Assembly (NCBI RefSeq): GCF_024139115.2
Contig: NC_085141.1
Location: 72,581,481 to 72,645,480, forward strand
Reading direction: 5' to 3'
Length of the DNA: 64,000 bases
Source: Armigeres subalbatus
Lineage: Eukaryota > Arthropoda > Insecta > Diptera > Culicidae
Every line of letters begins with the position of its first letter. Within the stretch, counting starts at the first letter, position 1. Below the pieces are notes generated by a model, which was not told the DNA's origin, did no database searches, and was given only the letters and a program-made list of their open reading frames with translations. Both the position numbers and the translations under genes were made by a program. Positions 1 to 64,000 of the stretch are shown here, piece by piece.

Positions 1-361
1 GGAATTGTTGTTTTTTTCCTTAAAGTATAAGATGCCAGCCATTTTTTTAGAGAAAGGGGGAGATGTGTGGCATTGGACAGGCCTATAAACATGAACAAGC
101 CTAATATACCTCTGCTCCTCAGTCAGATGACAGATGACAGCAGCCATCGTACGAGATACACTTTTACGGGCGGTCAATCCTAGCGAGTCGTGAGTGTAAG
201 CAATGCAAAATATGATGAGTGATTGTTATGAGCGACGTTGAATTGCACATATAGGGAAACGGTTCAGCATTTCATCCCGTAGCTCCTATTTCCATCCCAT
301 CAAAAACAAAGCAATAAAAATGTATTTGGTTTGTTTCTTATTTTAGTGATTTTTTTAAAGA
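1..361. other. AT-rich sequence without a recognised gene
   Basis: No convincing coding frame, RNA gene or repeat was seen. The stretch leads directly into the MULE transposase remnant and may be its decayed 5' part. Confidence 0.4.
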
Positions 362-910
362 GTGAGCACGCGTGTTAGCAAAAAGAAGCGACGAAATTGG
401 TGCCGTATTTCTTTGTTTTGCGATGAGATGAATGTATGTTCAGTGAGATGGAAAACGGAACAGTTCCCCTATGTGCATATCGACAGATGCTATATGACAA
501 CATTGGACGCAGAACCTTTCTTGCGATCGACTATCCGTGGTAATGATGGGACGATCTTTCTATTTCCTTCAACAGATCATTCAGTGTTGTAAACACAAGT
601 CAAGATTTGGATTATTGACGGAACATTCTCAACTGCTCCACAACAATTTGCTCAAGTACTCACAATTCACAGAACTGTAGGCGAAGGTCAACACCGTCGA
701 TTCGTTCCCTTGGTATTAATGCTAAAACACGGGAACGTATGATACAGCCTTTTGTTCATTGATGGAACGAAATTTATCAGAATGCGTTAGATCCAGAGTA
801 TACACTATTGGATTTTAAGATGGCTGAGATTAATCCTGAGGAACGTGTCTTCCCAAATTAAAGTTTCAAGGATGTTTCTTTCTCCTTAACCAAAGTTTTC
901 ATAACTCAAC
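362..910 (+). pseudogene. Decayed MULE-type (Mutator-like) transposase
   Basis: One frame runs from about 362 through 745, broken by a TAA near 590 and a TGA near 748. After the first stop it reads IWIIDGTFSTAPQQF followed by FAQVLTIH. This matches the W-x-(I/M)-DGTF...LxTIH block that holds the first catalytic Asp in MULE/FLYWCH-associated transposases. Further on, in a shifted frame from about 811, LDFKMAEINPEERVFPN then FKDVSFSLTK resembles the second-Asp block (DFE-A-IN...FP) and the following C/H motif. The order and spacing are those of a MULE core. With two stops and at least one frameshift it cannot be active. The copy runs into an assembly gap, so its 3' end is unknown. The family call is from motifs only. 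Confidence 0.6.
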
Positions 911-911
911 T

Positions 912-930
912 NNNNNNNNNNNNNNNNNNN
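912..930. other. Assembly gap (19 N)
   Basis: Nineteen Ns interrupt the sequence immediately 3' of the MULE transposase remnant. The words GGTAGGGCTG follow the gap and recur near 1547, so the gap may hide a local repeat. Confidence 0.99.
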
Positions 931-1063
931 GGTAGGGCTGAATAACTCAAGTATCACAAAAAAGAAAATGCTTTCAGATGATAGTAAATTGAGATTTTAG
1001 GGGAACAATTAGACACTTGTCATGTCTAACCGAGACCCCTCTGAGCGCTGATATAGCAAATCT

Positions 1064-1397
1064 GCACCTGCGGGAGCGCAAAATGTTGGCTTTGGGGGAG
1101 TTGATAGTGACCACCAGTGCCCAACTGAGAGTTAAGAGGGCGCAAGCAGTGCGAGTCCGCACCTGCGGGAGCGCAAAATGTTGGCTTTGGGGGAGTTGAT
1201 AGTAACCACCAGTGCCCAACTGAGAGTTAGGGGGGCGCAAGCAGTGCGAGTCCGCACCTGCGGGAGCGCAAAATGTTGGCTTTGGGGGAGTTGATAGTGA
1301 CCACCAGTGCCCAACTGAGAGTTAAGAGGGCGCAAGCAGTGCGAGTCCGCACCTGCGGGAGCGCAAAATGTTGGCTTTGGGGGAGTTGATAGTGACC
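1064..1397. repeat. 95-bp tandem repeat, about 3.5 copies
   Basis: GCACCTGCGGGAGCGCAAAA starts at 1064, 1159, 1254 and 1349, an exact 95-bp period. The last copy breaks off at about 1397. Copies differ by only a few bases (for example GTGACC against GTAACC, and AAGAGG against GGGGGG), so the array is young. The unit is GC-richer than its surroundings. The short open frames across it exist only because the unit is open in several phases; no gene is proposed. Confidence 0.95.
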
Positions 1398-3089
1398 ATA
1401 GATTTTAAGAGACTGTGAAAGTGTGCGGCCGTATCGCACACTATTTTTTGTACGCACATTAACGCAAATCGCTCAAATAGACGAGAAAAAAATTTTGCAT
1501 TTGAAAAAAGGTTCTTGGTTGTAGACTAAGCTTGACTAAGCAGGACGGTAGGGCTGGTTTTTAGAAAACATCAGCGATTGGGATTACAATCGGCATACGG
1601 GAAAGATTACAGACTTCAACTTGCATATAAAAAGTTTGTTACCTTAGCATTTTTTTCATGTTAAGATATAACAAAGGCATTCAAGGGGGTTCGAAAATCT
1701 TGCCCAAAGAAACGTTTTGTTTTATGTGAGCAAGTATTATGTGAATGGGGTGTATCCGTTAGGCATAATGGACGTTATACATAAATGACCCAAAGAACAG
1801 CCCATGACATAAAGAAGGCAGAATTATTTCAAACGACCATATAAGCCATTAATTATACCAAACGGCACAATAAGTCGTATACGCATTTGAAAGAGGAAGT
1901 CCTCCGTTTTACAGCGTTCCAAAACAGTTCCAACTAGAAAAAAGAAATGCGACCACTGATACCCTACGACCACTGCGGGCTATGAAAACATCTAAAATAG
2001 CAGAAAAGAATGAAAAACTAGACAAACTGATTTTTGATTTTTGAGCTTTTAAGTGCATAAAAACACTGATTCCCCTGGAAGTCGTTGTTCTATAAAATTC
2101 TTGAATTTATTACAAATCAATGCTAATTTATTATTTTATTATTTCTCTTAAATATTCCCCTGGATATTTAAGTAATATAATTACCAATGTGCGACTTACC
2201 GTTAAATTCTTAAAAATCAGAAGCTGAATCTTTGTTTGAATCATAAATTTGCAAGTTAGGATTTCTTCAAACAATTTATTCGAACAACTTGTTACTACGT
2301 AATCAGGGAATCAATATTCGAGCAACGCCTAACAATATACTCTTTGTCATCAACAGAGTTTGTTACTGACAAACGCACCTAGCGACAAACCTTTATCAGA
2401 AGCCGAACACAGTATGACAAGAATCATTTGCCTTGCATGATCTGATATTTCCCAAACTACGATGCTAATTTTGTAATCATTGTCGATTCAAGAATATTTC
2501 CATAAAACCAGAAACTGTGATAGCATAAAACCGAAATTTGCTCTAGAAATAATGCAAAATAACGGGATGAAAAGTTAGCAACAAGATTGTCTTCTTTTTT
2601 GTTGCTGACAAAAATGTTCGGATCTTTATCATTATTATCTCCGACAAAAACAAAGCTTTGTCGTTGGTTCTCTTTTGTCGCTTGTTTCGCGTGCGCATTC
2701 CAAAAAAAATGATTCCCTGTACGTAATAATGTAAAGATAGTAAATGTCACTAATGAGCGGAATTAAATTACCACAGCGCCACCTAGAGGTAAAAAAGTGG
2801 AATGTCTGCATTTTCCAATATATTGAATCGATTTTTCCCATATAAACTTCACGCTCGTTAAGCATCCACTTAGACTTCACGGATCTGGCTGAAATTTTTA
2901 CAGTAGGGAGCGAAAAACTTCATTTTCAGGGGGTATACGTCTCGAAAAAATTGTTTCCATATAAGAGTGGTCTACCTTATTGCACATAGCAAACACAAGC
3001 ACAGTCTTTTGCTGCCATTAATAGTCACGTAACTGCACGATGGAACGAATGAAGATGAGACCTCGTGTGGATCAAAACAAACCGAATCG
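1398..3089. other. AT-rich intergenic sequence, no gene seen
   Basis: Only short unsupported frames occur. The stretch CAGCGCCACCTAGAGG near 2776 resembles a word common in insect repeats, but no element boundaries could be drawn. Confidence 0.4.
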
Positions 3090-3587
3090 ATGAATCCAGA
3101 GGGAACGTTCGAATATAACACGTTTGCATTGCATTGTATCTTACCAATATTGACAAGAACGCTACTGATGAAGACATTAGTACAATGGTATCTAACTCTC
3201 TGGACGTTCCGTTATCCCGATGTCGTGAATCGTGATGTATTAGGCTTTCAGCGATCGTGTACGTACACGCACGTTTCACTCACACTTTTACTCGGTTTGT
3301 TTGCAACCACGAGCAGCTGTCACGGCAAAATCAAATGGGATTGTTTGCAACCACGAACCTGCGTTTGTGTTGGTGAGAAATGTCGGCGAGACCCTAATGT
3401 AGTGAAACTTGTACCTAGAAACCAAAACACTAATACATGGGAAGACGTGTCGTTTAAAGTGGTATTGAGTTTAGACTTGAAGCCAATAGCATTGGGTGCA
3501 TCGACATGGCCTAAGACAATAAAGTGTCGTGAGTTTGTGAATCGAATGAATGATACATGGAAACCAACCGATAAAAATGTCAATTAA
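3090..3587 (+). pseudogene. Decayed non-LTR retrotransposon ORF1-like fragment
   Basis: The open frame of 165 codons ends with VVKLVPRNQN, VSFKVVLSLDLKPIAL and STWPKTIKCREFVNR. This resembles the C-terminal part of RRM-like ORF1 proteins of CR1/Jockey-type elements (KLVP...SFKV...WP-G...REF). In another frame just upstream, LTNIDKNATDEDISTMV resembles the N-terminal strand-helix of the same domain, so a frameshift separates the two halves. Cysteines in CHGKIKWDC...CVCVGEKC lie between them and have no clear match. I see no ORF2 next to it. The alternative is a chance ORF, but the two matching blocks in the right order favour a remnant. Confidence 0.4.
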
Positions 3588-4149
3588 TATGCTGTAATTT
3601 CTATTTATCGAACGTTCTTGTTTCGAGTCTTTGTAAATTGTTTACTATGCTAAAAATGTTGTTAGTCATGTTTTATTTTCTGTTGATTTTGTTGATGAAG
3701 AATTGTATCGTGATCTAATGTACCCTGTTTCGATTAATCTTGATTTTATTGTTACTTTAATTTTAAGGGGCTCAATGTAGGTTAGTTGTAGGTACGTTGG
3801 ATGCAATATAAATAAAGAAATAGAGAAATATAAGTACCATTTGATTAAGTTTTTGTTGAAATGCGAAGGTTTTTTTTTCTTGATTTGTGAAATCAGATCT
3901 TGCACAAATGGTGCACTATTCCCAACATTCACTAAGTCAGATGGCAAAAATGGAAAATAAGAGCATCGGAGCAGTTTGTTATGCGATTCGGAAGAGGAGG
4001 AATTTTCATTTCAGGACATGACAAATTTTGGACCTATGAACCATATGCTCGACCCGAAACTCGTTCTAGCTTTTCCCGTAAAAATACTCCGTCGGCTCAA
4101 AATGTGGAAAATTCTGAGAACATCGAATAATAAAGTCGACCGAGCAAGG

Positions 4150-4187
<38 letters not shown>

Positions 4188-4880
4188 GTCCCGCCACATA
4201 CCCCTACAAAGGTTTGAGCTAGACGATTTATCTTTAAGATAATTAATTGAATGGTATAATAACAATTTAATCAGATTTGCAAAAAACAAAAACGATCTGA
4301 TTACCATCACAGATATGAATTACATAACTTTTCATTACTATCCAGCAAAAAAGGTAAATTAAGAAAAAAACTGTTGTTTTCATCTACAGATTCTCATAAG
4401 CATCGGTAGTGATACTTCGAGTTTATACTAAAATGCAAAACTTGTGATACCTCTCGCACAGATTTCAAAAGTTCCACCAAGAATCGCGTTTCATGTTTAT
4501 ACAAGACCACTTAACGTTTATCACTCGTAAGCATCAATAAAATTAATAATCTAAGTCGTCAACAAAACTAAAACTTGTGTTACCGCTCCGTCGATATCAA
4601 AAGTTTCGGTATCAACCACGGGAACAAAACTCTACCAGATAGCCCATTACTAATCCGAAGAATCATTCAAACAGTTGAAAATGCGCAAGTCTGTACATAA
4701 ATTTTTAAAATCATCCATATCTGCTTTGCGCGCGCGACTCAAACTTTGTAGACTACACAAAAAAGGTCAAATTACAATTACGTCAATATATATAAAATCC
4801 ATCATCATCATCGAGGCGAACAAAACAGTTTATCAGTGCCTCAATAAATAAAAAATACAATTGTCCAAACAAACAATCCG
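3588..4880. other. AT-rich spacer with one microsatellite
   Basis: No gene was recognised. The only structure found is the GAT microsatellite at 4151-4187. The 3' boundary of the minus-strand retrotransposon that follows was not resolved. Confidence 0.4.
4151..4187. repeat. (GAT)12 microsatellite
   Basis: Twelve perfect GAT units. On the minus strand the tract would encode poly-His in one phase, which is not evidence for a gene. Confidence 0.97.
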
Positions 4881-4925
4881 TAGGTCAAACTTCGTCAAGA
4901 TACAAAATTTATTGAATTATAAAAG

Positions 4926-7701
4926 TCAACTAAGTAGCTGCTTAAAAGGCAGCTTTACGTGAAACACAAAGTCTCTTAAACTGTGATAGTGTAGTTGCAC
5001 GTTTGATATGTGTCCGCATCGATTTGCAATAATTGATACCTTTAAAAACAAAGAATTTTGTGAAGCTCCATGCACAAAGTACGGTGTTCTTAGATCTTCC
5101 GCGTTTCTAGTGTTATATCTATGCATTTCACTTCCTCTTTCCATTCGACCACACAAATATCGAGGCAGCAATCCGTTAATTACTTTAAAAAAGAACACCA
5201 TTGTTAAATACACAATGCTTTTGCTTCACCGAGAGCCACTGCAAAGCATCCAACAAAAAAAGTTGAGGAAGTGAATCTGTTACATCTCAAAATCAAACGC
5301 ATAATCTTATTCTGCAAACGCTGCAATCTCGATATTTGTGTCTGATTTGCTAAAAACAAAATGGAAGGACAAAAGTCCAAGTGAGGAGAGATGATTGATT
5401 TGTACAACTGTATTTTGCTAGCAATATTTAATTCGTTTTTCAGTCGACAGAGGATTCCATACTTCTTGGCTATTTTCTTGATGACATTGTCAATGTGTTG
5501 GTCAAATTTCAATTTATCATCAATAATCACGCCAAGATATTTAATTTCCCGTACGCGATCAAGTGTCTCGTCATCAATTTTCACAGAGACATTATCTATT
5601 GAACGATTTCGCGAAATAATCATATACTTTGTTTTACTAATATTCAATTTTAACTGTTTGTACTTCAACCATCTACTTAAAGAATGCAAGTCTTCATTCA
5701 AGCGTTCAATCGCATCTTCTAAGTCTCTAGCTGCAATGAATAACACAGTATCATCTGCGAATAAGTTTATATCACAAAAACGTAAAACCCGTCGCATGTC
5801 ATTTATATACATAATAAACAAAAGGGTGGGTGTTCTCCACGGGATTAGATACAGAATCATTAAAAGCAGTCCGTTGAGTTCTGTCAGACAAATAGCTTTT
5901 AAACCAATTGTATGCAGAACCCGAAATTCCAAAGCGCTCTATAGTTTTCAACAATAAGGGCCTAGAAATTGTCTCAAAAGCGCGTTTCAGATCCAAGAAC
6001 ACAGCAACAATCGTATCTTTACGCTCTATGCTTTCTTTCCATTTAGCTAATACCAAGTTCAAAGCGGTTTCGCAGGAGTGACCCTCCGGTATCCCGATTG
6101 TTCCGGTATTAACAAGCTATTACTATTTAAATACATAAGTAGCTGGCCTTTCACAACAAGTTCTAAAATTTTCTCTACTGTGTGCAACATGTTGATGGGA
6201 CGAAACTCTTCGGCTTTAATCGTTCCAGCAACTTTTGAATTGGAATCACTAACGATTCCTTCCAAACTTGCGGCACGTGCCCAGTTTGCAATGATTCATT
6301 TATCAGGTCCAGCAGGTTGTGTCCGATGACATGAAAGCAATCTTGTATAATTTTAGCATTAACATTATCAATACCAGCCGTTTTTCCTAAATTAAAACAA
6401 ATCGTTTCAAGTTCTTGAAATGTTATGGGGTGAAAACTTTCGAATCTCAAGTTACTGTTGACTGGTTGTTTTATTTCGTCAGGTTCATCCACTAACTCGA
6501 TAGATCGGTTAATGGTTGAAACACTGTCGACAAAATAATCATTAAATTTAGACGCAATTACTTCTTCTGATTCTTCTAATGTGCCATTAAAAGTTATGGA
6601 TCGTGGTTTACAAGAACTAGGTTTTAACAAAGATTTTAATATTTTCCATAACTCTTTGCTGTTGTTTTGATGCTGATAAATTTTCCTCTGAATATATTCG
6701 CATCGAGTATGCTTTAAACATTGCGAATATTTATTCCGCGCAACCTGGTACCTATTCCAATGATTTTCATTATTACTTTTACGACATTTTTTGTACAACT
6801 TATCTCTTTTACGTTTAAGACGTAAAAGATCTAGATTGTACCAGCTGTTTGAATTATTCAAAGTTACTAATTTCTGTTCAACTAATTGATTGGTACAGGA
6901 TTGTAAGACGCTCGTGATAACAGCTGCTCTTCGATCTAAATTACCAGTATTTTCTTGAAAATCCACCTTTGTTTCGATATGGCTCGTAATTGCTTGTTTC
7001 GAATATTTTCTCCAGCACTTAAGTTTTACCAAATCGTTATTATTACTACTGTCATCTGTAATGCTAATGACTAGTGTTTCATGATCGGTTACTTTTAAAT
7101 CACAATTCGTAACACTAGTGACAGAATCAAAGTTAGAGTAAACATGATCAATCAAAGTTCTACTGTGCCGAGAAATACGCGTATACTCATTTACTTTTTG
7201 TTTTAAATTAAAAAAGTCAACTAATCGCTTCAAATGATTCGAATTTGAATCGTCACACCAATTGATATTAAAATCGCCAGCAATAACATTTAATTTACTA
7301 GGATCCATAAACAACTCTAACCAGTTTTCAAAAATTTCCAAAAAATGCTGGTCATTAGCACTGGGAGAGTGATATAAAATACCGTAATTACCCAACTTCA
7401 TGCCACGTATAACTGCAATGCCTAAGAACCAATTGCCATCGCAAACTTCGTTCAATTGAAGCTTGAACTGAACTGATTCTTTGACATAAATAGCAACTCC
7501 GCCGGTGTGTCTCGAATGTGATAGACAAGCAGCAACACTATATCCCGGAATACTATATTGATCAAATGCTTCTAAGTTAACAATATGAGTTTCAGATAGA
7601 AATACTAAAAGTGGACGTTTATCTTCTACAATCTTACGTAGTGCAACGTAGTTTGTAGACAAACCAGCAATATTCAAATACAAAATATCTAAATTATTCA
7701 C
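4926..7701 (-). pseudogene. ORF2 (endonuclease + reverse transcriptase), frameshifted
   Basis: Reading leftward from 7701, LNIAGLSTNY and FLSETHI open an APE-type endonuclease, followed by the catalytic VIAGDFNINW and VTDHETL blocks. The first frame runs about 500 codons into the RT start. The RT then continues in three other frames: FRPINML in 6265-6059, FLDLKRAFETI in 6062-5799 and NLFADDTVLF in 5932-5204. The last piece, 5213-4926, holds the C-terminal tail. The usual GVPQGS block expected between NDSVSNP and LFIMYIND is missing, so a small deletion removed part of the RT palm near 5830-5850. At least four frameshifts make it non-functional. A DFKAAYD-like or RNase H motif is absent. Confidence 0.8.
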
Positions 7702-7722
7702 ATTTCTACTGGAACTTGGTTG

Positions 7723-8858
7723 CTATTCATTGAAACGTAAGCTGCTCTTTTTACGATCAAATAACCTTTTATATACTTTACACTCAGTACTAAATGCTCC
7801 GTGGTTTACGTCCAGATTCATTTTACGTTCTTTATTCATTTTCAAACAATTGATACATTTCAAAGCAGTTGACGTGCAATCAGATGTTTTGTGACCTTCA
7901 CTGCACTTAGAACACGCAATACTATTCTTGCATTCCGTACTCATGTGTCCAAATTCTCCACATTGGAAGCATCTTAGAACACTAACTTCGGAAACTACAA
8001 GGCACCGATCAAACCTTATATTCACTTTCTTCGCGGTCAGCAAGCAACTATGAGTATCCTTATCGACTTCAATGACAACATTGTATTTGTTGTACTTGAA
8101 ACGTGGATTTTCGTACGTCCTGATAACCTTTACTTCATTTATAGCGATGTCTTCATTTTGATTTTTTAAAATCTCGATGAAGTCATCGGAGGATAATTTA
8201 TCGCACATGCCCATCACTTTAAGCCTTGGCACCGAAGTGGGAACAACAGCATTGTAGCTTTCACCCAGATCACTTTGAATGCCATCTTTCACAACATTTA
8301 CATTGTATCCTGTTGCACACTCAGCAATAATAGAGCCGTCTTTCCCGTCCCTAAAGTTACTGATTTTGTGTGTTTTGGATCTAATTTATCGTTCAAAAAT
8401 TTCCGAGTAGCATCACTACTCTGGTTGGACTCTTTTGGTTTAATCACAATAACCGGACGAGCCTTTACGTTTAGTTTTCGCTTCCTGTGAAACAGCGATT
8501 TTATTACTAATTTTAACTTTATTCCCAGATTTCTTTTTACAACATCCGCGAAACTAACATTCTCAGTCAACAAATTCTCTGACGCTTCATTAACATCATC
8601 CTGAACTTTACGCTTTTTAGGTCTGGGAGTCTGACCTGGCTCTGAGGCCGGGCTTGAAGTACCATGCATTACATTCATTGCAGCCAAACTTTTATTCGAA
8701 TTAAATTGAAAAAATGAACATTTCATATTTTCCAACTCTTGACCAACAGATTTTTGGAAGCCACTAATAGCCTCAACCAAAACGCAATTCAATTTATTTG
8801 CCAATTGTTCCATACCGCAAGGCACAAAATGAACTACGTCCAAGTAACCAATAAGCAC
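7723..8858 (-). pseudogene. ORF1 (zinc-knuckle nucleic-acid-binding protein), one frameshift
   Basis: The protein is split into 8858-8298 (basic, KKRKVQ-type stretch) and 8292-7723 by a frame change. The second half contains three CCHC-type knuckles: CFQCGEFGHMSTEC, CSKCSEGHKTSDC and a longer spaced C-x2-C...H...C ending in HGAFSTEC. Such proteins coat retrotransposon RNA. It lies 21 bp upstream of ORF2, the usual ORF1-ORF2 arrangement. The knuckles are intact although the frame is broken. Confidence 0.75.
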
Positions 8859-8916
8859 TATATTTCGCCAAATCGGCCATATAGTGTTACTTCAATGCTT
8901 ATAAGTTTTTAAATAG

Positions 8917-9244
8917 CACGCTAAAAATGAACTACTCAAAATTGAGTCGAATCCGACTCATTTTCATTAAAAACGGGACAACTCAAAATTTGAGTAAAAG
9001 ATACTACTTCAATAAAATGATGATTTCGCGAAAGTTAAGCTTGGCCTTCCATCAATTTTTAATACGACAGATGCGAATCAAGTTTATCTATCTATCTAAG
9101 TGCATTTTACGACAAACGGACTCCTAGTTTAAGTGCAATCATCATTTTATTGAAGTAGTATCTTTTACTCAAATTTTGAGTTGTCCCGTTTTTAATGAAA
9201 ATGAGTCGGATCGACTCAATTTTGAGTAGTTCATTTTTAGCGTG
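8917..9244. mobile_element. Fold-back MITE-like element (about 328 bp)
   Basis: The first ~107 bp (from CACGCTAAAAATGAAC) reappear as the reverse complement at about 9138-9244 (ending GTTCATTTTTAGCGTG) with few mismatches, around a ~115-bp loop. The arms themselves contain small palindromes built on ACTCAAAATTGAGT and ACTCAAATTTTGAGT. It carries no coding capacity. It sits right at the 5' edge of the CR1/L2-type element. The transposase family is unknown because the target duplication is ambiguous. Confidence 0.85.
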
Positions 9245-9695
9245 AGCCGTATAGACGGAAGCTCTACACCATCCGAGCTGGTGAAGTAAGTATATCAATG
9301 ATTCTGACAAGCCAGTTTATTAATTCTGTAATAAAGCATGGATTTGGCAAGCAATATGTCCAGTTCCAGTAACCCATTTCAGACTGCCTGGTATTCCATA
9401 ACCAATCCGAGGTCATTTTCCTCACAATAAGCCCCGCCCATTTATGCTATCATTATCAAATGGATAAAGGATTCATAAACAAACTTCCGGATTTGAAATC
9501 CAGTGCTGCTGTTGTTTTTTTTTTAATTGATATCATAGTATAAATATATTGAAACAATCTCACCAAATTCATCCGTTTTGTATAATGGAACTGAATCAGG
9601 GAAGTACACTTCCAGGACTAGCTTGTCGGTGAGTGGCTTTGGTTGCATTTAACATATAAGGCCATGGGGACGTCCAACCCGCAGGCGTTCAGGGT
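9245..9695. other. Spacer without recognised features
   Basis: No gene or repeat could be supported here. Confidence 0.4.
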
Positions 9696-10080
9696 ATGGT
9701 TATCGCTAGAAATGGTCGGGTTTCATATTTTGTCCGAACCCGACCCGAACCCGATTTAGAAATTCCTTTCAAACCCGGACCCGACCCGAACCCGGAATGC
9801 AAAATCCTATCAAACCCGAACCCGACCCGTACCCGAAATTGTTTGCAGTCTCAAACCCGAGCTGGACCCGAACAAATTTTTTGGCGGAAAACTCAAACTA
9901 GATATTTTATATTTCTCATTACACTCAAAAGGATATAGACCCACACAATGAACAAGCCTTAAAATCACCAGAAGCGGATAAAAAAATATTCAATACTTTA
10001 TTTCTTAAACTAGTAATCGACTAGAACCCGGCATTGTTCTAATTTTCCAAAAAAGAACCCGACCCGAACGTCAAAAACCA
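9696..10080. repeat. Degenerate CCCGAACCCGACCCG-rich repeat
   Basis: Irregular repeats of AACCCGACCCGAACCCG occur from about 9735 to 9870 and again at about 10056-10070, on both sides of AT-rich sequence. The outer ends (GGTATGGTTATCG... and ...CAAAAACCATGTCC) are weakly inverted, which would suit a small TIR element, but the match is poor. The 80-codon open frame (PEPD/PNPTR repeats) is low-complexity and not considered a gene. Confidence 0.55.
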
Positions 10081-11058
10081 TGTCCAACATACTATATATT
10101 GTATACAATATACTATCATATTTTAAAAATATTGAAGCCTTTTTGAGCCAAAATGTATATTTTTTCCAATTTAAAAAAGGAATAACGAGAATATTTGAAA
10201 GGTATAAAATAACCGCATGAAAAACTTGGATGTAGCTCTCATTACGTGAGCTTCTTTTATTTCATAAATTCTTTCATTTTCTCACTTGTAACAGTAATTT
10301 ATATAAAAAAGGTTATCCTGCCACAAGCGTGCGGGATAATCCACGCTCTATTTGAAAAGAGCAAATATAATGAATAGCCTTATCGTACCGTTAGAATAAT
10401 CCGGATTAAGAACTCTCGACTCGAGCCAACTTTTAGAAGCACAGAGAGCACTCATCTCATCCTTTCCGCTTTCCACCGCTTCTTGACTACCTATGTACTA
10501 TGCCGGAGCCACGCACTATAGCTCACTTGGTTTCTCCGGCTTCTGCCACTGTGTTTTTGTTCAAGCACCGCACTAAAAATAGCCCGACGTCATTACTTGA
10601 CTCTAGCCGCACGGAATTAGTGGCGGCAACCATCGCCACCCATCATAAACCCTTGGTTTGCTCATATCAACAGAAGCATTCGAGCTTCAATGATGGGCTG
10701 TTCTCCGAACGAACATGTGTCAGAATCTCATTTGTGTACTGGACGATGATGCGATGGTGGAACGCCTCTCGTGTCAGAAAACATTTTACAACCGGTTTCC
10801 TTGTGCAGAGTAGAAGGGTGGAAACACTTTTAAGGCACCCGTCAGCCAGCCACTTGATCAGGAAATAAGCGCGGAAAGTTCTCTGCTCAAGGATAGGATG
10901 TTATCGTTAGTGGCCTTCTTCGTGCTTTGGTGGGCAAGAACAGTAACCGTCCTGGCAGGATATAAAGTATTACACTCTTCAGGCGCAATGGAAGGAAACA
11001 CGCAATTGAAGCTTGTTTGTAATTATTTTTTATTGCATCACTGCAATAATAATCTTAA
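10081..11058. other. Unassigned sequence, including a GC-richer block
   Basis: A 122-codon frame at 10500-10868 has no recognisable domain, no repeated codon signature and no splice context, so it is not called a gene. No RNA gene or boundary was found. Confidence 0.35.
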
Positions 11059-11317
11059 TCTTCTATCTATATACATAAAAATGAATTTCTGTCTGTCTGA
11101 CCCTTATAGACTCGGAAACTACTGAACCAATCGGCGTGAAAATTTGTATGCAGAGGTTTTTGGGGCCGGGAAAGGTTCTTAAGATGGTTTGAGACCCCTC
11201 CCCGCTTTGGAAAGGGGGGTTCCCATACAAATTAAACACAAAAGTCGAGATCTAATCAATTTTAGGCGAAACGAATAAATCAATTTTAGGCGAAACGAAG
11301 TTCGTCGGGTCTGCTAG
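11059..11317 (+). mobile_element. Helitron/Helentron-like short element
   Basis: The 5' end resembles the TCTATATATATAAAAATGAA...CTGTCTGTCTG start shared by many insect Helitron-like elements, followed by ACTCGGAAACTACTGAACC. The 3' end reads CGAAGTTCGTCGGGTCTGCTAGT, closing on CTAG|T as expected for Helitrons, which insert between A and T. There is no RepHel coding sequence, so this is non-autonomous. CAATTTTAGGCGAAACGAA is directly duplicated near the 3' end. Confidence 0.6.
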
Positions 11318-11394
11318 TATATCATAAATACAATACAATTAAGAACAATATCGTAAAAAAGCGTGAGAGTGTTTATGGAAATTGCTTAATATGC

Positions 11395-11530
11395 TAGACA
11401 TTGGAAATTGAGTCATGTACGAGGCACTGAAAACGGCTTACTGTTGTGGTCAAAATACACATCTGTGTAGTTGCAATCAAGTGGGGGAGGGTAATGCAAA
11501 AGTACAAACTCATCTTATGGCAAATGGACA
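11395..11530 (+). mobile_element. Diverged half copy of the hairpin MITE family
   Basis: The run GTACGAGGCACTGAAAACGG, then CTTACTGTTGTGGTC, ATACACATCTGT, CAATCAAGTGG and GTACAAACTCATCTTATGGCA follows in order the right half of the hairpin MITE at 46981-47256 (GTACGAGACACTGAAGAAGA... to ...GTACAAACTCGTCTTATGACA). Divergence is clearly higher than between the other two copies, and the left half is missing. Confidence 0.75.
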
Positions 11531-11662
11531 TATTAGAGCTTTTTAGTAAAAATAACACTATCGATGAAGTTTTCAATTTTACTAAAGCTTCAAAGAAAAA
11601 CTCTGATGAAAATTATTAGCGTTGATGTTTTCTATAATTAACATCGTCGAATGTAATTTGTG

Positions 11663-11752
11663 GGTTTCATGGCCGAGCGGTTAGCGGCGTCAGTCGTCTA
11701 TAAGCATTTCAGTACGGATTTAAGAGTGTGGTTTCGATTCCCACCCCGGTAA
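11663..11752 (+). tRNA. tRNA-like sequence (pseudogene or SINE head)
   Basis: TGGCCGAGCGGTTAG fits a pol III A box and GGTTTCGATTCCCACC fits a B box about 60 bp later, as in long-variable-arm or intron-bearing tRNAs. The acceptor ends do not pair well and no clean anticodon arm could be folded by eye. It is more likely a tRNA-derived repeat than a working gene. Confidence 0.45.
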
Positions 11753-11759
11753 TGTTATG

Positions 11760-12222
11760 TAAGGTTCACTGGATTCCAACTAAAAGATGTGTTACCTTAT
11801 GAGTTTGTCGGCAACGAAATATCACCATATTATTTACCTGTTACACGATATAGCTAAGACATTAATGCATTTCGTGCTGATAGTTTGAACGAGCCAGACG
11901 TGAGTGCTGTATCTCATCGCGGATTGTGTTCGGTAATGCGAGATCCATTCTATTGTGCGGTGCTGTTCCTACCTACGGATCCAAGGCGATCGCTGTCGGT
12001 GAGGGAAGTAGCTGCTTCTGGCGACGCTAGTAAAGCAGACTATTGTTAGTGTTAGTTGCTACCTACAGCAGCCGGCACAACTAAGTGGCAAAGAGCGTTT
12101 TATTGTTTTTCCAATCGATTGGGCTCGATTAGAATAATTTGAATTCGTTTTTTTATAAGTTTTTTTTTTCCAATTAGTTAATAGTTACTTAGCATTAGCA
12201 TATAATCCTTCCACCTTTCGAG
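11760..12222 (+). other. Probable 5' untranslated region of the LOA-like element
   Basis: No coding frame was found. The stretch is contiguous with the ORF1 start and has the uninterrupted, moderately GC-rich composition expected of the retrotransposon's leader. The exact 5' end was not found. Confidence 0.35.
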
Positions 12223-13198
12223 GTGAGAATGGAGATAGAGACTGTCGGAGGCAATGTGCTACCAAAAGATGGTGCTCGCACGCGATTTTACCAGGCATCT
12301 TCGCCTGGTCCTTGGGTTGTTTACTTTCGGCAGAAAGTGAAAAGCCTAGACTTTCTCGGCATTAAACGAGATTTGACGCGTCGTTTTCCGAAGCTTGATT
12401 TTAACCAGATCAAAAAGAAACAAACTACGCATCACCGCACCTACAAAATTGCTGGCGATAGGGCGTACAATATTGAATATTTAGTATATGTCCCCTCGCG
12501 GGTGGTCGAGATAGAAGGTGTAATCAACGCAGCGATCCTGACTTGCAAGGATGTGCTTGCAGGTAAGGGTTACCTGAAGAACGCCCTGCAATCTACCGTG
12601 GATATTCTGGACTGCAAGGAATTGCATTCAGCAGCCACGCTGGATGGCAAAAAGGTATATTCTAAGTCAGGTTCGCCGGTTCGATGCTCCCAAAATATGT
12701 CAATATAGAGAATATGTTGTTTCCAGTGCGTCTTTTTGTGCCAAGGGTATTTAATTGTACCAACTGCAAACAACGTGGTCACAGTGCCGAATTTGGTGAG
12801 AACAAGCCACGTTGTGGTAAATGTTTCGAAAGACATCGGAAAGAGTCCTGCCAGCAAGAAGCAACAAAATCGACATTGTTGTTTCAAAAGGGCGAAAGTC
12901 GCAAACGTAAACATTGACTTCTGCTGAATTCAGAAAGATTAGAAACTTCTGGTGGTATTTTTCACTGCCGTTCTATAGAAGGCGCGGAGCGCCACCACTT
13001 CCAAGTAGTTGTTAGCTGGGAGCGGTCCTGGTTGTTGAGGAATTTGCATGAAAAGGCATTGTTTACGTTTGCGACATTCGCCCTTATGAAACAACAGTGT
13101 CGAAATGTGCTTATTGTGGCATGGATCCTACCCATGGTTTGCAAGAATGCCCGGTGTACAAAAAGCGCACCCAAAAAGTGAAGCGCTCATTGGTATAG
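12223..13198 (+). pseudogene. LOA-like ORF1 (gag-like), frameshifted and interrupted
   Basis: The first 160 codons contain SPGPWVVYFRQKVK, LGIKRDLTRRFP and YLVYVPSRVVEIEGVI, an RRM-like ORF1 domain of Jockey/LOA-type elements. A frameshift near 12690 leads to the knuckle region CTNCKQRGHSAEF...CGKCFERHRKESC, then CAYCGMDPTHGLQEC at 13104-13150 and a TAG at 13196. In the first knuckle the last Cys is replaced (FGE where FCE is usual). About 140 bp of non-homologous DNA bounded by a 46-bp inverted duplication separates knuckles two and three. The start is the first ATG in frame with the RRM-like domain. Confidence 0.7.
12871..13102. repeat. 46-bp inverted duplication inside ORF1
   Basis: Positions 12871-12916 are repeated as reverse complement at 13057-13102 with about four mismatches, around a ~140-bp spacer. 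The arm sequence is ORF1 coding sequence (around LLFQKGESRKRKH). The duplication is therefore templated from the gene itself rather than a separate element. It looks like an aberrant repair or template-switch event. Confidence 0.85.
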
Positions 13199-13252
13199 CG
13201 CTGTCTTATGCGGAAATGGGTAAAGCGCAAGACACATCCCCCACTGCCACCG

Positions 13253-13703
13253 AACGAGCTCGGTGGTCTAGTGGCTTCCGCTTCTGCCTTATAAGCAGGA
13301 GGTCGTGGGTTCAATTCCAGGCTCGTCCCTTTCCTACTTTGTATTTCTATCTTAGTTATTTCTGTGTTTCACGTTCTACCAAAACGATTCCTACTGTTAC
13401 AACCTTCCACACAATCCCAAAACCTCCCGTGGCATCTATGAGAGGTCGTAGAGTTCTCTGCATCTTTCTTAAGTAGGTGTCCAACTAATCATCCTTCCCC
13501 TTCCTCAGCATTCGCAAGGACGTGGCCAGGAGAGATCTCGACTATTGGATAGTGCAATGCTTCCATCTAAGAGATAGTGATTAGTCCCAAATCAATATCT
13601 GAGGTAACGGATAAAAATAATGCTTCTCTCATACAATAGTCTTGGCTTGTACCACCTACGAATTTGTGCGAACTGCTCAATGCTAGCTAATGCTAATGCT
13701 AAT
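13253..13703 (+). mobile_element. tRNA-headed SINE with a 23-bp target duplication
   Basis: The 451-bp insert begins with a tRNA-like head (13254-13327), has a tRNA-unrelated body and ends in a TAATGC-type simple repeat (GCTAATGCTAATGCTAAT). It is flanked by a direct repeat at 13230-13252 and 13704-13726 (AGACACATCCC...CTGCCACCG) with one mismatch in 23. The insertion is in the ORF1-ORF2 interval of the LOA-like element and must be younger than it. Structure and length fit Aedes tRNA-related SINEs of the Feilai/Gecko kind; I cannot name the family. Confidence 0.88.
13254..13327 (+). tRNA. tRNA-like SINE head, anticodon loop reads TAT
   Basis: ACGAGCT at the start pairs with GGCTCGT at the end (acceptor stem, one G-T pair). 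The A box is TGGTCTAGTGGC and the B box GGGTTCAATTCC. The anticodon arm CTGC-CTTATAA-GCAG gives TAT (Ile-like). All stems fold, but because it starts exactly at the SINE's target duplication it is a pol III promoter head, not a stand-alone gene. Confidence 0.75.
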
Positions 13704-14585
13704 AGACACATCCCACACTGCCACCGCAACGACTGCTTTTTCAGCTGCCGTTCAAGTAAGTGACTATTATGATTACATCTCCATTGAATCTTTTCAATAT
13801 TCCGGATTCATTGAGGTCAATCATTGACCTCTTTATTCCAACAGTAGAAAATTATCTGAAGCAATTGACTGTTTCATGGACCCTTCTTGCAGAAATTGTA
13901 TCTTTCGATGGATAATACGGCCATACAAGATATAATCACTGTGCTGCAGTGGAACTGTCATAGTCTAAAAAATAAATTGGACGTGTTCAAGTTTTTGATT
14001 CACAATTCCGGTTGTGATATGAAGGGACATTGTATTTTGGGGCGAAACGTATGACGATTATAGAGCGCCTATTTTCTATGATTTGTGTGACGATTCAACT
14101 TGAATATTTTGAACACTGGTGAAGTAACTCGAATAGGACCTAATGGTCAACGAAGCCGTATTACTCATTCTTCATGCTCAAGTTCACTATCATTAGATTG
14201 TTCGTTGAAGGTAATCCAAGATCCCCATGGTAGTGACCATATGCCGATTAACACCTCAATCAAAAGTGGCTACCAACAACCTGAGCCAGTTAACGTTCCT
14301 TTCGACCTGACGAAGAACATTGACTGGCAAAAATTTGCATCGGCGGTAAATATTGGTATTGAATCAACTGATAATCTTCCGCCACTGGATGAGTATCAAT
14401 TCCTTATAGAATTGGTTCGTAAAAGCGCACTAGAAGCTCAGAAACGATGCGTTCCAAGTACATCTGTCATAAGAAGACCAGCCACTCCTGGATGGGATGA
14501 TGAATGTACCAAGTTGTATTCTGAGAAATCTGATGCCTTCAAGGCCTTCCGTAAACACGGAAGGTCCGAGCTTTTTGAAGAGTAT

Positions 14586-14595
14586 TTGAGACTTG
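14586..14595. repeat. Left target-site duplication TTGAGACTTG of RTE copy 1
   Basis: The same 10 bp occur at 16820-16829. Removing one copy plus the insert restores the LOA-like reading frame, which confirms the boundaries. Confidence 0.9.
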
Positions 14596-16819
14596 GGCAC
14601 GGCAAATGCTGAGTAAAGCGTACCATATTGGTACTTCGTGTACCCGAAGGAATAAAATAGACCCCATCTCGCGGTCCTTAGCCTCTTACCCAGCAACTCC
14701 TATCCCTACCTCCCCGTGGTGCTGGCCGGGATACGAGCAACCTTAGGGAAGATCGGGTAACTAATGGTCCTCCGGAAATTTAGGGGGTATCAGCCCCTGC
14801 AAGCCAGCCTTTAAAAAAACATAAGCAACGATCAATTACCAAGAGAGTACGGACCGGAACCAACGGCGAAGATCACTGCGCCGAAAAGGGACTAGCGATT
14901 GGAATCTCGGTGCGTGGAACTGCAAATCTCTCAACTTCATCGGGAGCACACGCATACTCGCCGATGTGCTCAAGGACCGTGAATTCGACATCGTAGCGCT
15001 GCAGGAGTTTTGTTGGAAGGGATCAATGGTGCGAACGTTTAGAGGTAATCATATTATCTACCAGAGCTGCGGCAACACACACGAGCTGGGAACAGCTTTC
15101 ATAGTGATGGGCGATATGCAAAGGCGCGTGATCGGGTGGTGGCCGATCAATGAAAGAATGTGCAGGTTGAGGATCAAAGGCCGGATCAAAGGCCGGTGGA
15201 AGCAGCACTACGAGGAACATTTGAATGGCGCTGAGAGTAAAGGCAGTAAAAGTCAAGGCAGCGGAGGAGATGACTACGTCAGTTCAGCGGACGATGGAAG
15301 CCAACCAGGCCCCACCTTGAGGGAAGTTAAGGATGCCATCCAACAGCTAAACCCCAATAAAGCAGCTGGTAAGGATGGTATCGGAGCTGAGCTCATCAAG
15401 ATGGGCCCGGAAAAGCTGGCCACTTGCCTGCACAAATTGATAGTCAGAATCTGGAAAACTGAACAGCTACCGGAGGAGTGGAAGGAAGGGGTTATATGCC
15501 CCATCTACAAGAAAGGCGACAAGCTGGAGTGTGAGAACTTTCGTGCGATCACCATCCTTAATGCCGCCTACAAAGTGATATCCCAGATCATCTTCCGTCG
15601 TCTGTCACCATTAGTGAATGAGTTCGTGGGAAGTTATCAAGCCGGCTTCGTTAACGGCCGCTCGACAACGGACCAGATCTTAACTGTACGGAAAATCCTT
15701 CAAAAATGCCGTGCATACCAGTTCCCAACGCACCATCTGTTCGTTGATTTCAAAGCGGCATACGACAGTATAGACCGCGTAGAGCTATGGAAAATTGTGA
15801 ACGAGAACAGCTTCCCTGGGAAGCTTACCAGACTGATCAAAGCAACGGTGGATGGTGTGCGAAACTGTGTGAAGATTTCGGGCGAACACTCCAGTTCGTT
15901 CGAATCACGCCGGGGACTAAGACAAGGTGATGGACTTTCGTGCCTATTGTTCAACATTGCGCTAGAAGGTGTCATGCGGAGAGCCCGTTGTAACAGCCGG
16001 GGTACGATTTTGAACAGATCCAGTCAATTTATTTGTTTCGCGGATGACATGGACAATGGACATTGTCGGCCGAACATTTGCAAAGGTGGCAGAACTGTAC
16101 ACCCGCCTGAAACGTGAAGCAACAAAAGTTGGACTGGTGGTGAATGCGTCAAAGACAAAGTACATGCTTGTGGGTGGAACCGAGTGCGACATGGCCCGTC
16201 TGGGAAGCAGTGTTACGATAGACGGGGATACCTTAGAGGTGGTTGAGGAATTCGTCTACCTCGGATCCTTACTAACGGCTGATAACAATGTTAGTCGTGA
16301 AATACGAAGGCGCATCATCTTTGGAAGATTCGCCACCGCACCAAATGTGTCATGTACAAGACGCTTATAAGACCGGTTGTCCTCTACGGACATGAAACAT
16401 GGACAATGCTCGAGGAGGACTTGCAAGCACTCGGAGTATTCGAGAGACGGGTGCTTAGAACCATCTTTGGCGGTCTGCAAGAAGTCGGTGTGTGGCTGCG
16501 AAGAATGAACCACGAGCTCGCTCAACTCTACGGCGAACCCAGTATCCAGAAGGTAGCTAAAGCCGTAAGGGTACGATGGGCAGGACATGTTTCAAAAATG
16601 CCGGACAGCAACCCTGCAAAGATGGTGTTCGCTTCCGATCCGGCAGGTACGAGACGGCGTGGAGCGCAGCGTGCGAGATGGGCAGACCAGGTGCAAAACG
16701 ACTTGGCCAGCGTGGGGCGTATTCGAGGATGGAGAGATGCGGCCTCGAACCGTGTATTGTGGCATCAAATTGTTGATTCAGTGTTATCTGTTTAGATGTA
16801 GACTAAATAAATGAATGAA
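14596..16819 (+). mobile_element. RTE/JAM1-like retrotransposon, internally deleted copy 1
   Basis: The element starts GGCACGGCAAATGCTG, the same end as the copy at 47595-51056, and stops with a TAAATAAATGAATGAA tail. It is flanked by TTGAGACTTG. At 2,224 bp it lacks about 190 bp of the 5' leader, about 1 kb between the endonuclease start and the RT, and about 50 bp near 16320, compared with the 3,462-bp copy. Short size, a single ORF with APE plus RT and a short-repeat tail are RTE-clade traits; JAM1 of Aedes aegypti is the family I would compare first. Confidence 0.85.
14870..16795 (+). pseudogene. RTE-like polyprotein, deleted and frameshifted
   Basis: The endonuclease N-terminus (LGAWNCKSLN, DIVALQE) is followed by RLRIKGRIKGRWKQHYEEHL. 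Here a deletion joins endonuclease codons directly to the RT leader across a short RIKGR duplication. The RT then reads in frame through GKDGIGAELIK, GVICPIYKKGD, FRAITILNAAYKV, LFVDFKAAYDSIDR, GLRQGDGLSCLLFN and FICFADDMD, ending at 16117. An 8-bp duplication right after FADDMD shifts the frame. The C-terminal domain continues at 16044-16370 and 16352-16795 (RWAGHVSKMPDSNPAK) after a further small deletion near 16320. The RT catalytic residues are kept but the endonuclease core is gone. Confidence 0.85.
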
Positions 16820-17930
16820 TTGAGACTTGAAAGAAAGCTAAAAAATCTTCTTAAGGCTAAAAAACGTAGCTACTGGCGACATTTTGTCGAGGGACTATCA
16901 CGAGAAACCTCAATGACAACACTTTGGAAAACGGCCCGCAACATGCGGAACCGCATCTCCACCAACGAGAGTGAAAAATACTCGAATCGATGAATATTCA
17001 ATTTCGCAAAAAATTCCGTACCAGCAGAACCGCTATTTCGAGAACCAATCACTGATCCCGGTTCTTTGGGTGAACCATTCTCAATGCTGGAATTATCTAT
17101 GTCTCTTCTTTCATCGAATAACTCTGCGATAACATCAAATTCTATCTACTTAAAGATCTTCCAGATATCGCAAAAAGACGATTACTTGACCTGTACCACT
17201 GTTTCATGGAGTACAACATTGTTCCTCCTGAATTGCGACAGGTCAAAGTAATAGCTATTCAGAAGCCTAGGAATCCAGAGCTCAATCACAATCCATACCG
17301 CTCAATTGCCATGCTATCTTGCATCAGAAAACTATTGGAGAAAATTATCCTTTCAAGAATCGACTATTGGGTTGAACAAAATGCATGACTCTCAAATACT
17401 CAGTTTGGATTTTGTAAAGGAAAAGGAACACACGATTGTCTAGCGATGCTCTTTTCAGATACACAGCTGGCCTTTGTGCACAAGGATCAATTGGCTTCAG
17501 TATTCTTGGATATTAAGGGCGCTTTTGATTCAGTTTCCATAGAAGTACTGTCAGACCATCTGCACAGTAGTGGATTACCCGTTATTTTGAATAATTTCTT
17601 GTACAATTTGTTGTCAGAAAAACAAATGAACTTCACACTCGGCAGTCTGACAATTTCCAGAAATAGCTACATGGGCCACCCCCAAGGCTCATGTTTAAGT
17701 CTCTTGCTTTATAATTTCTATGTGAAAGATATTGACAATTGTTTGGAAGGACAATGCACGCTCAGACAACTTGCAGATGATTCCGTGGTCTCTTCAAGAG
17801 GTCTATGTGCAGCTGTCTTGCAAGGACCATTGCAAAGTACCCTAGATAATCTGACTGTTTGGGCCAGACATTTGGGGATCGAGTTTTCACCGCAAAAAAT
17901 TAGAAAGGTTGTGTACAAGACACGACCGTT

Positions 17931-18456
17931 CGACGTAAACTACGTAAAACCTCTTAGTGCAATGATAATCATAATATCATATGAATATTAGGTTGTATAC
18001 ATGACACAATCGCGAATTTCAACCATAAATAATCATAATCTGTTCTCGTCTCAAGTAAATTCAAAAAGCTGCTCTCCCGCGCGTGTTTGCGGTTTTGCTG
18101 AAAATCATTGTGCGGTTTTCATCAGCATTCAAAAGAATTTGTTTAAAAATCTTAGTAGAGCAGATTTGTCGGCAGCGAGTGAAAAATGAGATAAAACATT
18201 ACACTGCTGTCACCGACGACAGCCATTCAATGATTTACCGCTTACTTGCTACAGATGTCATCTTTGCGAAAAATTCTCTGCTGCAATTACCCCTCAACGG
18301 CCGCCACTGGCAAAAATTCCCCATCACCAACAGCAGTAAAACGGAAGTAAGAATTTTGCGAGAAAATTTCACTGGTGCGACAATTTCCAATACAGCAAAT
18401 AAAACCTTCTTTATTAAAAGATTGCCCTGAAAAAGGACCGATGCGTATACTATCAG
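17931..18456. other. Spacer, no gene supported
   Basis: A 115-codon frame at 18083-18430 has no recognisable domain and overlaps other frames of equal length, so it is not called. Confidence 0.35.
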
Positions 18457-18963
18457 TAGGGTAACCGTACCCTTAGTTGAGGTAGCACCAATAGTGGAGG
18501 TAGTGGGGTTTTAATGAGATTCATCATATTTATACACTTTACGATGGTTTCATTTAATGCGTCGTGCTTTAAATATCCTGTTAAATGCAACTTATCTTAA
18601 GATTTTGCTTGAAAAACTATTGAAAACAATGATTTTCCTTAACAAAATTGACTCCCTTGCACCTATAGTGGTGCAACTGTACCAATAGTGGCGAGTCTCA
18701 TAAGAAACCAATGAATAGCACCACTATGGGAACCAAAATTAATTTTTACCGCCGCTAAAGGAACAGTGTACCCATAGTGGTGCAAGCAATATTTGGTAAA
18801 TGTTGATGTTAAATGACATCTATCTCATTTTTGTTTGCAAATTTATTAGTTTATCTATTGATTAAGATATTAAAGCTGTAAATTTTCCATAATTATCAAT
18901 TTTTAAAAAATATTTACTTTTGTCGATCTACTAATACCTCCACTATTGGTACCGTTACCCTAT
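18457..18963. mobile_element. MITE with internal ACCAATAGTGG-type motifs
   Basis: The left end TAGGGTAACCGTACCC and the right end GGTACCGTTACCCTA are inverted, and the similarity continues through ACCAATAGTGGAGGTA (left about 18489-18504, right as the complement at 18936-18950). Variants of CCATAGTGGTGCAA occur several more times inside. There is no coding capacity, and the flanks suggest a TA target. I infer a Tc1/mariner-type MITE on the TA alone, which is weak. Confidence 0.65.
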
Positions 18964-19385
18964 ACGAGAATATTTCGCTTCAGTACTGCTCTCACCGACA
19001 AGGAGATTTCTGCAGCAACCACCGCCGACGCCCAATCTAGTCGGAATAAACTATTTTATTTGTTGAAACCACTCAGATTACTTTGTTTTTTGGTTATTGT
19101 GATATAAAAACAGTTTTAAGGATAACATGACCTTCATATACACCGAGCTCACTTTTTACGCGGTTGATTTTCATCAATTTTTCGGGCACCTGAAATTCTA
19201 CGACTTTTTCATTTTCACCTAATTTTTCCTTGATTTTTCGAGCGGTAAACATGAAGCTATATTAGTTCCAAGTGCCAAAAACAACCAAAAACAAATTGCG
19301 TAAAAAGCGACCCCAGTGCACCGTATAATAAATATGTGACCGTATGTAGAATCCGATAAAAATGCTAGTTGATGAGGGTGTGCAG
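18964..19385. other. Spacer, no gene seen
   Basis: No feature could be supported. Confidence 0.4.
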
Positions 19386-20165
19386 ATTTCCCACGTGCGC
19401 GGGTGAGTGAGTAAGTGAGTAACTCAGTGAGTAAGAAGGTGATTAAACAAGTGAGTGAGTGAGTGAATAAGTGAGTCAGCAAGTAAGTAAGTGAGTAAGC
19501 GAACAAATGAATGGAAAGACTATCGTTCATTAGCGTGTGAATAAATAAGTAAACGAACGCGATAAACCAATAAATGAAGATATAATCGTATGAGAGAATG
19601 AGTGACTGCTTAAGTGAGTGAGTGAGTGAGTAAGCGAGTGAGTAAATGAGTGAGTGAGTAAGTACGCGAGTGAGTAAATGAGAGAGTGAGTAGGTGAGTG
19701 AATGGGGAAGTAATTAAGAGTATGTGAGTGAGTAAATGTGAGTGAGTGAGTCAGTAAGTGATTGAGTAAGTTAATGAGTGAGTGAATAAGTGAGTGTATG
19801 AATAAGTAAGTTAGTAAGAGAGTAAATGAGTGAATGAGTAAGTGAGTGAAGTAAGTCCGTGAATAGGTGAGTGAGTGAAGAGTTAATCAGATGATGCGGA
19901 AAACTTGAGAGTGAGAAAAATTTAATGAACAAGGGGAATGAGGGATTGAGTGAGTTAGTAAAAGGACTAGTTAATAAATTAGTGAGGAAGTAAGCGTGTG
20001 AAGCCGTGAGTGACTGATTGGGTCAGTGAGCAAATTAATTAATTAGTAAGTGAGTGAATGAGTGGGAAGTGAGTAAGCGAGAAAACAAATTAATGATCAT
20101 TTGAGTAAGAATAAAAAAACGGACGAATTGATCAATAGGTGACAAAGTGAGTGAGTGAGTATGCG
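19386..20165. repeat. Degenerate (GTGA)n / (AGTG)n tetranucleotide tract
   Basis: Almost 800 bp are dominated by GAGTGAGT and AGTAAGTG words with many substitutions and short unique islands. Minus-strand frames reading LTHSLT repeats are a by-product. The tract ends just before the GATGCTGGGTCATTAGG element terminus at 20184. Confidence 0.9.
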
Positions 20166-20183
20166 AGATAATATGTGTGTAAG

Positions 20184-20376
20184 GATGCTGGGTCATTAGG
20201 TCGAAGGCCGTTAGGCCGAAGGTCATTAGGTCGAAAGCCATTAGGCCGAATGGTCATTAGGTCGAACGGTCATTAGGACGAATGAGAACTGGGAAATGAT
20301 AAGTGCGAAGTGAAGAAGAAGTAGAACGGAAGAAGAAAATAGAAAAAAGGAGGAAGATGGAAAAAGGAAGAAGGCC
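20184..20376 (+). mobile_element. Solo terminus of the ATTAGGCCGAA-minisatellite element
   Basis: GATGCTGGGTCATTAGG is followed by about six 15-17-bp units of (C/G)NNCATTAGG(T/C)CGAA, then GAATGAGAACTGG...GATAAGTG and a purine-rich tract (AAGAAGAAGTAGAACGGAAG). The order is the same, reverse-complemented, as the right end of the element at 45332-46918. Only one end is present here; the other end is absent or decayed. Confidence 0.8.
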
Positions 20377-23300
20377 TTGAGTGTACTTTATTATTCAATT
20401 CAATCATGTTTTGCTTAACGTCTCAGTACATTGTATGATAATTTTGTTTTTATCCTTTTATTCTATATAATTGTTTTGGAGTCATTCGCAAATCACAACC
20501 TTCCTGGACGCCCTTTAGCAACTTTCCAAATAGTAACAGAAAGACTTGTATTGTATTGGATTTATAAAGTGAATTTAACATTAAAGTTGTGAATAATCGA
20601 TAGTCACAGATACATTCCTTCCAGTCGTTATAAATTATGAGTCGTTTTATCCCATGTTCCCCAAGCGTAATACGGATGATTAGAATCTCGTAAATATGAG
20701 AAATATTTTGTTATATACTATCATATAGTTAGTCGACATCTATACGCGTAGAAAGTGGGATGGTAAGTTTATCGCACCTGGAAATAACTTGAATTTCACA
20801 GAAAAATCTCAAATTGTATCACAACTTTCGAGACCCCGATTTCAAAATGGCGCAAATTTGCGCAAGATTTTATTGGAGGATTACAAAATATGGATGTATA
20901 TCTAGCGGCTATGTACTGAAATATTACCGAATATCGCCGAATAACGAAATGTAAGACCAAAGAAATTGTGAGTTGTTCATCTTTTTTTTACTCAAAAGTA
21001 ACAACAACCAGCTTAATATATTTTTCTGAACCATTGATTGCTCCATATATCTCACAACAATCGATTTTTTCTATGAATTAAATATGTATGGATTACTATA
21101 TCACCACCATTGTCACCGTCCGTGGAAATAATGTGAATTAAGGTTATACAGAATGAACACCGAAACAATTATTTCATGCTATCAAAAAGCAAGCCGCAAA
21201 AATAAAAATGTTAGTTAAAAACCGCAAAGTTTCAAAGAGCGTAGATGTCAAAATATAATTGTAAACTAGAAAATTTATACAGATAGCAGGTCCCACACTA
21301 TTCAGCTATTTTTTTTCATATTTTTACACTACGAAAAAGCCATTTTTTTAAAATCAACTTTATTCCGGCTAGATTGGCAAAATACCCCTATGTGCGTCGG
21401 CGGATGCTACTGCAGTGAATTTGATCGCCGTGGTAGCGTCTGTAACCATTTTACAATGTAAAGTAATTTTATTGCTGGATTGTGCTCAATATTTGGAAAA
21501 GCGCATCGTTGTGTATACTTTTCTGTCGCATCTATTTCCCAACAGCCGCCACAGAGTTCAAGAACAACGCCATCCAATTTCGACAGTCACCATTACATTT
21601 TGCTTTGTAATGTGGTGAAAACTTCTCTCAATAATTTAACTTGTTTGTATATAATAGGGGATTAAGAAAAATCTGATAAGAAAAGTGAAATATTCTTGCA
21701 TGATTCGGACATTCGTTTGGTTGCTGTTAGTAGTTGTAAATGCTCAACAAGGTCTCAAGAAGCGTAAATCGATTCTTCTCAGAACCCTCATTTGAAACGG
21801 AAGAGTTGATTTGAACTGCATTTTCTTTGAAGTGAGATACAATTCAATGACAATTGACAACTTTCTATTCATATCTTAAAATAACTGCGGCTAAAATAAA
21901 CCTTCTCTTTTGCATTAAAAATAGAGTGGGGCCGTTGATTACAAAAGTCCAAGATGCCAAATCCGCCAGTGACTATACTATTGTTAACTTGTTTCTTTGT
22001 ATTATCCGAAATAGAGATTTACTTGAAAAACATTCAGGAATATCCTGAACCATAACCGCGCGTATCCATTTATTACTATTGTACCGCCGAACAAGCAGTA
22101 ACGAGTTTTTTTTTCGCTAATTTGCCACGTCATTATTTCGGTCCTTTCAGTCGATTTGCATTTTCCACGTTTCATTCCTCATAAAACGTTCAATGTAATC
22201 ATCCACCTCCATCGTCCTCCCTCTCAATGGGCAATGCCTCATTCAGTTGTTTTCGGTTAGTAGGTAGGTACCACGGGACGTTCTTGCTTCAATCAGCGAA
22301 TTGGGATTTAATCTAAGGATACAATCTACAATCCCACGTCGAATGTTTGCTCATGACTGGCCATCTGACCTTTTATGACTGAATTGTGTGTATCCGGCAG
22401 ACTGAATTCGCATACTATATAACTGTGTAGGAATGTTTGGACAGAGGGATGCTGCTGCGAGACAACTTACCATCCCAAGCAAAAAGCCAAATCCTTTTTT
22501 TTAGCATGAAGTGAGGTGTTGGATTGGTTGGGATGTTCGAAGGAAATAGGGCCAGATAAGTTAGGATACAGATGGAATTGTGCTTTCTTAATTCAACAGG
22601 AGCCAGATTGTCTCGAAAAAAAGCTCAGTCATGTGCCGACTATCCGTCAAAAATCTCTGTTGGTATTATGTAGGGCTGTTCTGTTCCATTATATCTGTTA
22701 CTTTGCTAAATTTATTGCAAATTCGTAATGGAATATAACTCCACAGACAAACAGATATAACACATGAAACACTTAGCAGTAAAATTCATCGCCACGAGAT
22801 CACGTTGTAATTCAATTTTTCTTGATTTATGATTTGTGAGGGAAGTCGGAAATTTTCTTCTGTCACAAAAGAAGTTAAATTTCGATATACATACATAGTT
22901 GAGTTTGCCATCAAAAGTGTTTTTTATAAAACATTACTAAAACGTATTCGGCTGTCGGTGGGACTTGAACTTGACTTGAGCTTTTGGATCACAAACGTGT
23001 ACGCTTATTTGTCGTATTGATGCGGGTTTGCTTCTTCAATGACAATAGACGCTCGTTTGCCAACGTGTTTTCAACCAACTACGGTGTGCGCGATACTGCT
23101 GGGCATCGTTGTTTCTCTTTTTCTTTATTTATGAATTGTGAGGGAAGTATTGTAACTTAATGTGGGCGTTTCCGCAGCAAAGGAGTTTAATTTAAAAACT
23201 GCACTGGCTACCAACAAAAACTATAGTAAGGGTATAATAAGGGTGGAAATAGTAGGATTGCAAGTTCTCGTAATTCAACATGTTACCCCTCATACATACG

Positions 23301-25094
23301 TTAAAATCTGTTGACTACACCTCCAGGACAATAGACACGTAAATACAATGTTTGACCGTTTATTGACTTGTTTATTTATTTATTTATTATAATTTCTTCC
23401 ATCTGACATCTTGGTCTTAATGAAATTAATAATTAAATATTGTTAATTAATGAAATAATCGTGACATCCTCAAGCGTTGTTTAAAAGATTCAGTTGACGT
23501 ATTAAAATCGAACAGATGATAAGCTTCACGGAATGTTCTGCACACTTATTTCATCGGGTCATTTGCTCTATTTGCTAGTTGATAATTGTATCATTTGTCG
23601 AGTCCGTAAAACACGGGAGCATAGAATCAAGTTGGTTCGTCAAATGATTCAATACACGCTCAAACATAGCGTCAACTTGTTTATTTATCTGGGGGCGGAA
23701 TCAATATTTAACTACCAAGATTTACTGTGTGTATGAAGGGTTATGTACCGTGGGGGACCGAACACACTATCTCACGAAGTTAATAAAATAAAGGGGGTTT
23801 GAGGGAATTAATGTATGAATCATTTATCTTATCTTGATCCTATGCTTGACAGAAAGCTTTCTGGCCATTGAAATGGAAAGTAGGCTAATTTTTTGTAGAT
23901 TTGACAGATTTGATGAAGGGCTTGTCAGGAAGAATTATTTATTGCATAGATATCATAAAATGCGGATCAAGTCTCCCCAAATTTTAAAATTGCATGTGCT
24001 GTAGAATTCAATAACAAAAATCGTTCATGTATACGCACAGCAATTCGAAAATTGCGCGTATTTTGAAGGAAAAATATTTAAATAATCTGAGGGCACCTTT
24101 CTAATTTTATCAAAGCAAGTTCTTGGAGAGGGATCAATTTCCCCCGAATATTTTAAAAGTAGATTTTTTACAACACTCTAAAAAATCGATTGTGTATCAA
24201 TAACAACAATAATTTAAGGACTATCATACATCAGTAAAGTTAAATACTATATTTCTTAGAGAGTCTGTGTGGAAATCGCGTATGTTTATTTATTTTTGGC
24301 TGTGATACATCGGAAATTAGATAAGGGGATCAAGTCTACCCAGTCTCCCCTACTGAAGTGCTTAAATGTACGGGTTTCGATGCACCACGGTAGCGTTCAT
24401 ACGCTCAAACGTGCTGATTGTTGATTCATTGACTCCACCCCAAAAAAAATGCTTCGGATGTACAAGCTCAGAACTGGAACTGAATCCAGAAACCTCTAGC
24501 GTGATCTGCTTTGAAGCTTTGCGCTACAGAAAGTATTGTTTATATATTACAATTTCCTATTTCCTATTAGAATCACGAGATTGGATTCAAAAACATTTTT
24601 TTTTTAATCTTGGATTTTTTTTTTAGTTTTGAACTTTATTCCAAACTCCAAATTAAAATGTTTGTGGTGAAAAGAAGAACAAGATTCGAAACAAGGTAAA
24701 AGAAGAATTGCCTTTGCAAGTCTTGTCTCAGGGAGTTACCACAAGCAATGCAAAAGTTTTTAGGTATACCACCCAAGAAAAAGGTTGAGAACCGATGCCC
24801 TAAACGAACAGGTGTGTTAGGCGATGGCACGTTTCAACCGTTTCAACACGCGCTGATAAACTAATATGAATATTTACTTGATTCCTTGGAAATTGGCTTC
24901 ATAGAATATTCAAAACTGTTCGTTATATAATACCACTCCCAGAATTATCTATTCCAGAGCAGTGGCAACCACATGTAGTGGAAGTGGTCCGTATTATGTC
25001 GTCGACCGTTGACAAATTTTAATGACTCTGTGAAAATGGTAAACATTGACGCACTTCCGATTCTGAGGCCTTTAGAGGCGTTCATATAGTGGAA
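20377..25094. other. Long AT-rich region without a recognised gene
   Basis: No coding exon, tRNA or bounded element could be supported in about 4.7 kb. Short words such as GGATCAAGTCTCCCC (near 23965) and GGGGATCAAGTCTACCC (near 24326) recur as in dispersed insect repeats, but the ends were not found. Short frames of 60-86 codons are typical of chance. Confidence 0.4.
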
Positions 25095-25140
25095 AATGCA
25101 TAAATGAAAGCCCAGACATCACAGTTATCAGTTATCAGTG
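25095..25140 (+). promoter_or_regulatory. Possible insect core promoter (TATA-like + ATCAGT initiator)
   Basis: GCATAAATGA (about 25096) lies roughly 30 bp upstream of two tandem ATCAGT words (about 25127-25138). The arthropod initiator consensus is TCAGT. The spacing fits a TATA-Inr promoter, and an ATG follows at 25151. Found by eye only; in AT-rich DNA such pairs also occur by chance. Confidence 0.3.
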
Positions 25141-25150
25141 GAATCGGAAA

Positions 25151-25336
25151 ATGAACACTAGGTTTGAGGCGACAATGACCCAACTGGGGAATGTTCCTTG
25201 GGTATTACTGAGTAGGTCTGCAGTTTGTCGTATCCTTCTCACTGCGTTTATAGCAAATGCCTTTTTGATGGGCAGTCAAAGTGTAAACGACATAATCGAC
25301 TTCCGCCCATCAACCATTGACCGAGACGGAACATAA
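25151..25336 (+). CDS. Speculative 61-residue peptide with a hydrophobic N-terminal segment
   Basis: The ORF starts 12-20 bp after the ATCAGT initiators. Residues of about 18-42 (VLLSRSAVCRILLTAF, then IANAFLMGS) form a hydrophobic stretch that could act as a signal peptide or anchor. A short polar tail (VNDIIDFRPSTIDRDGT) ends at a TAA. No cysteine framework, dibasic site or known domain is visible. An AATAAA-like word lies near 25615. It could be a first exon, a small secreted peptide or chance. Not recognised. Confidence 0.22.
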   Translation: MNTRFEATMTQLGNVPWVLLSRSAVCRILLTAFIANAFLMGSQSVNDIIDFRPSTIDRDGT

Positions 25337-25339
25337 TAG

Positions 25340-26127
25340 ACGAAAATAACAATCTTAGACAATCGTGGTGGGTGGGCCAATGTGCGTTGTGTGCTATTTA
25401 GCCCTTCTAATTAATTTATGATTATGATTGAACGGACCGGATCCAAATTGGATCGAACGGAAAAGGCTACAGGGCACGCGATCGGTAAATAGCAGTGCTA
25501 ACCACGTTCTTTTTATGTATTTTGATTCTAGCTTTATATGACTAGGGGGAAATGCGAACATAACGAACTTTCCGGGTAAATTTGCGTAACAAATTGATTC
25601 AATATGCTTGTAAATAAATATGGAAACACAATTCATAGTCGATAAAGTCCCATCCAATCCAACACTACTGGATTGTCATATTTCCATAATGAAGATGTAG
25701 CCAAACTCGAAAAAAACATGTGGAATTTCTAATATTTTTAATCCATGATAGAAAATATTTACATTGACCATAACAAATTATATAGAGGGGAAAAGGTTTT
25801 GTTAACCTTAGGCCGAAATTTCTGTACCAATGGAAAGCCAAACGTACAACCTTACTAGCAAAGAAATTAGGTTGGTTTTGTCGATTTGAAAAACATGGAC
25901 AATTTTGCAAACTGTTGAATACGCATGAGCCATCGATCACAAAATAGATATTTTATTATTTTCGCGACGACTAAAGCACGCACTGTACTTACTTGCTCGA
26001 TGGTTAATGCAAAGTATTGAAGATCGCACTAGTTTCTAAATAGATATTTTATTATTTCCGACTAAACACGCACACACGCACAGCACTTACTGTGCACTTA
26101 CACTTACACTTACTGTGTGTGTTTGTG
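25340..26127. other. Spacer with a short duplicated segment
   Basis: AGATATTTTATTATTT occurs at about 25948 and 26042, each followed by similar GACTAAA...CACGCAC words, a diverged duplication of about 95 bp. The duplication precedes the TG-rich site where the R1-type element ends. No gene was seen. Confidence 0.5.
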
Positions 26128-26626
26128 TTTTTTCTTCCTAAGCAATGGAGGGGGAATCTGCACCCTCGAGGTTGCAGCACCGAACACGACTAGCTTTTTC
26201 AGAAGAACACCATGGTATCGTGCCAGCGCATTGTCGGCTTTCCATGTGGCGTTACTACGCCCTATGTCCTCGGAAGGTGGGAAGGGTCGACTTCGCGCCT
26301 GCACGACTGGTATCAAGAATGATGATGCCCCGTGCACTTCAAATTGACCTTTCTGCGATAGGGCCTATTCGCCAGCACACAGATGGACTTGCCGACGCGG
26401 TGCCTACGCCTGCCCCAGCCTTGACGAGGACCCCTTTCCGTCCTCGGGCTCGGAACCCGCCCGGTTGACCGAAGCCGTGAAAGCGACGATACCATGTTGT
26501 TCTTCGCGCGGTCACTTGTTCGATAAAAGGGTCGAGTTCGACCACAGGGCACCGGTATGACCTATGAAGCCGACTCCGAACCCTTGGACCACCTCTCTTT
26601 GCGCCTGAACTAACCATTCCTCGAGT

Positions 26627-27025
26627 TATGAAAACTCATATGTGAATATGTACGTTATGTGGAAGATATTGATTTGAAAAATGTATTGGAGGTAACCACT
26701 TTCCCTTCGATGGGACTCGAACCCATGACCCTACAGTACGCTAGACTGGTGCTTTAACCAACTAAGCTACGAAGGACCTCCGTCGGCCTTCGCAACCTAG
26801 CGGCTACTGAACGAGCTCGAGATTCCCAAATTGGACGCATAGTCAAATCACTCGCAATCCATTTATCAAGCCAATACTTCCACATGTGTATTGTACACGT
26901 CCACATTAGAGGAGCGTGAGTATTTAGAATGTCTGGCGGCTATACACATTCTTCATCAGCAACGGTACTAACGTCCAAGTCGGGTGGTTTTATCCCCGGA
27001 AATAGGCAATTACCTTTGATTGAAC
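26627..27025 (-). mobile_element. tRNA-Ala-like SINE or composite repeat, 399 bp
   Basis: The insert is flanked by ATTCCTCGAGT at 26616-26626 and 27026-27036. The uninterrupted site is seen in copy 2 (CATCCCTCGAGTCCACG near 37636). A tRNA-like unit lies inside on the minus strand (26777-26703). About 245 bp precede it and 76 bp follow it, so the tRNA part is not at the edge as in a classical SINE. Either the SINE carries a 5' extension or two repeats are fused. Confidence 0.75.
26703..26777 (-). tRNA. tRNA-Ala(AGC)-like sequence within the SINE
   Basis: Read on the minus strand, GTCCTTCG pairs with CGAAGGGA (acceptor). The A box is TAGCTTAGTTGG, the anticodon arm CAGT-CTAGCGT-ACTG gives AGC, and the B box is GGGTTCGAGTCCC. 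It folds well enough to look like a recent tRNA copy. The position inside a TSD-flanked insert argues that it is a repeat component rather than a functional tRNA gene. Confidence 0.6.
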
Positions 27026-27036
27026 ATTCCTCGAGT

Positions 27037-29175
27037 CCACGCGCCACCTTCTGTGTAGCTCCGAGACGATTTGACGATAGCCGATAAAACGGCGTTCCAG
27101 CCAACTTCATCTTTACATATCCTCCGGACTGGGTTGTCCGGGGTAGTGTCCAGACCACATGTAGCAAGCATGTGGTCACACATTGTACGAAAATGGGGCA
27201 CACGAACAACACGTGTTCCGCCGTTTCTTCTAAACCTGCGCACACCGGACACTCGGGCGAGGCTGAGTGTCCGAACCGGTGTAGATACTGTCTGAAGCAA
27301 CCATGGCCTGTAAGGACCTGGGTCGGGTAGAAAGTGATTTCCCCATGGCGCCTCTTGACCCACGTATCTATCTCCGGTATCAACCTATGTGTCTATCTAC
27401 TCTTAGTGGAACTTTCCCACGCACGCGGCCATTTGACCATTGAGGCCAACCTGACAGTCCTACGGATGCCTCCCGTGCCGCGCATTTCGAAGCACTCTAT
27501 GTCTTCACCGATAACGATGTCAATAGGTATCATACCGGTATTGACGCAAAGTGCATCGTGCGACACGGTACGGTACCCACTCGCAACTCTTAGGCACATA
27601 AGTCTATACGTACTTTCTAACTTCGTTCTGTAGCAGTTAATACGCAGGGCCGTGCCCCAAGCTGGCCCCCCATACCTCAGTATGGACAGAGCGACACTAG
27701 CCAGAAGCTTGCGCTTGCTGGCATTAACCGCAGAGCAATTGGGCATCACCCGGGACAATGCCACTATAGCTGTGGAGGCACGCTTCCAGGCGTAATTGAC
27801 GTGGCTACCAAAGGTGAGCCCCCGGTGGTTTTTCCGCCTTTGACATTAGGACCAAGCCCTGCCTTTTCCATGCTTCAGGGAAGACTCCCTCGTCCAGGCA
27901 TCTCTGCATGACAGATCTGAACATCTCTAGAGACTCAGCAATGGCCGCTTTGATGGCCAGGTTCGGAATACCATCCGGTCCTGGCCCCTTACCTACACTA
28001 AGGGACTGTGCAATCCTCGCAAGTTCCGCCACATTTACTCTTCCCTCGTCGGCCACCCTGGCCCCTGGCAGCTCCACAAAGTGAGGCCAGGGACTTGGGT
28101 CATGGCGTGGGAAGAGCCCCGCAATGATCCTCTCCGGCATCTCTGGAGACCGCTCTGTAGGGGCCATCGCCCCACGTGTCTTGGCCATTACGGCTTTTTT
28201 ACTTGATCTAATCTCAGTCTTCAGAGCGGCTCTAGCCGCCACGAACGCCACCCGTCGTTCAACACGCTCCTCTTCTATGCGTGCTCGCTGCATCCGCCTC
28301 CGTCCCCGTAGGCAGGCGCGGCGCAGGTTCGCAATTGCTTGAGTCCACCAGTAAGCTGGCCTCCCATTCCTAGGGTGGACTTTCCTAGGCATGGTGGCAT
28401 CACATCCACGCGAGAGTACTGTTACAGCTGCTCGTCGCTCAGACCGAGAGTATGGTGCTCGCGGCAGAGCGCTTCCTTAAACACCTCGTCGTCGATGTAC
28501 GATGTCTTCCACATACGAGGGCTAGGCATAGCTCCTTCTTCCGTACGCTGAATGCTGGTCGTATAGTCGATACTGTAGCGAACCGCCAGGTGGTCGCTGT
28601 GAGTGTAGCCATCATCTACCCTCCAGTTCGAACTACTCGTTTGGCCATGGCTCCAGAACGTAAAGTCGGTAATCGACTCGGCCCGTTCCAGCTTTAAGTA
28701 CTTTTGGTACCGACATTGGCCAAGTCCACATCCAACATGGCCAGTGATTCCAGCAGATTCTGCCCCGTTGATTCGTGGAACGACTTCCCCATTCCAAGGC
28801 TCAAGCATTGAAGTCCCCCGCTATCACCACCGGCCTACGCCCCATCAAGTTAGCCGTCAAACAATCCAGCATACGACCGAACTGCTCAATCGACCATCTA
28901 AGAGGCGCATAGCAGCTGTAAAAGAAGACCCCGTTGACTTTGGCAATGACGAAGCCCTCGAGTGACCACGAAGACACCAACTCTTGGACTGGGTATTTCC
29001 CCGTTATCCATATCGCCGCCATTTTAGACCCATCGTTGACCCAGTTACCGTTCCTGGCGGATACCCGGTAAGGATCCGCTATGATGGCGATATCCGTCCC
29101 CCATTCAGCAACTGTCTGACAGAGCAGTTGCTGGGCTGCATCACAGTGGTTCAGGTTTAGCTGCGTTACCTGCAC
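27037..29175 (-). pseudogene. R1-clade ORF2 (endonuclease, RT remnant, C-terminal CCHC)
   Basis: Reading leftward: QLNLNHCDAAQQLLCQTVAE, KMAAIWITGKYPVQEL, FYSCYAPLRWS and VVIAGDFNA form a typical R1-type endonuclease N-half (29175-28801). A frameshift leads to SSNWRVDDGYTHSDHLAVRY (28808-28422), the catalytic SDH. The pre-RT region (28392-27805) contains GKGPGPDGIPNLAIK and FPEAWKRQGLVLMSKAEKPPG. The sequence then jumps, out of frame, to the post-RT VNYAWKR...LSRVMPNCSAV (27764-27393). The C-terminal CPVCAGLEETAEHVLFVC knuckle is at about 27230. The polymerase palm is therefore deleted. Several frameshifts confirm a pseudogene. Confidence 0.8.
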
Positions 29176-29193
29176 TGTGATTTTGCAGCACGT

Positions 29194-31220
29194 TTAAACG
29201 CCGGGCACTTCGAACCCCCCCATGAGGTGCTTGCTGTTCACAGCTTTGCTGGAACAAATCCAACACTTGGGAGGGTTTGTGCAGCATTGTGCCTTATATC
29301 CCTCCAATCCGCAGCGTCGGCAGAGCTTGCTTCTGTCAGGGCCTTTGCAGTCCCATTGCTTGTGCCCCGGTTCTAGGCACTTGAAGCAAACTTTGAGTGG
29401 CTCGTTTATGCCCACAGGGCACACGAACCATCCCACCTTGACGCTCCCTAACTTGGCTACCTTGGAGGCGTCAGCTGCAGATAGCCGAACCAATGCTACC
29501 TGCGCACACTGGTTCAGAAGCCCGCAAAACGTGCGTTTTTTAGTTTTCGACCTGAAAACAACATTTTAGAGCCATGTTGTCTTCAGAACAGTTGAAGGAT
29601 ATTTCTTGGGCTTTCTTTTAATAAGAAAATATCAATGATCTATCCACCTTGAAGGGCGGTATGAAATAAAAAATTTACGCAGATAAACAAAAGCAGTGGT
29701 TGTCCTCTGCAATGTTATAAAGCATGTGAATTGGAACATCTTTTCTGAAGACACCATATTGGACAAACGGTTTTGTAACGAATTAGAGCACATTTTGTAT
29801 AAATGTAAATGTTTGTATAAATAAAGTTGTGCATAATGACAAAAAACATGTTTGTCTAGAAGACTACTTTGATCTATCTTGAAACCTGTCAAAGTTATTA
29901 AGGAATCTTTATAAAAAATAGTCAATTTTCACATCAACACACCATGAAAAGCGGCAAGAGGCGGCAAGCCAAACAGCCACCATCTGAAAGATTCGGTTTT
30001 AAGCTACCGAATGCACAATGTTTTGTTTTGTTCCGTCGTGTTCCACTATTGTTTTGAATCAACTTAAAATAGTCCTTAATGTACGTTTTTCAGTACAACT
30101 GTTACATAAACATTCCTACAACTGTTACGTAAACATTCCTTTATAACTTTGACAGGTTTCAAGATAGATCAAAGTAGTCTTCTAGACAAACATGTTTTTT
30201 GTCATTATGCACAACTTTCTAGAATAAACCATAGTGGTAAAATCATTTTCAAAAAAGTTATGCTCAAAATATGATTTTTGGGGGTCATTCATACAAAATG
30301 TGCTCTAATTCGTTACAAAACCGTTTGTCCAATATGGTGTCTTCAGAAAAGATGTTCCAATTCACATGCTTTATAACATTGCAGAGGACAACCACTGCTT
30401 TTGTTTATCTGCGTAATTTTTTTATTTCATACCGCCCTTCAAGGTGGATAGATCATTGATATTTTCTTATCAAAAAAAAGCGCAAGAAATATCCTTCAAC
30501 TCTTCTGAAGAGAACATGACTCTAAAATGTAGTTTTCAGGTCGAAAACTAAAAAAACGCACGTTTTGGGGGCTTCTGAACCAGTGTGCTGCGTCCCTGCC
30601 GGACCTTTCCGTAGCCGAACGGCTGCGGTGGGCGTCTCCACTTCACACTGTCGCCGCAGTGCTGTGACGAGCTCTTCGACATTGGTGATCTCGTCCAGGT
30701 CTTTAACCCTTAGATTCACCTCCGTCGTGAGTGCCCTCACCTTGACCGTCTCGCCTAGGACTTCCTCCGCCAACTTCTTGTAGGGGGCGCCCTTTTGCGA
30801 GACGCCCCGCTTCAGCTTGACGTCACTTCTTATCGCCTTCAAGACGTCCGAGTACTTAGCCTCGTCCGTCTTGATGACTAGGGCATCGCCCCTGGAGCGA
30901 TTGGCGCCTACCCTAGACTTCTTGCTACCCTCATTCGCCTGGGCCTTCTTTTCGGCCCTTGACGTCTTCGGTTTCCTCTTGTTCTTTACCAGGGTCCAGG
31001 AGGCGTCATCCCTTCCCCTCTATTTCCCTGGTCTGGGGAGGCTGAGAGCTTTCAGTCTGCCGTAACCCCTAACCACCGTCTTTCCTGGGTGGACGGACCT
31101 TTCCAAGTCCTTCCTCCCCTGGTTTTGGCGGTACCTGGGCGGGGTACAGCTTCCCAGTCCCACTACCCTTGTTCGGGGTAGTAACCCTCCGCGTTTTGAA
31201 GCGTCCCCCAGGGAGCTCAT
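29194..31220 (-). pseudogene. R1-clade ORF1 (gag-like), split by the Transib-like insertion
   Basis: The distal part (30842-30593) has VKVRALTTEVNLRVKDLDEI, NVEELVTALRRQ and AAVRLRKGPAGTQ. After removing 29505-30587 plus one CTGCG, the frame continues VALVRLSAADASKVAKLG into three knuckles: CFKCLEPGHKQWDC, CRRCGLEGYKAQCC (His replaced by Tyr) and CWICSSKAVNSKH. This matches R1-clade gag proteins. The upstream region to about 31220 is basic and proline-rich in a different frame (RTRVVGLGSCTPPRYRQNQG). Confidence 0.75.
29505..30587. mobile_element. Transib-like non-autonomous fold-back element, 1,083 bp
   Basis: Ends are CACACTGGTTCAGAAGC and the inverted GCTTCTGAACCAGTGTG. Arms of about 400-450 bp (29505 to about 29905 and about 30140 to 30587) are inverted copies around a ~235-bp loop. 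It is flanked by the 5-bp repeat CTGCG (29500-29504, 30588-30592). Deleting the insert and one repeat rejoins the R1 ORF1 in frame (GPAGTQ|VALVRL), so the boundaries are exact. A GC-rich 5-bp TSD and a terminal CACANTGG-like heptamer are hallmarks of Transib. There is no transposase inside, so the family call is inference from ends. Confidence 0.8.
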
Positions 31221-31332
31221 CCCCTGGAGACTTTCTCCCCCGTTTTTATGTCTGCTCCGTTGGAGCAGTAACCCCCGACGTGCCCGCGAATACTTGAGCC
31301 TCAGTCGACTCCACGGATTTCACGGGTTTGCA

Positions 31333-31492
31333 CTTGGCCGTGCAATACTCATGCATCTATTGCATGAATATGTATCTTGTGTGGCAAGTACAATGGATAC
31401 ACTATGACCAGAGTGTCGAGAAAGTTTCCAACCCGAAAACATCCTAGACCGGACCGAGAATCGAACTCGCCATCTGCGGATTGGCAATCCTA
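31333..31492 (-). mobile_element. tRNA-related SINE fragment
   Basis: On the minus strand GGCGAGTTCGATTCTCGGTCC fits a tRNA B box and 3' arm. It is followed by GGTCTAGGATGTTTTCGG, GTTGGAAACTTTCTCGAC, a core similar to that of the Feilai-like SINE at 33643-33936 (GGTCTAGACAATTTTCGG, ATTGGAAATTGTTTCGAC). The A-box half is not clear and the ends were not resolved. Confidence 0.6.
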
Positions 31493-31499
31493 TTTTCAA

Positions 31500-33400
31500 G
31501 TTCATATAAAATTACTCAGAAGAAAAAATTGTACGTACCCCTCCAATGGAGACGCATTATTGCTTATTGTCCTTCCCCAAACGTCGATGAGCTCCGACGA
31601 TTTTTCTAGCTCAGCTTTCGTTGTGATGTTTATTACGAATGGAAAAGCAAATAATGGTGAAACAGCAAAACTCGCTTTTCTGTAACTTCCTCCCTCGGAA
31701 TAATGACCCATTATTAATGGATTTTTGTCACAGCTGGTTTATTACCACCAAGAATTGAAACTTGGCTTTATCGGGTAAATCAATTTCTCCAAAAATATCG
31801 CGTTTAGTCGGGTGATACCCAAAGGTTAAAATGGCATGGAGCGAGATATTTATGTCCTAACTCCTGACTCATAATCGTAAAGGAGCCTTTGCATGTGAGA
31901 CAGAACTTTTTGGAAGCATATCACAAGCAAACTATCCTAATCATGCTTGAAATAAGATGTTACCAAGCCTTCTGAAAACCTTTTACTGTCACTAAAATGA
32001 AAGGATAAAGTTTTTAGCAAGAATGCTCGGGAAAAAGGGAATAAACTTTAGTGCAGCTATTAAATATTTGAAATCTCGGGAATGGTTTTATTCCTTCACT
32101 TCTGCACGTGAGAAATGCCTTCTACCACGTAATGACACTAACACGTTTTATGACGGAATTATAAAGGTTACTACATTATATGCGAAAAAATGCAGTTTCT
32201 TTTAGTAATATAATGGGGCTAGATTTACTACGATCTAAATAACTTCATATGCGTATTCTAGTTGCGCATTGCCGTTAATAATTGGTTTTATAGTTCGCTC
32301 AAAAAAAATCATGGTTTTTGCATCTTAATACATAAATGCAATAATAACTATTACGTATCATAATAACATTTTTTACAAAGATCTGAAAGAATACATGATC
32401 GGCTAAAAAAATTTATCACGATTTATTATTCAGAATTGCAAAAGCGTTTTTAGTGCCATTCAACGAATGGTAAACGTTGCATACCATTTCCATGGAACAT
32501 TTACTCCATAAGCCGTTATAGGAAATCCGATATATGCATACCTAATAGGCTTGGGCCATACTCGTGCACCAAATGTGATATCTTTAGAATTTTTTTTATC
32601 ACCTTCTACTTGAACCATGCAATCGATAACCATCCTATGTTCTTACCTTCCAACCCGTTATCTTGGCAGACAGCTTGGCTTCTTCATTTCATTTATGTTC
32701 CATACGCGTTCTGCCCTCCATTTGGCTCATTGCCTAGCCTGGCACGTTTATGGCATTTTAGTTTTAAATTACAATTTCCACTGAGTCACACGATGTTGGT
32801 CTGTAGCAGGGATGGTGCTCTGTTCATTCGTTCGCCTTCTTTTGTGCCCCATTTACCTCCAAGTCGGGACTATAACGAAGAAAATTAAATCTTTGGAGCC
32901 ATTCCTTCACGCGACGTTCAGTTTAGGATGTGATATTATTCCGGTTCTGACATTTGTACAGATAACATGGTGCTACCTTGCTCGTCCTTCCGGGGCAATA
33001 CCATAATAGCTGGAACGACGTATCAAGGACGTCCATTCTATCCTGATAACTTTGCAAGTGAAAGCCCAACCAGCCCACCGCTACCCCTGAATCGGTTCTA
33101 GGATGATTTATAGATACCTAAATAAAAACGTTCAAAAATTCTAGTTCGCTGTGGAGAAATGACATTTAGACAATGAAAGAAGTAGTATACCTAATCAAGC
33201 AGGAAAATTGAGTTTAAGGCATACGGGCCTTACGTAGTTTAGTGCAGATATTCTCAGACTTGAATTTTAAACAAATAAACCCATCTATTTGCCTTTCTCA
33301 TTTACTAAGTAAGGTACCCCGGGGCAAGCGGGACCTAAAAAAAACGCTAGTTCAGCGAAAAGGGGCAAGTGGGACTTATTTTGCTTTGTCGAACAAAACA
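31500..33400. other. Unassigned, AT-rich region
   Basis: No gene was supported. The frame at 32610-32888 is slightly GC-richer but has no recognisable domain. GGGGCAAGTGGGAC near 33362 and GGGGCAAGCGGGAC near 33320 are a pair of words often seen in dispersed mosquito repeats. Confidence 0.35.
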
Positions 33401-33407
33401 AATTTGG

Positions 33408-33571
33408 GCCCATTCACAAAGTACGTCACGCCTTTAGGAGGGAGGGGGGGTTCAGAGCAACGTGACTATCCATACAAAAATATTAAAGGTTTGTTACAAA
33501 AAGCGTGACGAAGGGGGGAGGGGGGGTTGAAAATTGCCAATCTTTGCTTGACGTACTTTATGGATCTTCCC
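33408..33571. mobile_element. Small MITE with TACGTCACGC-type ends
   Basis: CATTCACAAAGTACGTCACGCC at the left is mirrored by GCTTGACGTACTTTATGGATC at the right, around a purine-rich middle with two GGGAGGGGGGGTT words. The ATCCATAAAGTACGTCACGC motif is familiar from dispersed insect MITEs. No coding capacity. Confidence 0.7.
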
Positions 33572-33642
33572 TTTGAAGAATGTAGAGTCCTGTTTCTCCA
33601 GTAAGCGGATCGGCCGGTCGTCGAAATTTAGTTTTGCTTTGT

Positions 33643-33936
33643 TCTTCTTCTTCTTCTTATTGGCATTACATCCCCACACTGGGACAGAGCCGCCTCGCAG
33701 CTTAGTGTTCATTAAGCACTTCCACAGTTATTAACTGCGAGGTTTCTAAGCCAAGTTACCATTTTTGCATTCGTATATCATGAGGCTAACACGATGATAC
33801 TTTTATGCCCAGGGAAGTCGAAACAATTTCCAATCCGAAAATTGTCTAGACCGGCACCGGGAATCGAACCCAGCCACCCTCAGCATGGTATTGCTTTGTA
33901 GCCGCGCGTCTTACCGCACGGCTAAGGAGGGCCCCA
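33643..33936 (-). mobile_element. Feilai-like tRNA SINE, full length
   Basis: Flanked by AGTTTTGCTTTGT at 33630-33642 and 33937-33949. On the minus strand it starts with a tRNA-like head (CCTTAGCCGTGCGGTAAGAC, B box GGGTTCGATTCCC at about 33855-33870). It continues with a core (GGTCTAGACAATTTTCGG, GACTTCCCTGGGCATAAAAG, ATATACGAATGCAAAAATGG) and ends GTAATGCCAATAAGAAGAAG. These words are those I associate with the Feilai family of Aedes aegypti. The 294-bp length and (AAG)n tail fit. Confidence 0.85.
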
Positions 33937-34148
33937 AGTTTTGCTTTGTGAAGATGGCAAAACGATCGGCCGGTCGCCGTTATTTTGTTCTGCTTTGCGC
34001 GGGTGAGTGAATAAATCGGAAAGTGAAAGTTTGTCTCTTGTCCAATCGTGTTTCTTCAGTAGAAGCGCAATCTTCAGTAGTTTGAAGTAGCAATCGAACA
34101 AGTAAGTGCAGTGCGTGTTTTAGTCGTCGGGAAAGATTTAAAATATCT

Positions 34149-34340
34149 AGGGGGAATGACGGCTTTGGCAGGTTTTGTTCTATTATTGGCAGGGGGGTTT
34201 TTATGACTGACTATGCTCAAATTTGGTCTAAACATTATTTGCATATCAAAGAACATTGTGGCCAAATTTCATAAAATTTGGTCGACAAAAAACCCCCTGC
34301 CAATAATAGAACAAAACCTGCCAAGGCCGTCTTTCCCCCT
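34149..34340. mobile_element. MITE with about 50-bp terminal inverted repeats
   Basis: AGGGGGAATGACGGCTTTGG at the left is mirrored by CCAAGGCCGTCTTTCCCCCT at the right. The inversion continues through GGCAGGTTTTGTTCTATTAT and TGGCAGGGGGG, about 50 bp with few mismatches. The 192-bp element has no ORF. ATCT flanks both sides, so a short TSD is possible. Confidence 0.85.
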
Positions 34341-34996
34341 ATCTTATATTCAGTGGCTCATGCGCATGTATTGCGCCTTGCACCGGTCGAAACAAGCGCG
34401 ATCTTCAATAGTTTGCTGTGGCCATCGAACAAGTGAGTACAGAGTGCTGCTCTTCCGTTCGGTCGTTCAAAACGCGAATCTCCTCAGTTTTTATATGCCA
34501 CCGGGCGTGCATGTTTTACCTTTTACACTCGTCGTGAAACAGCGTATTAGTGTTACTTACCATCCCATAGATCGCATCGCTTACCAAAGTGAATCCAGAT
34601 AAAATTCCTTTGTAACTAAAATGATATCCTATCCCAAGACAATCATGGAGATGCAGAGGTATACTCGGTCTCTAGTAGCAACGAGAGTCGGACTAACAAT
34701 CCTTCCCTTTCTATATGACCATAAGGACGTGGCCGGCGCCATTATTGACTTTAAATATTTGAGCTCCCGAAACGTGTACATTGAGAATGGGTAGCTAATC
34801 CCAAGCCCCATTCATTGTGTTCTCTGTACAATTTCGTCTTGACTTCAGTCAATCACGGAGTAGCAACTACGAATTGTGCGGTCATAATGCTCATGCTCAA
34901 AACTAATTTGAAGAATGTAGATATAATGTTCATTTAATCCCCTAGTCGTAGTATTTTAAAATCATGGATGGAGGTTTTTGCAACAAGAAAGAGATT
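34341..34996. other. Spacer, no gene seen
   Basis: CGCGATCTTCAATAGTTTGC followed by ATCGAACAAGTGAGTACAG (34398-34442) repeats a segment at about 34065-34112 on the other side of the MITE. This implies an older local duplication of about 330 bp spacing. Confidence 0.45.
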
Positions 34997-35690
34997 GTTA
35001 TGAAAATTATTTTATGCTTTTAGTGGAATGTATTTACTTGTCATAAGACGAGTTTGTACTACTCCATTTGATTCCACTACTTTATTGTACCTTTGACAGA
35101 TGCATATTTTGACCTAAACAGCTGAGAGAGAGAAGACAGCTCGCTTTATTTACATTCATCCTAATGTCACCGCGATCCAGTCACTGCGAACCGAAAAAGT
35201 AAACACTGCGATGCAACTTCAAATGGTCGTAATCAAAATTATTTATTTGGCAATTTATGTTTGCAACTTTTCTTATATTTGCTACAGTGAATTGAACCCG
35301 TAATTATCCATGTGAATGATCCCGTACTATGAGAAATCGGTTTTGTTCCACGTTAGGAAGTTCATAACCATTAAAATCAGCTAATTCAAACAAGTTTTTA
35401 TTGGAGTGAAAAATGTTGCTTCCGACGTTATAAAATGTTACTTCGATTTGCCGAGTTTTAACGGTTTCCACACAAATAAAGAAGAAGAAGACATAGTAAA
35501 TAAACGATCTGTCAGTGAGCTGGCTTCTCTCTCTCAGCTAAACAGTAAGGTCGTCCTCAGTGTCTCGTACACGACTCGGTTGAGTAAAGTCAAGTACGAG
35601 ACACTGAGGACGGCCTTATTGTTGAGGTCGAAATACGTATCTGTCAAGGGTACAATAAAGTAGTGGAATTAAAAGGAATAGTACAAAGCA
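34997..35690. mobile_element. Hairpin MITE copy A, interrupted by a hAT-like element
   Basis: GTTATGAAAATTATTTTATG..TAGTGGAATG, CTTGTCATAAGACGAGTTTG and GATTCCACTAC match the left half of copy B (46981-47256). GTAAGG...CAGTGTCTCGTAC, GTACGAGACACTGAGGACGG and GTGGAATTAAAAGGAATAGT match the hairpin centre and right half. The two halves are separated by the insert at 35122-35537. GAATACATTCCACTAAAAG at 36098 is the reverse complement of the left end (CTTTTAGTGGAATGTATT), so the true right terminus may lie there, displaced by about 400 bp of later DNA. Confidence 0.8.
35122..35537. mobile_element. hAT-like MITE, 416 bp, 8-bp TSD CTAAACAG
   Basis: Ends are CTGAGAGAGAGAAGACAGCTC and the inverted GAGCTGGCTTCTCTCTCTCAG (one mismatch in 21). 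CTAAACAG occurs at 35114-35121 and 35538-35545. In the uninterrupted copy B the site reads CCTCAACAGTAAGG. An 8-bp duplication is the hAT signature. No transposase is present. Confidence 0.85.
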
Positions 35691-36649
35691 GATATGAAAA
35701 CAAGACAACAGCCGATCTATTGTTTAATTTGCTGTTGTATTGTTTTCTATTGGCTTACTTTTGTATCAAATGTTTTAGGTGAAAATGATAAGCAAATCTT
35801 TATTCACGTTTCGAATGAATAGTTCTCTGTTTAGAACACAAATTATTACATAAATCATTATTACATAAATTATTACATAAAAGAAACGTTTTTATTCAGG
35901 CGATACGCAGTGTTGTAATAGAACGAAATTGTCAATTTATGTGTTTATTATGCACTTTATTAATCTGAAAATCCGTGAATCCGATGCGACGTTTGTAAAT
36001 AACAAAACACAAGACAAAACATGTGGACCTACTGTAGAATAAAAAGATAGAAAATAGCACTGTACACAGAAAATATCTCCCAACTCTTAGACGGTTGAAT
36101 ACATTCCACTAAAAGGGCTTAAACTATTTTTTCTAAACTAATTATTTTTCACTCGACAACAATCTAAAAACTGTTTACATGGCTCACGGCGTGCTTGGTA
36201 GAACAATATTATCACAAAAAATGGCAATGGCTAAAATTTTAACAACGTGAAAATATAGCTTCTTATCTTTCATTTCATGGGTATTTTTTTTAAAAAAATC
36301 TACAGAGGGGTCTCGAACAACTTTTTTTTCCTTAAAAAATGGAACCTGCATATACCAGCCGCCAGTCACGAGTAACTCTCAAGTTGAGTCTTTCATTCAT
36401 TTTTTAACCATTCTTCATATTCTTCTATTCTTTTCTTTTGAACCTTTCAAAGGCTCAGATGTGAAGAAGCATAACGGAGCCAAAATTATTAAATTCAACA
36501 TTTGGCTAGCAAACATTACCGCTTCGCAATGGTTAAACCCACTGGTATGTTTTAACAGCAACCTCTCCCTGATCAATTTACTTTTATTTTGTTTTCACTT
36601 TTTGGATTTACTTTTAAATTAGCAATATTTGTAGAGATTTATTCAGATA
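35691..36649. other. AT-rich spacer
   Basis: No gene was recognised. It contains short direct repeats (ATTACATAAATCATTATTACATAAATT at about 35855-35880) and the displaced MITE terminus at 36098. Confidence 0.4.
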
Positions 36650-36712
36650 CAGTCATACCTCGATATAACGTAACTCAATTTTATTTTTGTTACGTTATAT
36701 AGAAGCAAAGTT
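36650..36712 (+). mobile_element. Tc1/pogo-like terminal repeat fragment
   Basis: TA|CAGTCATACCTCGATATAACG resembles the CAGTNNNACCTCGATATA-type terminus of pogo/Tigger-like transposons and sits at a TA. A partially inverted TTACGTTATATAG follows within 30 bp. The matching far end was not found, so this is a single decayed terminus or a very short MITE. Confidence 0.5.
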
Positions 36713-36944
36713 TTTTTTCTCATATTTTTTTCAAATCTTTTTATATAAAAGAATTTTATTCATCCAAAGGGTGTTCCAACCATTCTTACTTAACTTTTTT
36801 TTGCCTTTCTCGTATACTAAGTATACGTAAAGGCTATATGATCACTCCAAAACCAAACTTTTGATAGAAGGCTCGGAGACCCATAGTGTTATATACCGAT
36901 CGACTCAACTCGACGAATTGAGGTGATGTCTGTTTGTGTGTATG

Positions 36945-38714
36945 TTTTTTTTTTTTTCTTCCTAAACAATGGAGGGGGAATCTGCTCAACAGACATCCTG
37001 GGTTGACCAGGAAGTGCTGGGTTAGGGGCCACCTCCAATGAGGGAGGCAGGACTGCGTCCCCGACCAGCTAAACCGTTTCCATTGCCGCCAAGCCCATCG
37101 TCCCTTCGGTACAACCAGAAAGTAATGCTTCAAAGGGGGGCCAGTGCATGACGCACCCTCGAGGTTAGCTGCGTGTCCTTGCAGCATCGAACATCGTGAC
37201 TCGCTTTTTTAGAATAACACCATGGTATCGTGCCAGCGCATTGCCGGCTTTCCAGGTGGCCTTACCACGCCCTATGTCCTCCGAAGGTGGGCAGGGTCGA
37301 CTTCGCGCCTGCTTCCCTCTGCACGACTGGTATCAAGAATGATGATGCCGCGTGCACCCCAAATTGACCTTTCTGCGATAGGGCCTATTCGCCAGCACAC
37401 AGAGGGACTTGCCGACGCGGTGCCTACGCCTGCCCCAGCCTTGACGAGGACCCCTTTCCGTCCTCGGGCTCGGAACCCGCCCGGTTGACCGACGCCGCGA
37501 AAGCGACGATACCATGTTGTTTTTCACGCGGCCACTTGTTCGATAAAAGGATCGAGTTCGACCACAGGGCACCGGTATGACCCATGAAGCCGACTCCGAA
37601 CCCTTGGACCACCTCTTATTTGCACCTGAACTAGCCATCCCTCGAGTCCACGCGCCACCTTCTGTGTAGCTCCGAGACGATTTGGACGATAGCCGATAAA
37701 ACGGCGTTCCAGCCAACTTCATCTTTACACATCCTCCGAACTAGGTTGTCCGGGGTAGTGTCCAGACCACATGTGGCAAGCATGTGGTCACGCATTGTGC
37801 GAAAACGCGGGCACACGAACAACACGTGTTCCGCCGTTTCCTCTAAACCAACGCACACCGGACACTCGGGGGAGGCCGAGTGTCCGAACCGGTGTAGGTA
37901 CTGTCTGAAGCAACCATGGCCTGTAAGGACCTGGGTCAGGTGGAAAGTGATTTCCCCATGGCGCCTCTTGACCCACGTACCTATCTCCGGTATCAACCTA
38001 TGTGTCCATCTATCCTTAGTGGAACTGTCCCACGCACGCTGCCATTTGACCATTGAGGCCAACCTGACAGTCCTGCGGATGCCTCTCGTGCCGCGCATTT
38101 CAAAGCACTCTATGTCTTCACCGATAACGATGTCAATAGGCATCATACCGGTGATGACGCAGAGTGCATCGTGCGACACGGTACGGTACGCGCTCGCAAC
38201 TCTTAGGCACATGAGCCTATACGTACTTTCTAACTTCGTTCTGTAGCAGTTAATACGCAGGGCCGTGCCCCAAGCTGGCCCCCATACCTCAGTATGGACA
38301 GAGCAACGCTAGCCAGAAGCTTGCGCTTGCTGGCATAAACCGCAGAGCTATTGGACATCATCCGGGACAATGCCACTATAGCTGTGGAGGCACGCTTGCA
38401 GGCGTAATTGACGTGGCTACCAAAGGTGAGCTTATCGTCGATTATTACCCCCAAGAGTTTGATTGAGCGTTCAGAGGTGATCGTGCAGTTGCCTGCCCTT
38501 ATCACCGCTTGCTGCTCCGACTTTCGGTTGTTAACAAAAACCACCTCAGTCTTGTGGTGAGCCAGTTCTAACTTCCTGGAACTCATCCACTCCTCCACAA
38601 TTGCGATCGAGTGGGCTGCAGTCAACTCCACCTCTTCGATCGATTCGCCGTAGACCTCCAGCGTAATATCGTCAGCGAAGCCAACGATTACCACGCCCAC
38701 CGGGAACTTCAACC
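36945..38714 (-). mobile_element. R1-clade Waldo-like copy 2, 5'-truncated, in a microsatellite
   Basis: TTTGTGTGTATG flanks both sides (36933-36944 and 38715-38726) and the 3' end has an A-run (T14 on the plus strand at about 36944-36958). On the minus strand the target is therefore (ACAY)n-like (CATACACACAAA). Waldo elements of the R1 clade are known for (ACAY)n target preference. The copy begins inside the RT and keeps the C-terminal domain and 3'UTR. It is close to copy 1 at 26128-31310. Confidence 0.85.
37631..38714 (-). pseudogene. C-terminal half of R1-clade ORF2
   Basis: Reading leftward: FPVGVVIVGFADDITLEVYG (RT catalytic FADD), then ELAHHKTEVVFVNNRK, IKLLGVIIDDKLTFGSHVNY and the post-RT helices. 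A frameshift near 38220-38270 precedes MCLRVASAYRTVSHDALCVI, VLTGHGCFRQYLHRFG and the CPVC...H...C knuckle. The frame stays open to about 37631. The 5' truncation at the FADD region is a usual result of incomplete reverse transcription. The RT motifs before FADD are absent. Confidence 0.85.
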
Positions 38715-38942
38715 TTTGTGTGTATGTATGTATGTGTGTGTGTATGTGTGTATGTGTACAAAATTTTGTAGACACACTTTTTGGAACTTAGCAATGGCCG
38801 CAACAAGTTTCATTCGACTGAGAATCCTGTCCCATTGTTTGTTATTGAAAATTGGCCAGATTGGACTATGGGATCAGAAGTAATGGCCAAAATACTATAT
38901 TTTTAAGTATTTTTTTTTGCACGAGAAAGGCACCAACACCGC

Positions 38943-39984
38943 TAGATGGATTAATCAGGGTTTTTCAATAATTCATTACTATTTTTTTTTGATTTTCTAT
39001 TTTTTTTTTTTTTGCTTTTCCTTTTTTTCATTTTTTTATGTTCTTAATTTTATCATTTCTTTTTGTATTTACTTCTTATCTTAGAATATTACTTTAATCA
39101 GTATTCTTTTAATATTAATAAAAATAAAACTAAATTTACCATACTTTGCCATACTTTATTCATGAAAGTAGAACTCAAGTTCATAACAATTCACAAACCA
39201 GTTAGATTCAGCAAAACAACATTTCTGTACTGAAGCCTTTTTAGTGCTGTTTTTTTTATTGCATGTCCATGATATTAAGTAGAACGCATCTGACGCAGCA
39301 AAAAGCGATTGGTCTGTGGCCAATTGTTCTATTCCGCGTATCTGAAGGCTGCATGTTCTGACACTTTTACAATTTCGCTATCATTTCCAAAACTCAAAGT
39401 TGTGATGCTTCTTCCTGCGTTGACATTGACTGCCTTGTGTTGTCACCGGCATAGTGTCGGTATGCGTTACGACTGACAATGGAGCATTGTAAAGAATATT
39501 GTAAGATTTGCGAATCGAGTCAGCTGGAAGTACCTCCAACCCTTTGGCAACCCGAAAGATCTTTTATGTTGATTTTCTTCACAACCACAGTGAGATGGCC
39601 CTTACATAGGATGGGCTAGCATAGTCTGCCCCGAGTCCACCGATGAACGATGGAGAAAAAAATGGGAGGTCAGAGAAAGTGCCCGCAGACTCGAAAATGA
39701 ACGAAGCCACTCTGATTAGGTTCATGAAAAACGCTCTGACCAACCATGCAGAGAGGTGAATTCAGCAAGAATCTCAAACTCGCCCTCGCAAATTCTCTGC
39801 GACTAAGTTGCAGTGGCTAGGCAGCAGTGGAAGTCTCTTCTAATGTTGAGTAAAGAAGGTGGAACGTGAGGTACGCCTCCTTATTGATTAGAAAGAGATG
39901 GTGGTGTGATTTTTAAAGTTTAGTAAGGTTGTGCAGGATGCAGCTCCAAAAACGATACGTGTAGCAGTCCCATCGACCTTCCTT
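38943..39984. other. Spacer with T-rich runs
   Basis: T-runs and AT-rich DNA occupy the first 200 bp, followed by mixed sequence. No gene or bounded element was recognised. Confidence 0.4.
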
Positions 39985-40302
39985 GATTGTTATCCCTAAA
40001 AAGGCGAAAAGGAAAACGAAGAGAGCCGTAAAGCAGGCGGCAGAGGAAGTAGCGGCGAGATAATTTTTGGGATCCTGCTCAGAAGAGCTCTGCGTACAAA
40101 AACTTGTCTATAGAGGGGCTGGTTGATGGGATTCATGCTGGAGCCCTATACTCAGTTGAAATCATCCATGTAAGGTTTGGATGAAATAACTGAAGCCGGT
40201 GACCTGGTCGAAACATTGAAAGATCAGTATGGAGTTGAGATCCAGAACACAGATATTCGTTTACAAAAGAGCTATGCGGGCACGCAGGTGATAAGCAGTT
40301 AA
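39985..40302 (+). pseudogene. Decayed R1-type ORF1 fragment
   Basis: The frame 40180-40302 reads DEITEAGDLVETLKDQYG, VEIQNTDIRLQKSYAGTQ, VISS and stops. It aligns by eye with the R1 ORF1 in this window (DEITNVEELVTALRRQ, AAVRLRKGPAGTQVALV). Upstream, basic codons (KKAKRKTKRAVKQAAEE) resemble the Lys-rich segment before that domain. It is shorter and more diverged than the element at 26-31 kb, so it is from another, older R1-like family. Confidence 0.55.
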
Positions 40303-40457
40303 ATGGGGCAGTCACTTCACCAACGCTAAGGGTCTTTCCTTACTAGAAGGGTTTACGCTAAGTTTTTCTTTCTCGAGCTCCGCAAAATCGGATACCGCTG
40401 TAGCTCAGTAAATTTCAGAACTGAACTTCGGCACGAAATTTACTCAACTTTTTTTTT

Positions 40458-40575
40458 GGCACAAAAGTATCATTGTGTAAGCTTCATGATATACGAATGT
40501 TAAGATGGTTGCTAGGCTTAAAAACTTCACATTTGAATACATACTATGGAAGTGCTGAATGAACTCCGCTCAGAA
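40458..40575 (+). mobile_element. Diverged Feilai-like SINE fragment
   Basis: GGCACAAAAGTATCATTGTG, TTCATGATATACGAATG, GCTAGGCTTAAAAACTTC and TATGGAAGTGCTGAATGAAC follow in order the core of the SINE at 33643-33936 (GGCATAAAAGTATCATCGTG, CTCATGATATACGAATG, ACTTGGCTTAGAAACCTC, TGTGGAAGTGCTTAATGAAC). Only the central body is kept, on the opposite strand. Confidence 0.8.
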
Positions 40576-41069
40576 CTACTCAAAGTGACTGTATGATTAA
40601 CAAGTTAGACCTGTGTGGAGAGGAAATGAGAGATGGATGGCCATGCTAAAGAAAACCCAACATAAGGATGAACGAAAACCCGTATATTGGTGGAATGACA
40701 CGATTGCAGACTTTCATAGAAATTTTCTAAAAGCTAAAAGAAAGCTGCGATGTGCTTGGACAGATGACTACAGACCATAACAACGATAGATCTTCAAAAC
40801 GGCCAGTAGCACACCAGCTCTCCTAATCGATCCCTCGAGCGCTATATTGAACAGTAGATTCGAGACACACGAAACAAATTGATCCTAAATTGCCTGTTTT
40901 GCGAATGTCATTGATACAGGGGCATGTTATTATTAATGGAACAGATACCCTACTGAATTGAAATTTCAATGATATTATCATTTACATCACAGAACTATGA
41001 ACTGGTGCACATTCTGTTACCGAATTTTACATTCATTTATGAACTCCGTCGTGGCCAATTTTCATAATA
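40576..41069. other. Spacer, no gene seen
   Basis: No feature supported. Confidence 0.4.
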
Positions 41070-41207
41070 TTTTACGTATTTTTGCATTTTACTTTTAGAT
41101 GTTTCAGTTCATCGTTAACCAAGTGGCGTTAAAATATAACCCAAAGGATGTCGTAAAACTTTGCCGAAAGAAGGTACGTTGCTGGAACGTCCACCAAAAA
41201 GTTTTAA

Positions 41208-42019
41208 CAATAGAGCAGAGCATTAGTGATTAATCATAGATTTAATCATGATTAATGAATAATGGGTTATTTAATCATTATTCATTAATCATAATCATAC
41301 AAAAAATATGATTTAATCATTAATCACTAATCGATAATCATAGAATTTTACATTTAATCAATTATCACTAATCATATTCATAATTGTTTTGATTTTATTC
41401 ATTAATCATCAATTTTAATCATTAGATACATCGCTTTTATTCATTAATCTTTAATCATAATCATATACTTTTTATACCCAATTTGGAGGAAAGGTTACTT
41501 GCTTTTTGATCACTATGCAAATCATTCAATTTGATTATTCATAATCATTAATCATTAATCATATCGATCGTTAATCATAAATCATACACATATTGTATCA
41601 ACATTTAATCATGATTGGTAATCGTTAATCACATTCCAAACATTTTATTCATTAATCATAATCGTTAATCATTGTCGAACATTAATTTAATCGTTAATCA
41701 TAATCGTTAATCATTGTCAAAAACGAATAAATCATTATTCATAATCTTTAATCATAGAGTTGAATGATTTAATCATAACAAATTTAATCATTTATTAGAA
41801 GCTTTATTCATTAACGCTCTGCAATAGAGGTAATAAACTATAGAGGACGATTGTCGCTGCGGTTCCCTTTGTTATCGTTCTCAAACATGTTGGGTACCTA
41901 TCTGTCAAAATGTACTGATTTTTCCTTCGTTGACGTTTAGTGCCCTATCCTCGCCAGCAAAAGATGTTTCGCCAGTGACGACAGCGACAATGTTTCTCTA
42001 TAGTTTATTACCTCTATTG
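41208..42019. mobile_element. MITE with CAATAGAGGTAATAAAC ends, split by a satellite-loaded element
   Basis: The left end CAATAGAG (41208-41215, resumed at 41822 with CAATAGAGGTAATAAACTAT) is mirrored by ATAGTTTATTACCTCTATTG ending at 42019; the TIR is about 40 bp. TTTTAA flanks it at 41202-41207 and 42020-42025. Without the insert the element is 198 bp and lies inside the left arm of the outer inverted repeat. Confidence 0.8.
41216..41821. mobile_element. hAT-like element carrying an AATCATT satellite
   Basis: CAATAGAG flanks both sides (41208-41215, 41822-41829), an 8-bp TSD. The ends CAGAGCATTA and TAACGCTCTG are inverted and begin CAGAG, as hAT termini often do. Almost the whole 606 bp is a degenerate array of TTAATCATTAATCATAATCA-type words with no coding potential. 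Confidence 0.75.
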
Positions 42020-42440
42020 TTTTAACGCTTCGAAGATTGGTTTTTAAACCATATGCAAAAAATCGTTTATTCTGCCAGCACTGCCGAACTACATGGACCA
42101 ATAATTTAACTGAGTGTTATTTCAAAATTATTAATCTTATAGGGCTTTGAAGCTGATGGTAGTTATTCGGAATCATTTCTCAAATTTAAAATTCTGACAA
42201 GAAGGAAGATGCGTTTTGTCCTCTGACAACCATAATTCTGGCAGAAACATTGATTTCTTCCATATATGGTTTGAACAATCAATTTTCGAAGCGTAAAAAC
42301 ATTTTTTGTAGACCTTCCAGCTACGTACCTTCTTCGGCAAATTATTTTGGGATATTTCAGACTATATGCTAACGTATTGAGTCGCGTAATTGACGATAAA
42401 TTGAAGCCGCTAAGAGCAAAAATCCAAAAAAGTACGTTTT

Positions 42441-42952
42441 CCCATTTCTCCATATAGATTTAAAACGCGATGCGGAAAGCGAGGACGCAATCAATCGAGC
42501 CCATATTTTACATAGTTGATTGTGATCCCAAAAAGATTCAGAAAAACCTCAATCTCACTTGATTGGATGAAGTTTGCGTTTTTCCATACAACTGCGCTCA
42601 CCTCTACTAAACATAGCCAACTGTTCACTTTACCGGCATGTTCATTTTACTTGCTCCTACTTAAGCCAGCGTGAGCACCATTGTAAGTCTAAGTAAATAG
42701 AGAAAATTTTCATCTCCGTATATTATTTAGAATAAACCAGGAATTAAATATACCACCTTTTCAAAATACCATTTGATTCACCAACTTATAACATTTATTA
42801 AGAGTCACAGTTTTACGACCATACCATACATGACTTCGAGGCGATGAACGAGATGAACAGTAATTTCTTTTTCATTTTTTTGTTTCAGGTAAAATAAATA
42901 ATTCAAATTCTGAATATCTAACATTTTGCACTTTGTTTTGTTTTCCTTCCAG
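42441..42952. other. Sequence upstream of the KChIP-like exon, probable intron end
   Basis: The region ends in CTTTGTTTTGTTTTCCTTCCAG, a polypyrimidine tract with AG at 42951-42952. This fits an acceptor, so the preceding DNA is probably an intron of the KChIP-like gene. Confidence 0.5.
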
Positions 42953-43567
42953 ATTCATCAGCCAATCAATATCAACAACCGTCAATTCTCCATCACAAGA
43001 ACCACCAACACCTAAATGCTCAAACCTTCAGTTGTCGAACCGCAGAATTCGCTTCTGCTTGCCGGAATCTCAATCAACGCGTAACAACCATCGTAACCAC
43101 CGAATGCCTACATAGAGCCCAACGAACACAGAGTAACAAGAATTGAAGAATAACTTTTTGAACCCATTAAACAAGCTTCCTCATGTAGAAAGTTAACACA
43201 TTCGCCTACGCTCATTTCATACAGAAATCAAGCAGCACCCAGATAATGCAATCCTGCACATGCACCGGCAGTAGCAGTGCAACCCTTTTCATCGAAAAAC
43301 TCAATTAAACTCACCGGAAACAAACAGGAATCGGTTGTTGGTGAGGGTGTTGGCAGCAATAGTAGTTAGTTCTGACGGCAGAAACAGAGGGGCGATCTAG
43401 TCAATGCGAAAATGGCAACCCCACCGGACAGCCCCATCGAGGAGGTCGTGTATGAGTTGGAACCAACTCGGGCGCCCAAGCCCATCCCAGTGGCGCTAGA
43501 GGACCTCTGTAGGTTAACTAAGTTTACCCGCCAGGAGATACGAGTCATGTATCGCGGCTTCAAAACG
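42953..43567 (+). other. KCNIP: Exon of the KChIP-like gene (5'UTR plus coding start)
   Basis: Bounded by a good acceptor (TTTTCCTTCCAG, 42941-42952) and a donor (ACG|GTACGT at 43567|43568). The first ~459 bp are A/C-rich, CAAC/ACCA-containing and lack a long frame, as is usual for insect neuronal 5'UTRs. Several upstream ATGs occur, including one at 43404 in another frame, eight bases before the proposed start; they could reduce translation. Earlier non-coding exons and the promoter would lie further upstream and were not found. Confidence 0.6.
43412..43567 (+). CDS. KCNIP: Kv channel-interacting protein (KChIP-like) N-terminal coding exon, partial
   Basis: The 52 codons run ATPPDSPIEEVVYELEPTRA, a variable N-terminus, then ALEDLCRLTKFTRQEIRVMY, RGFKT to a phase-0 GT donor. 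FTRQEIRVMYRGFKT is the entry helix of the first EF-hand of KChIP-type neuronal calcium sensors. The YRGFK motif separates KChIPs from frequenin or neurocalcin (which have HKGF/YKGF), and insects have one such gene (CG5890 in Drosophila). KChIPs bind the N-terminus of Kv4/Shal channels and set their trafficking and inactivation. The splice after GFKT is where KChIP genes are normally split, just before ECP. No later exon (FFPHG, EF-hand loops) appears in the remaining 20 kb, so the downstream intron is long. There is no N-terminal myristoylation glycine. This is the only host coding sequence I trust in the window. Confidence 0.8.
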
Positions 43568-45331
43568 GTACGTTCCAATATTTGAGCGTAGGATGTGGCA
43601 AGTCGTAAATAATAGCCTGGGCACATATTTCGTTAATGGCCAAAGTTTACTAATTAAAAGGAATATCAAGATAGGAGACGGTGAACGAAGCACCGGTCAA
43701 CTTTCCCATTGCGAGAGTGCAAAACTTCGTGTGTTGTCTCAGTGTATAACAGGATGGATATATTACTGAGCATAAGTCTCATATTACACATAGTTAAACA
43801 AATGTTCAGAATCGATGTACTTATGTTATTTCTGAAGTTATGAAAATTTATGAGAAGGACGTGGAAAGGGAAATTAAATTTACCTTCAGAAATGCCAAGA
43901 CGCTTGATTGATGTATTTGATCTCCGTGTCGACATGGAGTGATGGTGGTTAAACGGACAGTAGCCCCGTTTGAGCTAAATCATTATAATTTTGATACTTA
44001 TTCATCTGAGTCCTATTGTATGTTTCAAATTATGAGTACGACATGTTTTACGCTTTTAGTACAAAGTATGGCTGTAATTCCATTACAATGCAATTAGTGA
44101 TATTAAATGTTTAAGCCTTTCAAACAGAAATCATTGTAATGACGTTTTATTGACCTAGTTTAATTCTGAACATTTCCTTAAATCTTAGCCTACAAAAGGG
44201 TGAATATCGCGCGCGAATTGCAAATATGAATTATTTTGAATTTATTCAAAAACCTGTATAATTCGAACTGTTGAATTAGTAGTAAGCCATCTGGTAGATG
44301 TATTTGTACTCCCGGTTGTTCCAGAACTTTTGTTATCGATAGACCGTAACTGTGGACACCCAGTTCTTTTTTACACGGGTGGGTTTTAGTTGATTACGAC
44401 CTTTAGCGTTAATGAAACTATGAGTTAACCCCATAAAAAAGGTCACAAAAAACAAAGAAAATTCAGGTGGTACCGAGCTGTGCCCTTATTCCGTTCACCT
44501 AAGACGATGAACTTTGTCTAAAAACTCTAAAAGATAGCCGTTAAGTATTTTGAAGCTGCAATTTCGCTACATAGTGTCATTTTCTATATACAATATGCTA
44601 GGATGCATTCATAAACTTAGGTTCCAATAGTCAAAACAAACTTGAGCGATTCTGTGGTCCTAATTCAAATCATCTGAAATGGCATTGTTCGTAGTTCCGC
44701 TTATTCGTGTTCCTAATTCCAATCACCCGAAAAACTTTTCATTTCGGAGATGTTAATATCAAACATAATTTTTCTCACAAATTCATATTTTCATTCCTTA
44801 TTATTGCAAATAAAAAACTATATTATTTTCTTCCAAATTTTAAATACAATGAATGATATTTCCTTAGTTTAGCAACATTGGGTATTTTTTTCGTTTGTTT
44901 CACTTATAATTCGAGTTCAACATGAGCATTAATATTAGCTGCCCAGTAGCATTAGGAACTACAGATAAGGACAAATACGATTCTCTATCGGAATTTTCCA
45001 CTTTATCCTCCACGTATTTACACTGTTCGTATCACTGTTTCGTTCAAATTGAAATTGAAATTGAAATTGAAATTGTTCAGTATTCTTTGAAACACCGGAA
45101 AACCCTACTTCTACAAAGTATTCACGGATTTCGGTAAAATATAATCTCATTTGTAGCTCAGAGACGGCAGTATTTTGATAGTGGACTCGAAACTCGCCAA
45201 GAAATACATATCCGGATAAAGCTTTAAGAACAGGAACGCCACAATAAAATGGGTTGTGCTGTTTGAAACTGTCCGTGTTCTTCGGAAACCCTTTCCTAAC
45301 ATTTTCCAGCAACCACTTGATAATTCGTCAT
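43568..45331. other. First part of the KChIP-like intron
   Basis: No exon or complete element was recognised in 1.8 kb. The only repeat found is the short ATTGAA run near 45050. Confidence 0.45.
45048..45078. repeat. (ATTGAA)5 microsatellite
   Basis: Five near-perfect ATTGAA units within CAAATTGAAATTGAAATTG... inside the presumed intron. Confidence 0.9.
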
Positions 45332-46918
45332 GGTGTCAGGCCATTAGGCCGAAGGACGTTAGGCCGAAGGTTATTAGGCCGCATGGTCATTAGGCCGAAC
45401 GGTCATTAGACCGAATGGCCATTAGGCCGAATTAGCAAAAAGAGAAAAATGAGAAGTTCTTTCTTCACCTTACCCCTTCTTTCTTCTCCCTTCTTGCATA
45501 TTTCTTCTTCTATCTGGCTTCTTCCTTCTTCCATCTTCCATCTTCCATCTACCTTGTCTACCTACCATCTACCTTGTTTATTCTTCCATCTTCATTCTTC
45601 CTTCTTCCTTCTTCCTTCTTCTTTTTTCCTTCTTCCATTCTCCTTCTTCCTTCTTTCTTCTTTCTTCTTCCTTCTTCCTTCTTCCTTTTTCCTTCTTCCT
45701 TCTTCCTTCTTTCTTCTTCCTTCTTTCTTTATCAGTCTTCCTTCTTCCTTCTTTTTTCTTCCTTCTTCCTTTCTCCTTCTTCCTTCTTCTTTCTTCCTTC
45801 TACCTTCTTCCTTTTTCCTTCTTCTTCCTTCTTCCTTCTTCTTTCTTTCTTCTTCCTTTTTCCTTCTTCCTTCCTTTTCCCTTTTTTCTTCTTCCTTTTC
45901 CTTCTTCCTTTTTCCTTCTTTCTTTTCACTTCTTCCTTTTTAATTCTTCCATCTCCCTTCTTCCTTCTTCCTTCTTCCTTCTTCCTTCTTCTTTCTTCCT
46001 TCTTCCTCTTTCCTTCTTCCTTCTTCCTTCTTCCTTCTTCCTTCTTCATTCTTTCTTCTTTTTCCTTCTTCCTTCTTCTTTCTTCTTTTTCCTTCTTCCT
46101 TCTTCCTTCTTCCTTCTTCCTTCTTCCTTCTTCCTTCTTCCTTCTTCCTTCTTCCTTCTTCCTTCTTCCTTCTTACTTCTTCCTTCTTCTTTCTTCCTTT
46201 TTCATTTTTCTTCTTTCTTCTTCCTTCTTCCTTCTTCCTACTTCCTTCTTCGTTCTTCCTTCTTCCTTCTTCTTTCTTCCTTTTTCCTTCTTCCATCTTC
46301 CTTCTTCCTGGGTTAAAAGACTATTATTCTTCCATTTACTTCCACTATTAACTTTTTTATGTATCAACAATCAGATACGCATTTCGTTTCCTACTTGGAA
46401 ACTTCTTCAGTGTTTGTTATCGACCACTGAAGAAGTTTCCAAGTAGGAAACGAAATGCGTATCTGATTGTTGATACATAAAAAAGTTAATAGTGGAAGTA
46501 AATGGAAGAATAATAGTCTTTTAACCTTGTAGCATTTCCCCTAAGACGCTCTAAAATAATTAATCATTCCTTCTTCCTTCTTCCTTCATCCTTCTTCCTT
46601 CTTCCTGTTTCCTTCTTCCTTCTTTCTTCTTCCCTCTTCCTTCTACTTTCTTCCTTCTACTTTCTTCCTTCTTCATTCTTCCGTTTCCTTCCTTCTTTCT
46701 TCTTTTTCCTTCTTCCTACTTCTTTCTTCCTTTTTCCGTCTCCCTTCTTCTGTATTCCTTTTTACTTCTTCCTCCTATTTCCTTTTTTCTTCTTCCGTTC
46801 TACCTCTTCCTCACTTCACCCTACTCACTTATCACTCTCCAGTTCTCATTCGGCCTAATGGCCATTCGGCCTAATGACCATTCGGCCTAATAACCATTCG
46901 GCCTAATGACCCAGCATC
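45332..46918. mobile_element. Minisatellite-ended TIR element with a CTTCTTCC core, 9-bp TSD
   Basis: ATTCGTCAT flanks it at 45323-45331 and 46919-46927. The left end (GGTGTCAGGCCATTAGGCCG) and right end (inverse: GATGCTGGGTCATTAGGCCG) are imperfect TIRs. They grow into tandem 15-17-bp units of NNCATTAGGCCGAA on both sides (six left, five right, inverted). The interior of about 1.3 kb is a TTCCTTC/CTTCTTCC pyrimidine tract interrupted by a palindrome (46311-46525). A 9-bp TSD points to Mutator-like elements, but the terminal base pairs do not match perfectly, so the superfamily is a guess. Frames reading FFLLPSS repeats are artefacts. Confidence 0.8.
46311..46525. repeat. Near-perfect 215-bp palindrome (about 100-bp arms)
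   Basis: GGTTAAAAGACTATTATTC starts the left arm, and the right arm ends with GAATAATAGTCTTTTAACC. The arms meet around a 12-nt loop at 46413-46424 and appear virtually identical. It interrupts the pyrimidine tract. Such perfect arms imply very recent formation or ongoing correction; transcribed, it would be a long hairpin RNA. Confidence 0.92.
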
Positions 46919-46980
46919 ATTCGTCATTCATCATCAACTGAAAAAACTGCGTTTTCCCGGCATAAGTTGAAAAACGTTTT

Positions 46981-47256
46981 GTTATGAAAATTATTTTGAG
47001 CTATTTAGTGGAATTTCTTCACTTGTCATCATAAGACGAGTTTGTACCATCTCATTTAATTCCACCACTTGATAGATATGTATTTCGACCTCAACAGTAA
47101 GGCCGTCTTCAGTGTCTCGTACCAAGTCGAGTCAAGTACGAGACACTGAAGAAGACCTTACTGTTGAGGTCGATATACGTATCTGTCAAGATACAATCAA
47201 GTGGTGGAATTAAATGGGATGGTACAAACTCGTCTTATGACAAGTGAAAAACGTAC
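46981..47256. mobile_element. Hairpin MITE copy B
   Basis: CACTTGTCATCATAAGACGA...GTTTGTACC and its inverse GGTACAAACTCGTCTTATGA...CAAGTG bound a palindrome. Its centre is CAGTGTCTCGTAC...GTACGAGACACTG around a loop of about 16 nt. Left-end sequence GTTATGAAAATTATTTTGAG is shared with copy A (34997). The right terminus seems truncated after GTGAAAAACG. It has no ORF and sits about 60 bp beyond the TIR element at 45332-46918. Confidence 0.85.
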
Positions 47257-47585
47257 CCATAACCGTTTGGCGTAGAGTCTGAGGTAGAGTCGTAATAGGA
47301 GTTCCTTTTAGTTTGACTGCTTGCAGGATAAAACTTCTAAAGTTCATCATTCGGTAGCCGGCACTGGTCGGTTGTCGGCACCCCGTCGTAACTTTTGACA
47401 GAAAACATATGTGGTCATTCTAACATTTGCCATACGTATGCTATGTAAGCACGATCTTGTTGAGTCCATTTCCGAACATATAGAAGTTTTTGTTCCGTTT
47501 TACAGAGAAAACACTTTTTTGCCAAGTGAAACCCCACTCTAAAGTTTTTTTGTCATTTACTTAGTGTTATAAACCGAAGTAAAAT
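47257..47585. other. Spacer, no gene seen
   Basis: No feature supported. Confidence 0.4.
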
Positions 47586-47594
47586 GATCAAAAT
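47586..47594. repeat. Target-site duplication GATCAAAAT of RTE copy 2
   Basis: The same 9 bp occur at 51057-51065, exactly where the element's conserved 5' end GGCACGG (minus strand) begins. Confidence 0.9.
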
Positions 47595-50500
47595 TCATTT
47601 ATTTCATTTATTTAGTTAACATCTAAACAGATAACACTGAATCAACAATTTGACGCCACAATGCACGGTTCGAGGCCGCATCTCTCCATCCTCGGATACG
47701 CCCCACGCTCGCCAAGTCGTTCTGCACCTGGTCTGCCCATCTCGCTCGCTGCGCTCCACGCCGTCTCGTACCTGCCGGATCGGAAGCGAACACCATCTTT
47801 GCAGGGTTGCTGTCCGGCATTCTTGCAACATGTCCTGCCCATCGTACCCTTCCGGCTTTAGCTACCTTCTGGATACTGGGTTCGCCGTAGAGTTGGGCGA
47901 GCTCATGGTTCATTCTTCGCCGCCACACACCGTGTTCTTGCACACCGCCAAAGATGGTCCTAAGCACCCGTCTCTCGAATACTCCGAGTGCTTGCAAGTC
48001 CTCCTCGAGCATTGTCCATGTTTCATGTCCGTAGAGGACAACCGGTCTTATTAGCGTCTTGTACATGACACATTTGGTGCGGTGGCGAATCTTTTTCGAC
48101 CGCAGTTTCTTCTGGAGCCCGTAGTAGGCCCGACTTCCACAGATGATGCGCCTTCGTATTTCACGACTAACGTTGTTGTCAGCCGTTAGCAAGGATCCGA
48201 GGTAGACGAATTCCTCGACCACCTCGAAGGTATCCCCGTTTATCGTAACACTGCTTCCCAGGCGGGCCCTGTCGCGCTCGGTTCCGCCCACAAGCATGTA
48301 CTTTGTCTTTGACGCATTCACCACCAGTCCAACTTTTGTTGCTTCACGTTTCAGGCGGGTGTACAGTTCTGCCACCTTTGCAAATGTTCGGCCGACAATG
48401 TCCATGTCATCCGCGAAGCAAATAAATTGACTGGATCTGTTGAAAATCGTACCCGGCTGTTACACCCGGCTCTCCGCATGACACCTTCTAGCACAATGTT
48501 GAACAACAGGCACGAAAGTCCATCACCTTGTCTTAGTCCCCGGCGCGATTCGAACGAACTGGAGTGTTCGCCCGAAATCTTCACACAGTTTTGCACACCA
48601 TCCACCGTTGCTTTGATCAGTCTGGTAAGCTTCCCAGGGAAGCTGTTCTCGTCCATAATTTTCCATAGCTCTACGCGGTCTATACTGTCGTATGCCGCCT
48701 TGAAATCAACGAACAGATGGTGCGTTGGGACCTGGTATTCACGGCATTTTTGAAGGATTTGCCGTACAGTAAAGATCTGGTCCGTTGTCGAGCGGCCGTC
48801 AACGAAGCCGGCTTGATAACTTCCCACGAACTCGTTCACTAATGGTGACAGACGACGGAAGATGATCTGGGATATCACTTTGTAGGCGGCATTAAGGATG
48901 GTGATCGCTCGAAAGTTCTCACACTCCAGTTTGTCGCCTTTCTTGTAGATGGGGCATATAACCCCTTCCTTCCACTCCTCCGGTAGCTGTTCGGTTTCCC
49001 AGATTCTGACTATCAGTTTGTGCAGGCAAGTGGCCAGCTTTTCCGGGCCCATCTTGATGAGCTCAGCTCCGATACCATCCTTACCAGCTGCTTTATTGGT
49101 CTTTAGCTGTTGAATGGCATCCTTAACTTCCCTCAAGGTGGGGGCTGGTTGGCTTCCATCGTCCGCTGAACTGACGTGGTCATCTCCTCCGCTGCCTTGA
49201 CTTTCACTGCCTGTACTCTCAGCGCTATTCAGATGTTCCTCGTAGTGCTGCTTCCACCTTTCGATCACCACACGTTCGTCCGTCAAGATGCTCCCATCCT
49301 TATCCCGGCACATTTCGGCTCGCGGCACGAAGCCTTTGCGGGATGCGTTGAGCTTCTGATAGAACTTGCGTGTATCTTGAGAACGGCACAGCTGTTCCAT
49401 CTCCTCGCACTCCGCTTCTTCCAGGCGGCGTTTCTTCTCCTGAAAAGGCGGGTCTGCTGTCTCCGCTTCCGTCTATAACGTTCCACGTTCTGCCGGGTAC
49501 CTTGCTGCAGCGCGACCGCCCGCGCTGCGTCCTTCTCCTCCAGAATCTGTCTGCACTCTTCGTCAGAACCAATCGTTCCGTCGACTTCGACCCATATACC
49601 CGACGTTGTTCTCCGCTGCGTCGTTAATGGCTGCTTTAACTGTACTCCAGCAGTCCTCAAGAGGGCCCCATCGAGCTCACCCTCTTCCGGCAACGCTGCC
49701 TCGAGATGCTGCGCGTATGCAGTGGCGACATCAGGTTGCTTCAGTCGCTCTAGGTCGTACCGCGGCGGTCGTCGGTACCGAACATTGTTGATGACGGATA
49801 GTTTTGGGCGCAGTTTAACCATCACCAGATAGTGGTCAGAGTCGATGTTAGCGCCACGATATGTCCTGACGTCGATAATGTCGGAGAAGTGCCGTCCATC
49901 AATCAGAACGTGGTCGATTTGTGATTCTGTCTGCAGTGGTGATCTCCAGGTGTACCGATACGGGAGGCTGTGTTGGAAGTAGGTGCTACGAATGGCCATA
50001 TTCTTGGAGGCGGCGAAATCAATTAGTCGTAGGCCGTTTTCGTTCGTCAGCCGGTGAGCGCTGAACTTTCCAATAGTCGGTCTAAACTCCTCCTCTTGGC
50101 CAACCTGAGCGTTCAAATCTCCTATGATGATTTTGACGTCGTGGCTTGGGCAGCTGTCGTACTCACGTTCCAGCAGCGCGTAGAATGCGTCCTTATCATC
50201 ATCAGTGCTTCCGGAGTGTGGGCTATGGACGTTGATTATGCTGAAGTTGAAGAACCGGCCTTTGATCCTCAACCTGCACATTCTTTCATTGATCGGCCAC
50301 CACCCGATCACGCGCCTTTGCATATCGCCCATCACTATGAAAGCTGTTCCCAGCTCATGTGTGTTGCCGCAGCTCTGGTAGATGGTATGATTACCTCTAA
50401 ACGTTCGCACCATTGATCCCTTCCAACAAACCTCCTGCAGCGCTACGATGCCGAATCCACGGTCCTTGAGCACATCGGCGAGTATGCGTGTGCTCCGATG

Positions 50501-51056
50501 AAGTTGAGAGATTTGCAGTTCCACGAACCGAGTTTCCAATCGCTAGTCCCTTTTCGTCGCAGTGGTCTTCGCCGATGGTTCCGGTCCGTACTCTCTTGTT
50601 GATTGTTCGTTGCTTATGATTTTTTAAAGGCTGGCTTGCAGGGCCTGACACCAAAGCCCCTAAATTCCCGGAGGACCATTCCTCCTTATTTTCGGTGGAC
50701 CATGGTGCACAGTTTCACTTAGAGTCCTTCGCTGGCACTCGGACGATGATCAGCCGCCCCTAACATGGAGAACAGACGCTGTTGTGAGCCGATCCTGACA
50801 TGGAGAACAGACGCTCAATAAGATTTGCACCTCCGGAGAGGAGCAACCCCCCCTTCCCTGTCAGCATACGACCATAGTTCCCACCGGGGTTGGTTACCCG
50901 ATCTTCCCTAAGGTTGCTCGTATCCCGGCCAGCACCGCGGGGAGGTAGGGATAGGAGTTGCTGGGTAAGAGGCTAAGGACCGCGAGATGGGGTCTATTTT
51001 ATTCCTTCAGGTACGCGAAGTACCAATGGTACGCTTTACCCAGCATTTGCCGTGCC
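47595..51056 (-). mobile_element. RTE/JAM1-like retrotransposon, nearly full-length copy 2 (3,462 bp)
   Basis: The 5' end GGCACGGCAAATGCTG is shared with copy 1, the 3' tail is ACTAAATAAATGAAATAAATGAA, and GATCAAAAT flanks both sides. The leader contains a tandem duplication of CATGGAGAACAGACGCT near 50770-50815. Endonuclease, RT and C-terminal domain are all present, so the copy is complete in content but broken by two single-base frameshifts. It provides the reference for the deletions in copy 1. Confidence 0.9.
47623..50539 (-). pseudogene. RTE-like polyprotein (APE endonuclease, RT, C-terminal domain), two frameshifts
   Basis: Frame 1 (50539-49283): STRILADVLKDRGFGIVALQ, NFSIINVHSPHSGST, VKIIIGDLNAQVG, SQIDHVLIDGRH and NIDSDHYLVMVKLR are the APE catalytic blocks (D-N, D-H). 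Frame 2 (49400-48351): GKDGIGAELIK, GVICPIYKKGDKLECENFRA, SYQAGFVDGRSTTDQIF, LFVDFKAAYDSIDR and GLRQGDGLSCLLFN are RT motifs 1-5. A one-base loss near 48448 then shifts the frame just before FADD. Frame 3 (48405-47623): MDIVGRTFAKVAELYTRLKR, ASKTKYMLVGG, VLYGHETWTM and GRVRWAGHVARMPDSNPAK are thumb and tail. All catalytic residues are readable across frames. Frames 1 and 2 overlap by about 115 bp. Confidence 0.9.
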
Positions 51057-51065
51057 GATCAAAAT

Positions 51066-52048
51066 AGTTAGCGCATTACGCATTTAAAAGCAATTTTGTG
51101 ATTCATAATTGAATGCCACAGCGGTTTTTTTTATTGTTTTCACTTTCCAAAAGGGTTACTTATTTCGGTTGATGGCACCCAGTTGATTATCAAGGGAAAT
51201 TATCAGTTTGTTGCCTAATTTCAGGCTATTAGCCAATTTGTTAGCAAAACTAGCAATTTTTAAAATCTTGATAAAATGTGTATAATGTACTTAAATGTAA
51301 TAAATTCCATTGCTATTGACACAATAAATCTTGATCTTTCCAGCCAAAACGCTCCCACTTCATTGTTTTTTATTTTGAGTGTTTTTTTAGGGTGCCGAAA
51401 CCGACAACGCTAAACAAAATTGTTAATATAAAATTTCCAATGGATGAAATGAAACAAATCTCTCCAGCTTATGTCTATTGGCCTCCATTGGTATGCAAAT
51501 ATCACCACATTGTGCAATTGGACGAAAGTTATGGACCAAAAACAAAAAGGTGCCGAAAACCGACCACCTTCCCCTACTATGTACCTTTTTTTACTCATAG
51601 ATTATATTCCCACGAGTGAAATTTTCGGAATCCATCCTCCAAACTCATTGAACGGAGTAAGGAACGAGTTGATTTAAATGTACCCTTATTCCGGTCAAAA
51701 TCTTTTTCACTTTCCAGCATTTTATATCGATAAAATACATACAACGATTAGGTAATACACTACAATGTTACCTGTTATATCTTGTTATGCTGCTTTGTTT
51801 CAAATTCAGGGCAAATTTTCACCTAAAAATGCTTAAATATTTTGACAGACGTTCTTAGCAAGTGGGTTATGAAAACAGTCAAAATGGCGCCTGTAGTGAC
51901 GACCAACAAATTTATATAAAATGTTCAATCTTAATCGCTAAAAATGAAGCTCTTTTTCATTTAATTTGATGCATACATAACCATAGCAAAGTACAAAAAT
52001 ATGTTTCTGTTATTTTTATACAAAAATTGTTCATTATTTATTATTTTG
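51066..52048. other. AT-rich spacer
   Basis: GGTGCCGAAACCGAC (near 51391) and GGTGCCGAAAACCGAC (near 51550) occur about 160 bp apart, perhaps parts of a dispersed repeat. No gene was seen. Confidence 0.4.
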
Positions 52049-52364
52049 TCTTACTTACTTACTTATGGATCCTGTACACCTCCGGTGGTGTAAAGGGCCG
52101 ACTTGAAAGATCTCCACCCTGAGCGTTACCCGGCTATCGCTTTAACCTGTTGCCAGGTTAGATTTCGGTCGACTTCTTTTATTTCTTTATTGAGGCTTCG
52201 CCGCCATGAGCCTCTGGGTCTGCCTCTGCTGCGATGTCCCGCTGGGTTCCAGTCTAATGCTTGTTTACAGATTTCGTTTCCGCCCCTACGTAAAGTGTGA
52301 CCGACCCAGACCCACTTCCGATCCCGAATTTCTGTTGCTATCGACCTCTGGTGACAACGATCTA
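52049..52364 (-). pseudogene. 3' end of a non-LTR RT interrupted by the giant TTAA element
   Basis: Minus-strand codons DRCHQRSIATEIRDRKWVWV, GHTLRRGGNEICKQALDWNP and RGRPRGSWRRSL form the C-terminal domain of an RTE/CR1-like RT (WIGHTLRR..RQALDWNPQG..RGRP type). The end is a (TAAG)n tail, CTTACTTACTTACTTA on the plus strand at 52050-52065. The upstream half of the same gene is 9.96 kb away at 62331-62785. Confidence 0.8.
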
Positions 52365-52404
52365 TTAACACTCCTCCGACCGTGATAGGTTTTACTTACA
52401 CGAA

Positions 52405-52652
52405 CGACCATGCCTCGAAAGACACTATTTTCAAATCGCTATATCTCAGCCGTTAGTGAACCGATTTGAATAATTTTGGGACTCACAAATTTTCCCGTCC
52501 ATCAAGATTTGTCTGAGATGTTGAGACCTCCGATCGGACCAAAAATAACCTCTGTGGACCTCCAAACGTCGGAGCAAGTCGTGATTTTCATACAAATTTC
52601 GTGGTTGGTGCTCACCAGCTTGATGTTCATGCTAATATTAGTAAGATACTTC
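52405..52652 (+). repeat. Left subterminal arm of the giant element
   Basis: Single-copy-like arm containing TCAAATCGCTATATCTCAGC, CGATCGGACCAAAAATAACC and GGTTGGTGCTCACCAGCTTG. It is matched, reverse-complemented and nearly base for base, by 62045-62290. The first ~40 bp inside the TIRs differ between the two ends. Confidence 0.85.
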
Positions 52653-54390
52653 GTAATCCGTGAGATTTAGAAAGTTGCCGTCTTCTACAATTTTGTTCGG
52701 GAGGTTGAAACCAAACTGTCGCAGATCATATTATTTTGGAACTCGTCCGCTTGGCGGCGCTAGTGTATATGGGAATACTCCGTCAGTCAAATATTTCGGA
52801 ATCCGTAGGACATAGAAAGCTGCCGACTTCTACAATTTTGTTCAGAAGACCAAAACCGTACTGTCGCAGATCATATTATTTTGGAACTCGTCCGCTTGGC
52901 GGCGCTAGTGTATATGGCAATACTCCGTCAGTCAAATATTTCGGAATCCGTAGGATTTAGGAAGCTGCCGTCTTCTACAATTTTGTTCAGAAGACCAAAA
53001 TCGTACTGTCGCAGATCTTATTATTTTGGAACTCGTCCGCTTAGCGGCGCTAGTGTATATGGGAATACTCGTTGGGTCAAATATTTCGGAGTCCGTAGGA
53101 TTTGGAAAGCTGCAGTCTTCTACAAATTTGTTCAGGAGGCCAAAACCATACTGTCGCAGATCATATTATTTTGAAATTCGTCCGCTTGGCGGCGCTAGTG
53201 TATATAAGAAAGCTCATTGAGTCAAATATTTCAAAATCCAAAAGATTTAGAAAGCTGCCGTCTTCTACAATTTTGTTTAGGACTCAAAAATATATTGTCG
53301 CAGATCATATTATTTTGGAACTCGTCAGCTTCGCGGCGCTAGTTTATAGGATAAAGCTAGTTGTGTCAAATATTTCGGAATCCGTAGGATTTAGAAAGCT
53401 GCCGTCTTCTACAATTTTATTCAAGAGGTCAGATCCATACTGTCGCAGATCATATTATTTTGGAACTTGTCCACTTGGCGGCGCTAGTGTATATAGGAAA
53501 GCAAGTTGAGTTAAATATTTCGGAATCCGATAGACTGAGAAAGCTGCCGTCTTCTACAATTTTGTTTAGGACTCCAAAAACATACTGTCGCAAACCTTAT
53601 TATTTTGGAACATGTCCGCTTCGCGGCGCTAGTGTATATGAGAAAGCTAGATGGGTCAAATATTTCGGTATCCGTAAGATTTAGAAAGCTGCCGTCTTCA
53701 AAAATTTTGTTCAGGAGGTCAGATCCATACTGTCGCAGATCATATTATTTTAGAACTCGTCCACTTGGCGGTGCTAGTGTATATAAGAAAGCTAGTTGGG
53801 TCAAATATTTCGGAATCCGTAAGATTCAGAAAGCTGCCGTCTTCTATAATTTTTTTTCAGGAGGCCAAAACCGCCAGCTTGGCGGCGCTAGTGTATATGA
53901 GAAAGCTCGTTGGGTCAAATATTTTGAAATCCATAAGATTTAGAAAGCTGCCGTCTTCTACAATTTTGTTCAGGAGGCCAAAACCATACTGTCGCAGATC
54001 ATATTATTTTGGAACTCGTCCGCTTGGCGGCGCTAGTGTATATGGCAATACTCGTTGGGTCAAATATTTCGGAGTCCGTAGGATTTAGAAAGCTGCCGTC
54101 TTCAACAAATTTGTTCAGAAGACCAAAACTATACTGTCGCAGATTACATAATTTTGGAACTCGTCCGTTTGGCGGCGCTAGTGTATATGGCAATACTCGT
54201 TGGGTCAAATATTTCGGAGTCCGTAGGATTTAGAAAGCTACCGTCTTCAACAAATATGCTCAGAAGGCCAAAACTATACTGTCGCAGATCATATTATTTT
54301 TGAACTCGTCCGCTTGGCGGCGCTAGTGTATATAAGAAAGCTAGTTGAGTCAAATATTTCGGAATCCGAAAGATTTAGAAAGCTGCCGTC
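52653..54390 (+). repeat. Left array of 145-bp units, about 12 copies
   Basis: The word ACTCGTCCGCTTGGCGGCGC (with variants) recurs at 52740, 52885, 53030, 53175 and onwards, with one shortened unit near 53880. The period is 145 bp. Each unit also has CAAATATTTCGGAATCCGTA, AGCTGCCGTCTTCTACAA and CTGTCGCAGATCATATTATT. Units in the middle (53170-53900) differ at many sites, so this side is older or less corrected than the right side. 145 is not a multiple of 3, so 60-135-codon frames here are accidental. Confidence 0.93.
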
Positions 54391-57300
54391 GGAATTCTTT
54401 CGGAAGTTCTTCCAGGAATTCCTCCGGAAGTTCCTCCAGGAATTCCTCCGGAAGTTCCTCCAGGAATTCCTCCGGGGGTTCCTCCAGAAATTCCTCCGGG
54501 AGTTCCTCCAGGAATTTCTCCGGAAGTTCCTCCAGGACTTCCTCCGGAAGTTCTTCCAGGAATTTCTCCGGTAGTTCCTTCGGGAATCCTCCGGAAGTTC
54601 CTTCGGGAATCCTCCGGAAGTTCCTTCGGGAATCCTCTGGAAGTTCCTCCAGGAATTCCTCCGAAAGTTCCCCCAGGAATTCCTCCGGAAGTTCCCCCAG
54701 GAATTCCTCCGGAAGTTCCCCCAGGAATTCCTCCGGAAGTTCCCCCAGGAATTCCTCCGGAAGTTCCTCCAAGAATTCCTCCGGAAGTTCCCCCAGGAAT
54801 TCCCCCGGAAGTTCCCCCAGGAATTCCCCCGGAAGTTCCCCCAGGAATTCCCCCGGAAGTTCCTCTAGGAATTCCTCCGGAAGTTCCTCTAGGAATTCCT
54901 CCGGAAGTTCCTCTAGGAATTCCTCCGGAAGTTCCTCTAGGAATTCCTCCGGAAGTTCCTCTAGGAATTCCTCAGGAAGTTCCTCTAGGAATTCCTCCGG
55001 AAGTTCCTCTAGGAATTCCTCCGGAAGTTCCTCTAGGAATTCCTCCGGAAGTTCCTCTAGGAATTCCTCCGGAAGTTCCTCTAGGAATTCCTCCGGAAGT
55101 TCCTCTAGGAATTCCTCCGGAAGTTCCTCCGGAAGTTCCTCTAGGAATTCCTCCGGAAGTTCCTCCGGAAGTTCCTCTAGGAATTCCTCCGGAAGTTCCT
55201 CTAGGAATTCCTCCGGAAGTTCCTCTAGGAATTCCTCCGGAAGTTCCTCTAGGAATTCCTCCGGAAGTTCCTCTAGGAATTCCTCCGGAAGTTCCTCTAG
55301 GAATTCCTCCGGAAGTTCCTCTAGGAATTCCTCCGGAAGTTCCTCTAGGAATTCCTCCGGAAGTTCCTCTAGGAATTCCTCCGGAAGTTCCTCTAGGAAT
55401 TCCTCCGGAAGTTCCTCTAGGAATTCCTCCGGAAGTTCCTCTATGAATTCCTCCGGAAGTTCCTCTAGGAATTCCTCCGGAAGTTCCTCTAGGAATTCCT
55501 CCGGAAGTTCCTCTAGGAATTCCTCCGGAAGTTCCTCTAGGAATTCCTCAGAAGTTCATCTAGAAATTCCTCCGGAAGTTCTTATAGGAAGTCCTCAGGA
55601 AGTTCCTCTAGGATTTCCTACAGAAGTTCCACTAGGATTTCCTCCGAAATTTCCTCCAGGAATTCCTCCGGAAGTTCCTCCAGGAATTCCTCCGGAAGTT
55701 CCTCCAGGAATTCCTCCGGAAGTTCCTCCGGAAGTTCCTCCAGGAATTCCTCCGGAAGTTCCTCCGGAAGTTCCTCTAGGAATTCCTCCGGAAGTTCCTC
55801 CGGAAGTTCCTCCAGGAATTCCTCCGGAAGTTCCTCCGGAAGTTCCTCTAGGAATTCCTCCGGAAGTTCCTCTAGGAATTCCTCCGGAAGTTCCTCTAGG
55901 AATTCCTCCGGAAGTTCCTCTAGGAATTCCTCCGGAAGTTCCTCTAGGAATTCCTCCGGAAGTTCCTCTAGGAATTCCTCCGGAAGTTCCTCTAGGAATT
56001 CCTCCGGAAGTTCCTCTAGGAATTCCTCCGGAAGTTCCTCCAGGAATTCCTCCGGAAGTTCCTCTAGGAATTCCTCCGGAAGTTGCTGCAGGAAGTCCTC
56101 CGGAAGTTCCTCCAGGAATTCCTCCGGAAGTTCCTCCAGGAATTCCTCCGGAAGTTCCTCCAGGAATTCCTCCGGAAGTTCCTCCAGGAATTCCTCCGGA
56201 AGTTCCTCTAGGAATTCCTCCGGAAGTTCCTTCAGGAATTCCTCCGGAAGTTCCTCTAGGAATTCCTCCGGAAGTTCCTCTAGGAATTCCTCCGGAAGTT
56301 CCTCCAGGAATTCCTCCGGAAGTTCCTCCAGGAATTCCTCCGGAAGTTCCTCCAGGAATTCCTCCGAACGTTCCTCCAGGAATTCCTCCGGAAGTTCCTC
56401 CAGGAATTCCTCCGGAAGTTCCTCCAGGAATTCCTCCGGAAGTTCCTCCAGGAATTCCTCCGGAAGTTCCTCCAGGAATTCCTCCGGAAGTTCCTCCAGG
56501 AATTCCTCCGGAAGTTCCTCCAGGAATTCCTCCGAAGTTCCTCCAGGAATTCCTCCGGAAGTTCCTCCAGGAATTCCTCGGAAGTTCCTCCAGGAATTCC
56601 TCCGGAAGTTCCTCCAGGAATTCCTCCGGAAGTTCCTCCAGGAATTCCTCCGGAAGTTCCTCCAGGAATTCCTCCGGAAGTTCCTCCAGGAATTCCTCCG
56701 GAAGTTCCTCCAGGAATTCCTCCGGAAGTTCCTCCAGGAATTCCTCCGGAAGTTCCTCCAGGAATTCCTCGGAAGTTCCTCCAGGAATTCCTCCGGAAGT
56801 TCCTCCAGGAATTCCTCCGGAAGTTCCTCCAGGAATTCCTCCGGAAGTTCCTCCAGGAATTCCTCCGGAAGTTCCTCCAGGAATTCCTCCGGAAGTTCCT
56901 CCAGGAATTCCTCCGGAAGTTCCTCCAGGAATTCCTCGGAAGTTCCTCCAGGAATTCCTCCGGAAGTTCCTCCAGGAATTCCTCCGGAAGTTCCTCCAGG
57001 AATTCCTCCGGAAGTTCCTCCAGGAATTCCTCTGGAAGTTCCTCCAGGAATTCCTCCGGAAGTTCCTCCAGGAATTCCTCCGGAAGTTCCTCCAGGAATT
57101 CCTCCGGAAGTTCCTCCAGGAATTCCTCCGGAAGTTCCTCCAGGAATTCCTCCGGAAGTTCCTCCAGGAATTCCTCCGGAAGTTCCTCCAGGAATTCCTC
57201 CGGAAGTTCCTCCAGGAATTCCTCCGGAAGTTCCTCCAGGAATTCCTCCGGAAGTTCCTCCAGGAATTCCTCCGGAAGTTCCTCCAGGAATTCCTCCGGA

Positions 57301-60300
57301 AGTTCCTCCAGGAATTCCTCCGGAAGTTCCTCCAGGAATTCCTCCGGAAGTTCCTCCAGGAATTCCTCCGGAAGTTCCTCCAGGAATTCCTTCGGAAGTT
57401 CCTCCAGGAATTCCTTCGAATGTTCCTCCAGGAATTCCTCGAAAGTTCCTTCAGGAATTCTTTCGTAAGTTCCTCCAGTAATTCCTCCGGAAGTTCCGCC
57501 AGGAATTCCTCCGGAAGTTCCTCTAGGAATTCCTCCGGAAGTTCCTCTAGGAATTCCTCCGGAAGTTCTTCTAGGAATTCCTCCGGAAGTTCCTTCAGAA
57601 ACTCCTCCGAAAGTTCCTCTAGGAATTCCTCGGAAGTTTCTCTAGGCATTCCTCCGGAAGTAACTCCAGGAATTCCTCCGGAAGTTACTTGAAGAATTCC
57701 TCCGGAAGTTCATCCAGGAATTCCTCCGGAAGTTCCTCCAGGAATTCCTCCGGAAGTTCCTCCAGGAATTCCTCGGAAGTTCCTCCAGGAATTCCTCCGG
57801 AAGTTCCTCCAGGAATTCCTCCGGAAGTTCCTCCAGGAATTCCTCCGGAAGTTCCTCCAGGAATTCCTCCGGAAGTTCCTCCAGGAATTCCTCCGGAAGT
57901 TCCTCCAGGAATTCCTCCGGAAGTTCCTCCAGGAATTCCTCCGGAAGTTCCTCCAAGAATTCCTTCGGAAGTTCCTCCAGGAATTCCTCCGGAAGTTCCT
58001 CCAGGAATTCCTCCGGGGGTTCCTCCAGAAATTCCTCCGGGAGTTCATCCAGGATTTTCTCCGGAAGTTCCTCCAGGACTTCCTCCGGAATTTCTTCCAG
58101 GAATTTCTCCCGTAGTTCCTTCGGGAATCCTCCGGAAGTTCCTTCGGGAATCCTCCGGAAGTTCCTTCGGGAATCCTCTGGAAGTTCCTCCAGGAATTCC
58201 TCCGAAAGTTCCCCCAGGAATTCCTCCGGAAGTTCCCCCAGGAATTCCTCCGGAAGTTCCCCCAGGAATTCCTCCGGAAGTTCCCCCAGGAATTCCTCCG
58301 GAAGTTCCCCCAGGAATTCCTCTGGAAGTTCCCCCAGGAATTCCTCCGGAAGTTCCCCCAGGAATTCCTCCGGAAGTTCCCCCAGGAATTCCTCCGGAAG
58401 TTCCCCCAGGAATTCCTCCGGAAGTTCCTCCAGGAATTCCTCCGGAAGTTCCTCCAGGAATTCCTCCGGAAGTTCCTCCAGGAATTCCTCCGGAAATTCC
58501 TCCAAGAATTCCTCCGGAAGTTCCCCCAGGAATTCCTCCGGAAGTTCCCCCAGGAATTCCTCCGGAAGTTCCCCCAGGAATTCCTCCGGAAGTTCCCCAG
58601 GAATTCCTCGGAAGTTCCCCAGGAATTCCCCCGGAAGTTCCCCAGGAATTCCCCCGGAAGTTCCCCCAGGAATTCCCCCGGAAGTTCCCCCAGGAATTCC
58701 CCCGGAAGTTCCTCTAGGAATTCCTCCGGAAGTTCCTCTAGGAATTCCTCCGAAAGTTCCTCTAGGAATTCCTCCGAAAGTTCCTCTAGGAATTCCTCCG
58801 GAAGTTCCTCTAGGAATTCCTCCGGAAGTTCCTCTAGGAATTCCTCCGGAAGTTCCTCTAGGAATTCCTCCGGAAGTTCCTCTAGGAATTCCTCCGGAAG
58901 TTCCTCTAGGAATTCCTCCGGAAGTTCCTCTAGGAATTCCTCCGGAAGTTCCTCCAGGAATTCCTCCGGAAGTTCCTCCAGGAATTCCTCCGGAAGTTCC
59001 TCTAGGAATTCCTCCGGAAGTTCCTCTAGGAATTCCTCCGGAAGTTCCTCTAGGAATTCCTCCGGAAGTTCCTCTAGGAATTCCTCCGGAAGTTCCTCTA
59101 GGAATTCCTCCGGAAGTTCCTCTAGGAATTCCTCCGGAAGTTCCTCTAGGAATTCCTCCGGAAGTTCCTCTAGGAATTCCTCCGGAAGTTCCTCTAGGAA
59201 GTTCCTCTAGGAATTCCTCCGGAAGTTCCTCTAGGAATTCCTCCGGAAGTTCCTTCAGGAATTCCTCCGGAAGTTCCTTCAGGAATTCCTCCGGAAGTTC
59301 CTTCAGGAATTCCTCCGGAAGTTCCTTCAGGAATTCCTCCGGAAGTTCCTTCAGGAATTCCTCCGGAAGCTCCTCCAGGAATTCCTCCGGAAGTTCCTCC
59401 AGGAATTCCTCCGGAAGTTCCTCCAGGAATTCCTCCGGAAGTTCCTCCAGGAATTCCTCCGGAAGTTCCTCCAGGAATTCCTCCGGAAGTTCCTCTAGGA
59501 ATTCCTCCGGAAGTTCCTCTAGGAATTCCTCCGGAAGTTCCTCCAGGAATTCCTCCGGAAGTTCCTCCAGGAATTCCTCCGGAAGTTCCTCCAGGAATTC
59601 CTCCGGAAGTTCCTCCAGGAATTCCTCCGGAAGTTCCTCCAGGAATTCCTCCGGAAGTTCCTCCAGGAATTCCTCCGGAAGTTCCTCCAGGAATTCCTCC
59701 GGAAGTTCCTCCAGGAATTCCTCCGGAAGTTCCTCCAGGAATTCCTCCGGAAGTTCCTCCAGGAATTCCTCCGGAAGTTCCTCCAGGAATTCCTCCGGAA
59801 GTTCCTCCAGGAATTCCTCTGGAAGTTCCTCCAGGAATTCCTCCGGAAGTTCCTCCGGAAGTTCCTCCAGGAATTCCTCCGGAAGTTCTTCCAGGAATTC
59901 CTCCGGAAGTTCCTCCAGGAATTCCTCCGGAAGTTCCTCCAGGAATTCCTCCGGAAGTTCCTCCAGGAATTCCTCCGGAAGTTCCTCCAGGAATTCCTCC
60001 GGAAGTTCCTCCAGGAATTCCTCCGGAAGTTCCTCCAGGAATTCCTCCGGAAGTTCCTCCAGGAATTCCTCCGGAAGTTCCTCCAGGAATTCCTCCGGAA
60101 GTTCCTCCAGGAATTCCTCCGGAAGTTCCTCCGGAAGTTCCTCCAGGAATTCCTCCGGAAGTTCCTCCAGGAATTCCTCCGGAAGTTCCTCCAGGAATTC
60201 CTCCGGAAGTTCCTCCAGGAATTCCTCCGGAAGTTCCTCCAGGAATTCCTCCGGAAGTTCCTCCAAGAATTCCTCCGGAAGTTCCTCCAGGAATTCCTCC

Positions 60301-60574
60301 GGAAGTTCCTCCAGGAATTCCTCCGGAAGTTCCTCCAGGAATTCCTCCGGAAGTTCCTCCAGGAATTCCTCCGGAAGTTCCTCCAGTAATTCCTCCGGAA
60401 GTTCCTCCAGTAATTCCTCCGGAAGTTCCTCCAGTAATTCCTCCGGAAGTTCCTCCAGTAATTCCTCCGGAAGTTCCTCCAGGAATTCCTCCGGAAGTTC
60501 CTCCAGGAATTCCTCCGGAAGTTCCTCCAGTAACTCCTCCGGAAGTTCCTCCGGAAGTTCCTCCAGGAGTTCCC
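54391..60574. repeat. Core 24-bp minisatellite, about 258 copies
   Basis: The unit joins GGAAGTTCCTCC and AGGAATTCCTCC, containing the palindromes GGAATTCC and TCCGGA. Main variants differ at one place (CCTCCAGG, CCTCTAGG, CCCCCAGG, CCTTCAGG) and cluster in blocks. A variant block with CTTCGGGAATCCTCCGGAAG occurs at 54570-54640 and again at 58110-58185. Its preceding GGGGGTTCCTCCAGAAATTC also recurs, an offset of 3,541 bp, so a 3.5-kb segment was duplicated. Because 24 is divisible by 3 and no phase contains a stop, all six frames are open, producing frames up to 1,115 codons. None is considered a gene. Confidence 0.95.
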
Positions 60575-60655
60575 ATAAAAGTTTGAAGAAGACAGACTTT
60601 TTTCCAAGTCTTCCAGTTTCCAAGACAATGTATCAACTATGCATAAACCATATAA
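60575..60655. other. Core-to-right-array junction
   Basis: About 80 bp (AAAGTTTGAAGAAGACAGAC...CCATATAAATCAG) fit neither repeat and are not matched at the left junction (54390), where array and core meet directly. Confidence 0.7.
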
Positions 60656-62044
60656 ATCAGCGCCACCAAGCGGATGAGTCCCGAAATAATATTAACTGAT
60701 ACAGTATGGTTCTAAACAAATATGTAGAAGACAGCCACTTTGTAAATCCTACGGATTCCGAAATATTCGACTGACCGAGTATTCCCATATAAACTAGCGC
60801 CGCCAAGCGGACGAGTTTCAAAATAATATGATCTGCGACAAAATGGTTATGGCCTCCTGAACAAATTTGTAGAAAACGGCATTTTCTAAATCTTTCGGAT
60901 TCCGAAATATTTGACGCAACGAGTATTGTCATATACACTAGCGCCGCTAAGCGGACGAGTTCCAAAATAATATGATCTGCGACAGTATGGCTTTGGCCTC
61001 CTGAACAAAATTGAAGAAAACGGCATTTTCTTAATCTTTCGGATTCCGAAATATTTGACTGACGGAGTATTGCCATATACACTAGCGCCGCCAAGCGGAC
61101 GAGTTCCAAAATAATATTATCTGCGACAGTACGGTTTTGGTCTTCTGAACAAAATTGTAGAAGACGGCAGCTTTCTAAATCCTACGGATTCCGAAATATT
61201 TGACTGACGGAGTATTGCCATATACACTAGCGCCGCCAAGCGGACGAGTTCCAAAATAATATGATCTGCGACGGTACGGTTTTGGTCTTCTGAACAAAAT
61301 TGTAGAAGACGGCAGCTTTCTAAATCCTAAGGATTCCGAAATATTTGACTGACGGAGTATTGCCATATACACTAGCGCCGCCAAGCGGACGAGTTCCAAA
61401 ATAATATGATCTGCGACAGTACGGTTTTGGTCTTCTGAACAAAATTGTAGAAGACGGCAGCTTTCTAAATCCTAAGAATTCCGAAATATTTGACTGACGG
61501 AGTATTGCCATATACACTAGCGCCGCCAAGCGGACGAGTTCCAAAATAATATGATCTGCGACAGTACGGTTTTGGTCTTCTGAACAAAATTGTAGAAGAC
61601 GGCAGCTTTCTAAATCCTAAGGATTCCGAAATATTTGACTGACAGAGTATTGCCATATACACTAGCGCCGCCAAGCGGACGAGTTCCAAAATAATATGAT
61701 CTGCGACAGTACGGTTTTGGTCTTCTGAACAAAATTGTAGAAGACGGCAGCTTTCTAAATCCTACGGATTCCGAAATATTTGACTGACGGAGTATTGCCA
61801 TATACACTAGCGCCGCCAAGCGGACGAGTTCCAAAATAATATGATCTGCGACAGTACGGTTTTGGTCTTCTGAACAAAATTGTAGAAGACGGCAGCTTTC
61901 TAAATCCTACGGATTCCGAAATATTTGACTGACGGAGTATTGCCATATACACTAGCGCCGCCAAGCGGACGAGTTCCAAAATAATATGATCTGCGACAGT
62001 TTGGTTTCAACCTCCCGAACAAAATTGTAGAAGACGGCAACTTT
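60656..62044 (-). repeat. Right array of 145-bp units, about 10 inverted copies
   Basis: The inverted unit word GCGCCGCCAAGCGGACGAGT recurs at 60797 (variant), 60942, 61087, 61232 and onwards to 61957, every 145 bp. The outer six units (about 61087-61979) are almost identical, with only 1-3 differences, while inner units and the whole left array are diverged. This shows recent expansion or gene conversion at the outer right side. Confidence 0.93.
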
Positions 62045-62290
62045 CTAAATCTCACGGATTTCGAAGTATCTTACTAATATTAGCATGAACATCAAGCTGG
62101 TGAGCACCAACCACGAAATTTGTATGAAAATCACGACTTGCTCCGACGTTTGGAGGTCCACAGAGGTTATTTTTGGTCCGATCGGAGGTCTCAACATCTC
62201 AGACAAATCTTGATGGACGGGAAAATTTGTGAGTCCCAAAATTGTTCAAATCAGTTCACCAACGGCTGAGATATAGCGATTTCAAAATAG
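62045..62290 (-). repeat. Right subterminal arm of the giant element
   Basis: Reverse complement of 52405-52652, with only scattered substitutions (for example AATTGTTCAAATCAG against the inverse of CCGATTTGAATAATT). Confidence 0.85.
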
Positions 62291-62330
62291 CGTTCCGACT
62301 GTTTGGGAGGCACGGTCGGAGGAGTGTTAA

Positions 62331-62790
62331 TGAACACCTGCAGCCATTGCGTGTTCTCCACTGATACACAGCATGTTTCGCTAGCGTATAACAGCACAGA
62401 TTTCACGTTAGAGTTGATAATTCGTATTTTGGTGCGTTCACTTATCTGCCTGTTTTTCCAAATATTTCTTAAGCTCGCAAAGGCAGCCCTTGCTTTCTTG
62501 ATCCGTGCGCCTATGTCGATCTTGGTACCGCCGTCTGACGCCATTTGGCTACCAAGATATTGGAAGCTTTCAACATTCTCCACTAGTTGCCCGGCTTTTT
62601 TAAAACTGGAAGGAGTCACCGTGTTTACATCCAACGATTTGGTTTTGTTGATGTTGATGACTAAACCTGCCGAAGAGGAGCGCTCGGCAAGGTCGTTGAG
62701 CTTACTCTGCATATCAGAGCGCCGTTGCGCGAGGAGTGCAACGTCATCATCCAATTCGAAGTCGATAAGGTGCACGAGCTCGAGCGGTTA
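62331..62790 (-). pseudogene. RT palm/thumb fragment interrupted by the giant TTAA element
   Basis: Minus-strand codons DVALLAQRRSDMQSKLNDLA, GLVININKTKSLDVNT, GQLVENVESFQYLGSQM, RQISERTKIRIINSNVKS and VLLYASETCCVSVENTQ run to LQVFIN at 62331. There the TTAA site begins. The expected FADD is altered (FELDDD). The downstream half (DRCHQRSIATEI...) resumes at 52364 on the far side. The gene is truncated at its 5' side near 62790, so it was already a fragment. Confidence 0.8.
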
Positions 62791-63563
62791 GTTTTCGGGA
62801 AAAACAGTCATCACAATTTGAAAAATAAAACACTTGAACAGTTCTGATATGACTTGCTTACTCCAAGTCCAAAATCCGACCCTCTTCTTTATTTACAAAA
62901 ACGTTATTTATAATTACTGGCTATTGTTTACAATTTTTCTCTCATTTTCAATAATGTTGCAGAATGTTGCATGCTACCTACATTTACTCTCATGTGACAT
63001 TCTGCTCCGAGAGCATTCGTACTCTCTAAATAAACAATTATTTAACAATTGAGTCAGCTACTATTTCTAGGCCAGCTTATTCGCCAAGTTTTGCTTATAC
63101 TTAAATATCCGTTGTTTATTTTCAACAGCGGTTGCTATTTGATAAACATAAATGGACAGGTTCCAACCTGTCCAATCTTTCCTTTTGTTCGTTTATATGA
63201 CATACTTTAAATATAGAAGAAAAATGATGATTATTGCATGGCGTTTAGGGTCGCTACATCTCTTCCAATCCCACTGAGCTTGAAATTAGAATTGTAAATT
63301 ATCATTTCAAGTGGATAGTTGATGGTTTCGTTTCAAAACTTTACGGTTCTCCTGAAGCTATAGTTCAAACATATTCATGAAATATTCAAAAGTTGTCCTC
63401 TGATCATTAAAAAATACAAATTTTCAAGCAGTGTATATCTTTGAAATTCCTTGATACTATTTTCGTGCAATTTTCTGATTCCTCAAATTAATTTTGCTAT
63501 AACTTTTTTTGTAATATTTTCGCTTAATCCCTCTACACATATACTTCCTCGAGAGTGTCTTAC
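62791..63563. other. AT-rich spacer
   Basis: No gene or bounded element was recognised. Confidence 0.4.
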
Positions 63564-63737
63564 CTGATGATGCCTTCTTAACTCGCCTAGCGTCTGCTTG
63601 CTGATGCTCGTTTCTTCATCATATCTCGTGTAGATCACTTGGTCGGTTTCAGATTCCGAGTGCAGGGTATACTCCTGGTATGTTGCTTGGTTGTTTGAAC
63701 TTGTAACGTAATATTGGATCTCCGTGGTGAAGTTTTT
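63564..63737 (-). CDS. Possible internal exon of an unknown minus-strand gene
   Basis: On the minus strand a frame of about 57 codons reads NFTTEIQYYVTSSNNQATYQ, EYTLHSESETDQVIYTRYDE and ETSISKQTLGELRRHHQ. It ends exactly at CAG|GTAAGA (63564|63563), a strong splice donor. Composition (Glu/Ser/Thr-rich, few low-complexity runs) looks coding. A TAG lies at its upstream edge (about 63740), and no clear acceptor tract was found, so the exon start is uncertain. A competing frame with an ATG near 63822 overlaps. Not recognised. Confidence 0.28.
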
Positions 63738-64000
63738 GATATATGATGTCTATCGTTTGCTGGGTGCGTAAAATTTGATCGTACCGTTCACTAGTAATAA
63801 TTTGACGTGCCATCTCCGAATGTATATGTTGCTTTCCTCTGGTTGTAGTTCATGAATTTCCTGCTTGCCTTATAGCAAAAATGTGTAGCTATTATAGTGT
63901 ATCTCCAATAGTTTTCAGTTGATTCTCCGTTGATACGTAAGTTGTGGTGAATTGCCGTGTATACGCTGCTCAGTTTTGTTGTGAGACATTCGCATCTTTT
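63738..64000. other. Window edge, unassigned
   Basis: The same minus frame continues open upstream of the TAG (QEIHELQPEESNIYIRRW) for about 40 codons. Either the exon is longer with a readthrough stop or assembly error, or the frame is chance. Confidence 0.3.

Follow-up and report, generated by a model that had tools for sequence, protein, structure and literature searches.

The element at positions 52369–62326 of the window (the whole 64,000-nt stretch of Armigeres subalbatus DNA analysed here) is very probably a non-autonomous copy of a cut-and-paste transposon family that belongs to the piggyBac superfamily and is built on a foldback body plan. It is 9,958 bp long, with TTAA on either side and a perfect 16-bp TIR. 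We make the link to piggyBac because a piggyBac transposase was found at two loci with these ends, one of them a 15.95-kb element in which both ends are ~95% identical to those of the window copy. Foldback membership, a matter of architecture and not of descent, is seen in the long inverted arms of tandem subrepeats that surround a variable middle. An initial annotation had called the element piggyBac-mobilised and non-autonomous; the first claim is supported by the PF13843 transposase within the same ends together with TTAA, and the second by the window copy itself, which carries no transposase. The features of the locus are as follows.

52080–52364 (limits approximate), minus strand: host non-LTR retrotransposon fragment, left of the insertion
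52365–52368, no strand: TTAA target site, left copy; a single TTAA in uninterrupted RT relatives L051, L052, L056 and L057
52369–52384, plus strand: left 16-bp TIR, CACTCCTCCGACCGTG; 83 genomic left ends at ≤1 mismatch, control 0
52385–52645, plus strand: left subterminal arm; ~37 bp particular to this end, then sequence in common with the right end
52646–54390, plus strand: left 145-bp array of the family-specific repeat, ~12 units
54391–60573, plus strand: 24-bp minisatellite GGAATTCCTCCGGAAGTTCCTCCA, ~258 copies; the repeat is identical to a genome-wide minisatellite
60574–60709, no strand: short spacer with a partial unit, separating the minisatellite from the right array
60710–62069, minus strand: right 145-bp array, inverted, about 9–10 units
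62070–62310, minus strand: right subterminal arm; ~17 bp particular to this end, adjoining the TIR
62311–62326, minus strand: right 16-bp TIR, perfect inverted copy of the left
62327–62330, no strand: TTAA target site, right copy
62331–62790 (limits approximate), minus strand: host non-LTR retrotransposon RT fragment, right of the insertion

This layout bears out the annotated TTAA-flanked block of 9.96 kb (52365–62330 including both TTAA), with its perfect TIR, inverted subterminal arms, inverted 145-bp arrays and 24-bp minisatellite core. The inverted arms pair over 869 nt with 94% complementarity (52422–53290 with 61425–62293), and further array-to-array pairings link the two arms. By length, the element is 32% 145-bp array, 62% 24-bp repeat, 5% ends and 1% other sequence. 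Its earlier description as a giant palindrome holds for the arms but not for the 6.2-kb centre, since inversion is confined to the outermost ~2 kb at either end and the middle runs head-to-tail. The subterminal arms are ~260 bp each, and because ~37 bases after the left TIR and ~17 after the right are unshared, the ends are asymmetric. The satellite-only appearance of this copy results from the absence of an internal gene region combined with a long minisatellite tract. Frames without a stop extend to as much as 1,115 aa in the tract, and gene finders might annotate genes there.

The family is dispersed and has been moving recently. A 20-mer consisting of TTAA and the TIR, a pattern built on CACT and hence no independent test of that terminus, matched 203 genomic sites at ≤2 mismatches, compared with 1 for the reversed control pattern. 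Among the first 100 ends listed, all exact, 74 form 37 inward-facing pairs and 26 are unpaired; the members of a pair lie 3,554–15,950 bp apart (median 8,326), and 33 pairs combine one exact left end with one other end, while 4 contain no exact left end. MITEs are usually under 1 kb and non-coding, and a MITE assignment was rejected on size, both for the window element and for the 37 pairs. In the part of the genome that the listings of TTAA+TIR sites and of left ends have in common (to C3:186 Mb), an exact TTAA precedes 45 of 49 exact left ends. The 336-bp left end has at least 40 near-complete genome matches at 97–100% identity, the window's own included, among the best 40 of 777 candidates. 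We examined 21 copies, namely the window copy and 20 that were fetched from the best hits, a choice that biases the sample towards young copies; their left ends are 0–4 of 290 bases off the consensus, with a mean pairwise difference of 1.2%. Both ends are in hand for 17 of the 21, with lengths of 6,706–11,584 bp. For L010, L015 and L024 an exact partner end was present among the listed ends, giving 11,760, 15,422 and 13,940 bp, and for L014 none was found there. TTAA lies on both sides of 15 of the 17 complete copies; L026 has TTAT on both sides, and L022 has TTAA and TTTT. The initial annotation had suggested looking for other TTAA-flanked copies with different core lengths, and such copies are present both among the complete copies and among the 37 pairs.

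It had also suggested an autonomous piggyBac-like element with the same ends, and this expectation was partly borne out. There are 124 PF13843 matches in the genome. Three fall within the TIR pair at C1:300618651–300634600 (15,950 bp), whose left and right ends share 95.2% and 95.5% identity with those of the window copy over 290 bp. Two more lie inward of a right-end TIR at C3:74193187–74193206, which is identical to the window's right TIR and belongs to an end with 94.5% identity; the left end of this C3 copy was not located. The gene is in two pieces at both loci, separated by 2.1 kb (C1) and 5.3 kb (C3), and the first piece ends at a GT resembling a splice donor, so the gap may be an intron. 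The C1 frame is disrupted, whereas C3 retains two open pieces, which match PF13843 at 2e-44 and 1.7e-22. Both C3 pieces align to the solved transposase 6x67, which we take to be a piggyBac structure (its structure record says only Transposase), and the first also aligns to piggyBat 9c0f. In the alignment to 6x67, TVDE, ADNWF and GVDILD stand opposite TIDE, CDNWF and GVDTLD, presumably the catalytic aspartate sites. When the second C3 piece was compared with 5.8 billion proteins, four relatives were found, three without a name at 54–60% identity and the fourth a protein from Schistocerca named piggyBac-derived. The tail of the transposase gene, interrupted by a LINE, appears from its reading to encode a Cys-rich end, and Pfam recognised no Cys-rich domain in these presumed tail pieces. 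Of two other piggyBac loci, C1554 has ends of the form TTAACCCTCTACT, and at C3:26.86 Mb a simple scan of the fetched flanks found no ends.

The order of sequences in the C1 copy is left end, 145-bp array, other sequence, two short 24-bp tracts, transposase, inverted array and right end. This order argues against the earlier proposal that a small element had grown into a satellite, since the 15.95-kb transposase-bearing relative already has the arm arrays. The two repeats also differ in where they occur. A probe made from the most conserved 26 bases of 450 aligned 145-bp units has 683 exact genome matches (control 0). The first 100 listed reach C1:182 Mb; 98 of these are grouped in ten clusters, each at a listed family TIR, and the other two form an eleventh cluster, at C1:168.456 Mb, without a listed TIR. 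The 145-bp repeat thus belongs to the family, at least as far as this exact sequence goes. Its conserved block could conceivably be a transposase binding site, which is a guess by analogy; transposase binding has been reported for the arms of Galileo, according to a title in the reference list of PMC4079207.

The 24-bp repeat, by comparison, is represented by 80,102 exact 39-mers genome-wide (control 0). The first 100 listed form seven clusters within the first 5.2 Mb of C1, of which one, holding 3 of the 100, is at a listed family TIR. At the other six, the fetched flanks of up to ~1.5 kb yielded neither a family end nor a 145-bp unit; this reach is to be read with the facts that on two sides the array reached or nearly reached the edge and that in the C1 copy the minisatellite is >1 kb from the array. 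Extrapolating from this listed sample, the 24-bp repeat apparently lies mostly outside the family, which again speaks against growth of the core from within. The transposon might instead have seeded the genome-wide minisatellite and not acquired it from there; in favour of this, the family is both recent and dispersed, and the transposase-bearing copy already contains the repeat. We nevertheless regard seeding as unlikely, given 80,102 39-mers against 203 ends and the six clusters of seven that lack family sequence in their fetched flanks.

Assignment of the family to piggyBac requires one mismatch to be weighed. The 16-bp TIR is within the 12–19 bp generally given for piggyBac, but its CACT terminus differs from the CC[C/T]T described in the available part of PMC2872659. 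We give greater weight to the transposase and the TTAA target than to the terminus. Two other superfamilies, Kolobok and Sola3, also target TTAA, and we consider it very improbable that either moves this family. The gene between the same ends is of the PF13843/piggyBac type, and Kolobok, although its TTAA target fits, has RR termini where these copies have CACT (available text of PMC6004289).

At the insertion site, when the window flanks are joined through one TTAA, the minus strand encodes a broken reverse transcriptase. The right part matches DUF6451 above the Pfam cut-off (E 1e-15), the fragment matches RVT_1 weakly, below Pfam's own cut-off (E 3.6e-4), and the left part has no Pfam match. 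The element had been placed within one interrupted RT gene; the insertion into RT sequence stands, but the target is an old non-LTR fragment that was broken already and not an intact gene. A 440-bp query of the joined flanks matched end to end (1–439 or 1–440) at seven other places in the genome at 84–95% identity, with 40 of 1,107 candidates scored. Seven RT relatives were fetched, five of them end-to-end matches and two matching in two parts. Four carry one uninterrupted TTAA; L053 has TTGA at the site, and in L054 and L055 the site is absent. The uninterrupted relatives are other copies of the RT element and not alleles, and they show the site as it was before insertion. Beside the left TTAA, the window fragment lacks 64–65 bp present in fuller relatives, a loss not clearly caused by the insertion because element-free relatives have varied gaps there too.

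These flanks also bear on whether copies spread by segmental duplication or gene conversion and not by transposition. The 145-bp units are about equally alike between and within copies, and both termini of L018 are left ends, an arrangement that resembles the outcome of conversion or recombination between arms; both observations are in keeping with exchange of this kind. As the means of dispersal, however, it is highly unlikely: comparison of 17 flank pairs, with left flanks of only ~150–195 bp, revealed no shared insertion site, a few right-flank matches between copies are other repeats, and the uninterrupted relatives of the RT target also speak against it. Long arrays are difficult to assemble, but an artefact in which arms from different places were joined across satellite DNA is scarcely credible, since the ends, inverted 145-bp arrays and 24-bp repeat recur at 17 complete loci, the window included, with unrelated flanks, and since the window flanks together make up a single RT fragment found uninterrupted at other places.

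Between the satellite layers, 19 of the 21 copies contain a core; the window copy and L009 do not. In these two copies the arms are >99% identical, the minisatellites differ by many gaps and the flanks are unrelated. Fifteen copies, designated type A, have a core that matches the second transposase piece of the C1 copy, corresponding to the late part of the gene only, and the remaining six have no part of the gene. The type-A match starts at C1-copy positions 12,299–12,310 in 13 of the 15, with the 24-bp repeat directly before it, and at 12,330 in L014 and 12,663 in L023. Since TVDE (9,693) and ADNWF (12,048) precede this start, type-A copies lack both. LINE coding pieces follow the transposase tail in all type-A copies except L025. 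Twelve of these 14 have the beginning of the endonuclease fused directly to a later portion of the RT, and this junction suggests a single shared origin. Five core proteins gave no match at the default Pfam cut-off and weak endonuclease, zinc-knuckle (E 3.4) and RT matches at a lax one; the nature of the type-A core was settled by comparison with the LINE proteins of the window. The cores of L019, L020, L024 and L027 have no transposase match. Three of the four contain what appears by eye to be a zinc-knuckle, gag-like piece (Pfam E 3.4 only), and the L024 core shares sequence with them.

In two type-A copies, L018 and L023, the interior is reversed relative to the ends, and the array–minisatellite junction is the same as in six unreversed copies. 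This arrangement fits recombination between the inverted arrays, as we infer. A count of six flipped interiors was reduced to these two, because L019, L020, L024 and L027 have no type-A core. Two of these, L024 and L027, share with the transposase-bearing copy its left inner array junction, and so look like a further deletion class.

Under the proposed mechanism, the transposase-bearing relatives would supply the predicted enzyme in trans; it would cut at the TIRs, and the whole block would be reinserted at TTAA. The 145-bp arrays would provide long arms for recombination, with the minisatellite tract carried as cargo, its length drifting through slippage or unequal exchange. We put forward more tentatively that a piggyBac lineage may have evolved the foldback plan independently, with arrays that recombine, flip the interior and convert the ends, and with the element serving to spread and edit a genome-wide minisatellite as it moves.

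With the piggyBac superfamily (PF13843) and its non-autonomous derivatives, the family shares the TTAA target, a 16-bp TIR, asymmetric subterminal regions and a transposase in same-ended relatives; it differs in its CACT terminus, inverted 145-bp array arms, minisatellite tract and ends 3.6–16 kb apart. Foldbacks such as Tetris of Drosophila virilis, FB and Galileo have the same repeat-built inverted arms, variable middle, non-autonomous copies and link to satellites, as set out in the accessible portion of PMC4079207. The same portion gives Tetris ~220-bp repeats and 8–10-bp target duplications, unlike the 145-bp repeat and TTAA found here, and states that most foldbacks seem to be Mutator, with exceptions, Galileo being cited as P superfamily. 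Xmix/Xstir of Xenopus (Kolobok T2-MITE) are likewise TTAA-targeting, non-autonomous and carry an amplified internal tandem repeat (PMC6004289, citing Hikosaka and Kawahara). They differ in having Kolobok-type termini and in being called MITEs, and inverted array arms are not mentioned in the available text of PMC6004289; within that text, the Xenopus element is the nearest precedent for the cargo. Coral CMITE elements are also piggyBac-linked, non-autonomous and TTAA-associated, and they can form tandem arrays, but the available part of PMC2872659 describes them as ~100 bp long and their arrays as made of CMITEs themselves. Among the listed titles and starts of abstracts, with subscription journals and repeat databases outside the scope, none described a foldback of piggyBac type, or a TTAA element with array-built arms, in mosquitoes.

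The foldback plan appears to be extended to the piggyBac superfamily. With its middle filled by a genome-wide repeat, the element is likely to be a vehicle that moves satellite DNA between sites. Satellite DNA is here tied to a named cut-and-paste system, and because transposase-bearing relatives exist in the same genome, the idea that a transposon carries a satellite becomes testable copy by copy: each copy can be set against the others for its insertion age, minisatellite length and donor site.

The window holds a smaller instance of a simple-repeat core between inverted arrays, at 45342-46911. Its components, and those of a second simple-repeat tract, are as follows.

45342-45432, 16-bp repeat array on one side of the CCTTCTT-type array
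45475-46811, long CCTTCTT-type array
46847-46911, 16-bp repeat array on the other side
19403-20284, TGAG-type array, then a 15-bp repeat

The two 16-bp arrays are mutually inverted. The 15-bp repeat, which is related to the 16-bp repeat, lies on a single side of the TGAG-type array.

Within the TTAA-flanked family itself, the best-conserved 20-base stretch of the 145-bp arm repeat, across 450 aligned units, is TTGGCGGCGCTAGTGTATAT (consensus columns 105-124). The shortest TIR pair, among the 37 inward pairs formed by the ends listed, spans 3,554 bp (C3:51605708-51609261). The right part of copy L027, flank included, looks duplicated, since right ends at 7055 and 9145, spaced ~2.1 kb apart, are each followed by TTAATAAT. 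Nested in the core of another copy, L024, is ~5.3 kb of another non-LTR retrotransposon; window 5204-7701 encodes a protein of the same kind. Beyond the left end of a third, L016, and outside the copy, a partial match to the piggyBac-type transposase profile PF13843 was found at a distance of 3.2 kb (C2:231897947-231898219); its closeness is probably explained by chance.

Exact 39-mers of the 24-bp minisatellite number 80,102 in a genome-wide search. At loci L058-L065 (C1:1.58-5.13 Mb), 24-bp arrays occur with neither a family end nor a 145-bp unit detected in flanks of up to about 1.5 kb. In the window (54345-60636), the 24-bp repeat is stop-free in several frames on both strands, the longest ORFs reaching 1,115 aa, and such stop-free ORFs could give rise to false gene calls.
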